From positions 1-42,321 of the forward strand of contig JAJXYX010000061.1 of the NCBI GenBank assembly GCA_021780355.1: a stretch of 42,321 nucleotides of DNA, given 5' to 3'. Below are positions 1 through 42,321 of the stretch, one piece after another. Position numbers and translations under genes: made by a program. The notes under the pieces were generated by a model. The model did no database searches. It was not told where the DNA came from and saw only the letters and a program-made list of their open reading frames with translations. Source of the stretch: a bacterium. Its GTDB lineage: Bacteria > Chlamydiota > Chlamydiia > Chlamydiales > SM23-39. How positions within the stretch are numbered: the first letter of the stretch is position 1; every line of letters begins with the position of its first letter.

Positions 1-72
1 CCCCAGGTTGTCAGATGTAATCTTCAGCCGTTCAACGAGGCAGTCTGCCGGGCCATAATTAGGCCTATAAAA

Positions 73-110
73 TGAGGTAAAGGGGCCCTATTTTCGGGGA
101 TTTTACCTCA
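73..110. repeat. Inverted repeat upstream of the abiE pair
   Basis: TGAGGTAAA at 73-81 is matched by its exact reverse complement at 102-110, around a G/C-rich centre. It could form a hairpin, but no T-run follows on either strand, so a terminator role is not supported. The rest of 1-339 holds no convincing gene. One plus frame stays open to a stop at 241-243 without a usable start and could be the tail of a broken gene. Confidence 0.4.
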
Positions 111-258
111 CCTTTATGAGCACTTGCAAAATTCCGAACAAAGCGAAACGCTAAAGATACCGGGGATTATGCGCGATCGTATCGTAACGCAGCAGAAACT
201 ATTTGAGCGGATTAGGTATATTTCCATCATTGAAAATAGCTGAAAAGTATATTTTTCT

Positions 259-287
259 TTGGTTAAAATATTCCCATGTGGTATATC
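259..287 (+). promoter_or_regulatory. Candidate promoter of the abiE pair
   Basis: TTGGTT (259-264) and TATATC (282-287) are separated by exactly 17 bp and lie about 50 bp before the first start codon. This is a reasonable but imperfect match to a vegetative (sigma-66/sigma-70 type) promoter. AbiEi antitoxins usually repress their own promoter. I could not identify a clear operator, although GGTATAT occurs both near 212 and at 280. Confidence 0.35.
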
Positions 288-339
288 TAAATCATAGATA
301 ATGCATTTATTCAAATACGATTAACGAACTGGGTGTACC

Positions 340-1149
340 ATGAATGAATTAGCAGGGTTGGGCAAATTATCTCGCAAGAGGCTTTCAGACGTGCTTCGCA
401 ATTCAAAAGGCTGTATGTCAGTGAGTTTGGTCGCGGAAACATTAAATGTCTCAAGAGAACAGGCAAGGCTGTATTTGTCCTCATGGGTAAAAAATGGCTG
501 GCTACGAAGGGTCAGGAGGGGGCTATATTTTCCTGTGGATATTGCTGCCGAAACTCCTGATTGTAGCATGCTCGATCCATGGATAATAGCCTCGCAAATC
601 TTTTCCCCTTGCTATATTGGCGGGTGGTCTGCGGCTCAGCATTGGGATTTTACCGAGCAGATTTTCGAATCGACGATCGTTTTTACCTCTCGACGCCTAA
701 ATCAGAAAGAGCAGTCTATTGCGGGATTAACATTTTTGATAAAAAAATCCACGTCCGACAAAATGTTTGGGCTTAAGTCCGTCTGGAAAGATCAGATCAA
801 GGTGCAAGTGTCGGATCCTCATAAGACGATCATAGATATGTTTGATGATCCATCAATTGGAGGAGGAATTCGTTGTATGGTCGATTTTTTCCAAAAATAT
901 CTCTCTTCAAGCGAATGCGATCTGAATATTTTGATCCAATATGCGGAGAAGATGAATAATAAGGCGATTTTTAAACGTTTAGGATTTGTATTATCAAAAC
1001 TAAAGCCCAATGAGACTCGTTGGATTACACAGTGCCTAGAACATTTGAGCCAGGGAAATTCGCAGCTAGACCCAACATCAAAAGGGAAACGTCTGATCAA
1101 AAAATGGAGATTATGGGTTCCTGAAGGATTAGAAGAGGGACTTCGATGA
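340..1149 (+). CDS. abiEi: AbiEi-family antitoxin / transcriptional regulator
   Basis: This 269-residue protein is the antitoxin half of an AbiE-type (type IV) toxin-antitoxin or abortive-infection pair. Residues about 20-62 form a winged helix (VAETLNVSREQARLYLSSWV, then the basic wing LRRVRRGLYFP). This is the usual AbiEi N-terminal DNA-binding domain. The following part, with YIGGWSAAQHWDF and DPHKTIIDMFD, fits the AbiEi C-terminal antitoxin domain. In this family the antitoxin represses its own operon and counteracts the toxin without needing to bind it stably. The gene overlaps the next by 4 bp (ATGA), so the two are translationally coupled. ATG at 340 is the first start. The ribosome site before it is weak (GGGTG). 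Family assignment is confident. A phage-defence or island-maintenance role is inferred. Confidence 0.88.
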   Translation: MNELAGLGKLSRKRLSDVLRNSKGCMSVSLVAETLNVSREQARLYLSSWVKNGWLRRVRRGLYFPVDIAAETPDCSMLDPWIIASQIFSPCYIGGWSAAQHWDFTEQIFESTIVFTSRRLNQKEQSIAGLTFLIKKSTSDKMFGLKSVWKDQIKVQVSDPHKTIIDMFDDPSIGGGIRCMVDFFQKYLSSSECDLNILIQYAEKMNNKAIFKRLGFVLSKLKPNETRWITQCLEHLSQGNSQLDPTSKGKRLIKKWRLWVPEGLEEGLR

Positions 1150-1979
1150 TTAATAAATTTGAGATCGCTCGAAAAGCAAAAGAGCACGGATTGCAATCCT
1201 CCACGATTGAAAAAGACTACGTTTTGGGGTGGATACTGATTGGCATTCAGAATCATCCAGAGACAAAAGATGCATGGGTTTGTAAAGGAGGCACATGCCT
1301 TAAGAAGTGCTTCTTCAATAAGTATCGCTTTTCTGAGGATTTAGATTTCACCCTGCTGGATGCCCAGCAAATGAAAGAAGAGGTTCTGCGCCCTATCTTA
1401 AAACAGATTGCACAATGGATTTATGAGCAGTCAGGAATTGAAATCCCTGAAAACCTAATCTCTTTGGACCCGCATCGCAGCTTATCTGTACAAGGCAAGC
1501 TATCATACCAAGGCCCCTTGAAACAACCTGTTCCTTACCCTTCCATCAAATTAGACCTCACTGCCAATGAACAAGTGGTGCTGAAACCAGAAAAACGAAG
1601 GGTTTTTCACGAGTACTCCGATTGTCCAACCGAAACGCCTCAAATCCTAAGCTACTCCTATGAAGAAATTTTTGCTAAAAAGCTAAGAGCTTTAGTCGAA
1701 AGAGCACGACCTCGCGATCTTTATGATGTTGTCCATCTTTACCAAGAACGCTATCGCTTGACTGATATGAAAAAACTTTTAGAGTCTCTTCAAGGCAAGT
1801 GCTCCTTTAAAAAGATGCAGATGCCAAATCTGGTGGCGATCGAACAACATCCTCAAAAGTCAGAATTTTTATCTGAATGGAAGAATATGCTGCACCACCA
1901 GGTGAAAGATCTAAGGCCGTTCGAGTATTTTTGGGAACATTTGCCCGATATCTTCTCGTGGATTTATCACTCAAAATAA
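1146..1979 (+). CDS. abiEii: AbiEii/AbiGii-family nucleotidyltransferase toxin
   Basis: This is the toxin half of the pair (277 residues). The nucleotidyltransferase signature is complete. GGT sits at residues 48-50 within WVCKGGTCLKKCF. The paired aspartates are D65 and D67 (RFSEDLDFTL). A downstream RPRDLYDVVHL motif near residues 188-198 is typical of AbiEii (R-x-R-D-x-Y-D). EKDYVLGW near residues 22-29 is also conserved in the family. Members transfer nucleotides to an RNA target, in some cases tRNA, and stop growth. The target here is unknown. The start ATG lies inside the antitoxin's stop (ATGA). No motif residue is missing, so the toxin should be active if expressed. It is cargo on an integrase-bearing island, which fits a defence or addiction function. 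Confidence 0.9.
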   Translation: MINKFEIARKAKEHGLQSSTIEKDYVLGWILIGIQNHPETKDAWVCKGGTCLKKCFFNKYRFSEDLDFTLLDAQQMKEEVLRPILKQIAQWIYEQSGIEIPENLISLDPHRSLSVQGKLSYQGPLKQPVPYPSIKLDLTANEQVVLKPEKRRVFHEYSDCPTETPQILSYSYEEIFAKKLRALVERARPRDLYDVVHLYQERYRLTDMKKLLESLQGKCSFKKMQMPNLVAIEQHPQKSEFLSEWKNMLHHQVKDLRPFEYFWEHLPDIFSWIYHSK

Positions 1980-1985
1980 TGAGTC

Positions 1986-2034
1986 GATTACGAAATGTAA
2001 TCAACTGAAGGATTGGTTTACCGGCGCCGGTAAA
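1986..2034. terminator. Palindromes between convergent genes
   Basis: Between the end of the AbiEii gene (1979) and the convergent gene ending at 2066 lie two dyads. One is a 6-bp stem at 1986-2002 (GATTAC, 5-nt loop, GTAATC). The other is a perfect 18-bp palindrome, TTTACCGGCGCCGGTAAA, at 2017-2034. The position suits bidirectional transcription termination. No T-run follows, and the second dyad has no loop, so a protein-binding or recombination site is equally possible. Confidence 0.35.
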
Positions 2035-2065
2035 GTGATCCCTGAATTTCATGCAAATCACCCTC

Positions 2066-2287
2066 TCAATCGAAAAATATCTTGTACCCTCCTTTGGGTA
2101 TTTCTTCGCCAAGGTCACCTCTCCCATTATCAGGCAAAAACACGACGGAATCAGCATCTACTTCGAGTGTATCGATTTGATCGCGAATGTCTGCGTCGTA
2201 TATGACCAGAGCGTAAGAGGATCTTTTCTTTCCCGGTTTACAAACCTTCTCCAGCTCCTCTATTCGTTTCCTGTTTTCCAGCTTCAT
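2066..2287 (-). CDS. Small hypothetical island protein
   Basis: A 73-residue, charged protein of unknown function. The N-terminal 20 residues are likely helical (ENRKRIEELEKVC). The rest, with YALVIYDADI and DADSVVFLPDN, looks like a small alpha/beta fold. No family was recognised. I chose the ATG at 2287 over one four codons upstream because GGAGG lies 5 nt before it. The gene starts inside the upstream DUF5681 gene, overlapping it by about 50 bp in another frame. This points to coupled translation at the end of the Rep-DUF5681 run. Confidence 0.6.
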   Translation of the reverse strand: MKLENRKRIEELEKVCKPGKKRSSYALVIYDADIRDQIDTLEVDADSVVFLPDNGRGDLGEEIPKGGYKIFFD

Positions 2288-2786
2288 ATTTGCCTCCATT
2301 TTTTAGGTTTTCTTCTATAATCTTTAGCCTGGATTCAAATTCAAAAGTCTCCAGGGCTTTTGCATAGCTTTCTATAGTCCTTGAAAGCAATTCTCCCTCA
2401 GAAGGCGAGATCTTTCCTTTCCCCACTGCATTAACGACCACCCCAATGGCGTTGAGCACATCATCAAATGTGGCTATTAAGGGAAGATCGATTTCAATGG
2501 CGCGATCTTTTCTGGGAGGCAAAAATCTTTCTAGGATCATCTTGGCTGCCTGCATATTACCATTCAAAGCTTCCTCTTCGACTTTTTTGCAGATTTTGTC
2601 CAAAGAGCCTTCTAACAGGGCCTCTGCCGCTAGAGTTGACTTATTGCGGGCGCCTTTTGGCTTTCCATTTGGATTGCCCGAACACCCTTTCTTGTATTTC
2701 CCGTTCGCCTGTATTTTTCCTGAATTTTCAGGAGTTTTAGCCTCTGTTTCCATGGTTCCCTTCCCAATTTTCGCGGTGTTGCTCAT
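2238..2786 (-). CDS. DUF5681-domain protein
   Basis: About 182 residues. The stretch KKGCSGNPNGKPKGARNKST near residues 35-54 is the signature of the DUF5681 family, found on phages and integrated elements. The family's biochemical role is not known to me. Its basic, glycine-rich head suggests nucleic-acid contact, and some relatives lie near terminase genes. The middle has a helix with QAAKMILERFLPPRK. The C-terminal third is predicted helical (SRTIESYAKALETFEFE). ATG at 2786 is the first conventional start, and an in-frame TTG at 2795 is possible. The start overlaps the end of the Rep-like gene by about 50 bp. The gene is island cargo. Confidence 0.7.
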   Translation of the reverse strand: MSNTAKIGKGTMETEAKTPENSGKIQANGKYKKGCSGNPNGKPKGARNKSTLAAEALLEGSLDKICKKVEEEALNGNMQAAKMILERFLPPRKDRAIEIDLPLIATFDDVLNAIGVVVNAVGKGKISPSEGELLSRTIESYAKALETFEFESRLKIIEENLKNGGKYEAGKQETNRGAGEGL

Positions 2787-3654
2787 AACAGCCAATCAAC
2801 ATGGCTCTGAAATCGTCTGGAGGCAATTTGAATGAATAGTCTTTGCCAGAGGAAGGATGAGTACAGTAAGACTGGGTGATTTTGATGTCGTTCCAGTTAT
2901 TTCTTCGCGCAAAGTCCTCTATGAAAAGTCGGTTTTCCTTGATATTGCTTTTTTGCTGGGAATAGTTCGCCTTCAAGGCCGTTTCCATCCAAGCCTCCGG
3001 TTTTTTAATTCCATCGATGCCTTGAAGCAGCAGTAAGAGATGATCTGTGATACGCTCAGGCTCATAGAGACGGACCCATCTACGCAAAGCACGTTCTGAA
3101 ATTCGCAGATCCTTTTCCTTACAATATGCAAGAAGCCCCTGGAGATCGGTTTTCTGCTTATCAGAAAAGGGCAACCTATCGGTATTCGGCGCCCTAGAGC
3201 TAAACGTCTCTTTTTTCTTTCTATGATCTGCGTTCTTCGTTTCTAGTTTGTGTCCAGTTTGCTGATCGATTTGCCGTCCCAAATGCTGTTCATTTTGCTG
3301 TCCATTGCTGCTTTGACGGAGAGCTTTTGTCTCTAGGACAAAGACCGAATATGTGCTGGCCCCTTTGCTGTCCACTTTTCGCAAATATCCAAGGCCGATG
3401 AGCTGTTTCAGCCTTGTATAAACATTCTTAGGCGAAATGCCAGCGGCGAGAGCGCATGTTTCTCTGCCAAACATGAATTCAAACGGATCGAGAAGCAGTT
3501 GCTTGCCTTTGCCTTTTAAAGGCACCATCGAGGAATGAGGCGAGATTCGTTTAAGCATCCATACGATAAAGCGCATCATGACGGGATCTCTCAAGAAATC
3601 CTCAGTCAAAAACTCGTGCGGTATGGCAAGAAAGGCATAAGGGAGTTTTGACAT
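2737..3654 (-). CDS. Rep-like winged-helix protein of a plasmid or island
   Basis: A 305-residue protein. Its N-terminal half resembles plasmid-type replication or helix-turn-helix proteins. It opens with FLAIPHEFLTEDFLRDP, followed near residues 67-105 by a winged helix (ALAAGISPKNVYTRLKQLIG, GYLRKV). A polar, Q/N-rich linker follows (near residues 112-150). A second helical region comes after it (RISERALRRWVRLYEPERIT). I saw no catalytic tyrosine or helicase motif of classical initiators, so it may only bind DNA. Its place between an AlpA-like regulator and cargo genes suits a replication or maintenance function for the mobile form of the island. Its 3' end overlaps the DUF5681 gene. The exact function is inferred. 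Confidence 0.6.
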   Translation of the reverse strand: MSKLPYAFLAIPHEFLTEDFLRDPVMMRFIVWMLKRISPHSSMVPLKGKGKQLLLDPFEFMFGRETCALAAGISPKNVYTRLKQLIGLGYLRKVDSKGASTYSVFVLETKALRQSSNGQQNEQHLGRQIDQQTGHKLETKNADHRKKKETFSSRAPNTDRLPFSDKQKTDLQGLLAYCKEKDLRISERALRRWVRLYEPERITDHLLLLLQGIDGIKKPEAWMETALKANYSQQKSNIKENRLFIEDFARRNNWNDIKITQSYCTHPSSGKDYSFKLPPDDFRAMLIGCYEQHRENWEGNHGNRG

Positions 3655-3667
3655 ATCGCTCGCCCGG

Positions 3668-3877
3668 CTAAGAATTCGTGGCGTTGGAAGCGATCTTTTG
3701 AATTTGAAGTTGTTCCCATGCCTCTAAATCGACGGAACGCCAACGGGTCGAACCTGCTCCAAGTTTGACTGGTTTAGGGAATTTGCCATTTCTCGCCCAT
3801 CGCCAAATGGTGGGGCGACTCACTCCATAGCGGAGGGCAGCTTCGGTATCTTTTAGAAATGCTGTTGTATTGTTCAT
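3668..3877 (-). CDS. AlpA-like helix-turn-helix regulator (excisionase-like)
   Basis: A 69-residue MerR/AlpA-type DNA-binding protein. The pattern TEAALRYGVSRPTIWRWARN followed by GKFPKPVKL and TRWRSVDLEAWE is the standard AlpA/Xis-like fold. Such proteins control integrase expression or act as excision factors in prophages and islands. ATG at 3877 is chosen because GAGG lies 7 nt upstream. A GTG one codon earlier is less likely. It is 13 bp upstream of the Rep-like gene on the same strand and probably heads that transcript. The dyad and direct repeats just upstream (3910-3951) are candidate binding sites for it. Confidence 0.8.
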   Translation of the reverse strand: MNNTTAFLKDTEAALRYGVSRPTIWRWARNGKFPKPVKLGAGSTRWRSVDLEAWEQLQIQKIASNATNS

Positions 3878-3909
3878 CACATAGCCTCATTTGAAGTTAC
3901 TATGTGATA

Positions 3910-3951
3910 TAGCGTCTCATATGCAGATGCAGCTAGCGTCGCTATCTGCAT
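3910..3951. promoter_or_regulatory. Dyad and direct repeats upstream of the AlpA-like gene
   Basis: ATGCAGAT (3921-3928) pairs with ATCTGCAT (3944-3951), and TAGCGTC occurs twice (3910-3916 and 3934-3940). The arrangement lies between the stop of the unknown gene at 3942 and the AlpA-like start at 3877, where that gene's promoter should be. It could be an operator for the AlpA-like protein or a transcript hairpin. No T-run follows. Confidence 0.35.
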
Positions 3952-4535
3952 TTATTTTTTTCGCGCTGCCTTCTAACATGATCGCAAAATGCACGATAAC
4001 CGATTGATTTGTAATTACCTAAAGAACAGTGCAATTTTTCTTCATCTCGATAAATAGGATCACCATCATGACTCAGCGGCAAGGCATCCCACAATGTTGC
4101 GCTTGTCCATTTTGTTTTGGACTTGAGCTTTTTGCTGATCCATTGATCCAGGGCAAGCCAAGGACGTTCTTTCTTGGCTGCATCGATTTGCTGACGCCGG
4201 ATTGCTTCCAATTTCATCCCAGCTTCGAAGATGCCCAATTCCTGGGCAACCACGCTCTTTAACGGGGAGTCTGTCTGCTCTGAGTAAAGCCAAACCAGTT
4301 TCAATAAAACCTGGATGGTGTAAACGTGTTCTGGCTGGATATTTAAATCATCAGAGGCCCAAGTGACGATCCAACTGACTCCGGGCAAAGATTCATCGGG
4401 AATCTCTAAAGAGCAATGCATAAAGATTTTCTCAAAGCCAAAGCCAGTCAATCCAGCGACAGTTTTTCCAATGGGGTGCTTTTGAACCAATCGGAGAAGT
4501 CTGGGGGTGATCATTGCTTTGAAAGTGCTGGTCAT
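3942..4535 (-). CDS. Hypothetical protein downstream of the integrase
   Basis: A 197-residue protein I do not recognise. The first half mixes hydrophobic and helical segments (GKTVAGLTGFGFEKIFMH, YTIQVLLKLVWLY) but has no clear membrane span. The second half is basic and tryptophan-rich (RRQQIDAAKKERPWLALDQW, KLKSKTKWTSATLWDALP), ending KYRAF-like and then CDHVRRQREKNK. The basic tail suggests nucleic-acid binding. Its start ATG overlaps the integrase stop (ATGA at 4532-4535), so it is coupled to the integrase and may serve integration or excision. That role is inferred from position only. Confidence 0.65.
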   Translation of the reverse strand: MTSTFKAMITPRLLRLVQKHPIGKTVAGLTGFGFEKIFMHCSLEIPDESLPGVSWIVTWASDDLNIQPEHVYTIQVLLKLVWLYSEQTDSPLKSVVAQELGIFEAGMKLEAIRRQQIDAAKKERPWLALDQWISKKLKSKTKWTSATLWDALPLSHDGDPIYRDEEKLHCSLGNYKSIGYRAFCDHVRRQREKNKCR

Positions 4536-5836
4536 GGTGCTACCCCCGTCAAGAGATCCAGTTTCTCACCCAGTTTTTCCCATGCTTGACGCATTTCAGC
4601 TTCATAACCGTAACGCTGGTAAATCCGTTTGATCTTGTTTTCTTCCATGTGATTTAGACAGCGCTCGGCTACTTCAGGAAGAACGCCCAAAGAATTCATA
4701 AGCGTGGCTCCTGTGCGTCGTAAATCGTGGGGTTTCCATATACCTCTAGAGAGCTTGAGCGCTCCGATTTGCTTGCTTCTATTTTTATGTCCCCCGCTAT
4801 CTCTTTGACGATCGGTGATTTGTTTTGTCACTGTTTTTGAGCAAAGGGAGTCGCTTTTACGGCTCGCTGGAAAACACCACTCTCCAGCGCCCGTTAACTC
4901 CTTGAGTTTGATGAAATGGCGAATCGCAAAGGAAGAGAGATAAACGATATGCTCTTTGCCATTTTTGCTGTTTTGGGCAGGGACTCGCCAAAATTTCCGC
5001 TCAAGATCCACATGATCCCAACGAGCCTTGAGTAGCTCGCCGATCCGACAGCAGGTAGCAAGGACAAGCCAAATTGCAAGAGTGGCAGTCTCTGCCATAT
5101 TTGCATTCGGAAGCTTCTTGGCTAGGTCTTTGATCTCATCTTCGTCAAGGACTCGATCTCTTTCTACATTTGCTCCACCAATGGTTTTCTTGCTGAGCAA
5201 AGCCGTTGGGTCTGATTCGAGGAGATCGCGGGTAACAGCAAAACGGAACATCTGGCGAGTAAGGCTGAGGATAACTTTAGCCATGCGATTAACCCCGCGT
5301 TGCAGGAGACGATCTGTGATTTCGGTAATGTGTCCTTTGCGAACGTCTTTGATGTTCAAATCGCCAATGAAAGGGAGAACATCTTTCAACACCATTCTTC
5401 TAGCTTCTTTGCCTTGATCTTTACGGTTGATGAGATCGGTAGCAGCCCAGCGATCAAAGAGATCCCTAACCAGAACTCTATTGGATTGTTCTCGGATAGA
5501 TTCCGCCGCCCGTTTGCGTTTATCTTCAACAGGGTCAGCCCCATTGTGCTTTACCTCGTTTTTCAAGCGTTCAGCTTCACGACGGGCTGCTGCAACCGTC
5601 AGACCGGCAATATCATTACGACCGCATCTAAAACCTCCAAGTCCCTTTTTCCGCTCACGCCATTTGTTTTTATGACAAGGCACTGTGTAGCAAAAAATCC
5701 AGGATTTCGTACCGGTGGGCTTGACGCGGAGAACCAAACCTTTGACTTCGGAATCGCGCACATATACAGCCTTGTCTTCTGGTTTAAGATCTTGGCAGTA
5801 TTTGTCCGCTCCGTTGCGAGGGATGAGTTTTTTCAT
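4532..5836 (-). CDS. Tyrosine site-specific integrase of the island
   Basis: A 434-residue phage-type tyrosine recombinase with an N-terminal arm-binding DUF4102-like region (VYVRDSEVKGLVLRVKPTG, KSWIFCY), a core-binding domain and a C-terminal catalytic domain. Numbered from the chosen start, the catalytic set looks complete: R264 (TCCRIGELLKARW), a lysine near 291-294, H370 and R373 (PHDLRRTGATLM), H396 (CLNHMEENK), and Y406 as the likely nucleophile (KRIYQRYGYE). ATG at 5836 is preferred over an upstream in-frame start because AAAGG lies 7 nt before it. The gene lies next to the tRNA-Pro fragment at 6007-6053 and reads away from it, as usual for integrases beside their att site. The protein should integrate the element into tRNA-Pro(GGG). 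Confidence 0.95.
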   Translation of the reverse strand: MKKLIPRNGADKYCQDLKPEDKAVYVRDSEVKGLVLRVKPTGTKSWIFCYTVPCHKNKWRERKKGLGGFRCGRNDIAGLTVAAARREAERLKNEVKHNGADPVEDKRKRAAESIREQSNRVLVRDLFDRWAATDLINRKDQGKEARRMVLKDVLPFIGDLNIKDVRKGHITEITDRLLQRGVNRMAKVILSLTRQMFRFAVTRDLLESDPTALLSKKTIGGANVERDRVLDEDEIKDLAKKLPNANMAETATLAIWLVLATCCRIGELLKARWDHVDLERKFWRVPAQNSKNGKEHIVYLSSFAIRHFIKLKELTGAGEWCFPASRKSDSLCSKTVTKQITDRQRDSGGHKNRSKQIGALKLSRGIWKPHDLRRTGATLMNSLGVLPEVAERCLNHMEENKIKRIYQRYGYEAEMRQAWEKLGEKLDLLTGVAP

Positions 5837-5856
5837 AGAAAAGCCTTTGTTCTCCA

Positions 5857-5885
5857 GGTGGTGGATAGATGGTGGATGAATCCAC
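5857..5885. promoter_or_regulatory. GGTGGAT repeats upstream of the integrase
   Basis: GGTGGAT occurs at 5860-5866 and again at 5871-5877 (11-bp period, same helix face). An inverted ATCCAC follows at 5880-5885. The cluster lies 24-50 bp before the integrase start and about 120 bp from the tRNA fragment. It could be integrase arm-type binding sites or an operator controlling integrase expression. Confidence 0.4.
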
Positions 5886-6006
5886 ATAAATCGTGTTGCA
5901 TCAACATAAGACAAAAAGTTGATTCAAATCAAGAAATACGAGAGAGTTGCGAGGAATTCCGTGGCACGAAATGAGACAGGATGATATGGTTAAAAACATG
6001 AAAAAA

Positions 6007-6053
6007 CTTGCATGGGGTGCAAGAGGTAGGAGGTTCAAATCCTCTCACCCAGA
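6007..6053 (+). other. attR: 3' part of tRNA-Pro(GGG), island boundary
   Basis: The 47 bp match a tRNA from its anticodon arm to its discriminator base. The anticodon stem is CTTGC/GCAAG around loop ATGGGGT (anticodon GGG), and the variable region is AGGTA. The T stem is GGAGG/CCTCT with loop TTCAAAT. The acceptor strand is CACCCAG, then discriminator A, with no encoded CCA. C1-G72 pairing is typical of tRNA-Pro, and the loop and T arm resemble E. coli proL. There is no D arm or 5' acceptor upstream, only A-rich sequence, so this is not a functional gene. Beside an integrase, it is the duplicated att core. The complete tRNA-Pro should lie on the plus strand left of the window. Confidence 0.85.
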
Positions 6054-6122
6054 TTCTTTTTCATGAATGCATTGCTAGGTTAAAATGGATGCTAAAGCTG
6101 CTATTTAGCTGGCAGGGAGCAT

Positions 6123-6257
6123 TATACCGTTCGTGACTCAAAAATCGGCTATTGGACGGGATTGAAAACCGTCAAAAATCGATCGCAGCAAAGTGAGTTG
6201 TATTCAGTAATACTAGCTCACTTTGCGGCGATCGATTTTTGAGTCACGAACGGTATA
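6123..6257. repeat. Palindromic element copy A (135 bp, internally deleted)
   Basis: The copy begins TATACCGTTCGTGACTCA and ends with the reverse complement, TGAGTCACGAACGGTATA. The centre is a stem (GCAAAGTGAG with CTCACTTTGC) around TTGTATT...AATACTA. The left arm carries an extra 34-bp block (ATCGGCTATTGGACGGG onward) that the right arm lacks. The short repeat CAAAAATCG borders this block, so the right arm probably lost it by recombination. 135 is exactly 169 minus 34. It is non-coding. Around it, 5837-6006 holds only the integrase leader. The segment 6258-6443 has a short coding-like remnant ending at 6385 but no recognisable gene. Confidence 0.85.
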
Positions 6258-6443
6258 AAAAGGGTCACAACAAAGCGAACGAATCTTTCTGGACAGATGA
6301 AGATATGTCCTTTTTAAAGAACAGTCTATCCGAATACAAGGCCTCTTTTTTGGTTTATAACCTATTTTATGTTAATGAATTATGAAATTCGTTGACTAAC
6401 GCTCGAATTTCCAGGAAAATTGAGTGAAAGGAAATGTTATTCC

Positions 6444-7649
6444 ATGAAGATGATTGAAAGAGCTTTAAATGAACGACTTAAACAAGTCTTAAAAAGAGGG
6501 AAAAGCGTATTGCTTTTAGGACCTCGCCAAACTGGAAAAACAACTCTTCTCCGCGAGTATGAGGCTGATTTAGAAATCACCTTGCTTATTTCGAAAATTC
6601 GTCGACAGTATGAAGCAGATCCGGACTTATTCATTAGAGAGGTTCAGGCTTTAAGAAATTCTAAAGGTTCCTTACCTTTAGTGATTATTGATGAGGTACA
6701 GAAAGTCCCTGCCCTAATGGACAGCGTTCAATATTTAATTGATGAAGGGATTGCTCAATTTATTCTTACAGGTTCATCAGCTCGCAAACTTCGTCATAAT
6801 AAAAGTGTAAATTTTTTGCCTGGCCGTGTGATTCAGCTGCGTTTGGATCCTTTTGTCTTGGAAGAGCTTTCTTTGCCTTTTCCCGCTGTAGAAGATTTTC
6901 TTTTGTATGGTTCTCTTCCTGCGATTCGATTAGAGACAGATCCTCTTATAAAAGAAGAAGAGCTGGATTCTTATGTCGACTTATATCTGGAAGATGAAAT
7001 TAGAGCCGAAGCTCTTGTTCGCGATATTGGAGCGTTCGAGAATTTTTTGCGCCTCGCTGCCATGGAATCGGGAAATATTGTAAATTTTGACAAAATTTCT
7101 CAAGACATAGGCGTTGCTAGAACCACTGTTGCCTCTTATTATCAAATTTTAGAAGATTGTTTAATTGCTGAACGAGTTGAGCCTTATGTAGAAAGTCGTT
7201 CACGAAAAAAATTAACAAAATCTTCAAAATATCTATTTTTTGATTTAGGGCTCAGGCGTCTTGCAGCAAAAGAGCCTCCGTCTTTGCTTCATAAATATTT
7301 AGGGCATCTATTTGAGCAATTTATTGGGTTAGAACTCATTCGATGGTCGCGACTTCAAAATATAAAAATAAGCGTGCACTTTTGGAGAGATTCTTCTGGT
7401 CCTGAAGTCGATTGGCTTTTGCATCGAGATCAATCTTTACTGCCCATAGAAGTAAAATGGACAGAAAATCCATCCTTGCGAGACGCTAAACACCTTGAAT
7501 TGTTTCTAAAAGAATACCCGTTAGCAAAACAAGCCTATGTTGTTTGCCAAGTGTCTCGTCCTCAAATGCTTTCCGATAACATTGAAGCGATATCATGGAA
7601 AGATTTGATTCAAAGGATTTCCTCTTGGCGCGACACGAGCGACAGATGA
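6444..7649 (+). CDS. AAA ATPase with DUF4143 domain
   Basis: About 401 residues. The N-terminal AAA domain has a Walker A at GPRQTGKT (K32, T33) and a Walker B at LPLVIIDEVQKV, followed by sensor-like FILTGSSARKLR. The C-terminal DUF4143 domain contains AAMESGNIVNFDKISQDIGV (winged-helix-like) and a nuclease-like fold with EVDWLLHRD and LLPIEVKW. This family is common in bacteria and archaea, often in mobile or variable regions. Its substrate is not established. Earlier in-frame TTG codons exist. ATG at 6444 is the first conventional start, with AAAGGAA about 15 nt before it, so the start is not certain. It stands alone between palindromic copies A and B. Confidence 0.88.
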   Translation: MKMIERALNERLKQVLKRGKSVLLLGPRQTGKTTLLREYEADLEITLLISKIRRQYEADPDLFIREVQALRNSKGSLPLVIIDEVQKVPALMDSVQYLIDEGIAQFILTGSSARKLRHNKSVNFLPGRVIQLRLDPFVLEELSLPFPAVEDFLLYGSLPAIRLETDPLIKEEELDSYVDLYLEDEIRAEALVRDIGAFENFLRLAAMESGNIVNFDKISQDIGVARTTVASYYQILEDCLIAERVEPYVESRSRKKLTKSSKYLFFDLGLRRLAAKEPPSLLHKYLGHLFEQFIGLELIRWSRLQNIKISVHFWRDSSGPEVDWLLHRDQSLLPIEVKWTENPSLRDAKHLELFLKEYPLAKQAYVVCQVSRPQMLSDNIEAISWKDLIQRISSWRDTSDR

Positions 7650-7660
7650 TTCATCTAAAT

Positions 7661-7829
7661 TATACCGAAGAAAGCTGAAGAATAGGCTTATAGGCGGGTT
7701 CAAAGCGCCAACAATCGATTGCGGCAAGTGGGTTGTATTGTGCCTCATACTAGCCCACTTTGCCGCATTCGATTTTTGGCAGCTTTGAATCCCGTCTAAT
7801 AGCCGATTCTTGAGTCACGAACGGTATAA
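7661..7829. repeat. Palindromic element copy B (169 bp, full length)
   Basis: The copy runs from TATACCG at 7661 to CGGTATA at 7823-7829, exactly 169 bp. The right arm is canonical (GATTTTTGGCAGCTTTGAAT, then GAGTCACGAACGGTATA). The left arm matches from GGCTTATAGGCGGGTTCAA inward, but its outermost ~20 bp (GAAGAAAGCTGAAGAAT) have diverged. The central stem is GCGGCAAGTGGG with CCCACTTTGCCGC around GTAT...ATAC. The opposing inner arms read TTCAAAGCGCC and ATTCAAAGCTGCC, a small bulge also present in copy F. The remaining 7650-7839 holds nothing else. Confidence 0.85.
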
Positions 7830-7839
7830 CCGAGGCTGA

Positions 7840-8138
7840 GAGTTAGTTTATCGAGACGCTTGGAATCTTGTTGCCAGATATTTTATTGAACAAAGAGGAG
7901 CTTTAGCTCGTCTCTTCATCTCACTTCCGAAGATTTGTGGGTGGCCTATTCGAGATGGCCTGACAAAAGGACGCGAGATGCTGCTTGGCCGGGAGAAGAA
8001 GCTCCTTCCGACGAACTTCCTTTTTCTATTCGCCAGGCTGTAGTAGTGATTCAGGATTGTTTGGATCAAGAAAGAAAATTTCCTGAGATTTGCATGGAAG
8101 TGGTAGACGATCTATTGTTATTGAAGTGCACGATGTAA
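7840..8138 (+). pseudogene. Frameshifted, 5'-truncated gene remnant
   Basis: Two frames together read like one protein. From 7840 the first frame gives LVYRDAWNLVARYFIEQRGA and then loses sense. Near 7912 the second frame continues with SEDLWVAYSRWPDKRTRDAA, then PSDELPFSIRQAVVVIQDCL, and stops at 8136-8138. One base lost or two gained near 7912 would join them. The first frame has no start codon and runs back into palindromic copy B, so the 5' end is missing. The product resembles small monooxygenase-like (ABM-fold) domain proteins, but that identity is weak. It is almost certainly inactive. Confidence 0.65.
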
Positions 8139-8265
8139 AACCGCTTTACATTTGAGATAGGTGTGACAGGTTGAAGTGGAAAGCGTCCAAAATTTTTTTG
8201 AATTTTGTAGACAGAAAAGTAAAAAATCGATAGTTTCTTGCCTTTTCTTTACCAAGGAGATGTGT

Positions 8266-8664
8266 ATGTCTATAGATGTTCTAGATCCAAATTGTTCTGA
8301 AGTATATGTAGGAGGAATTTATGACGATGAGGAGGATGTGTTTTCTGAAAAATTCTCCGGCATAGGAGCTATTTTCCAATCCAACTTGAAGTGCAAGGAA
8401 AAGCATATTTCCGCCATGAAAGCGAATGCTAGGCCTTTGCCTGTAATGAAAGTAATTTTAGCTGATGGCGGTAAATGGAACGTGTCGACAACTGTTAAAA
8501 AAGATCAAGAAGGGAATACTACGGGAAGCGCTAATGTGCATGTTGAAAAGAAGACGGGAGCAGGACGTTGTTATGTCGGCGCTAGTGCAGAGGTCAAAAA
8601 AGATAAAAATCAGAAGACTGAGACTGGCGTAACTGTTACTGCGGGAGTTAGTGGAGAATTTTGA
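8266..8664 (+). CDS. Small beta-rich hypothetical protein
   Basis: A 132-residue protein with no recognised family. The start ATG at 8266 has AAGGAG six nt upstream, which excludes longer in-frame versions. The first third is acidic (GGIYDDEEDVFSEKF). The last 65 residues alternate polar and hydrophobic positions in short strands separated by charged turns (WNVSTTVKKDQEG, SANVHVEKKTGAG, VGASAEVKKDKNQ, GVTVTAGVSGEF). This suggests a repetitive beta-hairpin sheet. There is no signal peptide or membrane span. Its stop overlaps the possible TTG start of the following protease gene, so the two are likely co-translated and may act together. Confidence 0.7.
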   Translation: MSIDVLDPNCSEVYVGGIYDDEEDVFSEKFSGIGAIFQSNLKCKEKHISAMKANARPLPVMKVILADGGKWNVSTTVKKDQEGNTTGSANVHVEKKTGAGRCYVGASAEVKKDKNQKTETGVTVTAGVSGEF

Positions 8665-9608
8665 GAGAATTTGCATGCCTTATGTTAAATCTATCTAAAT
8701 GTTTTCAATCGTGCGCGTCTTTTTTTCAAAGGCGCGCGTGTAAATTAATTGTAGTCGCTTTTTTACTTTCTCTGGGAGGCGGCTATTTTTATTTTCAATC
8801 TTCATCTTACTATTTTTTTATCCCAGTGCATAGCGATGAAGAATATTGGGGAGGAGCTTTTGTTTTTCAGATTGAAATAGAAGATAAAACTTACCAACTT
8901 GACTTAGATCTTGGGACGGAAACATCTAGTTTAGATCGTGAGGAATTGGATAAGATTGATAAGGAATTATATGGAACTTATTCCATGTACGACGTACATG
9001 GAAGGATGTATGAAGCTCCCATTTATGAAGTTCCGAAAGTAAAGATTCATGACCTTTCTTTATCTATGATGCTAATTCGAGAAGAATCTCCTGAATTCCT
9101 GCGTAACAATGTCTTAACAGGAAGCGTAGATAACATTATATCTTCTGGGCGCGCGGGGAGGGATATTTTTGGAAATAAAAATTTTCTCTTGGATTTTGCT
9201 CGTTCTAAGATGATTTTATGCAAACGTTTTACGTCTCTTTCGAGGAATGGGTATCATTTAAAGGATTTTGTTAAGGTGCCCCTTCATGTGAATAAAATTG
9301 GATTTTGTCTTCAGGCTGATACAGACGAAGGTATGAAAATGCTACTTCTAGATACAGGTTGTACTTTTAGTCTTTTGCGAGAGACTCGTTTAGAAAAACA
9401 GCTTGAGACAAAACCTTTTGGCGAGGAGCCAGCATGGCATACGAATAAGTTCAAGATCGGTTGTAAAGATTTTGGCCCCTATAGCTTTGATTTCCTTCAC
9501 ATGTCTGAAGTGTTGAGCGAGATAGATGGGATTTTGGGGATGGATTTTCTAAGAAAGCATGCTGTTTTTTTTGATCAAGATCACCTTGCGCTCTATATAG
9601 AAAAATGA
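8661..9608 (+). CDS. Membrane-anchored two-lobed aspartic protease (retropepsin-like)
   Basis: A 315-residue protein with one membrane span near residues 29-46, so the bulk probably faces the periplasm. The C-terminal lobe has the retropepsin active-site motif LLLDTGCTFSLL (D231-T-G233) and the flap-side signature GILGMDFL (290-297). The N-terminal lobe has a diverged copy, LDLDLGTETSSL (D83-L-G85-T), and ends in GRDIFGNKNFLLDF, matching the second lobe's end. This looks like two pepsin-type lobes on one chain, unlike the usual single-lobe dimeric retropepsins. TTG at 8661, preceded by GGAG, would overlap the upstream stop. ATG at 8682 is the alternative start. The substrate is unknown. Confidence 0.75.
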   Translation: MREFACLMLNLSKCFQSCASFFQRRACKLIVVAFLLSLGGGYFYFQSSSYYFFIPVHSDEEYWGGAFVFQIEIEDKTYQLDLDLGTETSSLDREELDKIDKELYGTYSMYDVHGRMYEAPIYEVPKVKIHDLSLSMMLIREESPEFLRNNVLTGSVDNIISSGRAGRDIFGNKNFLLDFARSKMILCKRFTSLSRNGYHLKDFVKVPLHVNKIGFCLQADTDEGMKMLLLDTGCTFSLLRETRLEKQLETKPFGEEPAWHTNKFKIGCKDFGPYSFDFLHMSEVLSEIDGILGMDFLRKHAVFFDQDHLALYIEK

Positions 9609-9763
9609 GCGTAAAAAAACTTTTCTAGAGTGAGTGTTATTTTAGGCGCTTTTGCAGGTATTGAAGCTGCTAGAATAGAAAAGCTTGGGGCTGCTTTAAT
9701 GTTTTCTATGGTGGTCACAAATCTGGTTTGTGCTTTAGATCCCAACATTTGGAATGTGAGATG

Positions 9764-9828
9764 GCATTCGATTTTTGGCAGCTTTGAATCCCGTCCAATA
9801 GCCGATTCTTGAGTCATGAACGGTATAA
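9764..9828. repeat. Palindromic element copy D (right half only)
   Basis: GCATTCGATTTTTGGCAGC through GAGTCATGAACGGTATA matches the right arm of copy B nearly base for base over 65 bp. The left half is absent. It lies 52 bp before dapA. The rest of 9609-9880 contains a short plus-strand open frame (9630-9812) that runs into this repeat and looks like a coding remnant with hydrophobic residues. I do not call it a gene. Confidence 0.8.
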
Positions 9829-9880
9829 CAAAAGTTTTTGGCATCTTGATCAATAACTTCATTTTTGAGAAGATCAGCTC

Positions 9881-10786
9881 ATGAAATTTACAGGCTCATT
9901 GGTTGCTATTGCTACTCCCTTCCATCCTGATGGAAGTTTGGATAAATATTCGCTAAAGCGTTTGGTTGAGTGGCATGTTTCTGAAGGAACCGATGGGATT
10001 GTTTGCTCTGGCGCGACGGGCGAATCGGTTTGTTTGAGCGAGACGGATCGTTTGGACATTTTGGACGTTTGCTTAGAGGCTGCAGCCGGGAAAATTCCTG
10101 TGATTGCAGGGACGGGCACGCCGGATACAAGAGAGACGATTCGTTTGACAGAGCAGGCGCGGAAAGCCGGCGCTGCGGGCTGTTTGGTGATCACCCCTTT
10201 TTATAATAAACCCACGGCGAGAGGGTGTGTGCTTCATTACAAGGAAGTGGCTCAAGTTGGTCTTCCTGTTGTGGTGTATCATAACCCTGGAAGAACGCAG
10301 GTTCGTTTAACTGCAGAGACGTTGGCGGAGATTAGCGCCATTGAGGGAATTGCCGCTTTAAAAGACTCTAGCGGTGATAAAGAGCTTATTCGAGAGCTTT
10401 GCGGCCTTTCTTCTTTCCCTATTTTATCTGGAGATGATTGGATGACCTTTGAGACGCTGCAAATGGGCGGCGTTGGGGCTATTTCTGTGATCGGCAATAT
10501 AGTTCCCCGCGCTTGGAAAGAGATGATTCGTTTGTCTTTGCAAAAGCGCTGGGAAGAAGCCAAATGTATTTCCGATCGCTTTCAGCATCTTTGCCAAGCT
10601 CTTTTTCAAGAGGTCAACCCTCAATGTGTAAAATATGCGCTTAGCCTGATGGGAAAATGTGGAATAACTCTTCGCTTGCCTTTGGTTCCTCCATTGGAAG
10701 AATCTCGAAAAGGAATAAAGAGGGCTTTTTTGCGCTTGGCTTTACCATTTGAAGAAGGCTCTTTCAGCTTTCGATCTCTAAGATAA
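9881..10786 (+). CDS. dapA: 4-hydroxy-tetrahydrodipicolinate synthase
   Basis: DapA condenses pyruvate with aspartate semialdehyde, the first committed step to diaminopimelate and lysine. In chlamydiae the product feeds peptidoglycan. The 301-residue TIM-barrel protein has the Schiff-base lysine K161 in AALKDSSGD, the tyrosine of VVVYHNPGRT (Y133) with R138, and TPFYNKPT (Y108). The pyruvate-binding motif reads GATGES instead of the usual GTTGES, so the first threonine of the catalytic triad region is alanine. Length is normal. The gene stands apart from other lysine genes, between repeat copy D and the convergent MORN gene, which it overlaps by 23 bp at its 3' end. Confidence 0.95.
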   Translation: MKFTGSLVAIATPFHPDGSLDKYSLKRLVEWHVSEGTDGIVCSGATGESVCLSETDRLDILDVCLEAAAGKIPVIAGTGTPDTRETIRLTEQARKAGAAGCLVITPFYNKPTARGCVLHYKEVAQVGLPVVVYHNPGRTQVRLTAETLAEISAIEGIAALKDSSGDKELIRELCGLSSFPILSGDDWMTFETLQMGGVGAISVIGNIVPRAWKEMIRLSLQKRWEEAKCISDRFQHLCQALFQEVNPQCVKYALSLMGKCGITLRLPLVPPLEESRKGIKRAFLRLALPFEEGSFSFRSLR

Positions 10787-12272
10787 CTCTTTTTTTTGCC
10801 ATGTTTGCTTCTTTGCAATCTTGTTTCATGAGTTGGCGTATCTGCTTGCCTTGTCCCGGAGGGAGTTCAGATTCTAAGTAAACTTTATTGATCCATTGCA
10901 ACGAGCAGTCTTTGCCCTTTTGCTGTGTTTTCCAAGGAAGAGAATCGGAAGGAAGAATTTGAGCTCCAGAAAGCTTTAAAATGTGGCCGTAAGCTATCTC
11001 GATATCTTCGGTTTCTTGCTGTGATAAAATAAGGGTTTTGATGACGAGGGGAGTTAGGCTCTCTAGGGGAACTTTTACTTCGAATCGAAGTTTATATTGA
11101 TCGGGATCTAAAGGGTTTTTTTCGTGAAATTCCTCCAGGCCCTCTCCTGAGTTATATAGTTTGCATAAGATAAATCCCGGGATGACCCCACCTTCGAGTT
11201 GAAGCCCCATTTCATGATCAAGAGTTCCATAACAAAGCAGTCTAGATTGATGATGATGTAATGCGTCGTAAATTACATGAGATTCTATTTCCGCCCCTTC
11301 TGAGGTGAGAAAAGAGCAGCGCAGGGCTTCTTTTAAGCTATTTGCTATGTTTTGATGCCCTTTTTTTTCAAAATAGTCTTGAAGAATTCCTAAACAATAC
11401 CCATCTGGCGGGCTGATAAGATGAGAGCCGCATAAAAGATCGAAAAATAAGTTGTCCGATAAACTCTTTATGTTTGTGATCATTCTGTTGTTTTTCCATT
11501 CACCCTCATAAGAATCTCCGTTAGGATAGATTTGCCTTCCTCTTCCCTGTTTTACGTTATGGATCCACTCGCCTTCAAAATACTCCTCTTCATCGTAAAC
11601 ATATTTTCCTTGGCCGTGAATCAAGCCGTTCACCCATTCGCCGTCATAATACTCTTGGTCGGAGAAAAAATATTTTCCTCTGCCGTGTTTCAAGTTATTG
11701 GCCCATTCTCCTTCGTAAAATTCACTCTCAGAAAACGTGATTTTTCCTCTGCCATGTCTATGATTGCCATTCCATTCGCCCTCATAAAAAGATCCATCTC
11801 GATAGGTACGTTTTCCCATGCCGTGTCTACAATCTCTGACCCATTCCCCATCATAAAAAGTTCCGTCTGAAAACCCACATTTTCCTTTGCCTTCTCTTAA
11901 AGCATTAACCCATTGTCCTTCATAAAAAGATCCATCGAAATAAATGTATTTTCCTTTGCCGTGACAAAAGCCTTTCATCCATCCGCCCTCATAAGAAGAT
12001 CCGTCGGGATATGAGCATTTTCCCCAACCGTGGGGAACCCCATCGATTGCTTCGCCTTCATAAAGGCTTCCATTATCGAAGCGGATAGATATTTTGGGTA
12101 AAAAAGGGTTTCTTTCTTGTCTGTTGGGCTCTTTTAAAATAGAAGGTTCGATTTTTGACCTTTTAGGATCTGTCTTTTCAGATTCAAGGTGTAAGGAAGA
12201 ATCGTCTCGCTTACGTTTCTCTTTAAAAGGGGCGCTTGAAAATAAAGGAGGGGGTAAAGAATTTATGCTCAT
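10764..12272 (-). CDS. MORN-repeat protein
   Basis: A 502-residue protein. After a 65-residue polar, basic head (EKRKRDD, DPKRSK) come nine MORN repeats between about residues 68 and 262. Eight are full 23-residue units of the form G-x-x-Y-E-G-E-W-x-N-x-x-x-H-G-x-G-K-x-x-Y, and the last is partial. The C-terminal 240 residues are a separate domain I do not recognise. It contains LCYGTLDHEMGLQLEGGVIP and later helices. MORN repeats bind lipids or proteins. In intracellular bacteria such proteins are candidates for secreted effectors, but no secretion signal can be read here. The start ATG has no clear ribosome site. The 3' end overlaps dapA. Confidence 0.85.
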   Translation of the reverse strand: MSINSLPPPLFSSAPFKEKRKRDDSSLHLESEKTDPKRSKIEPSILKEPNRQERNPFLPKISIRFDNGSLYEGEAIDGVPHGWGKCSYPDGSSYEGGWMKGFCHGKGKYIYFDGSFYEGQWVNALREGKGKCGFSDGTFYDGEWVRDCRHGMGKRTYRDGSFYEGEWNGNHRHGRGKITFSESEFYEGEWANNLKHGRGKYFFSDQEYYDGEWVNGLIHGQGKYVYDEEEYFEGEWIHNVKQGRGRQIYPNGDSYEGEWKNNRMITNIKSLSDNLFFDLLCGSHLISPPDGYCLGILQDYFEKKGHQNIANSLKEALRCSFLTSEGAEIESHVIYDALHHHQSRLLCYGTLDHEMGLQLEGGVIPGFILCKLYNSGEGLEEFHEKNPLDPDQYKLRFEVKVPLESLTPLVIKTLILSQQETEDIEIAYGHILKLSGAQILPSDSLPWKTQQKGKDCSLQWINKVYLESELPPGQGKQIRQLMKQDCKEANMAKKRVILEIES

Positions 12273-12387
12273 GCTAATTAATAAAAAAATTTGTTTCTTA
12301 ATTATGTTATCAAATTAAATTAAATATTTAATTAAGCTGGCGGTTTTTTGGGTATCTTTTTGATTGCTAGGGAGTTGCGTTGAAGGG

Positions 12388-12420
12388 GCTGAAGAATCGG
12401 CTTATAGACGGGGTCAAAGC
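12388..12420. repeat. Palindromic element copy C (short left-arm fragment)
   Basis: GCTGAAGAATCGGCTTATAG followed by ACGGGGTCAAAGC matches the left arm of copy B (GCTGAAGAATAGGCTTATAG, GCGGGTTCAAAGC). Only this fragment is present. It lies 19 bp past the purB stop. The shared GCTGAAGAAT edge with copy B defines a second arm subtype. Upstream, 12273-12387 is A/T-rich, with a TTAATTAAATATTTAATTAA-like dyad near 12317-12336, and has no gene. Confidence 0.65.
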
Positions 12421-12438
12421 TTTCTTTGGGATTGGTTT

Positions 12439-13869
12439 TTAGATGTCTACGCTAGGAAATAACGCTTTTTTTTCTTGGTACTTGGTTAGGTAGGGCTCGA
12501 TGTCGGCTTGGAGGAAATCGTGCACTTGTCTGGGCGCTAGGCCGATCATTGTTTTGAGATCGAGAAAGGTTTTTACTTCGCTTTCAGAAAGAGAAAACCT
12601 TGAGGTGATTTCTCGAATTAAAAAAGCGTGCGGATCATTTTCTTTTTTAGAAGCGATGCTTAAGCTTCGTAAGGTTTCATGCGCATCTTGGCGGCTTTCC
12701 CCTTTTTTGACCGCGTTCATGAGGATGTTTTCAAGGGCCAGCAAAGGAAGATGTTCGAGGGTATGCTGTTTGGCAAGCGCAGCATCGACATGAAGATGAT
12801 CGATGATGTGGGCTAAGAGATTGAGCAGCGCATCGGCCGCTAAAAACGCTTCAGGAATACACAGTCTTCGATTTGAAGAATCATCCAAGCTGCGCTCGAG
12901 CCACTGCGTAGCTGCAGTATAGGCAGGATTTTGAGCCAGCGATATGACAAAGCGAGCTAAGCCGCAGATTCTTTCAGTGTAGATAGGATTGCGTTTATAG
13001 GGCATAGCGGAAGAGCCGACTTGTTTTTCTTCAAAAGCTTCTTGGATTTCGCCCTCATGAGCCAAAAGACGTAGATCAGTCGCCATTTTATGAGCGCTGG
13101 CTGCAAAAGATTCGAGAGAATTGAGAAGCGAAAGATCGATTTTTCGAGAATAGGTCTGTCCGGCTATAGGCAAGACGTGGGAAAAGCCAAATGCGTTCGC
13201 TATGAGCGATTCGAGCTCTTTGGCTTTTTCTTCATCGCCGTTCAGAAGGGACAGGAAAGAGGCTTGCGTTCCGGTTGCTCCTTTCACGCCTAAAAAGGGA
13301 AGAGAGTTTTCCAGCCTTTCCCAATCGAGCACATCTTGGTAAAAATCTTGCAGCCAAAGACAAAATCGTTTGCCGATCGTCGTTGGCTGCGCTGGTTGGT
13401 AGTGCGTGTAACTGAGCGTAGGATCGTTCGCATGGAGTTTGGCTAGCTTTGAGAGTTTTTGGATGAGAGAAAGGAGCTTGGCATGCAAAAGCCGCATCGC
13501 TTCTTTCATTTGGATAAGGTCTGTGTTATCTGCGACATAGCTAGATGTAGCGCCTAAGTGCAAAATGGGCTTGGCATCAGGGCATTGATCCCCAAAAGCG
13601 TGGATGTGGGCCATGACATCGTGGCGTAGCTGTTTTTCATAAATATGGACTTGATGAAAATCGATCGTCTCTACGTGCTTTTCCATTTGTTGGATTTGCT
13701 CGTCAGAGATCGGAAGCCCTAGCTGTTTTTGAGCTTTGGCCAAAGCGACCCAGAGGCGGCGAAACGTGGCTATTTTAAATTGCTGAGAAAAAAGCCTCGA
13801 CATTTCTGGACTGACGTAGCGAGTCGAAAAGGGACTCGCATAGGTGTCGTAAGCTGCTTGCTGAGACAA
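12439..13869 (-). CDS. purB: Adenylosuccinate lyase
   Basis: This fumarase/aspartase-superfamily enzyme makes AMP from adenylosuccinate and AICAR from SAICAR. The superfamily signature is intact (GSSAMPYKRNPIYTERI, near residues 286-302). The N-terminal YASPFSTRYVSPEMSRLFS and LGATSSYVADNTDL are typical of PurB. Length (476) is normal. The start is a TTG at 13869, because no ATG occurs before the conserved N-terminus and AGGA precedes it. The gene begins 3 bp after the pGP6-D-like gene stops, so it is the last gene of the thrS-parA-pgp6D-purB run. Where the rest of purine synthesis is missing, such a gene serves salvage and interconversion. I cannot tell which applies here. Confidence 0.93.
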   Translation of the reverse strand: MSQQAAYDTYASPFSTRYVSPEMSRLFSQQFKIATFRRLWVALAKAQKQLGLPISDEQIQQMEKHVETIDFHQVHIYEKQLRHDVMAHIHAFGDQCPDAKPILHLGATSSYVADNTDLIQMKEAMRLLHAKLLSLIQKLSKLAKLHANDPTLSYTHYQPAQPTTIGKRFCLWLQDFYQDVLDWERLENSLPFLGVKGATGTQASFLSLLNGDEEKAKELESLIANAFGFSHVLPIAGQTYSRKIDLSLLNSLESFAASAHKMATDLRLLAHEGEIQEAFEEKQVGSSAMPYKRNPIYTERICGLARFVISLAQNPAYTAATQWLERSLDDSSNRRLCIPEAFLAADALLNLLAHIIDHLHVDAALAKQHTLEHLPLLALENILMNAVKKGESRQDAHETLRSLSIASKKENDPHAFLIREITSRFSLSESEVKTFLDLKTMIGLAPRQVHDFLQADIEPYLTKYQEKKALFPSVDI

Positions 13870-13872
13870 AAT

Positions 13873-14637
13873 TTACTGTCCTGCGCTAGAGCGTTTTTCT
13901 ACAAAAGAGGCAATTTGATCCATGAGATGCTGGATTTGTTTCTTTTCTTCGACGCTTACGGTGCAAAGAGGGTTTTTGACCATGTCTCTTGCTCTTTTGA
14001 GAAGGGCGATCGCATGCGAGCTGAAATGAGGCAGTCTTTTATCATCTTCTGCTAAGGGAAATTCTTGTCGGATGAGCTGCAAAAGTTCTTGTTTGGGCTG
14101 GCCGTTGTAGCTTCTGACGAGAGCTTCTTTGCGCTCCATAGGACCAGCTCTACTAGCTAGCGTGTAAATGGCTTGCCTTGGCATCTGATCTAAGATGGTG
14201 TGCAGAGGCTGGGGCATGAGGGTGTAAAATTCGTAGTATTGTAAAAAGTTATAGGGAGTTTGCCGATTCCCATAGGTCGCAAAGAGCCAAGCGGTAAATG
14301 CGCCGTCTCGATATGTTTTTAAAATTTCTTGCGCTCGTTTGATCCTCTCTCCATGCAAAATTACGGCTTGATTGGTGATCGCTTTCACTTCCGAGGTGAT
14401 CATCATTAAGTTTTTTAAATCGCTTTCTACATTGTACGCATCGCTATGGCGAAAAGTGGTTAAAATTTCTTCCAGCATCTCTTTTTCTTTTTCATTTAAA
14501 GCTGCAACGCGAAAAACACCGGAAAAGCTGGAAAGCTCTCCGTTATTCGATCGTTCCACGAGAGCCGTCATTTTGGGCTGCGGCGTTTCTTTTGCTTTAA
14601 AACGGAGGTTGAGTAAATCGTTGAATTTGGACATCAT
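13873..14637 (-). CDS. pGP6-D family protein (chromosomal copy)
   Basis: A 254-residue homologue of the chlamydial virulence-plasmid protein pGP6-D, whose chromosomal counterpart follows thrS and parA in Chlamydia (CT583 type). Recognisable regions are NLRFKAKETPQPKMTALVER, SDLKNLMMITSEVKAITNQA, and a long helical C-terminus ending DQIASFVEKRSSAG. It is probably the partner of the adjacent ParA, in the manner of a ParB-like or adaptor factor, but it has no classical ParB motif. The start overlaps the ParA stop (TAATG), so the two are coupled. A second ATG is immediately downstream. Assignment rests on sequence resemblance and gene order together. Confidence 0.85.
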   Translation of the reverse strand: MMSKFNDLLNLRFKAKETPQPKMTALVERSNNGELSSFSGVFRVAALNEKEKEMLEEILTTFRHSDAYNVESDLKNLMMITSEVKAITNQAVILHGERIKRAQEILKTYRDGAFTAWLFATYGNRQTPYNFLQYYEFYTLMPQPLHTILDQMPRQAIYTLASRAGPMERKEALVRSYNGQPKQELLQLIRQEFPLAEDDKRLPHFSSHAIALLKRARDMVKNPLCTVSVEEKKQIQHLMDQIASFVEKRSSAGQ

Positions 14638-15389
14638 TAAAGCCTCTTTAAAAGTTCGCTGGCCAAAGCCGTGTAATCGATGGAGGCGCGGCTTTTAGGA
14701 GCCGTATCAAAGATGGGTTTTCCATAGATCGTCGCCTCAGATACTGCGATATCTCGTCTCACTTTTGTATTCAAGATTTTTTTCGGAAATGTTTGTTCGA
14801 CGACTTTTAAAAAAGCTTCGTTGCTTTTTCCTCGAGGATTCCAAAAAGAGAGAGCCACGCCGATGACTTTTGTCGCGTGCCTTTCTGAAATGTTGTTGAT
14901 GAAAAGAGAAAGGCGCTGCAATCCTTTGACGCTATAAAACTCAGGCGTTGCGCAAACGAGCGAATAGTTCGAAGCAATCAAGGCTGATTCTGTCAGCCAG
15001 CAAAGAGAGGGCGGCGTATCGATGAGGACGAAATCGTAGGGAAGATCAGTTAAAATCTCTTTGAGCCGTTCATGCGAATAGCGATCCGCTGCCAAAGAGC
15101 CCGAAACCTCTACCCTTTCGAGCCAAGTGTCTGCGGGAATAATATCCATGTTCGGGACGCAGGTCTTTAAAATGACTTCATGGATCGACTTTTCTCCTTG
15201 CAAGACAGTGGCCATACTATCTTGTTCATCAGGGTCAAAGCCAAGGCCCGTTGTTAAATTGGCTTGCGCATCGAAATCAATAAGGAGAACTTTTTTTTTG
15301 TGGAATTGAGCGAGCGCTGCTCCCAAATGGAGCAGCGTGGAAGTTTTTGCAGTTCCACCTTTGAAACTGCTGACGGAGATGACGATCAT
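14637..15389 (-). CDS. parA: ParA/Soj-family ATPase (chromosomal)
   Basis: A 250-residue ParA/MinD-superfamily ATPase. The deviant Walker A is SSFKGGTAKTSTLLHLGAAL (signature lysine K10, P-loop K15). Walker A' is VLLIDFDAQANLTTGLG, and Walker B is YDFVLIDTPPSLCWLTESAL. It has no N-terminal helix-turn-helix, so it is the small type that works with a separate partner. In Chlamydia the equivalent gene (CT582 type) lies in the same position after thrS. A role in chromosome or plasmid partition is likely. ATG at 15389 has AAGGA seven to eight nt upstream. The gap to thrS is 11 bp, placing it in the thrS transcript. Confidence 0.92.
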   Translation of the reverse strand: MIVISVSSFKGGTAKTSTLLHLGAALAQFHKKKVLLIDFDAQANLTTGLGFDPDEQDSMATVLQGEKSIHEVILKTCVPNMDIIPADTWLERVEVSGSLAADRYSHERLKEILTDLPYDFVLIDTPPSLCWLTESALIASNYSLVCATPEFYSVKGLQRLSLFINNISERHATKVIGVALSFWNPRGKSNEAFLKVVEQTFPKKILNTKVRRDIAVSEATIYGKPIFDTAPKSRASIDYTALASELLKRL

Positions 15390-15400
15390 AAGATTTCCTT

Positions 15401-17329
15401 CTAAGGGGCGGTTGAAAAGGGAGACAATAAAGCGCGTTCGTCTCGTTCTTTTACAACTTTAGCAAGAAAATCAGAAATGTCAATCTCGCCATGCACGACA
15501 TTGTCGCGTGTGCGGAGCGCAACAGATTTGTGCTCCACCTCTTGATCTCCGATCGTGAACATATAATTGGTTTTGAGCATTTGTGCGGTGCGCACTTTTT
15601 TCCCAACCGATTCATTCGTATCGTCAATATCGCAAATGAATCCTGCTTGTTTCATTTTGGCTGCCACTTCTTTCGCGTAAGGAACATGTCGATCCGCTAC
15701 GGTCAAAATCCTTATTTGATATGGACTTAGCCATAGAGGGAATTTTCCAGCAAAGTGTTCGATCAAAATGCCAAAAAATCTCTCGATTGATCCAAAGAGC
15801 GCGCGGTGCAGCATGACAGGCCGTTTGTGCCCTGCATCTGCATCGACGAATTCCAGTTCAAATTTTTGCGGAAGGGACATGTCTAATTGCACGGTGCCGC
15901 ACTGCCAAAAACGTCCAATCGCATCTCGGATATGGATGTCGATTTTCGGTCCATAAAAAGCTCCATCCCCTTCGTTGATTCGGTAGCTATGGCCCCAATC
16001 GTCGAGCGCTCCTTTGAGTCCGCTCGTTGCAATGTCCCAATCTTCATCGGAACCAATGGTTTTCGATTTTTCTGGACGGGTAGAAAGTTCCAAGCGGTAG
16101 GGAAGACCGAATGTCATGTAGATTTTATCGGCTAACTGCAAAATCTGATGAATCTCATCTTGGATTTGTTCGGGACGCATGAAAAGGTGCGCGTCGTCTT
16201 GGTGAAAGCCCCGCACTCTAAAAAGTCCATTGAGCGCGCCAGAGGCTTCAAAACGGTGCACATGGCCGATCTCTGCAATTCTGAGCGGCAATTCGCGATA
16301 ACTGTGGATTGCTGTTCGGTAATACAGCATGCAGCCAGGGCAGTTCATTGGCTTAATGGCAAATTCCCTCTTTTCGATTTCAGAGAGGTACATATTTTCT
16401 TTGTAATGGTACCAATGGCCCGATGTCTCCCAAAGCTCTTTTGTCATCATCATGGGCGTTTTAATCTCTTGATACCCCGCTGCGTCCAAGCATTCGCGAA
16501 GAAACGCGATCAGCCGGTTCCAAACAATAAGGCCATGCGGATGGATAAACGGCATCCCGGGAGCCTCTTCTTTGAAGGAAAAAAGATCGAGCATAGGCCC
16601 GAGCACTTTGTGGTCTCTTTTTTTCGCCTCTTCCACCATGAATAAATAATCTTTCAGCCGTTTTTTATCGGGAAATGAAATCGCATAGATGCGAGTCAGC
16701 ATCTCTTTTGTCGAGTCTCCCCTCCAGTAAGCTCCCGATGTTTTGAGCACTTTAAAAGCTTTGATCTTATTCAAAGCGGCCAAGTGGGGCCCGCGGCAAA
16801 GATCGAAAAATTCTCCTTGATGATACCCGGAAATAGATCCCTTTTCATCAAACTCCCCAATGAGCTCTTTTTTGTAGGGATTTTGGGAAAATCGTTTCAA
16901 GGCCTCGTCTTTCGAAGCAAATTCCATCCGCTCGGGCTTATGGTTTTCGTGGATGATCTTTTCCACTTCCGCTTCAATCTTTTCAAAATCCTGATCGGAA
17001 AGAGACAAATCGGCAAAGTCGTAATAAAATCCATGTTCGATAGGAGGTCCGATCGTAGGTTTTGCCGTCGGCCAAAGGCGCAAAATCGCTTGCGCCAATA
17101 CGTGCGCCGACGTGTGCCAAAAGACCTCTTTCCCTTCCGCGTCATCGAAAGAGTAAAAGACCAAAGAGTCGCCCTCTTGCACCAGCGTAGAAAAATCTCT
17201 CATCGCCCCATTGATCGAGACCGCGACGGCTTGCTCTGGCGCCGTCAAATGAAGCTTTTCCGCCACATGCTTCGCTGTGCTTCCTTCGGGAATTTCAAAA
17301 TCGTTTTGCTGATTCACTTTGATCTTCAT
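15401..17329 (-). CDS. thrS: Threonyl-tRNA synthetase
   Basis: This class II synthetase charges tRNA-Thr. The 642-residue protein has an N-terminal TGS domain (residues 1-60) and a second editing domain with WHTSAHVLAQAI and DLCRGPHL. The catalytic core contains IKPMNCPGCMLYYR (zinc cysteine), motif 2 FRVRGFHQDDAHLF, and LHRALFGSIERFFGILIEH (motif 3). The anticodon-binding domain follows. Length is normal. The second ATG (17329) is chosen because GAGG lies 6 nt upstream, while the first (17341) contains that site. It is the first gene of a four-gene minus-strand run with parA, the pGP6-D-like gene and purB. No T-box or other leader structure was seen upstream. Confidence 0.97.
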   Translation of the reverse strand: MKIKVNQQNDFEIPEGSTAKHVAEKLHLTAPEQAVAVSINGAMRDFSTLVQEGDSLVFYSFDDAEGKEVFWHTSAHVLAQAILRLWPTAKPTIGPPIEHGFYYDFADLSLSDQDFEKIEAEVEKIIHENHKPERMEFASKDEALKRFSQNPYKKELIGEFDEKGSISGYHQGEFFDLCRGPHLAALNKIKAFKVLKTSGAYWRGDSTKEMLTRIYAISFPDKKRLKDYLFMVEEAKKRDHKVLGPMLDLFSFKEEAPGMPFIHPHGLIVWNRLIAFLRECLDAAGYQEIKTPMMMTKELWETSGHWYHYKENMYLSEIEKREFAIKPMNCPGCMLYYRTAIHSYRELPLRIAEIGHVHRFEASGALNGLFRVRGFHQDDAHLFMRPEQIQDEIHQILQLADKIYMTFGLPYRLELSTRPEKSKTIGSDEDWDIATSGLKGALDDWGHSYRINEGDGAFYGPKIDIHIRDAIGRFWQCGTVQLDMSLPQKFELEFVDADAGHKRPVMLHRALFGSIERFFGILIEHFAGKFPLWLSPYQIRILTVADRHVPYAKEVAAKMKQAGFICDIDDTNESVGKKVRTAQMLKTNYMFTIGDQEVEHKSVALRTRDNVVHGEIDISDFLAKVVKERDERALLSPFSTAP

Positions 17330-17408
17330 TTGACGCCTCATGATAATATTGAAGACAGTTTATCAAACGAAGAAAATAAAATAAATAGCATATTGGTTTG
17401 GTTTGTTT

Positions 17409-18731
17409 TTAGGGGCTTCGCCCTATTTTATTTAATGATTTTTGCAAGATGAGACGTTTGCGGTACTGGATGCATTTCCATTGAGGGTTTTGTTTGGTTT
17501 TTTGTTTAAGTTGCTGAAAATCAATGTTTTGAAGTTTTGCGTAATGGGAGAGCGCTAGATAGAGATAAAAATAGACGTCTTCAAACTTAAGGTGTTGAGA
17601 AGCGAATTGTTGCGCTTGTTTTGAGATGTTTTGGGCTTTTAGGTCGTGCTCTCGGGCCCACTTGATTTTTTCAAGGAGGTCCGAAAGGTCGTTTTGGATC
17701 GGGATGTAATGGACGTAGGGTTTGAGGGCTCGATAGAACCATTGGACTTCGTCGGATTCTTGTTTTAGGCATACAGAGCTTGAAAGCAGCCTCCATTGGT
17801 AGCCTGGGTAGGTGCACATGCGGCCGTCGAGGACAGGGAGGTATTTGTAAGCCAAATGGTCTTTTTTAGATAGAGGGCCTTTTTTAAGCCCAAGGTGTTC
17901 GATGGCGGTTAGGGTGTCGGGATTGTCGAGATGGATAAATCCCGCATCAAGGCTTTCTGGGTGGTTTGCGGCCATTTGGCAGAGAAGAAAACGGGGAGTT
18001 GTTGCGTAGTGGGCGACAAATCGATCGTCTGTTGGCTCCCCCGTATCTGTGAGGCTTCCTCTCCAGACGGCTTTTTCTATTTTTTGTTCCCAAGGGATGA
18101 GCGGGTTTGTCTCGAGAACGTCGAGAGCGTCTTGATACCAGAATTTCGATAGGCAAAATTGATCTGGAATCAAAACAACGCAGTCGGATGTGATGGATTG
18201 TCTTTTGGCCTGCGCTAAAATAGGAGCCTGATCTTCTGGGTTTGGGGTGAGGTAAAAATCTGCAGGGACAAAATATTCGGGCAGGCCGTCCATGCCGCAG
18301 AGGATAAAATCGCAATCGGGAACTTTTGCGTAAAGAAGGAGCGTTTTTAAGCCTTTTTCTGTGAGTGTATCCCGATACGAAAAGGGGGCGCCCTCTGGCA
18401 CGAATTTATAGAGTTTGTTATCTAAAATGCGAAACCGGGTGATTTCTGGGAGAAATCCCATGCGCTGATAGATGCTTTCAAAAGTTTTGTCCAGAGAGTT
18501 TAAGCAAATTTTTTTGGGAGTAAAACGGGCCAAATCTTCTTTTAACTGTTCGAGCATCCAATCGGCCGGAGGCTGTTTGAGCCTTTTTTGGAAAAGTTTT
18601 TTTGGGAAAAAACTCCGATGGCATTCGATATCACGCACAAGGGGAAGCGATTTGTCGATGAGGGGAATGGAGAGAGCTGCGAGCGCGCATGCAAACAAGA
18701 TGAGCCAATTTTTTTTTCTTAAACGGTTCAT
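17409..18731 (-). CDS. Glycosyltransferase family 90-like protein
   Basis: About 440 residues, with an N-terminal membrane anchor or signal (NWLILFACALAALSIPLI, residues 8-25). The C-terminal 230 residues match the GT90/CAP10 pattern: KAVWRGSLTDTGEPTDDRF, then LAYKYLPVLDGRMCTYPGYQ, a substrate region LSSSVCLKQESDEVQWFYRA, and the helical end with HLKFEDVYFYLYLAL. Relatives transfer glucose or xylose, including to bacterial lipopolysaccharide or capsule. The acceptor here is unknown, though lipopolysaccharide is plausible. ATG at 18731 with GGA close upstream is preferred to a longer version from 18767. Its 3' end holds a GGGGCTTCGCCC hairpin (17411-17426) resembling the repeats at 22764-22927. 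Confidence 0.8.
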   Translation of the reverse strand: MNRLRKKNWLILFACALAALSIPLIDKSLPLVRDIECHRSFFPKKLFQKRLKQPPADWMLEQLKEDLARFTPKKICLNSLDKTFESIYQRMGFLPEITRFRILDNKLYKFVPEGAPFSYRDTLTEKGLKTLLLYAKVPDCDFILCGMDGLPEYFVPADFYLTPNPEDQAPILAQAKRQSITSDCVVLIPDQFCLSKFWYQDALDVLETNPLIPWEQKIEKAVWRGSLTDTGEPTDDRFVAHYATTPRFLLCQMAANHPESLDAGFIHLDNPDTLTAIEHLGLKKGPLSKKDHLAYKYLPVLDGRMCTYPGYQWRLLSSSVCLKQESDEVQWFYRALKPYVHYIPIQNDLSDLLEKIKWAREHDLKAQNISKQAQQFASQHLKFEDVYFYLYLALSHYAKLQNIDFQQLKQKTKQNPQWKCIQYRKRLILQKSLNKIGRSP

Positions 18732-18821
18732 GATCCAACTTACATATCCTGAAAATCTGCTTTGCATTATCTTCCTCGTTCAAGCATAAAGGAAAGTAGA
18801 TTTTTTCTTGTAGGAACTCTC

Positions 18822-19607
18822 ATGAAACGCTATGTAGTTTCGATTTTATGTTTTTCATCTTCTTTATTCGCTTCTCCTGTGGGCAATGCTGCGGCGCCGG
18901 AACTTATCGAACAAGGATTTTTTATTCCCGATGATTGGTGGGGCAATGTCCGCTTGGGCTATGAGGGCGATTTTGTGAGCGATGGAAAAATGCAGCAATA
19001 CGGGCTGGGCTATGGCAAAGTGGATAGTTATGAGCAGCAAACCAATAGCGGAGCTTTGACTTTGAACATTATGGATAGAGTCGATCTTTTTTCCGTTCTT
19101 GGCTCGTCTCGCAGCAATGCAGACTGGCGCTTTGTCGATGCCCATAATGGCGTTCATCGGATTGAAATGGAAACAAATTACGGGTTTCTTTGGGGAGCTG
19201 GGATCAGAGGGATTTTGTACGAAGAGGAAAATATTTGTCTGACCCTGGGAGGACGTTTTGAGCGGTCTTCTTTCGATCTGAGCTGGCTTACTTCCGACGG
19301 AATTCCTAAATCGGTGGCTTCTGGCCATGTCGATTGGAGTCAGTGGCAGATTGATTTGGATTTTTCCTATACGATCGATATTTTTGCCCCTTACATTGGC
19401 GTCAAATATTCCCATGCAAGATCAGAGCTGCATAGTTTTTCATGCCCAATTTCAGAAAAAGGGACGTCGAACCAATTCAAAAATCGGCTTCCCGTAGGCA
19501 TCTTTCTCGGCTGCGGGCTCTCTTCCGGTAAATATTTTATGCTGAATCTAGAAGGGCGTCTGATTGATGAAGAAGCAGTTACTGTTTCTGGCGATATTCG
19601 ATTCTAA
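18822..19607 (+). CDS. Small MOMP-like outer membrane protein
   Basis: A 261-residue exported beta-barrel. The signal peptide is MKRYVVSILCFSSSLFA. Cleavage would leave SPVGNAAAPELIEQGFF, which resembles the mature start of the chlamydial major outer membrane protein (LPVGNPAEPSL type). VRLGYEGDFVSDGKM also matches the MOMP phrase RMGYYGDFVFDRVL. The chain ends SGDIRF with the terminal phenylalanine needed by the barrel-assembly machinery. It is shorter than classical MOMP (about 370-390), as in the expanded OmpA-like families of Waddlia and relatives. Only one or two cysteines occur in the mature part, so disulfide cross-linking would be limited. ATG at 18822 has AGGA six nt upstream. Confidence 0.8.
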   Translation: MKRYVVSILCFSSSLFASPVGNAAAPELIEQGFFIPDDWWGNVRLGYEGDFVSDGKMQQYGLGYGKVDSYEQQTNSGALTLNIMDRVDLFSVLGSSRSNADWRFVDAHNGVHRIEMETNYGFLWGAGIRGILYEEENICLTLGGRFERSSFDLSWLTSDGIPKSVASGHVDWSQWQIDLDFSYTIDIFAPYIGVKYSHARSELHSFSCPISEKGTSNQFKNRLPVGIFLGCGLSSGKYFMLNLEGRLIDEEAVTVSGDIRF

Positions 19608-19685
19608 CTTTCTGCTTTCTATAAATTTAAAAATGACCTACACTGATTTGTTTTTATAGATCAAACAATAATGTATAGGTTATTC

Positions 19686-20981
19686 ATGGGCTTTAGAATT
19701 AGAAATCTTCTCCTATCGGCCGGACTGCTTTTGAGCTCGCCTTTGCTGGCTCAGTCGGGAGCTGCAAGCCATAATCCAGATCGCAATGATATGGAAGCTT
19801 TGCGTCGATGGCTGCAAGACAAGCGGATGGTTTCCGTCAAGGAACTGGGAGGAGATCTCTCGCTCAGCTGCGAAGTGCGGACAGAATTCCAAGATACGAG
19901 CGAAATTTACAACGGCAAGGAGCTGCGAAGCAATATTGATGGAAAGCCTCCCCGCGCATGGGACGTCGAGGTGAACATCATGATCGACTACCGTACTGAC
20001 TTTACTTGGTCGAACATCAAGTTGGAATTCGACAATGACATGGGCACTTTCAATGGAACGGATAATAAGGTTAGATTGGAAAGGGCCTATATTGGCGGTC
20101 GACTGATTTCTTCCGATACGCTGACATTGGATGCGGAATTAGGGCGCCGCAATTTGAGCGTTTATGATTCGAAATTGCAATTTGGGTCCCGCTTTGATGG
20201 CCTTTTGCTTCGTTTGAGCCAGGCTTTTGAAAATGTCGGCGATTTTTATTTTACCCCAGGGGTGATCGTTGTAAATGATAAATTCGATCACTATGCTTAC
20301 GTTGCTGAATTGGGAGCTTTGCAAATTGCCAATACGGGCTTTTATTTAAAATATTCGACGATTTACTGGTATAAGAATACAAGTCATTTGCTTCCCAACC
20401 GATATCGTTACTGCGTTGCCCAATTGCTTCCTTATTATCAGTTTTATCCGGAATGGTTTAATAAGCGTTTGATTAAAATTTACGGAGCAGGTTTGTGTAA
20501 CATGATGGCCCAGAGGCTTCGTTTGCCTCAAGCCGACCCTGCAGATCCCTCTAAAGTGTTGTTAGTGGATGGAAAGCCGGTTTGGAAATACTACTCGCGT
20601 CAAAATTTAGGTTGGTATGTTGGCGTGGCGATGGGAACGGTCAAGAAAGCAGGAGACTGGGCTTTAGAAGCGACATTCCAGTGGCTTCAAGCGCAAGCTG
20701 TGCCAAATTGGGATGCGGCGGGCATTGGCCGCGGTAATTCAGGCCGAGCAGGGCTTTTTCTCCTCAATGAAGATAAGCCTGCCTCGCTTGATAACTTGAC
20801 AACTGTGAATAATGCGGTTGGCAATGGAAATTATTATGGGTTTGAAGCAGACGCCCTTTATGCTTTTACCAGCAACTTGACCATGGAACAAAACATCAAG
20901 CTATCTTGGACATTGGATAAGGACATCGGTCCTAGCATCAATTACCGCCAGTGGGAAATTGAATTTATCTATGCTTTCTAA
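19686..20981 (+). CDS. Outer membrane beta-barrel (porin-like) protein
   Basis: A 431-residue exported protein with a clear signal peptide (MGFRIRNLLLSAGLLLSSPLLA, cleavage after the alanine). A short helical segment follows (DRNDMEALRRWLQDKR). Many strand-like stretches come next (SLSCEVRTEF, WDVEVNIMIDYRTDF, LDAELGRRNLSVYDSKLQFG). It ends QWEIEFIYAF with a terminal phenylalanine, as in outer-membrane barrels. The specific transport role is not visible. ATG at 19686 is chosen over one five codons upstream because AGG lies six nt before it and the signal peptide then starts cleanly. It follows the MOMP-like gene by 78 bp. The 3' end overlaps the convergent transporter by 17 bp. Confidence 0.78.
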   Translation: MGFRIRNLLLSAGLLLSSPLLAQSGAASHNPDRNDMEALRRWLQDKRMVSVKELGGDLSLSCEVRTEFQDTSEIYNGKELRSNIDGKPPRAWDVEVNIMIDYRTDFTWSNIKLEFDNDMGTFNGTDNKVRLERAYIGGRLISSDTLTLDAELGRRNLSVYDSKLQFGSRFDGLLLRLSQAFENVGDFYFTPGVIVVNDKFDHYAYVAELGALQIANTGFYLKYSTIYWYKNTSHLLPNRYRYCVAQLLPYYQFYPEWFNKRLIKIYGAGLCNMMAQRLRLPQADPADPSKVLLVDGKPVWKYYSRQNLGWYVGVAMGTVKKAGDWALEATFQWLQAQAVPNWDAAGIGRGNSGRAGLFLLNEDKPASLDNLTTVNNAVGNGNYYGFEADALYAFTSNLTMEQNIKLSWTLDKDIGPSINYRQWEIEFIYAF

Positions 20982-22674
20982 TGTCTTTAGAGAAAGTCAT
21001 GGTGATTTTCTTTAAGTAGTAGCGAAAGACAAAGCGCATGGGAATCTTTTCTTTCTTCCCATGCACAAAGATCAACTGATAGCCCAGCCTGCTAAAAATA
21101 CTTCGATACGTTTCTACAATCTCTTCATTCACTTTCTCTCCATGAAAAAATAGGCAGATCGAGGCCTTTTCTTCCTGCAATTTCTTTGCTTTTTCAAAAA
21201 TCTTTTGCAGCGATGTCCGGCTCTCTGGCAGAGGAGGGACGACCCAAATTGAATCGACAAGCCCGTCTACCCAAGGAAATTGCTGAAAAGGATGGGTTGG
21301 AACAATGAGGGTTAATTTGGGAAAATGGGCAAAAAGGAGGATTGCATCTAACCAGGATCTGCTATGAAACACGACCAGCTGGTCTGATGAGGGCAAGGGA
21401 GAGGAGAGGGTAAGGGTTCTGAAGGGTTTTAAGATCTTTTGCGAGAAAAAGGGGAAGAAAAGGGCAGAAAGGCGCCCTACCGTGATGATATTGACGACAA
21501 AGGTAATCACGCTGATAAACGCAAATCCGCTGGCTGCTGTGAGGTGGAGTTTTTCGCTGATAAAATAGAGAAAAAAGGAAGCTGTGAGCACCCCGACAAA
21601 ACTGAGAAAATTGGCGGCTGCAATGATTTGTCCTCGCTTTTCATCGGGGCTGTTGATTTGAATGAAAGAATCGAAGGGAACCAGGTAAATGCCCCCAAAA
21701 ATTCCTAAAAGGGCTAACGTGATGAGGGTCACGGTCAAAGACCAAGAGAAGAGAAAGAGCATGAGGAAAATAAAAGAAATGAAAAAACCGGTCAAACAAG
21801 AAAGTCCCAGCTCTACCCGATCTTTCGATAATTTCCCCGCCAAAAGAGCTCCAATGGCAATCCCAACTGCAGTAGGTAAAAATAAATACCCCCCTCCCAC
21901 TTCGCTTAAATGAAGCGACTGCATGGCGAAAGGGATGATATTTAATTGGGTAAACGCCCCTATAAAAAGAAAATAGGCCGAGCCAAAAATCGTTGGGATT
22001 AGGTGCGGCACACTCCAGCTTAATTTGAGGTTTTGGTAAATCTCGTAGAAAAAAAAGGGATTAATCTTCTTTGTTGAGTTTTGAGGCTCTGTTTTTTTAA
22101 TTCCTAAACTCGTACACAATCCTAAAATCGCCACTAGCACGCAAAAAGAGGCTTCAAGCACAAAGTTTTTATTGGTGATATCTGTAATAAAGGAAGCCAG
22201 AAAAGTTCCGAGAATAATGGCCAAATAAGTAAACGAGGTCAAAGAGCCGTTGGCTTTTGAAACCATTTTCGATTCGACCAATTCGGGAATAATCCCATAT
22301 TTCGAAGGGCCGAAAATTGCGCTTTGCGTAGCCATAAAAAAAAGGGCCGTATACGATCCGATGGCCGACTCGAAATAGACCGCCAATAGTCCGAAAAGCA
22401 TAATCAGCACTTCTAAAATTTTCGTATAGACGGTGATCGTTCTTTTGCTAATCCGATCCGCCAAGACCCCTGCCCCCGAAGAAAAAAGGAGGAAAGGGAC
22501 CACAAATACGCCGCCTGCTATCGAAAGGATAGTGCCCGCAGACGCAGGTCCTTCCACGTTGATCAAAAGATAAATGACTAAGAGTTTAAAGATGTTGTCA
22601 TTCAATGCGCCTAAAAATTGAGTCGCATTCAGAAGGACAAAAGAGCGATAATCTGTTCGAGAGAGCCAACTCAT
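20965..22674 (-). CDS. LplT-like MFS transporter fused to a degenerate acyltransferase domain
   Basis: A 569-residue fusion. Residues 1-410 are a 12-span MFS transporter of the lysophospholipid transporter type (RSFVLLNATQFLGALNDNIF, IFGPSKYGIIPELV), as in LplT and the N-terminal part of Aas-like fusions. Residues 415-569 align with a PlsC-type acyltransferase domain whose motifs are eroded. The catalytic H-x4-D block reads SRSWLD (S438-D443), with serine where the histidine should be. The FPEG block reads FFHGE. I infer transport of lysophospholipid with a non-catalytic tail, so the acylation step would come from another enzyme. The start ATG lacks a strong ribosome site. It is divergent from recC. 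Confidence 0.82.
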   Translation of the reverse strand: MSWLSRTDYRSFVLLNATQFLGALNDNIFKLLVIYLLINVEGPASAGTILSIAGGVFVVPFLLFSSGAGVLADRISKRTITVYTKILEVLIMLFGLLAVYFESAIGSYTALFFMATQSAIFGPSKYGIIPELVESKMVSKANGSLTSFTYLAIILGTFLASFITDITNKNFVLEASFCVLVAILGLCTSLGIKKTEPQNSTKKINPFFFYEIYQNLKLSWSVPHLIPTIFGSAYFLFIGAFTQLNIIPFAMQSLHLSEVGGGYLFLPTAVGIAIGALLAGKLSKDRVELGLSCLTGFFISFIFLMLFLFSWSLTVTLITLALLGIFGGIYLVPFDSFIQINSPDEKRGQIIAAANFLSFVGVLTASFFLYFISEKLHLTAASGFAFISVITFVVNIITVGRLSALFFPFFSQKILKPFRTLTLSSPLPSSDQLVVFHSRSWLDAILLFAHFPKLTLIVPTHPFQQFPWVDGLVDSIWVVPPLPESRTSLQKIFEKAKKLQEEKASICLFFHGEKVNEEIVETYRSIFSRLGYQLIFVHGKKEKIPMRFVFRYYLKKITMTFSKDIRKHR

Positions 22675-22763
22675 GCAGGGATTTTTTCTTTTCAGTCTTC
22701 AGGTTAGCTGCAACCCCCGCCTCTTGGCAATAGGAAAAATTGAATAAGAATGTGAATTTGTCA

Positions 22764-22927
22764 ATCTGTATGGGGCTCTGCCCCATGCCCCGCCAAAGGA
22801 CTGCGTCCTTTGGAATCCTTTTTTATTGCTGTACAATCATTTCCCTTACCAGGAAAATAATCCAAGAAACTTAAGGTTTCCAAAGGACGCAGTCCTTTGG
22901 TGGGGTTTGGGGCGAAGCCCCATACAG
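22764..22927. repeat. Pair of inverted GGGGC/CCAAAGGAC hairpin units
   Basis: Two ~52-bp units face each other: 22764-22816 and 22877-22927. Each contains two small hairpins, one TGGGGCTnnGCCCCA-like and one CCAAAGGACTGCGTCCTTTGG-like. The 60-bp spacer is unrelated and A/T-rich. The pair fills the divergent gap between the transporter and recC. A single shorter relative occurs at 17411-17426. The units can fold in RNA from either strand, and the right one would lie in the recC leader just before its ribosome site. Confidence 0.85.
22810..22837 (+). promoter_or_regulatory. Candidate recCBD promoter inside the repeat pair
   Basis: TTGGAA (22810-22815) and TACAAT (22832-22837) are separated by 16 bp. 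The -35 half sits at the edge of the left repeat unit and the -10 in the spacer. A transcript from here would carry the right-hand hairpins (22877-22927) before the recC start. Confidence 0.35.
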
Positions 22928-22944
22928 ACTGTTGGAGTAAAAAT

Positions 22945-25900
22945 ATGACGCCATCTTCTTCATTGGTATTAGGAAATCGCTTGGATGCGCTTGCGGGCGT
23001 GCTGGCTAGAATGCTGGAGGAAGAGGAGGGGGATCCTTTTGCGGGGCGGGTGATTTTAACAGCGAGCGCGGAGATGAAGGGGTGGCTTTTGTTGAAGCTG
23101 GCTCATTTTTCTTCGAAGAAGGCAGTTGCAGGGCTGAAGATTTTTTCTTGGCAAGAGGGGGTGAGGTATTTGCTCAATCAGCCGGGCAAGGAATTGTCTT
23201 ATGTAGAACTTTATTTGCTGGTCTATGAGGCCTTGCTAGCGAGCGAAGAGGAGGAGATTAAGGCGTATGGGAAGGAAGCGAAACTGTCTGACCTGGCGCA
23301 GCAGATAGCCGATCTATTTGCGATGTATGGATATTATGGAGGGGAGTTTTGCTTTGCTGCGGCGGATGATTGGCAAAGCCGCCTTTGGAAACGATTGTTT
23401 GTAGAGGGACCTTGGAGGGCTCCAGTGCAGCTCTTGGCAGAGCCGATGCGGGTGAGGGAAAAAGTGTATTGTTTTGGCTGCGACGCTCTGGCCCCGATCG
23501 TTTGGAAGGCCCTTTTGGGGCTGAGGGATCTGAGTATTTTTCATTTTTCCCCTTGCGCGTCTTATTGGACCGATCTTTGCAGCGATAGACAGCGCCGAGC
23601 GATGAGTAGATCAGGCGAGAAACGAGGAGTTTCGGGAGAGGAGCTGGAGCAGTTTCAAGAGTATACGCTGGATTCGCATCCTTTGCTCGCTAATTGGGGT
23701 AAGGCGGGAAGAGAGGCGCTCGAGATTTTTGAAGAATATGAGATGGATGTAGAAGAAGTTTATGATCCTTTGGAGGGGAAAGAGAGCGCGCTAAGAGTTT
23801 TGCAGCAAGATCTTTTATGGAATCAGCGCTCCCAGATTTTTCCAGATGAGTCGGTAAAAATCAACAAAACCGGGGCTTCTCGATTGAGAGAAGTGCAAGT
23901 GCTCTATGATGAGATGCTCCGGGCGCATCAAAAGGGAATTAGTTTTTCCGAAATGCTCGTCTTGGCTCCCAATATCAATCTTTATGCCCCTTTTATCGAG
24001 CTTGTTTTCTCCGATAGCAAAAGACCGATCCCTTATCGGATGTCCGGGGTGGATCAGCATCAGCTCAGCTGGCAAGGGTTTAAACAACTGCTTCGCCTTT
24101 CCCAATCGAGGTGGGATGCAGAGTCTTTGCTTGTGTTATTGGAAAACGGAGCTTTTCGAGAGAAAAGGGGATGGGATTTAGAAAGACTCGATCAAATTAG
24201 GAGCTGGATTGTCGATCTTCGGATTCATTGGGGGCAAAATGGAGAGAAAAAAGAACGGTCTTTATCCGAGTGGCTAGGTCGAAGCGTGCCGGCTGTTTCT
24301 CGGAGGACGTGGGTAGAGGGCGCCGATCGATTAGTGAACTCTTTGATCTATTTATTTCCGGAAGATCAAAAAGAGCTGCCGACGGCGGCTCCCTTGAGCG
24401 GGATGAGTTTAGCTGATGCAGATGAAGTAGAAGAGCTATTCGAGCTTGTATTTCAGCTGGAAAAAGATTTGTCTCTTTTAGCCGATGGCTCTCTTCAGAG
24501 TCCCGCCGAGTGGGCCGAGTATTTTAGCTCTCTTTTTACGGCGTATTTTCCCGAGCAAGAGCTGGGCGTTTTGGAAGAAGTGATTTATGCTTTGAGGAAG
24601 GCTGAGCTAAAAACGAAGGGGAAAATTCCTTTTTCAGTGATTTCTTATTTATTTACCCGAACGCAGAGCGTTTCGATCCATTCATCTTGTTTGCATGCAG
24701 CTCAGATGGCCTCTTTTGAGCCGGGATCCATTGTTCCTTGCCGCGCACTATTTTTATTGGGTCAAGATGAAGAGAGTTTTCCAAGACGCTCTTTTTCCTC
24801 GTCTCTCGATCGATGCAAAGGATTGAAAGGAGCTCCTCCCCTTCGTTCCGATATGGACCGCTACCTCTTTTTGCAAGCGGTTTGCTCAGCTCAGGATTGT
24901 GTAGTCATCAGCTATGGCCATATTTCCGCGGAAGATGGAAAAGAACTTGGCCCCTCGATTGTTTTGAGGGAGTGGCTAAGCTTTGCTAAAGAGACGCCTG
25001 TTACCTCTCATCCTAGTTTTCCTTGGCATAGGCGCTGCTTTGAAGAAAAAGCCTGCCAAACTCTGTCGCTTCGGGACTATCGAGCAGGGCTTATTTTTCA
25101 TGCAGACAAAGAGCCTTTGCAGTTCTTCCCTCCTTTTGCAGTTCCTAGGGCGTCCGTTTTGCAAGAATCAGCAGTCTTTTTAAAACATCTCAAAAAGGTG
25201 TTTTCCCATCCTTGGAAATTTTATTTGCAAAACACGCTTCGACTCTGGCTGGAAGAGCCGGAGAAAAAGGATTGGGCCGATTTTGAACTCGATTGGATTC
25301 AAAGATCTAAAGTATTGAAACAAGGATTAAGCCAAGATCTCTCCTCTGTTATTGAAATGCGCGAGAAGAAACAGCAGTTCCCAATCGGGCTTTTTGGCCA
25401 AGCGGCGCGTAAAAACGTGACAAAGGCTTTTGAGGAATGGAGAGAGCATTTTCAGGAGTGGAACATTTTGCCAGAGGAGTTGAACACTCTTTCTTTTCGA
25501 GATATTCCTCACGGCCCGTTTGCGTTTGCTCCTTTAGAGGTTCCTTTTTCTTCTTTTTCTCTCCGATTGGTTGGCGATGTCCCTTTTTGTTCTTTGAGAG
25601 GGCCGATCCATTTTGGAGAGGATTCTTTCCCTGCGATGCTCAAAAACTGGCCTGAATATCTGGCGGCCCTTTGCGCTTTGCGCTCGCAAGAAATTTTTTG
25701 TCTTCGGAGCGGAAAAATCAAAGTAGTGCCGTCGCCTTTAGACGAATTGAAAAAGTGTTTAGAGATCTATGATTTAGCTCTTCAAGCTCCTCTGCCCTTG
25801 GCGCCTCAATGGACAGATGCCTTAATTCGCAAACAAGATGCGGAAGAATTGGAGAAAAAATTTGAGGCGAAACGGGCTGTCATGGAAGATCCTGTCTATG

Positions 25901-26031
25901 ATTGGGTGTTTTCAAGAATCCAAAAACCTTCTGCCGAGGCTCTCGTGGCTGACTGGGGAGCGCTTTTACAAGAAAAACTGGGCGCTTTGATCGAACTTTA
26001 TCCTTTGGGGAAACATTATGCGAAGGTTTGA
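22945..26031 (+). CDS. recC: RecBCD enzyme subunit RecC
   Basis: A 1028-residue RecC (E. coli about 1120). With RecB and RecD it forms the helicase-nuclease that processes double-strand ends. RecC splits the strands and scans for the Chi sequence. The inactive helicase-like and nuclease-like folds are indicated by LVLGNRLDALAGVLARMLEE, FEPGSIVPCRALFLLGQDE and the C-terminal VYDWVFSRIQKPSAEA. ATG at 22945 is chosen over a longer reading that would start inside the repeat, because GGAG lies 7 nt upstream. The end overlaps recB by 14 bp. Chi cannot be inferred from this window. Confidence 0.92.
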   Translation: MTPSSSLVLGNRLDALAGVLARMLEEEEGDPFAGRVILTASAEMKGWLLLKLAHFSSKKAVAGLKIFSWQEGVRYLLNQPGKELSYVELYLLVYEALLASEEEEIKAYGKEAKLSDLAQQIADLFAMYGYYGGEFCFAAADDWQSRLWKRLFVEGPWRAPVQLLAEPMRVREKVYCFGCDALAPIVWKALLGLRDLSIFHFSPCASYWTDLCSDRQRRAMSRSGEKRGVSGEELEQFQEYTLDSHPLLANWGKAGREALEIFEEYEMDVEEVYDPLEGKESALRVLQQDLLWNQRSQIFPDESVKINKTGASRLREVQVLYDEMLRAHQKGISFSEMLVLAPNINLYAPFIELVFSDSKRPIPYRMSGVDQHQLSWQGFKQLLRLSQSRWDAESLLVLLENGAFREKRGWDLERLDQIRSWIVDLRIHWGQNGEKKERSLSEWLGRSVPAVSRRTWVEGADRLVNSLIYLFPEDQKELPTAAPLSGMSLADADEVEELFELVFQLEKDLSLLADGSLQSPAEWAEYFSSLFTAYFPEQELGVLEEVIYALRKAELKTKGKIPFSVISYLFTRTQSVSIHSSCLHAAQMASFEPGSIVPCRALFLLGQDEESFPRRSFSSSLDRCKGLKGAPPLRSDMDRYLFLQAVCSAQDCVVISYGHISAEDGKELGPSIVLREWLSFAKETPVTSHPSFPWHRRCFEEKACQTLSLRDYRAGLIFHADKEPLQFFPPFAVPRASVLQESAVFLKHLKKVFSHPWKFYLQNTLRLWLEEPEKKDWADFELDWIQRSKVLKQGLSQDLSSVIEMREKKQQFPIGLFGQAARKNVTKAFEEWREHFQEWNILPEELNTLSFRDIPHGPFAFAPLEVPFSSFSLRLVGDVPFCSLRGPIHFGEDSFPAMLKNWPEYLAALCALRSQEIFCLRSGKIKVVPSPLDELKKCLEIYDLALQAPLPLAPQWTDALIRKQDAEELEKKFEAKRAVMEDPVYDWVFSRIQKPSAEALVADWGALLQEKLGALIELYPLGKHYAKV

Positions 26032-29000
26032 TTGTTTAAGTCCTGAATATTCTCTTCAAGGCCCTCATTTGTTAGAAGCTTCTGCAGGGACGGGAAAAAC
26101 GTTTGCAGTCGAGCAAATTTTTGTAAGACTTCTTTTAGAAGCTTCTTTGCAAGTTGAGCAAATTTTGCTCATCACATTTACACGCGCAGCGACGCGAGAG
26201 TTGAAAGAGCGGGTGCGCTCGAACGTGGAAACAGTTTTGGCTCAGTTAGAGAGTGGAATCATTGAATGGCCGTATCTCGAGCCTTTTCGGGACCAAAAAA
26301 AGGCTGAGCAAACCCTTCGAGACGCTTTGGCCCTTTTTGATCGAAGTCAAATTTTTACGATTCATGGGTTTTGCCATCGAATGCTGAAAGAATTTGCCTT
26401 TGAAGCAAAATTTTGCGCTCCGCAGGCCCTTTCAGATGAACCGCGCATGCAGATCCCTAAAAAAATTCAAGAAGGGGTGATCGATTTTCTCGCCTCTTTG
26501 TCATCGGATATACTTTGCGTAGAACAGCTGGAGATTTTGCTAAAAAAATATCAGCAAACAGAAGGTTTGGTCAGGGCTTTAATCCGTGTATCGATGAAAG
26601 AGTTTAAGCCGGGATGGTCATTTGCTTCGCTTTATGAACAATACGCTGGACTCTTGAAAAGTTGGAACGTCTCTTTAGATCAGGTTCTCGAGGATTTTCG
26701 CTCGATCTCTAGTCACCACAAAGCTGCCGTGAAAGGGCAGTTTGAAGAGCAGATCAAAGCGCTATGGAACCCTCCGACCCCAGAGGCTTTTGCTTTTTTG
26801 CTTTCAGAAAAAGGGTCTTTATTCGAATTTCTTTCTCCATCGAATCGCAAAGTAAAATATGCGCCGCCTTCGATCGTTTCCGAGTCTTTTTTTGCTTGGG
26901 GCTCAGCGCATGTTTATCCGTTATTGCAAAAGGCGTCAGATCCTAAGTTGCTTTTTGCTGCCTTGGCCCACCAGTGGACGCTTTGCGCCAAAAGGCTCAT
27001 GAGCCAAGAAGAGCTATTCGATCCCGATACCATTCTCCAGACCATGCATAAACACATAGAGAGCCCCTCTTTTCTGAGGCTTGTGCAAAATAAATATGCC
27101 GCAGCGATCATTGATGAATTTCAAGATACCGATAAGCTTCAGTGGGATATTTTTAGAGAGTTGTTTTTAGGCCCCGGCCATATGGCGCAATCGGTGTTTT
27201 TAGTGGGAGATCCAAAGCAATCGATCTACCGGTTTCGCAAAGCGGACGTTTATACGTACTTAGAGGCAAAAGAGTTTATAGAACCTTCCTGCCGCTATTT
27301 TCTCGATACGAATTTCCGCTCTTCCCCTCGGCTGATCAAAGCTCTCAATACTTTATTTCAACGAGACTGGCTCTCTTTGCCAAAACTCGGTTCTTTTCTT
27401 TCCTATCAACCTGTTTCAGCTGGACGCAAAGAGGGTAAACCGTTTGGGGATCAAAAGGGAGCTTTGCACTTTTTTATTTCAGAGCCTTCTCTTTCTTCTC
27501 GGAAAAGTTCTTTTGAATCTCTTGTCGAATCTGTCTTTCTCCCCTTTCTTGCAAGCGAGATCATGCATCTTCGAAGCGAAGTGGAATCTTTAAGTAGTTT
27601 TGCCATTTTGGTTAAAGATCGCTACCAAGCCGCTCAAGCAGTCCGCTATTTATGCGCGCGAGGTTTGGCAGCGATGACCAAAAGTCATTTGCCCTTGGGG
27701 GAAACGTTTGCGTTTGAGGCTTTATCTGAACTTTTACAAGCCCTGATCGATCCGAAGGATCGAAGCAAAGCCAAACTTGTTTTGGCGGGCCCTTTGGCGC
27801 GTCTTCGGGCTGAAGAGATGCCGAGCGAAACGCCCCTTATTTTTTTTGAATTAAAAGCGATCTTGGAAGAAAAGGGGTTAGCTTCTTTCTTTCAAATGCT
27901 TTTTTCTTCTCGGCTGCACCAGCTTTCTGTTCTAGAGGCTATAGCGAAAGAAGATGCTGATTTTTATCGCGATTTTTTTCATGCCGTCGAGCTTCTTTTG
28001 CAGTGGGAGCGTGTAGAGGGATTTTCTTTGGAAGGGCTTTATAGAACGCTTCATAAAATCCGCACCCTGGAGACAGAAGAAGACGAGAGAGTGCGCCGGA
28101 GGATGGCGAGCGATGATGAAGCGATTCAAGTCATGACGATGCATGTGAGCAAAGGCCTTGAATTCGATGTCGTCTTTGCCCTGGGAGTCGCCGCACAGAC
28201 GCCAAAACCAGATGAAGAACTTGAAGAGTTTGAAGCAGAGAAGCTGAGGCAGCTTTATGTAGCCATGACGAGAGCCAAAAGACGTTTATATGTTCCTGTG
28301 TGCGGATTGGATAGCGAAAGCAGCTCTGAGGGGGCAGCCTCTCCGATGGAATTATTTTTACATAAAGTAAGGCAAGGGAAACCTTTGCACGCAGCATTGG
28401 AAGAGATGAAACAGCAAGCGAGCATCACATGGGAAGTTCTTCAAGAAAAGCCGATTGAGCCCATCCTAAAACATCTCCCCGCCTTCTTGCTTCCCAGTCC
28501 CCCCTCTTGCCGTTATCAAGTGGACTTTTCTTATCTTCATTCATTTACTTCTTTGGCAAGATCTTTGACTGCCCCTCCTTTAGCTCCCCTTGCTACAGAA
28601 GAATTGACTATCCATACACTGCCTCGAGGCGCTGAAGTTGGCGCGCTCTTGCATGAACTGCTTGAAGATATTTTTTCTGCTTCTTATCCTGTGTGGCGCG
28701 ATGAAAAACAAAGAGAATGCATCATTGCCAATAAGCTAAAAGATTCTAAATTTGCCTCTTGGACAGCCGTCATTCAAGAGATGCTTGGACAAGTGGTTTC
28801 TTTGCCGTTTTTAGCAGATTTAGAACCTCAAGATGTGCGCACCGAAGTAGAATTTATGTTTGAAAAACCTCCTCACTTTATTAAAGGGTTTGTCGATCTA
28901 CTCTTTCGAAAAGGAAATCAACTTTATTTTCTCGATTGGAAGAGCAACTGGCTTGGAGATCATGATGAGGCCTATGGGTATGCAGCGCTGGAGCAAAGTA

Positions 29001-29173
29001 TGAAAGAGCACGATTACGAACTGCAAGCAGCGCTATATAGAGAAGCTCTTCAAAGAGCGTTTCCCAGCTTAGAGTTCGTGGGGGCTTATTACCTTTTTTT
29101 AAGGGGGATTGCTTCTACAACTCAGGGAATTTTCTTTTTTGAGCCTCGGAGGAATTATGACATCTTGGCTTAA
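26018..29173 (+). CDS. recB: RecBCD enzyme subunit RecB (helicase-nuclease)
   Basis: A 1051-residue UvrD-like 3'-5' helicase with a C-terminal nuclease domain. Helicase motifs in order are LLEASAGTGKTFA (Walker A, K27), LLITFTRAATRELKERV, TIHGFCHRML, AAIIDEFQDTDKLQWDIF, VGDPKQSIYRFRKAD, LDTNFRSSPRLI, VMTMHVSKGLEFDVVFALG and LYVAMTRAKRRL. The nuclease set is complete: a histidine in ALLHELLEDIF, GFVDLLF, then FLDWKSN with the catalytic D and K, and a Q/Y helix in YELQAALYREAL. All active residues are present, so it should be active. It starts within the end of recC and overlaps recD's start, giving a tightly coupled operon. Confidence 0.96.
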   Translation: MRRFDCLSPEYSLQGPHLLEASAGTGKTFAVEQIFVRLLLEASLQVEQILLITFTRAATRELKERVRSNVETVLAQLESGIIEWPYLEPFRDQKKAEQTLRDALALFDRSQIFTIHGFCHRMLKEFAFEAKFCAPQALSDEPRMQIPKKIQEGVIDFLASLSSDILCVEQLEILLKKYQQTEGLVRALIRVSMKEFKPGWSFASLYEQYAGLLKSWNVSLDQVLEDFRSISSHHKAAVKGQFEEQIKALWNPPTPEAFAFLLSEKGSLFEFLSPSNRKVKYAPPSIVSESFFAWGSAHVYPLLQKASDPKLLFAALAHQWTLCAKRLMSQEELFDPDTILQTMHKHIESPSFLRLVQNKYAAAIIDEFQDTDKLQWDIFRELFLGPGHMAQSVFLVGDPKQSIYRFRKADVYTYLEAKEFIEPSCRYFLDTNFRSSPRLIKALNTLFQRDWLSLPKLGSFLSYQPVSAGRKEGKPFGDQKGALHFFISEPSLSSRKSSFESLVESVFLPFLASEIMHLRSEVESLSSFAILVKDRYQAAQAVRYLCARGLAAMTKSHLPLGETFAFEALSELLQALIDPKDRSKAKLVLAGPLARLRAEEMPSETPLIFFELKAILEEKGLASFFQMLFSSRLHQLSVLEAIAKEDADFYRDFFHAVELLLQWERVEGFSLEGLYRTLHKIRTLETEEDERVRRRMASDDEAIQVMTMHVSKGLEFDVVFALGVAAQTPKPDEELEEFEAEKLRQLYVAMTRAKRRLYVPVCGLDSESSSEGAASPMELFLHKVRQGKPLHAALEEMKQQASITWEVLQEKPIEPILKHLPAFLLPSPPSCRYQVDFSYLHSFTSLARSLTAPPLAPLATEELTIHTLPRGAEVGALLHELLEDIFSASYPVWRDEKQRECIIANKLKDSKFASWTAVIQEMLGQVVSLPFLADLEPQDVRTEVEFMFEKPPHFIKGFVDLLFRKGNQLYFLDWKSNWLGDHDEAYGYAALEQSMKEHDYELQAALYREALQRAFPSLEFVGAYYLFLRGIASTTQGIFFFEPRRNYDILA

Positions 29174-30668
29174 TGAACGTTTTGCTTCGCTCATGAAAAA
29201 GCAGTTTGCCTGCCAAGATGGGTCGTTTTTTGTTGAGCTCATGCAATCTGCTCGAGAGGGACATTTGTGCTTGGAGAAAAAAGAAGCTCCCTTGGATTTG
29301 CCTGAAAATTCCGATGAGAATGCCTTTCCTCTTGAGCCTGTTGTGCGCAGAGGCGATCGGTATTATCTACAAAGAAATTGGGTTTACGAAACGCATATTT
29401 GCCGCGAGCTTGCTCGTCTGCATCAACCTTTGGCCTCGAAGAGCGCCTCTTTCGATTCCGCCTCGCTTCTTCCCGCCCAAGTTCGAGCCGTTGAGCACGC
29501 CATGACGCATCAGCTAACGGTTATTTCTGGCGGCCCTGGAACGGGCAAAACATATACGGCCGGCCACATGATTCGAGCTTTAGTCGCTGCGTCCGATGTA
29601 AAGCGGCTTTACAAAGTCTGTTTAACAGCTCCTACTGGAAAAGCGGCCCAGCATTTGCAAAGTTCTTTTCTCTCTTCAGACTTGCCAGTGCAGATCCAAG
29701 CAGACACCCTGCATCGAGTGTTAGGATTGACGCCAGGGCGATCTAAGTTGTTTTCTCCCTCGATGATCGATGCAGATGTGATTGTCGTTGATGAGGCTTC
29801 GATGATCGATGTAGACCTCTGGGCGCATCTGCTCGAGGCGGTCTCTTCTCAGACAAGATTGATTGTGATGGGAGATCCGGATCAGCTTCCCCCTGTTGAA
29901 GCGGGGAGTTTATTTGCCGATCTTGCGGATCTTTATGGCGTGCATCTCGATCAATGCATGAGGACGGACAGAAAAGAACTATTAGAGCTAAGCCTGGCTA
30001 TTCAGAAAGGAAGCGTAGAAGAAGTTCTTCAAAGATTGGAATCGGGCCTGGGCTTGTTTTCTCCTCTAGATATAAAAGCTTTGTATGAAAAATTTTCTCC
30101 TCCCCTTTTTGACCAAGAGCCTGACCCGCAAGTTTGTTTAGATTTTTTTCAAAGATCTAAAATCTTAGGAGCTCTTCGACAAGGCCCTTTGGGGATTGAC
30201 CGGTTAAATGAATTTTTTCTCCAAAGTTACCAAAAAACGTTTTGCAAAGGTTTTTTTTGGGCTGCCCCTATCTTAATCTCTTCGAACGATCCTCGACTAG
30301 GGCTGTATAATGGAAGCTCGGGCGTGCTGATCGGGCCTTGCCAAACTGTCTTTAATCCAAGAGAGGCGACAGCTTATTTTCCAGATCCCCTTTCCAATCA
30401 GCTCCGCTCTTTTTCCCCTGGCTCACTGCCCCACTATGAATGGGGGTTTTGTCTTTCTGTCCACAAGAGTCAAGGGAGCGAATTTGAAAAAGTGTTTGCT
30501 CTCTTTCCCGAAGGGAGCGAGCATTTTGGCCGTGAAGCTCTTTACACAGCGGCGACTCGAGCTAAAAAAAGCTTAACTTTAGCCGCCTCGCCGCGGGTGC
30601 TTAGCGAAATACTGCGCCAGCGCTGCCGGAAGCGATCAGCCATTTTAGAGAGAATGAAAACCTTGTGA
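29157..30668 (+). CDS. recD: RecBCD enzyme subunit RecD (5'-3' helicase)
   Basis: The 503-residue SF1B helicase subunit of RecBCD (E. coli 608). Motifs are VISGGPGTGKTYTAGHMI (K131), TAPTGKAAQHLQ, VIVVDEASMIDVDLW, VMGDPDQLPPVEAGSLFADL, CLSVHKSQGSEFEKVFALFP and LYTAATRAKKSL. The N-terminal RecB-contact domain is shorter than in E. coli. ATG at 29157 is chosen because CGGAGG lies 4-5 nt upstream, while an in-frame TTG at 29109 would give a longer overlap. It overlaps recB's end by 17 bp. Its presence in one operon with recC and recB implies the full trimer. In C. trachomatis recD lies elsewhere. Confidence 0.95.
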   Translation: MTSWLNERFASLMKKQFACQDGSFFVELMQSAREGHLCLEKKEAPLDLPENSDENAFPLEPVVRRGDRYYLQRNWVYETHICRELARLHQPLASKSASFDSASLLPAQVRAVEHAMTHQLTVISGGPGTGKTYTAGHMIRALVAASDVKRLYKVCLTAPTGKAAQHLQSSFLSSDLPVQIQADTLHRVLGLTPGRSKLFSPSMIDADVIVVDEASMIDVDLWAHLLEAVSSQTRLIVMGDPDQLPPVEAGSLFADLADLYGVHLDQCMRTDRKELLELSLAIQKGSVEEVLQRLESGLGLFSPLDIKALYEKFSPPLFDQEPDPQVCLDFFQRSKILGALRQGPLGIDRLNEFFLQSYQKTFCKGFFWAAPILISSNDPRLGLYNGSSGVLIGPCQTVFNPREATAYFPDPLSNQLRSFSPGSLPHYEWGFCLSVHKSQGSEFEKVFALFPEGSEHFGREALYTAATRAKKSLTLAASPRVLSEILRQRCRKRSAILERMKTL

Positions 30669-30697
30669 TTTCGATTCGGTATAGCGAGATTTGCTGT

Positions 30698-32572
30698 TTA
30701 ATCGCCATAGAAGTCCTTGAGATTCGTTGTCCATTTTAGCGATGACACGCGCTTTTCTTGAGGACTTTTTTGAAGATCTTCTTCGAGCTTATTTTGAACG
30801 GATAGGCTATTTGTTAGCTTCTGATCGAGTTCGAGGAATTCTTTTTTGTATTCGTTCAATTTGTTTTCATATGCATCTAATTGGTCATCAGACAATTGAG
30901 CTACATTACTATGAAGCTCGTGTGCCAGGATCTTTTTTATGGGTACAACTAAATCGCGAATTTTTTCGTTTTGGCTCTCAGGTGTTTCCCTTAATTTAAT
31001 GTTTAAGCGCTTAAGAAGCTCTCGATATTCATGTCGCAGCGATGGCTGGCGTTCTTTTTCAGGAAATTTTTGAGGTCCCCCTAAGAAGTCCTCGATATTC
31101 GTTGTCCAACTTAGCATTTGTTTACGTTCTTCTTCAGGACGTTTTTGAGGTTCTTCTAAGAAGGGCTCGATATTCGTTGTTCCACTCAGCGATGCCTGGC
31201 GTTCTTCAGGTGTTTCTTCGAGCTTTTGGGGAGCGCGTTCGATCGCCTTATCTTTTTGCTTGAAAGATCTGGAAAGCGTTAAAACTTGGGTGATTATATT
31301 TTCTGGATAGAGTTTGGGGAGTTGTTGTGCTGTTGAGACGGCTAAAGTGAGGAGTGTAGTTCTTTTCCCGAGTTCAAAAGCTCCTTTTGCTGCATAATTG
31401 AAGGCCATTTCTCTATATGTCAATTGGGCGGCTTTAGCTGCGCCTCCAAACATTATCGCATGTAAACCTGAACTAACTATAGAGCTTGCGTACATAGAAC
31501 CGGATATTGTAAACATGGCTGCGGTGGTAACGGCGGATATATTAAAGAGAAAACGGCCTGCTTTTGGAACAGAATAGCTGATTTGTTTTGTCGAGGGAGC
31601 TTCTATTTTTTTGCTTGTTGTCAGAGTTGATCCTACAAAAGATAAATAGCCTATTACTGTCAGCCCTGAAAAACTTAGCGGGTTTATAGAGTCTGTTAAT
31701 AGCATGAATAACTTTTCCGTAGGTTCGATGATGCTGCTAACTTCTGGAGCCAGATAAGAGATGGGCTTGCTCAACATGTTTGTTTTAGCAAGGATCCTTA
31801 ATGCGAGCACGGAGAGCGCAGAAACGCTTCCGATGGACAAAAATTTTTCCAATCTGCCGTAAAGGGCATTTCCGCTGTTTTTAACAAATTCTATTGAGTC
31901 TGCGGCTGCATCGCCGAAGTTATACATTTCTTCGGCTAAATATTGGCCAGCCGAGTCTGTAAGCGTTTTGGGGAGCTCTTTTAAGGTTTTTAGCTTGAAT
32001 CGATAGAGATAGTCGCGCAAGGCAGTTTTAAAATCTTTTTTTTCTAAAAGTTTAAGCGCATTTTCATCGGACAGTTTTGGGAGCTTGATAGAAAGAGGCT
32101 TTTTATTTTTTTTAGAAAAACAAGTGAATTTTTCTTGGAGCGCTAATATTTCGGCAGCGATTTCATGTCGTTTTTTTTGATAGTTAACAATTGTTTTTTC
32201 TTGGCTGGGCAGTTTTTCTCGATTTGCTTTGACAAGCAAATTAATCTGTTTGCCAATCAGCAAGAGATCTTTAAATAGACCCTGCGCTTTTTCCCATTGA
32301 CCCCATCGAAGCAGGCGCTCTGGCTTTTCGAATATTCTATCGAGCTCTTGCAAGAGGTGTTGTTGGGTTTCCTCAAGCTGAGATAAAGTAATTTCTGGTA
32401 ATTTGGCTGCAACAAGAGCAGCTTCAAGTGAAATATAACCTTTAGATACGGCATCGGTCTTTATTGCCGCTGTTGCCGCTGTTACAGTTTCAGGGGTGAG
32501 TGGGGTGATTGCTGCTACATTTTGTGGAAAAGCCCAGGAAAAAAGGGAAGAGAATATATGACTAGTATTCAC
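30698..32572 (-). CDS. Large membrane protein with C-terminal TTN-motif repeats
   Basis: A 624-residue protein with no recognised family. Residues 50-210 are helical and coiled. Several hydrophobic, membrane-spanning segments follow at about 240-430 (SIGSVSALSVLALRILA, LSFSGLTVIGYLSFVGS, FNISAVTTAAMFTISGS, ALIMFGGAAKAA-like). The last 170 residues are charged and hold a ~25-residue repeat of the form QK-x-x-P-E-E-x-R-x-x-x-L-x-W-TTNIEDF. There are two clear copies, one decayed copy, and a separated copy at the extreme C-terminus (SSLKWTTNLKDFYGD). It starts with GTG at 32572, supported by AAGGA six nt upstream. Hydrophobic hairpins plus short repeated motifs recall chlamydial inclusion-membrane or secreted proteins, but that is speculation. 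Confidence 0.7.
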   Translation of the reverse strand: MNTSHIFSSLFSWAFPQNVAAITPLTPETVTAATAAIKTDAVSKGYISLEAALVAAKLPEITLSQLEETQQHLLQELDRIFEKPERLLRWGQWEKAQGLFKDLLLIGKQINLLVKANREKLPSQEKTIVNYQKKRHEIAAEILALQEKFTCFSKKNKKPLSIKLPKLSDENALKLLEKKDFKTALRDYLYRFKLKTLKELPKTLTDSAGQYLAEEMYNFGDAAADSIEFVKNSGNALYGRLEKFLSIGSVSALSVLALRILAKTNMLSKPISYLAPEVSSIIEPTEKLFMLLTDSINPLSFSGLTVIGYLSFVGSTLTTSKKIEAPSTKQISYSVPKAGRFLFNISAVTTAAMFTISGSMYASSIVSSGLHAIMFGGAAKAAQLTYREMAFNYAAKGAFELGKRTTLLTLAVSTAQQLPKLYPENIITQVLTLSRSFKQKDKAIERAPQKLEETPEERQASLSGTTNIEPFLEEPQKRPEEERKQMLSWTTNIEDFLGGPQKFPEKERQPSLRHEYRELLKRLNIKLRETPESQNEKIRDLVVPIKKILAHELHSNVAQLSDDQLDAYENKLNEYKKEFLELDQKLTNSLSVQNKLEEDLQKSPQEKRVSSLKWTTNLKDFYGD

Positions 32573-32696
32573 ACTGAATCCTTACTTTTTAGGTTATGTT
32601 CGGGGATATAATAACGAATAAGTAAGGATTTAAGCAATCTGAAGATTGTTTTTAACAGATGTGTTAATCACGCCTTTAAAAGAAAATTTTTGATCT

Positions 32697-32768
32697 TATT
32701 CCGTTTGTGACTGAATAATCGGTTATTGAACCCGTCCAATAGCCGATTCTTGAGTCACGAACCGTATA
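32697..32768. repeat. Palindromic element copy E (72-bp, outer arms only)
   Basis: TATTCCGTTTGTGACTGAA at the left pairs with the canonical right end GATTCTTGAGTCACGAACCG at the right, ending GTATA at 32768. Only the outer ~35 bp of each arm remain and they join directly at CCCGTCC, so the inner stem is missing. It lies between the GTG start of the upstream membrane-protein gene and the rpsT stop, 3 bp from the latter. It could act as an rpsT terminator hairpin. Confidence 0.8.
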
Positions 32769-32771
32769 AAA

Positions 32772-33059
32772 CTAAGAACCCAAGCGGGCGGTTAGGCGGG
32801 CTTTTGTTCGAGCGGCTTTATTGGACTTGTAAACGCCTTTTTTGACGCCTCGGTCCATTAAGCTGTAGATTTCGTTCAATTTTGTTTTTACACTTTCTGT
32901 CGATTCTTTTTGTGAAAGTGAAGATTCAAAGGCTCTGACAGCAGTGAGTACGCTGGAGCGGTAAGAGCGGTTGCGTAAACGGTTCTTTTCACTTTGAATA
33001 TTCCGTTTTTGAGCGGAAGGTCTTTTGGTTTTAGGGGCTTTAGCTTTCTCTGCTGCCAT
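32772..33059 (-). CDS. rpsT: 30S ribosomal protein S20
   Basis: A 95-residue basic protein that binds 16S rRNA in the small subunit. Typical S20 features are the SAQKRNIQSEKNRLRNRSYR helix, the VRAFESSL segment, and the C-terminal GVKKGVYKSNKAARTKARLT. AGAGGA precedes the ATG. Length is slightly longer than E. coli S20 (87) because of a short lysine-rich head. It is divergent from rpoD across one gene, which resembles the chlamydial arrangement of rpsT and rpoD. Copy E of the palindromic element follows directly. Confidence 0.97.
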   Translation of the reverse strand: MAAEKAKAPKTKRPSAQKRNIQSEKNRLRNRSYRSSVLTAVRAFESSLSQKESTESVKTKLNEIYSLMDRGVKKGVYKSNKAARTKARLTARLGS

Positions 33060-33103
33060 AAATCCTCTATAAAAAGGTTGGATTGCGAATGTTAAATGCC
33101 ATC

Positions 33104-33132
33104 ACTATAATCGGAAAGAAGAAATTCGTAAA
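33104..33132 (-). promoter_or_regulatory. Candidate rpsT promoter
   Basis: On the minus strand, TTTACG (33127-33132) and TATAGT (33104-33109) are separated by exactly 17 bp. They lie 45 bp upstream of the rpsT start, in the gap after the CoiA-like gene. This is a fair vegetative promoter. Confidence 0.45.
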
Positions 33133-33135
33133 GAT

Positions 33136-33984
33136 TTAAGAATTCATTTTGCATAGAAGTCGTTCCATGAGCTGGCAAAAAAGGTTGAAAAGCCAAGAAG
33201 GCAGTTTGTTTTTTGGGGGTTTTGCGATGAGAGGCAGATTGTTTTCTAAAAATATCCAATTTTGCATGCTGGCGGCGAGAGGAAGGAAAGTTTGGCTCAA
33301 TAGCGCCTTATGAATGAGGTCGCCTTCAAAAAATAGGGGCCAAGCCTCTTTGCGGCTGGTAATTTGGCGGGGCAGCGGGATTTCGGGCAAAGAGGATGGC
33401 ATGTGTCTTGGATGGGTTAAATGAATGGTTGCTCGGGGGCTTTTTTTGAGACGGCGACTTTCTTGAATGAGTTCGAATTGATCATAAAACAAGGAAAGAG
33501 CGTTTCTTCGATATTGAATGTAGTAGCAAATGTTTTCTCGAAGAAAGATTTCTGAGGCCCTTACGTGCTTTCGGTTGAAAAGGCGATCGTCAAGTAGCCA
33601 AACGACTCGGTAGCCGAGAGAAGCGTAATCCCTTATCCTGTCTTCGCACTCTTTTTTTGTCATCAAAGAGCACTGAATTTCAAAAATGAGTTTGTGCCGA
33701 TCCCAGCAGGCATCGGCGAGCCTTCCTATAGGAAGAAAGGGGCGCTCCAGCGAAACTTCTCCTTTGGCAAATAAACTTTGAATTTGCATTTGCAAAAGAA
33801 GGTGGTCTTCGCTTTTACTATAAAGACGGCAGCTTGGCGTTGTTTTGATATGATAAAAATGGCGGCGCCTTTTCCCCTGTCTGACCTGCAAGGGGTTTTT
33901 ACACTCTATGCAACGATAATTTCCTCGATTTGGCGCTTCATGAGCGGAGATCAATTTTTCAAAATTGAGCGCATAAAGTGCCAT
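33136..33984 (-). CDS. CoiA-like competence/nuclease-family protein
   Basis: A 282-residue protein with a zinc-finger-like head (YRCIECKNPLQVRQGKRRRHFYH, near residues 24-46). A nuclease-like core follows (GRLADACWDRHKLIFEIQCS, with the D...E-x-Q pattern), then YRVVWLLDDRLF. This matches CoiA of competence systems, which acts on incoming DNA during transformation. In chlamydiae, which exchange DNA, its role is unclear but recombination or uptake is plausible. The C-terminal third is less conserved. It sits between rpsT and divergent rpoD, occupying the place of a conserved hypothetical gene in Chlamydia. Confidence 0.75.
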   Translation of the reverse strand: MALYALNFEKLISAHEAPNRGNYRCIECKNPLQVRQGKRRRHFYHIKTTPSCRLYSKSEDHLLLQMQIQSLFAKGEVSLERPFLPIGRLADACWDRHKLIFEIQCSLMTKKECEDRIRDYASLGYRVVWLLDDRLFNRKHVRASEIFLRENICYYIQYRRNALSLFYDQFELIQESRRLKKSPRATIHLTHPRHMPSSLPEIPLPRQITSRKEAWPLFFEGDLIHKALLSQTFLPLAASMQNWIFLENNLPLIAKPPKNKLPSWLFNLFCQLMERLLCKMNS

Positions 33985-34018
33985 GAAGGTTGCATTTAAT
34001 TGTAAAGACTATATGATA

Positions 34019-34047
34019 TTGACAGAAAGGGGTACCCTATCTGGAAT
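34019..34047 (+). promoter_or_regulatory. Candidate rpoD promoter
   Basis: A perfect -35 TTGACA (34019-34024) is followed after 17 bp by TGGAAT (34042-34047), a weak -10. It lies 70 bp before the rpoD start in the divergent gap. AGGAG immediately before ATG 34117 gives the ribosome site. Confidence 0.45.
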
Positions 34048-34116
34048 ATTTTCGATTGTAACAGACTAAGGCATACTACAAAAGTTTTTTCCTTTCCATC
34101 CCGAATTTAGGAGACC

Positions 34117-35778
34117 ATGAGCGGCGCGACATCATTCACTACAAATCCTCAGCACCAGCAAAAAATTGAAGAACTGGTGACGATTGCTAAAGAGCAAGGC
34201 TTTCTTACTTACGAAGAGATTAATGAAATTCTGCCCATGAGCTTTGATTCCCCTGAGCAGATCGACCAGGTGTTGATCTATTTAAGTGGAATGGACATTC
34301 AAATTCTCAATCAAGCGGAAGTTGAAAGGCAAAAAGAGCGCAAAAAAGAGGCGAAAGAGCTGGAGGGAATTCCCAAGAGAAGCGAAGGAACGTCCGACGA
34401 TCCTGTCCGCATGTATCTAAAAGAGATGGGATCTGTTCCCCTCTTGACTCGAGAGGAAGAGGTTGAAATTTCCAAGCGTATTGAAAAAGCGCAGATCCAG
34501 ATTGAAAAAATTATTTTGAGATTTCGCTACTCCATTCGGGAAGCAATTTCGATTGCTTATTACTTAATTTCCGGTAAAGACCGTTTTGACAAGCTGATTT
34601 CGGAAAAAGAGGTCTCTGATAAAGCTCATTTCATGAACCTTCTCCCTAAATTATCTGAGCTCATGAAGCAAGAAGATCTTCTTTTAGAGGTCTTGCTCAC
34701 TCAAATTCGAGATCCTCAGCTAAAAAGAGAAGATCGAGCGCGGCTTATCGAAGATACGGAAAAATGCCGCATTCGAGCTCAGGCCTATTTGAGAAGGTTT
34801 TGCTGCAGGCACAATATTATTGAAGATTTTGGCGAAGTGATCCTTTCTGCTTACGATCGATTTTTGCAGCTGGAAAAAGATATTCAAGAATTAACTCCTC
34901 GCGCGGAAAAAAATAAATTTGCTGCAGCGAAATTGGCGGCCGCCAAGAGAAAATTATATAAAAGAGAGTTGGCTGCCGGTAGATCTTTGGACGAGTTTAA
35001 AAAAGACGTTCGAATGCTTCAGAGATGGATGGATAAGAGTCAGGAAGCGAAGAGGGAAATGGTTGAATCCAACCTTCGCTTGGTGATTTCGATCGCTAAA
35101 AAATATACGAACCGGGGTCTTTCTTTCTTGGATTTGATTCAAGAAGGAAACATGGGCCTAATGAAGGCCGTTGAAAAATTTGAATATCGACGCGGTTATA
35201 AATTTTCTACTTACGCAACTTGGTGGATTCGACAAGCGGTGACCCGTGCGATTGCAGACCAGGCGCGGACAATTCGTATTCCTGTGCACATGATTGAAAC
35301 GATCAATAAGGTGCTTAGAGGCGCGAAAAAATTGATGATGGAAACGGGTAGAGAGCCGACTCCCGAAGAGCTTGCTGCAGAATTGGGACTCACTTCCGAG
35401 CGTGTTCGAGAGATTTATAAAATAGCTCAGCATCCGATTTCGCTTCAGGCTGAAGTGGGCGATGGCGGCGAGAGCCAATTTGGCGACTTTTTAGAAGATA
35501 CAGCCATTGAATCGCCGGCCGAAGCGACGGGCTATGCGATTTTGAAAGACAAGATGAACGAGGTGCTTTCTACTCTAACAGACAGAGAAAGAACGGTGCT
35601 TATTGAACGTTTTGGTCTGTTGGATGGGAAGCCGAAAACTCTTGAGGAGGTAGGTGTTCGTTTTAAAGTGACCCGCGAGCGCGTCCGTCAAATTGAAGCT
35701 AAGGCGCTCCGTAAAATGCGCCACCCCACTCGAGCGAAGCAATTACAGGCGTTTTTGGATCTACTTGAAGGGGAATAA
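34117..35778 (+). CDS. rpoD: Primary sigma factor (sigma-66)
   Basis: The 553-residue housekeeping sigma factor. Region 1.1 is at the N-terminus. Region 1.2 is [20 protein letters not shown]. Regions 2.1-2.4 are [40 protein letters not shown] and [19 protein letters not shown]. Region 3 begins [14 protein letters not shown]. Region 4.2 is [20 protein letters not shown]. Length fits chlamydial sigma-66 (about 570). It recognises the same -35/-10 hexamers proposed for several promoters here. A tRNA-Ala on the opposite strand follows its stop after 4 bp. Confidence 0.97.
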
Positions 35779-35782
35779 AGAA

Positions 35783-35855
35783 TGGAGCGTATCGGAGTTG
35801 AACCGATGGCCTCAACAATGCCATTGTTGCGCTCTACCAACTGAGCTAACGCCCC
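35783..35855 (-). tRNA. tRNA-Ala(GGC)
   Basis: A 73-nt cloverleaf on the minus strand. The acceptor is GGGGCGT/ACGCTCC with one G-T pair. The D arm is GCTCAGTTGGTAGAGC. The anticodon stem is CAACA/TGTTG with loop ATGGCAT, giving anticodon GGC. The T arm is ATCGG-TTCAACT-CCGAT. The discriminator is A and CCA is not encoded, as in the tRNA-Pro fragment at 6007. All arms pair, so it should be functional. Confidence 0.96.
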
Positions 35856-35869
35856 TCGTATAGCCCAAC

Positions 35870-35898
35870 ATACTAGAGGATATGGACAATTTCTTCAA
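35870..35898 (-). promoter_or_regulatory. Promoter of tRNA-Ala
   Basis: On the minus strand, TTGAAG (35893-35898) and TAGTAT (35870-35875) are separated by 17 bp. The -10 ends 14 bp before the mature tRNA 5' end. This is a good vegetative promoter at the expected distance. Confidence 0.55.
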
Positions 35899-35917
35899 CT
35901 GCAATCCTGGATAATTT

Positions 35918-37051
35918 GTGATTCATCGATTGTTTTCCTTTGTGACCTTGGGTTTTTTCCTTTTATTTCTCTTAGGCGTCCCTAAACAAGCGTCTGACCC
36001 TATCCGCGCCTATGCAGTAGCTTCTTTTGCTCCCGCTTGGAATTTGGCGCATCGATTTAAGTCCTATTTGCAAGACCGCCCTCTTTTTCGCTCTCCAGAG
36101 CGCCCCTCGCTCGAGGCGGCAGAGCTTCAAATTGAGTCTCAAGGTCTTCGGGCGCAATTAGATACGCAAGCTGCGTGGAAAAGTTGGACGCAGCACATCG
36201 AGGCTCAGCTCGACTTGTTAAAGCAGTTAAAAGTGGATTTGCACCAACCTTTTTTTCAGCGCCGCTGGGAAGAGATGAATGATTTGGTGCATCGCCAATT
36301 TTTTGCGATTTTGGCTCCAGTGATTTATCGGGATCCTAGCTCTTGGAGTAGCAGTTTGTGGATTCAAGCAGGACAAAAAGATAATGAGTCTTTGGGCCGC
36401 CTCGTTATTGCTAAAAATAGCCCTGTTGTCATTGGCTCGTCTTTAGTCGGCGTTGTAGAATTTGTGGGATGGCAGCAGTCTCGAGTTCGTTTGATTACCG
36501 ATTCGGGATTAATTGTATCAGTAAGAGCGTCTAGGGGGAAAAGAGAGGATCGGGAGCTGTCGCAATTAGTTCAAGCACTAGAGGATCGAGTAAGCTCTCA
36601 GCAAAATCTTCCTTTGGACGAACAAGAAAAAACGTATTTTCTTAATGTATTAAAGCGGCTGCGGCATGTTACAGGGTCCGAAGACGGCTATTATGCCAAA
36701 GGGCATTTACAAGGAAGTTCAGCTCCTTTTTGGAGATCGCGGGGCCTTTCTTTAAAAGGGGTTGGCTTTAATTATGATTATCCAGATCAAGAGGGGCCTT
36801 CTAGAGAACTTAGAACAGGAAAACCGATTGGGGTTTTGGGCCCCGAAGTACCCATTTTGAGAGAGGGAGATCTTCTTGTGACGTCGGGATTGGATGGGGT
36901 TTTCCCTGCAGGGCTTCATGTGGGGCTTGTGATGAAGATCGACCGGCTTTCCGAAGGTTCATATGCCTATGATTTAGAGGCCCGTCCCACGGCTTGCCAT
37001 TTCAACGATCTGCAGCACGTGTTTATTTTGCCGCCTCTTACTCTTGAGTGA
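35918..37051 (+). CDS. mreC: Rod-shape determining protein MreC
   Basis: A 377-residue cell-shape protein, one inner-membrane span (residues 5-22, LFSFVTLGFFLLFLLGVP) then a periplasmic coiled coil and beta domains. The MreC hallmarks are VVIGSSLVGVVEFVGWQQSR, RLITDSG and GDLLVTSGLDGVFPAGLHVG. It would act with MreB and penicillin-binding proteins in septal or rod peptidoglycan synthesis, which in chlamydiae occurs at division. The start is GTG at 35918, with GGA upstream. An insertion in the middle (RKREDRELSQLVQALEDRVSS) is longer than usual. It converges on and slightly overlaps the next gene. Confidence 0.88.
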   Translation: MIHRLFSFVTLGFFLLFLLGVPKQASDPIRAYAVASFAPAWNLAHRFKSYLQDRPLFRSPERPSLEAAELQIESQGLRAQLDTQAAWKSWTQHIEAQLDLLKQLKVDLHQPFFQRRWEEMNDLVHRQFFAILAPVIYRDPSSWSSSLWIQAGQKDNESLGRLVIAKNSPVVIGSSLVGVVEFVGWQQSRVRLITDSGLIVSVRASRGKREDRELSQLVQALEDRVSSQQNLPLDEQEKTYFLNVLKRLRHVTGSEDGYYAKGHLQGSSAPFWRSRGLSLKGVGFNYDYPDQEGPSRELRTGKPIGVLGPEVPILREGDLLVTSGLDGVFPAGLHVGLVMKIDRLSEGSYAYDLEARPTACHFNDLQHVFILPPLTLE

Positions 37052-38018
37052 AAGTGTAGCGATCAACTGTTTCCCGGATTTTTTGAAAACGGCTTTCGTC
37101 CAAAGCTCTCGTCGATTCGTCTAATGAAAATAATGTTTCATATTCTTCAGCCAAAAGGTGAAGGCCGCATTGATAGAGATAGAGCCCTTGAGCTGTCTTG
37201 GCATCATGTCCTTGAGAGCTCAGAAAATACATGGGGCGATTGAAAGAAAGAAAATCGTAGCCAATAGAGGACATATCCCCGATGTAGCTATCGCACCTTT
37301 CTAAAAGGGGGTAAATAGGAGGAAAGTCGAGAACCCAAAGGATGTTTTTTTGATTCTCATACTTGCCCATGAGTTGTTCTAATCTAGCGACGCAAGCTGC
37401 TATGGTATTGGGATGCGGCTTGACGAGGAGCGTATCACGATCGGGAAGAGTTTTGGCTAAAAGGGGCAACGCTTGCCAAAATGAAGAATTATTTTCAAAA
37501 TCTTCCCAAGTGGGAGCGTATAAAAAAACTCTCCCTTTTGCTGGGAAGGTTTTTTGCACAAGATCTCGATAGAAAGCTTTGTTTTGGTTATAATAGCGCT
37601 TGCGAAAGTTGCCGACCGGGATCATGTTGACGTGGGGCAGTTCATCGTTTTTTGCATGGATGCAGTCGATCATTTTAGAACCGTAAACAAAAATCGTCTG
37701 TTCGTGGCGCAAATGTTCAAATACGGCGTTTTTCCACCCTTTGTCTGAAAAGCCATGAGGCAGCCAAGAGGCTTTGAAATGGGCGAAGGGGAAAGCGGCT
37801 TGCAGCATGGGAAAAGGATGGCAGGAGATTACGCTAGGCGGCAAAGTGAGCCTGTGCCATGGAGTTTCGATCACTTCAAGACCGGGATAATAGAGTCTGG
37901 CGGGAGAGGCGAGCGAAGGTTCGCAAAGAATAAGAGGCAACCCGTTGAGCGCGCAAAACGGCGCCAAATGGTCTAAATAATGAGCTGAATCGTTGAAAAT
38001 GAGTCCGGCAGCGTCCAA
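37038..38018 (-). CDS. CDP-glycerol glycerophosphotransferase-like protein
   Basis: A 326-residue protein of the TagB/TagF-type glycerophosphotransferase family, GT-B fold. The C-terminal half has PVGNFRKRYYNQNKAF, RVFLYAPTWEDFENNS, TLLVKPHPNTIAACVARLEQ, and SYIGDMSSIGYDFLSFNRPM. The last is the family's conserved donor-site region. Relatives polymerise glycerol phosphate in wall teichoic acids. In a Gram-negative relative it more likely modifies a surface glycan or lipid. The start is a TTG at 38018 with GGAGAG four nt upstream. It is divergent from mutY, and its 3' end overlaps mreC by 14 bp. Confidence 0.8.
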   Translation of the reverse strand: MDAAGLIFNDSAHYLDHLAPFCALNGLPLILCEPSLASPARLYYPGLEVIETPWHRLTLPPSVISCHPFPMLQAAFPFAHFKASWLPHGFSDKGWKNAVFEHLRHEQTIFVYGSKMIDCIHAKNDELPHVNMIPVGNFRKRYYNQNKAFYRDLVQKTFPAKGRVFLYAPTWEDFENNSSFWQALPLLAKTLPDRDTLLVKPHPNTIAACVARLEQLMGKYENQKNILWVLDFPPIYPLLERCDSYIGDMSSIGYDFLSFNRPMYFLSSQGHDAKTAQGLYLYQCGLHLLAEEYETLFSLDESTRALDESRFQKIRETVDRYTFTQE

Positions 38019-38061
38019 AAGGCTCTCCTTCAGAAAAAATCATCGCATGCTAAAGGTTTAG

Positions 38062-39087
38062 ATGGAAGAAGTTTCTCAACTCCATGAGTGGTTCAAAAAC
38101 AATCAAAGAGATTTTCCGTGGCGGATCAATAAAAATCCTTATCGAGTGCTTGTTTCCGAGATCATGCTTCAGCAAACACGCGCACATGTTGTCATCCCCT
38201 ATTTTGAAAAATGGATGGTTTTATTCCCTACAGTAAATGCTTTAGCGGAAGCCTCTTTAGATCAAGTAATTAAAGCTTGGGAGGGGTTAGGATATTATTC
38301 TAGAGCTCGCCGCTTGCATGCGGCCGCTTTGTACATTGTTCAAGAATGTGGAGGCTCTCTTCCTGAGACAAAAGAAGAGTTGGCGAAGATTCCGGGGCTC
38401 GGGCCTTATACTGTGGGAGCTGTGCTGAGCTTTGCTTTTCAAAAACGAGCCGCAGCGGTCGATGGCAATGTGGCGCGTGTTTTGGCGAGGTTTTTTTTGA
38501 TTGAAGAAAGTGTGCAAAAAGCCTCGGTGAAGAAAAAATTAGAAAATCTAGCTGAAAATTTTTTAGATGAACATGAGCCGTGGGTGACTGCCGAAGCCTT
38601 GATTGAGCTCGGCGCTTCCATTTGTTCTCGCAAGCCTAAGTGTGAGATATGTCCTTTGCAAACAAGATGCTTGGCCCATCAAACAGGCAAAGCCGAATAT
38701 TTGCCTCTTCAACCCCCTCTTTCTTCTGTGACCGCCTTGTTTCGATCTGTTTTTGTCATACAGGCTGAGGGGGCCGTTTTAGTGAAAAAAGAAACTGCGG
38801 GGCGATTGATGGCTGATCTATACGAATTTCCTTATGTAGAAAAAGGGCGCGAGCCTGAACTTTTAAGACCCTTTTTGCCTTTGGTCAAACACGCATTTAC
38901 CCGCTATATTGCCCATCTGTCTCCTTACTCTTTTTCCTTTGCAAGACAAAGCGAAGGCATTTCCTTTTTGAGGCAATGTGGTATTGTTTCTCTAAAGGGT
39001 TACGTTTGGGTGGAATTGTCTTGCCTGAAGCTGCTTCCTTTTTCAGCGGGACATCGAAAAATTTTACATGATTGGATGGGTGCATGA
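38062..39087 (+). CDS. mutY: Adenine DNA glycosylase
   Basis: MutY removes adenine mispaired with 8-oxoguanine. The 341-residue protein has E33 (SEIMLQQT), the helix-hairpin-helix IPGLGPYTVGAV, and the catalytic D134 (AVDGNVARV). The iron-sulfur ligands are C188, C194, C197 and C203. The spacing is C-x5-C-x2-C-x5-C, one residue shorter than the usual C-x6-C-x2-C-x5-C. The C-terminal NUDIX-like domain that reads 8-oxoG is present (VFVIQAEGAVLVKKETAGRL, DLYEFPYVEK). ATG 38062 has AAGG five nt upstream. The stop overlaps the next gene's ATG. Confidence 0.94.
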   Translation: MEEVSQLHEWFKNNQRDFPWRINKNPYRVLVSEIMLQQTRAHVVIPYFEKWMVLFPTVNALAEASLDQVIKAWEGLGYYSRARRLHAAALYIVQECGGSLPETKEELAKIPGLGPYTVGAVLSFAFQKRAAAVDGNVARVLARFFLIEESVQKASVKKKLENLAENFLDEHEPWVTAEALIELGASICSRKPKCEICPLQTRCLAHQTGKAEYLPLQPPLSSVTALFRSVFVIQAEGAVLVKKETAGRLMADLYEFPYVEKGREPELLRPFLPLVKHAFTRYIAHLSPYSFSFARQSEGISFLRQCGIVSLKGYVWVELSCLKLLPFSAGHRKILHDWMGA

Positions 39088-40178
39088 ATATTTTACATTT
39101 GGAAGCGTCTTGCGGCTGGGGCGGCCAAGAAATGCGTATTTTACGGGAAGCGGAAGGGATGCGCCGCCGCGGGCATCAAGTGGTCTTTGCTGTCATGAAA
39201 AAGGGCCTTTTGATTGCCAAAGCGAGAGAAGCGGGTTTTTTGGTTTATGAATTGAATTTTCATAAATCCTGTTGGCTCCTTGTTTTATTTCAATTGCTTC
39301 GTATCATGAAAATCTGCCAAATCGATGTGGTCAATACACACTCATCTCTTGATAGTTGGATTGGAGGAATTGCCGCTAGGATCGCTAAAAGAAAAATTGT
39401 AAGAACTCGTCATCTTTCGGGGGAGATTCGCTCGGGATGGAATAGTCGGCTACTTTATGGTTCATTAGCAGATTTTGTGGTGACGACTTGCGAAGCGATC
39501 GTCCCTCAGATTTGCCGCCAATCAGGAAGGGCCGAGGAAACTTGTCTTTCAGTTCCGACAGGAGTAGAGCCTGAGCGGATTCAATATGCATCTTCAGATT
39601 CCTGGGAGTTTCGAGAAAAATTGAATGTAAAGCCTGGGCAAATGTTGGTGGGGACTGCTTGTTTTATGAGATCTTGGAAAGGAATCGATGATTTTTTGCT
39701 CGCCGCGCATAAACTTCGCAATGACGCAACAATCCGTTGGGTCATTATAGGCGGAGGCCATTTTGATACGTATAAGAAAAAAGCTGATGATTTACGACTT
39801 GATGGGATCGTGCATTTTACCGGGCATTTAGAAAATCCTTATCCTGCTCTTGCTGCTTTAGATGTATTTGCTTTGTTGAGTACAGCCAATGAAGGGGTGT
39901 CGCAGGCGATTTTACAAGCGGCCTATTTAGAAAAACCCCTTATTGCAACCTCCACAGGAGGCCTGCGAGAAGTCTGTCTCCCGGGCCGAACGGGGATTCG
40001 AGTCGACCCTTCTTCACCAGATCAGGTGGCGGCAGCAGCGCTCAGCTTGAAAAGAGATCCTATTTTGCGCGTCCGAATGGGTGAGCGAGCTAAGCTTCTT
40101 GTAGAAGAGCGTTTTGTTTTTGAAAAGACGTTGGATCAAATGGAAAAGACTTATGGCAGTCTTTTTGGGCGCGATTGA
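39084..40178 (+). CDS. Glycosyltransferase family 4
   Basis: A 364-residue GT-B glycosyltransferase. The N-terminal acceptor side has ILHLEASCGWGGQEMRIL and VNTHSSLDSWIGGIAARI. The C-terminal donor side has MLVGTACFMRSWKGIDDFLL, RWVIIGGG and the GT4 region ANEGVSQAILQAAYLEKPLI, where the second glutamate of the E-x7-E motif is glutamine. GGLREV and GRTGIRV follow. It probably adds a sugar to lipopolysaccharide or another surface glycan. ATG at 39084 overlaps mutY's stop (ATGA), so the genes are coupled. A start four codons earlier is possible. Confidence 0.85.
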   Translation: MNILHLEASCGWGGQEMRILREAEGMRRRGHQVVFAVMKKGLLIAKAREAGFLVYELNFHKSCWLLVLFQLLRIMKICQIDVVNTHSSLDSWIGGIAARIAKRKIVRTRHLSGEIRSGWNSRLLYGSLADFVVTTCEAIVPQICRQSGRAEETCLSVPTGVEPERIQYASSDSWEFREKLNVKPGQMLVGTACFMRSWKGIDDFLLAAHKLRNDATIRWVIIGGGHFDTYKKKADDLRLDGIVHFTGHLENPYPALAALDVFALLSTANEGVSQAILQAAYLEKPLIATSTGGLREVCLPGRTGIRVDPSSPDQVAAAALSLKRDPILRVRMGERAKLLVEERFVFEKTLDQMEKTYGSLFGRD

Positions 40179-40216
40179 GGTGGAACGGGTAGATAGCGCT
40201 TCTTGTTGAAAGGCAC

Positions 40217-40412
40217 CTGGACTTTGTCCATTGACACCGGAGTTTGGACTAATTTTGAGCTTAGGGAACGCAATCTTTTGACTTTCAGTGTGTTAGATCT
40301 AATTTTGCCTGCCCGTTCGGGTATGGTCAAAATCAGATATGACGCACTAAAAGCCAAAATACTGCATTCTCTAAGCCCAAAATTAGTCCAGACTCCAGTT
40401 GACAAAGTCCAG
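40217..40412. repeat. 196-bp imperfect palindrome
   Basis: Two ~95-bp arms are reverse complements with about 80-85% identity by eye. The left arm begins CTGGACTTTGTC and continues GAGTTTGGACTAATTTTGAG. The right arm ends GACAAAGTCCAG, and inward reads CAAAATTAGTCCAGACTCCA. The centre is GCCCGTTCGGGT. Nearly mirror-image open frames on both strands are a by-product of the symmetry and are not genes. It sits between a GT4 gene (+, ends 40178) and the VWA gene (-, ends 40427), where it could end both transcripts. It shares no sequence with the 169-bp family. Confidence 0.85.
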
Positions 40413-40426
40413 CAGCAGTAAAGTGC

Positions 40427-42025
40427 TTAAGCGAAATAACTTCGACTAGTCGTATAATTAGATGTTGTGTGAAGTCTATTAGCTTGTTCTTCTGTCGAAC
40501 TGCCTAAATCACTTATAGCGCGTAAAATTTCATCTGATAATTTTTTTATATCGGCATCCTCTACTAGATCCCACTCCTCGATCTTCCTCGCAATCTCTTG
40601 AAGCTCTTTGTTCTTTTTCAATTTAAGTGCTTCCAGAGGTTCCTCGCAAACTTCCTCTTCCTTTGAGTTTGAAGGAGGACCTCGGAAAAATACGTCCCAT
40701 TTTTGTGGGTTTTCTTCTAAGAGTGTTTTCATTGTCTGTACAAAATTTCTATAGCCAGGTTTTCCTCTATTCCTTAGCATAATCATGTCAAATTCCATTG
40801 ACAAAGAACGGTGAGAATACGGCTCATTAGGTAATGGTTCGGATTCTATCGTTACCGCCCGCTCGAGAAGGGAAACCAATTCCTGAATAAGAATAGCTTT
40901 TCTCATCGCCTGACCAGCATGTTCCGGGGACAAGGAAAATTTGCCTTCGAGGTCGCTCTTTCCGTCGGCAGTCATTACAGAAATTGCGCAAGATATTTCT
41001 TCGGGCATGGGTGGATTTGCAGCTTTATAGTGGAGAATTTTTTGGATCGTTTGTCCGTAAGACAATCCTCCTAAGAGAAATTGTTGATGACGATTCGTTG
41101 GGGTGTTTAACACTTTAATATCCCGACTTTCAATTGACAATTCAATTGAATGAATGGCTTGTTCTATTGCTTGCCGGTAGATTAAATCTACGGCGCTCTT
41201 GAGCGTAGTTTCGTTTGAACTGGATCCGTTCTCTTCGGAGATATAACGATAGCTGGCGTTAGGTAAAAAGGCTTTGGAGTTTTTGGTAGAAGTAATAATC
41301 TCGCGTAGAATATTAGCATCGTGATCTCCCCCAATCCCAATCGCCAATAGGTTGGTATAAGTAGAGAGCCAAGTGTTCTGCAAAGATGACAGATGATCTC
41401 GATGATGATAAAAACTATTATCTTGGCCATCAGTTAAAAAAACAAGGTTAGCTGAAGCTTTTGGATCATGGGACACAGAGAGCTCTGAAGTAGCCATATC
41501 GATGGCATTTATAATACAAGTGCCTCCCCCTGCTTTTAGAGAAGAAGTAATCGCTTTAAGCGAATCAATATTTTGCTGAGTAATCTTTTGCATGCGTAAA
41601 AGAAGAGTCGGATGGTCCTCAAAAGCAATGATGGAGAGACTGATATTCGGTTTGCGGTCTTGCTTAAATTCTTCTTCTACTTTTTCCAAAAGTCCAAGTA
41701 TGACATTTCGAACTCTTTCAATTCGGTTTCCTTGCATGCTTCCGCTTTTATCTACACAAAACACTATTTCTGCAGGGGGGGTATAACCTTCGGGTTTTTG
41801 ATGTGGCAAGGAAATATTTAGTACAATATAGCGTTCATCATCTGCTGTTCCGTAAGCAGTTTGGGTTGCGACCCTAGCGTCTAATCCTCCCTCTAAACGA
41901 TCAGGTGAACCGCTATCCATTTCTTCTTTTCCTTTTGATTTGTCGGAATCGTCAGGTAAAGCCTGTAAAAAAGAAGCTCTGGAGGATAAAATCTCAAAAT
42001 TACCAGCTTCTCTAAAATTAATCAT
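40427..42025 (-). CDS. VWA-domain protein
   Basis: A 532-residue protein with a von Willebrand A domain at about residues 84-270. The metal-site motif is FCVDKSGSMQG (D92-x-S94-x-S96), the threonine is in LKAGGGTCIINAID and the last aspartate is in VFLTDGQDNSF, so the MIDAS is complete and should bind Mg2+. Before it lies a beta segment (YIVLNISLPHQ), and after it a beta domain (YGQTIQKILHYKAANPP, EISCAISVMTADGKSD) and a helical, acidic C-terminus. There is no signal peptide. Such proteins mediate protein contacts, and the partner is unknown. ATG at 42025 has GGAG about 11 nt upstream, which is weak. Confidence 0.85.
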   Translation of the reverse strand: MINFREAGNFEILSSRASFLQALPDDSDKSKGKEEMDSGSPDRLEGGLDARVATQTAYGTADDERYIVLNISLPHQKPEGYTPPAEIVFCVDKSGSMQGNRIERVRNVILGLLEKVEEEFKQDRKPNISLSIIAFEDHPTLLLRMQKITQQNIDSLKAITSSLKAGGGTCIINAIDMATSELSVSHDPKASANLVFLTDGQDNSFYHHRDHLSSLQNTWLSTYTNLLAIGIGGDHDANILREIITSTKNSKAFLPNASYRYISEENGSSSNETTLKSAVDLIYRQAIEQAIHSIELSIESRDIKVLNTPTNRHQQFLLGGLSYGQTIQKILHYKAANPPMPEEISCAISVMTADGKSDLEGKFSLSPEHAGQAMRKAILIQELVSLLERAVTIESEPLPNEPYSHRSLSMEFDMIMLRNRGKPGYRNFVQTMKTLLEENPQKWDVFFRGPPSNSKEEEVCEEPLEALKLKKNKELQEIARKIEEWDLVEDADIKKLSDEILRAISDLGSSTEEQANRLHTTSNYTTSRSYFA

Positions 42026-42143
42026 AAAAATATTCTCCGTTTTAATTGATGAACTTGTTTAACTTTGTTTTTTTTGTTTAAAACCTATGTTGTATAAAAA
42101 ACTTTGAATGCGGTCTTTTTGGGCGCCTTTCAACCAGAAGCAC

Positions 42144-42312
42144 TATACCCAACGTGATTCAAAATTTGGCCGCTAGGCGGGATTGAAAGCTGCCAAAAAT
42201 CGATTGTTACAAAGGGGGGTAGTATTAAATCAATACAATCCCCCTTTGTAACAATCGATTTTTGGCGCTTTGAACCCGCCTAGCGGCCAAATTTTGAATC
42301 ACGTTGGGTATA
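42144..42312. repeat. Palindromic element copy F (169 bp, full length, divergent arms)
   Basis: From TATACCCAACGTGATTCAA to its reverse complement ending GTTGGGTATA, exactly 169 bp. The outer arm is diverged from copies A and B (CCAACGTGATTCA against CGTTCGTGACTCA), yet both arms of F agree with each other. The inner stem is TTACAAAGGGGG with CCCCCTTTGTAA around GTATT...AATAC. The inner asymmetry (ATTGAAAGCTGCC against TTCAAAGCGCC) is the same as in copy B but inverted, so F lies in the opposite orientation. 42026-42143 is the VWA leader and holds no other gene. Confidence 0.9.
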
Positions 42313-42321
42313 TATTCGCGA

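Follow-up and report, generated by a model that had tools for sequence, protein, structure and literature searches.

The 169-bp palindrome at the end of the contig shown above is one copy of a large family of MITEs that insert at, and duplicate, the dinucleotide TA. These elements are probably non-autonomous MITEs moved by IS630, whose arms are rewritten by arm-to-arm copying while selection at the DNA level acts on two internal features, an asymmetric node and the loop. The window, i.e., the whole stretch of 42,321 nucleotides that was analysed, is the entire 42-kb contig C4 of a genome that consists of 105 contigs and 1.96 Mb. By eye, its genes resemble those of an environmental member of the Chlamydiota. 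The whole 165–170 bp of an element would fold into a single hairpin comprised of an outer stem, the asymmetric node, an inner stem, an A-A mismatch and a GTAT/ATAC loop. Compensatory change is commonly taken to prove that an RNA is functional. In this family, the covariation is extreme and the copies per genome are very many, yet G·U tolerance and transcription-linked orientation are missing. Because single conversion events can be read, selection and DNA template switching become directly testable as sources of covariation.

Copy F (Table 1) starts with TATACC and ends with GGTATA, and its length and position are exactly those given by the first-pass annotation. The contig stops 9 bp past it. 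Its inner arms, of 35 bp each, are 94% complementary, and the TA at each of its ends is the duplicated target, the TA target being known from the empty sites of other copies. Copy B had been described as 169 bp long (7661–7829) but measures 168 bp. It is a mosaic of two classes, with a left outer arm TATACCGAAGAAAGCTGAAG (class C) and a right outer arm TATACCGTTCGTGACTCAAG (class B'), and its outer arms are therefore not complementary. The earlier statement that arms are complementary within copies thus holds for copy F and for the inner stem of copy B, but not for the outer arms of copy B. The differences that had been quoted between the outer arms of copies A, D, and E and that of copy F are real, as are those among the inner stems of A, B, and F.

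Table 1. Copies of the palindrome family in the window and parts of copy F.
Feature	Position	Strand	Remarks
Copy F, full-length palindromic MITE, class F, 169 bp	42144..42312	+	conserved polarity: bulged-T arm left
Copy F, left outer arm / terminal inverted repeat, 38 bp	42144..42181	+	100% complementary to 42275-42312
Copy F, left (alpha) node arm ATTGAAAGCTGCC	42182..42194	+	G42185 opposite G42272; T42191 bulged
Copy F, inner stem, left arm, 3' end TAGTATT	42192..42226	+	A42221 opposite A42237
Copy F, inner stem, right arm, starts AATACAA	42232..42266	+	
Copy F, right (gamma) node arm GGCGCTTTGAA, without the T	42264..42274	+	
Copy F, right outer arm / terminal inverted repeat	42275..42312	+	
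Copy B, 168 bp, class C (left) / class B' (right) mosaic	7661..7828	-	inner stem complementary, outer arms not
Copy A, 135 bp, class B'	6123..6257	+	right arm internally deleted
Half copy, single arm, class B'	9762..9827	-	
72-bp mini-palindrome	32697..32768	+	only its ends class B'
Class C arm fragment, 33 bp	12388..12420	+	

Well over 100 copies of the family are found in this genome. Searches with F and with B each returned at least 40 places, and the class B' terminus has 170 matches when up to 3 mismatches are allowed, against 0 for the reversed pattern. In a 748-kb sample in which all classes were read, 69 elements, 47 of them full-length, make up about 1.3% of the DNA. Full elements are 165–170 bp long, non-coding, and dispersed. 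ORFs take up 80% of the sample, and 45 of its 51 elements of at least 120 bp overlap no ORF by more than 30 bp. The arms fall into at least four classes (F, B', C, and D), and outer-arm mosaics between classes account for 13 of the 75 full copies. The relation between strand and local GC skew (30 vs. 19) is not significant. Some of the copies were gathered through their resemblance to F and B, and the set probably amounts to less than half of those in the genome. Many contigs terminate inside a copy, often near its centre (C13, C15, C25, C42, C47, C97, and others), so that these repeats interrupt the assembly. The genome probably has more copies than were counted, and the fragmentation of MAGs in Chlamydiota may be due in part to these elements.

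Duplication of TA is seen at empty sites, for which the element and one TA were removed and the joined flanks were compared with paralogues or other repeats. A class C copy lies within a B' copy at L061 (98.6% over 142 bp), an element lies within a different hairpin repeat at L059 (91% over 135 bp), and L030 has an unbroken paralogue (85% over 142 bp). The elements at L042 and L027 are inside other copies. These sites, together with ends that match an IS630 element, bear out the earlier suggestion of a TA-targeting, IS630-type MITE. The accompanying remark that no transposase is visible needs revision, since the likely source is an IS630 element with matching ends whose copies are cut at contig ends. 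A profile search of this genome for DDE_3 (PF13358) found nothing, and no intact IS630 is assembled in it. Reading of the contig ends accounts for this, because the copies that the profile missed are cut at assembly breaks. The IS630 left end is present at the start of C82 and at the end of C93 as TATACCCTTCGTGAATCAAAATTTTG (TACACC... in C93), followed by the ORF start MNFLTEKEREQLKLQHRRERDG, while the end of C84 and the start of C85 carry the C-terminus of the transposase followed by the right terminal inverted repeat (TIR). This C-terminus occurs at seven places in the genome, six of which are contig ends. Additionally, at C79:29337-29875 a truncated IS630-like ORF (HTH_29, weak IS630 match) lies between the MITE ends of a 539-bp element.

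Intact IS630 elements of 1119–1121 bp with MITE-like ends are found in other MAGs (L149, positions 616–1736, L150, and L152). The left TIR of L149 equals class F2 over 24 of 24 bases, and the ends of L150, of L152, and of the genome's own IS are similar. The 347-aa product of L149 matches the NCBIfam IS630 model at 215.5 bits (cut-off 100) as well as DDE_3. Relatives of the genome's own IS630 element are mostly found in MAGs labelled Chlamydiae. The MITE is very likely moved in trans by a chlamydial IS630-family transposase with shared terminal repeats, a view that draws on the shared ends in the way that was used for RUP. By eye, the outer ~36 bp of the MITE resemble the IS right end. Neither part of the core, the node or the inner stem, was present in the IS ends that were read. 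Many accepted MITEs have interiors that are unrelated to the parental element. In several genera the ends are unlike TATACC, for example TAGTACACTG and TAGGGAGCTGTC, and so other movers may act there. Searches of viral contigs with the exact core pattern and of plasmids and phages by distant blastn gave no match. In another genome, a MITE with shared TIRs splits an IS630 transposase gene from the family to which the mover belongs (L083; G009:C66:22180-22569).

Arm matching within the genome was measured on the 75 full copies, with both arms aligned and the right arms permuted 2000 times among copies of the same class pair. The inner stems hold 67 mismatches, against 157.4 ± 9.3 after permutation (minimum 127). 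The outer arms hold 281 mismatches, against 313.5 ± 5.2. In mosaics, the outer arms are mismatched and the inner stem is matched (20 mismatches vs. 62.5 ± 7.0 permuted). Hence changes in one arm are mirrored in the other, as first proposed, beyond chance even inside one sequence class. Among same-class copies, deviations are matched in both arms in 70 cases (34 distinct) and confined to a single arm in 154, counts that refer to cells and not to independent events because the copies are related. It is very improbable that this matching is a founder effect only, in which a few perfect palindromes were amplified and the copies are young, with neither conversion nor selection. Many copies are indeed 98% identical, and several matched changes are common to 4–7 copies, each of which counts once. 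However, a founder effect does not account for within-copy matching beyond class, for the many distinct matched double changes that are private to one copy, for node replacements in one arm against near-identical relatives, or for the turnover of sequence across genera with pairing preserved.

The one-arm replacements are best seen in the node. In most copies the node is asymmetric, with one arm reading GATTGAAAGCTGCC or GAGATCGCTGCC and the opposite arm reading GTTCAAAGCGCC. In 6 of the 75 copies (L036, L037, L113, L128, L094, and L117) the two node arms are identical. Five different node sequences are found among these six, each of which has asymmetric copies as its nearest neighbours; L036 and L094 each have several neighbours at equal distance, one of which also has a symmetric node, though of another sequence. 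Comparison with the nearest asymmetric copy shows 9 changed node columns in one arm and 0 in the other for L113, L128, and L037, and 7 and 0 for L036. A mismatch at column 36 of L128, just outside the node, survives, which implies a short conversion tract. Moreover, L018, L024_1753, and L033 have a loop whose orientation to the node is reversed. Two further candidates for loop inversion, L121 and L117_17738, were dropped, as the T-bearing node arm is flipped in them too.

Multi-base replacements in one arm and loop inversions are direct traces of arm-to-arm copying, and the matching of the arms arises at least partly through such conversion. Template switching between inverted repeats is known to leave two marks, homogenised arms and an inverted spacer (PMC8604942; PMC8794818), and the node replacements and loop inversions described here resemble them. 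Unlike the published quasipalindromes, the process would here act on a mobile family, with an asymmetric node that escapes erasure. A mutation in one arm would be transferred to the other by template switching through the hairpin, presumably during replication, or, alternatively, by exchange with an inverted copy. In most cases, intramolecular copying and ectopic exchange between inverted copies are indistinguishable. Arm sequences would consequently drift fast with complementarity kept. Recombination also swaps outer arms between classes, the mosaics being its visible products. The symmetrised copies do not form subfamilies, a lack of spread that may reflect youth rather than selection.

The core of the element is found far beyond this genome. 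A covariance-model search across 192 genomes of the class found it in 53 genomes, belonging to 43 of the 118 genera and spread over more than ten families; the copies are often numerous. The same search found it absent from the listed two-contig genomes of ~1 Mb of family f6. Elements of other genera have the same hairpin fold of 158–170 nt with different outer arms, and by eye TA is present near both ends of nearly all of them. In an alignment of 33 cores (A3), double changes occur at 35 of the 42 core pairs, 92.8% of cells are paired (71.4% when shuffled), and the covariation score is 0.591, against 0.194 when shuffled and at most 0.119 when slid. The outer arms are 89% self-complementary, and their identity between genera is 42% (shuffled 32%). 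Between-genera identity of the node is 68% (shuffled 37%). Conserved features of the core are the asymmetric node, with its G·G mismatch and bulged T, and the GTAT/ATAC loop flanked by A·A. The polar strand scores higher wherever both strands are reported, so the polarity of the node and loop is conserved. Additionally, G001, G009, and G015 contain elements with nearly the 26-bp ends of copy F and different interiors. Since nearly the same ends enclose different interiors and the same core lies between different outer arms, ends and core behave as modules. Constraint in MITEs is as a rule confined to the ends, but in this family it is the interior that outlasts them, a pattern that calls for an explanation. 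The Chlamydiota thereby gain a class-wide, assembly-breaking repeat together with its probable mover.

A selected RNA hairpin, i.e., a functional or processed transcript (RNase III substrate, small RNA, or mRNA stabiliser) in which compensatory mutations were fixed successively, would account for the very strong covariation and for the conserved node and loop inside the element. RNase III is known to cut transcripts of Correia/NEMIS and other MITEs (PMC10969869). Such a role is nevertheless unlikely. G-U and A-C pairs are about equally frequent on the polar strand, whether counted as distinct events (43 vs. 39) or as singletons (29 vs. 28). Across genera the corresponding cells number 40 and 29 (P = 0.23). 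All these comparisons are blind to selection acting on transcripts of both strands alike. The polarity is random with respect to flanking tandem genes (11 vs. 10). No Rfam family matches at its gathering score, a tRNA being the sole Rfam match in the window, and matches of the element to Rfam miRNA models are weak, below cut-off, and of the kind generic to long hairpins. Node replacements that alter up to 9 columns at once also do not fit successive fixation. Maintenance at the DNA level fits better than an RNA function, given that G·U has no advantage over A·C and that polarity is independent of transcription.

Conversion alone could keep the arms paired but would erase the node, and the persistence of the node with a fixed polarity suggests that it is under selection. 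Thus, where the first-pass annotation offered selection of the folded form or arm-to-arm conversion, conversion is seen acting, and selection is indicated only for the asymmetric node and the loop. That selection would act at the DNA level, most likely by aiding propagation or by making a long palindrome tolerable to the cell. A recombinase specific for single-stranded DNA hairpins, of the HUH/Y1 REP type or integron attC-like, could explain the conserved bulge and polarity. Comparable features of bulge and polarity are found in Y1-transposase hairpins and attC sites, and here the bulged T and the polarity are conserved across genera. Yet the insertions duplicate TA and the element ends match those of a DDE IS630, and we regard recognition by such an enzyme as quite improbable. 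A Y1 transposase was considered as the mover and rejected, as PF01797 has no match in this genome. A broader possibility, which we hold only tentatively, is that the core is an independently selected DNA cassette of the Chlamydiota, its hairpin recognised by a conserved protein, that rides unrelated transposon ends across the class and has its stems rewritten by arm-to-arm copying.

For an IS630-moved MITE rewritten in this way, the closest known counterparts include RUP of Streptococcus pneumoniae, a MITE of IS630-Spn1. RUP is a 107-bp non-coding repeat of about 100 copies, with IS630-like TIRs, TA targets, and insertion into IS genes (PMC2229807). RUP was described from one species, whereas the hairpin interior here persists in 43 genera under replaced ends, and the arms of the chlamydial element match each other over their full length. 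The Correia/NEMIS elements of Neisseria are likewise MITEs of ~155 bp with 5'-TA ends, target-site duplication, and stable hairpin transcripts; in those parts of the sources that were accessible, and by description only, they differ in that the texts mention no arm replacement in a near-perfect palindrome that spans the element (PMC2229807; PMC10969869). REP/BIME sequences, which are associated with RAYT transposases, are also dispersed extragenic palindromes, but they are 20–40 bp long according to the section available (PMC3733652), depend on a Y1 transposase, and do not duplicate TA, and PF01797 is absent here. TA duplication also argues against identity with integron attC sites. MITEs are known in the intracellular bacteria Cardinium and a Coxiella endosymbiont, a likeness of description and not of sequence, taken from partial texts, and these hosts belong to other phyla.

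IS630 MITEs such as RUP and TA-ended hairpin MITEs such as Correia are already known. Two things are new relative to the open-access literature: an interior that stays conserved throughout a class although the ends change, and arm conversion that is visible in the sequences. No description of MITEs in Chlamydiota was found in that literature. Chlamydial genome papers, in the portions available, report repeats and transposases, and this element is not among them.

Several other repeats and sequence features were noted. The copy at L065 (around position 980) is inserted in a hairpin repeat of another kind, which shares 76% identity with L194:1700-1900 of genome G109, from another chlamydial family. 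The loop of this host repeat likewise reads GGGGTAGTAT...AATACAACTCC, and the loop motif may be common to more than one hairpin family. The core loop TAGTATTA (e.g., window positions 42220–42238) recalls the TAGTATTAC nick site of the Rep proteins of circular ssDNA viruses, which we take to be probably a coincidence. In the window, a second and distinct imperfect palindrome of ~200 nt (40190–40412) with ends CTGGACTTTGTC...GACAAAGTCCAG directly follows a glycosyltransferase-like ORF, and its arms (40236–40307 and 40328–40399) are 82% complementary. Adjoining copy A, ORFs at positions 340–5914 resemble, by eye only, a tyrosine integrase and a toxin-antitoxin pair of the AbiEi/AbiEii type, and they may belong to an integrated element. 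Lastly, an inverted repeat at 22762–22931 is made of GGGGCTCTGCCCC and CCAAAGGACTGCGTCCTTTGG units, and CCTTTGG strings that resemble it flank several MITE copies (e.g., L060 and L065), which suggests a further family of dispersed repeats.
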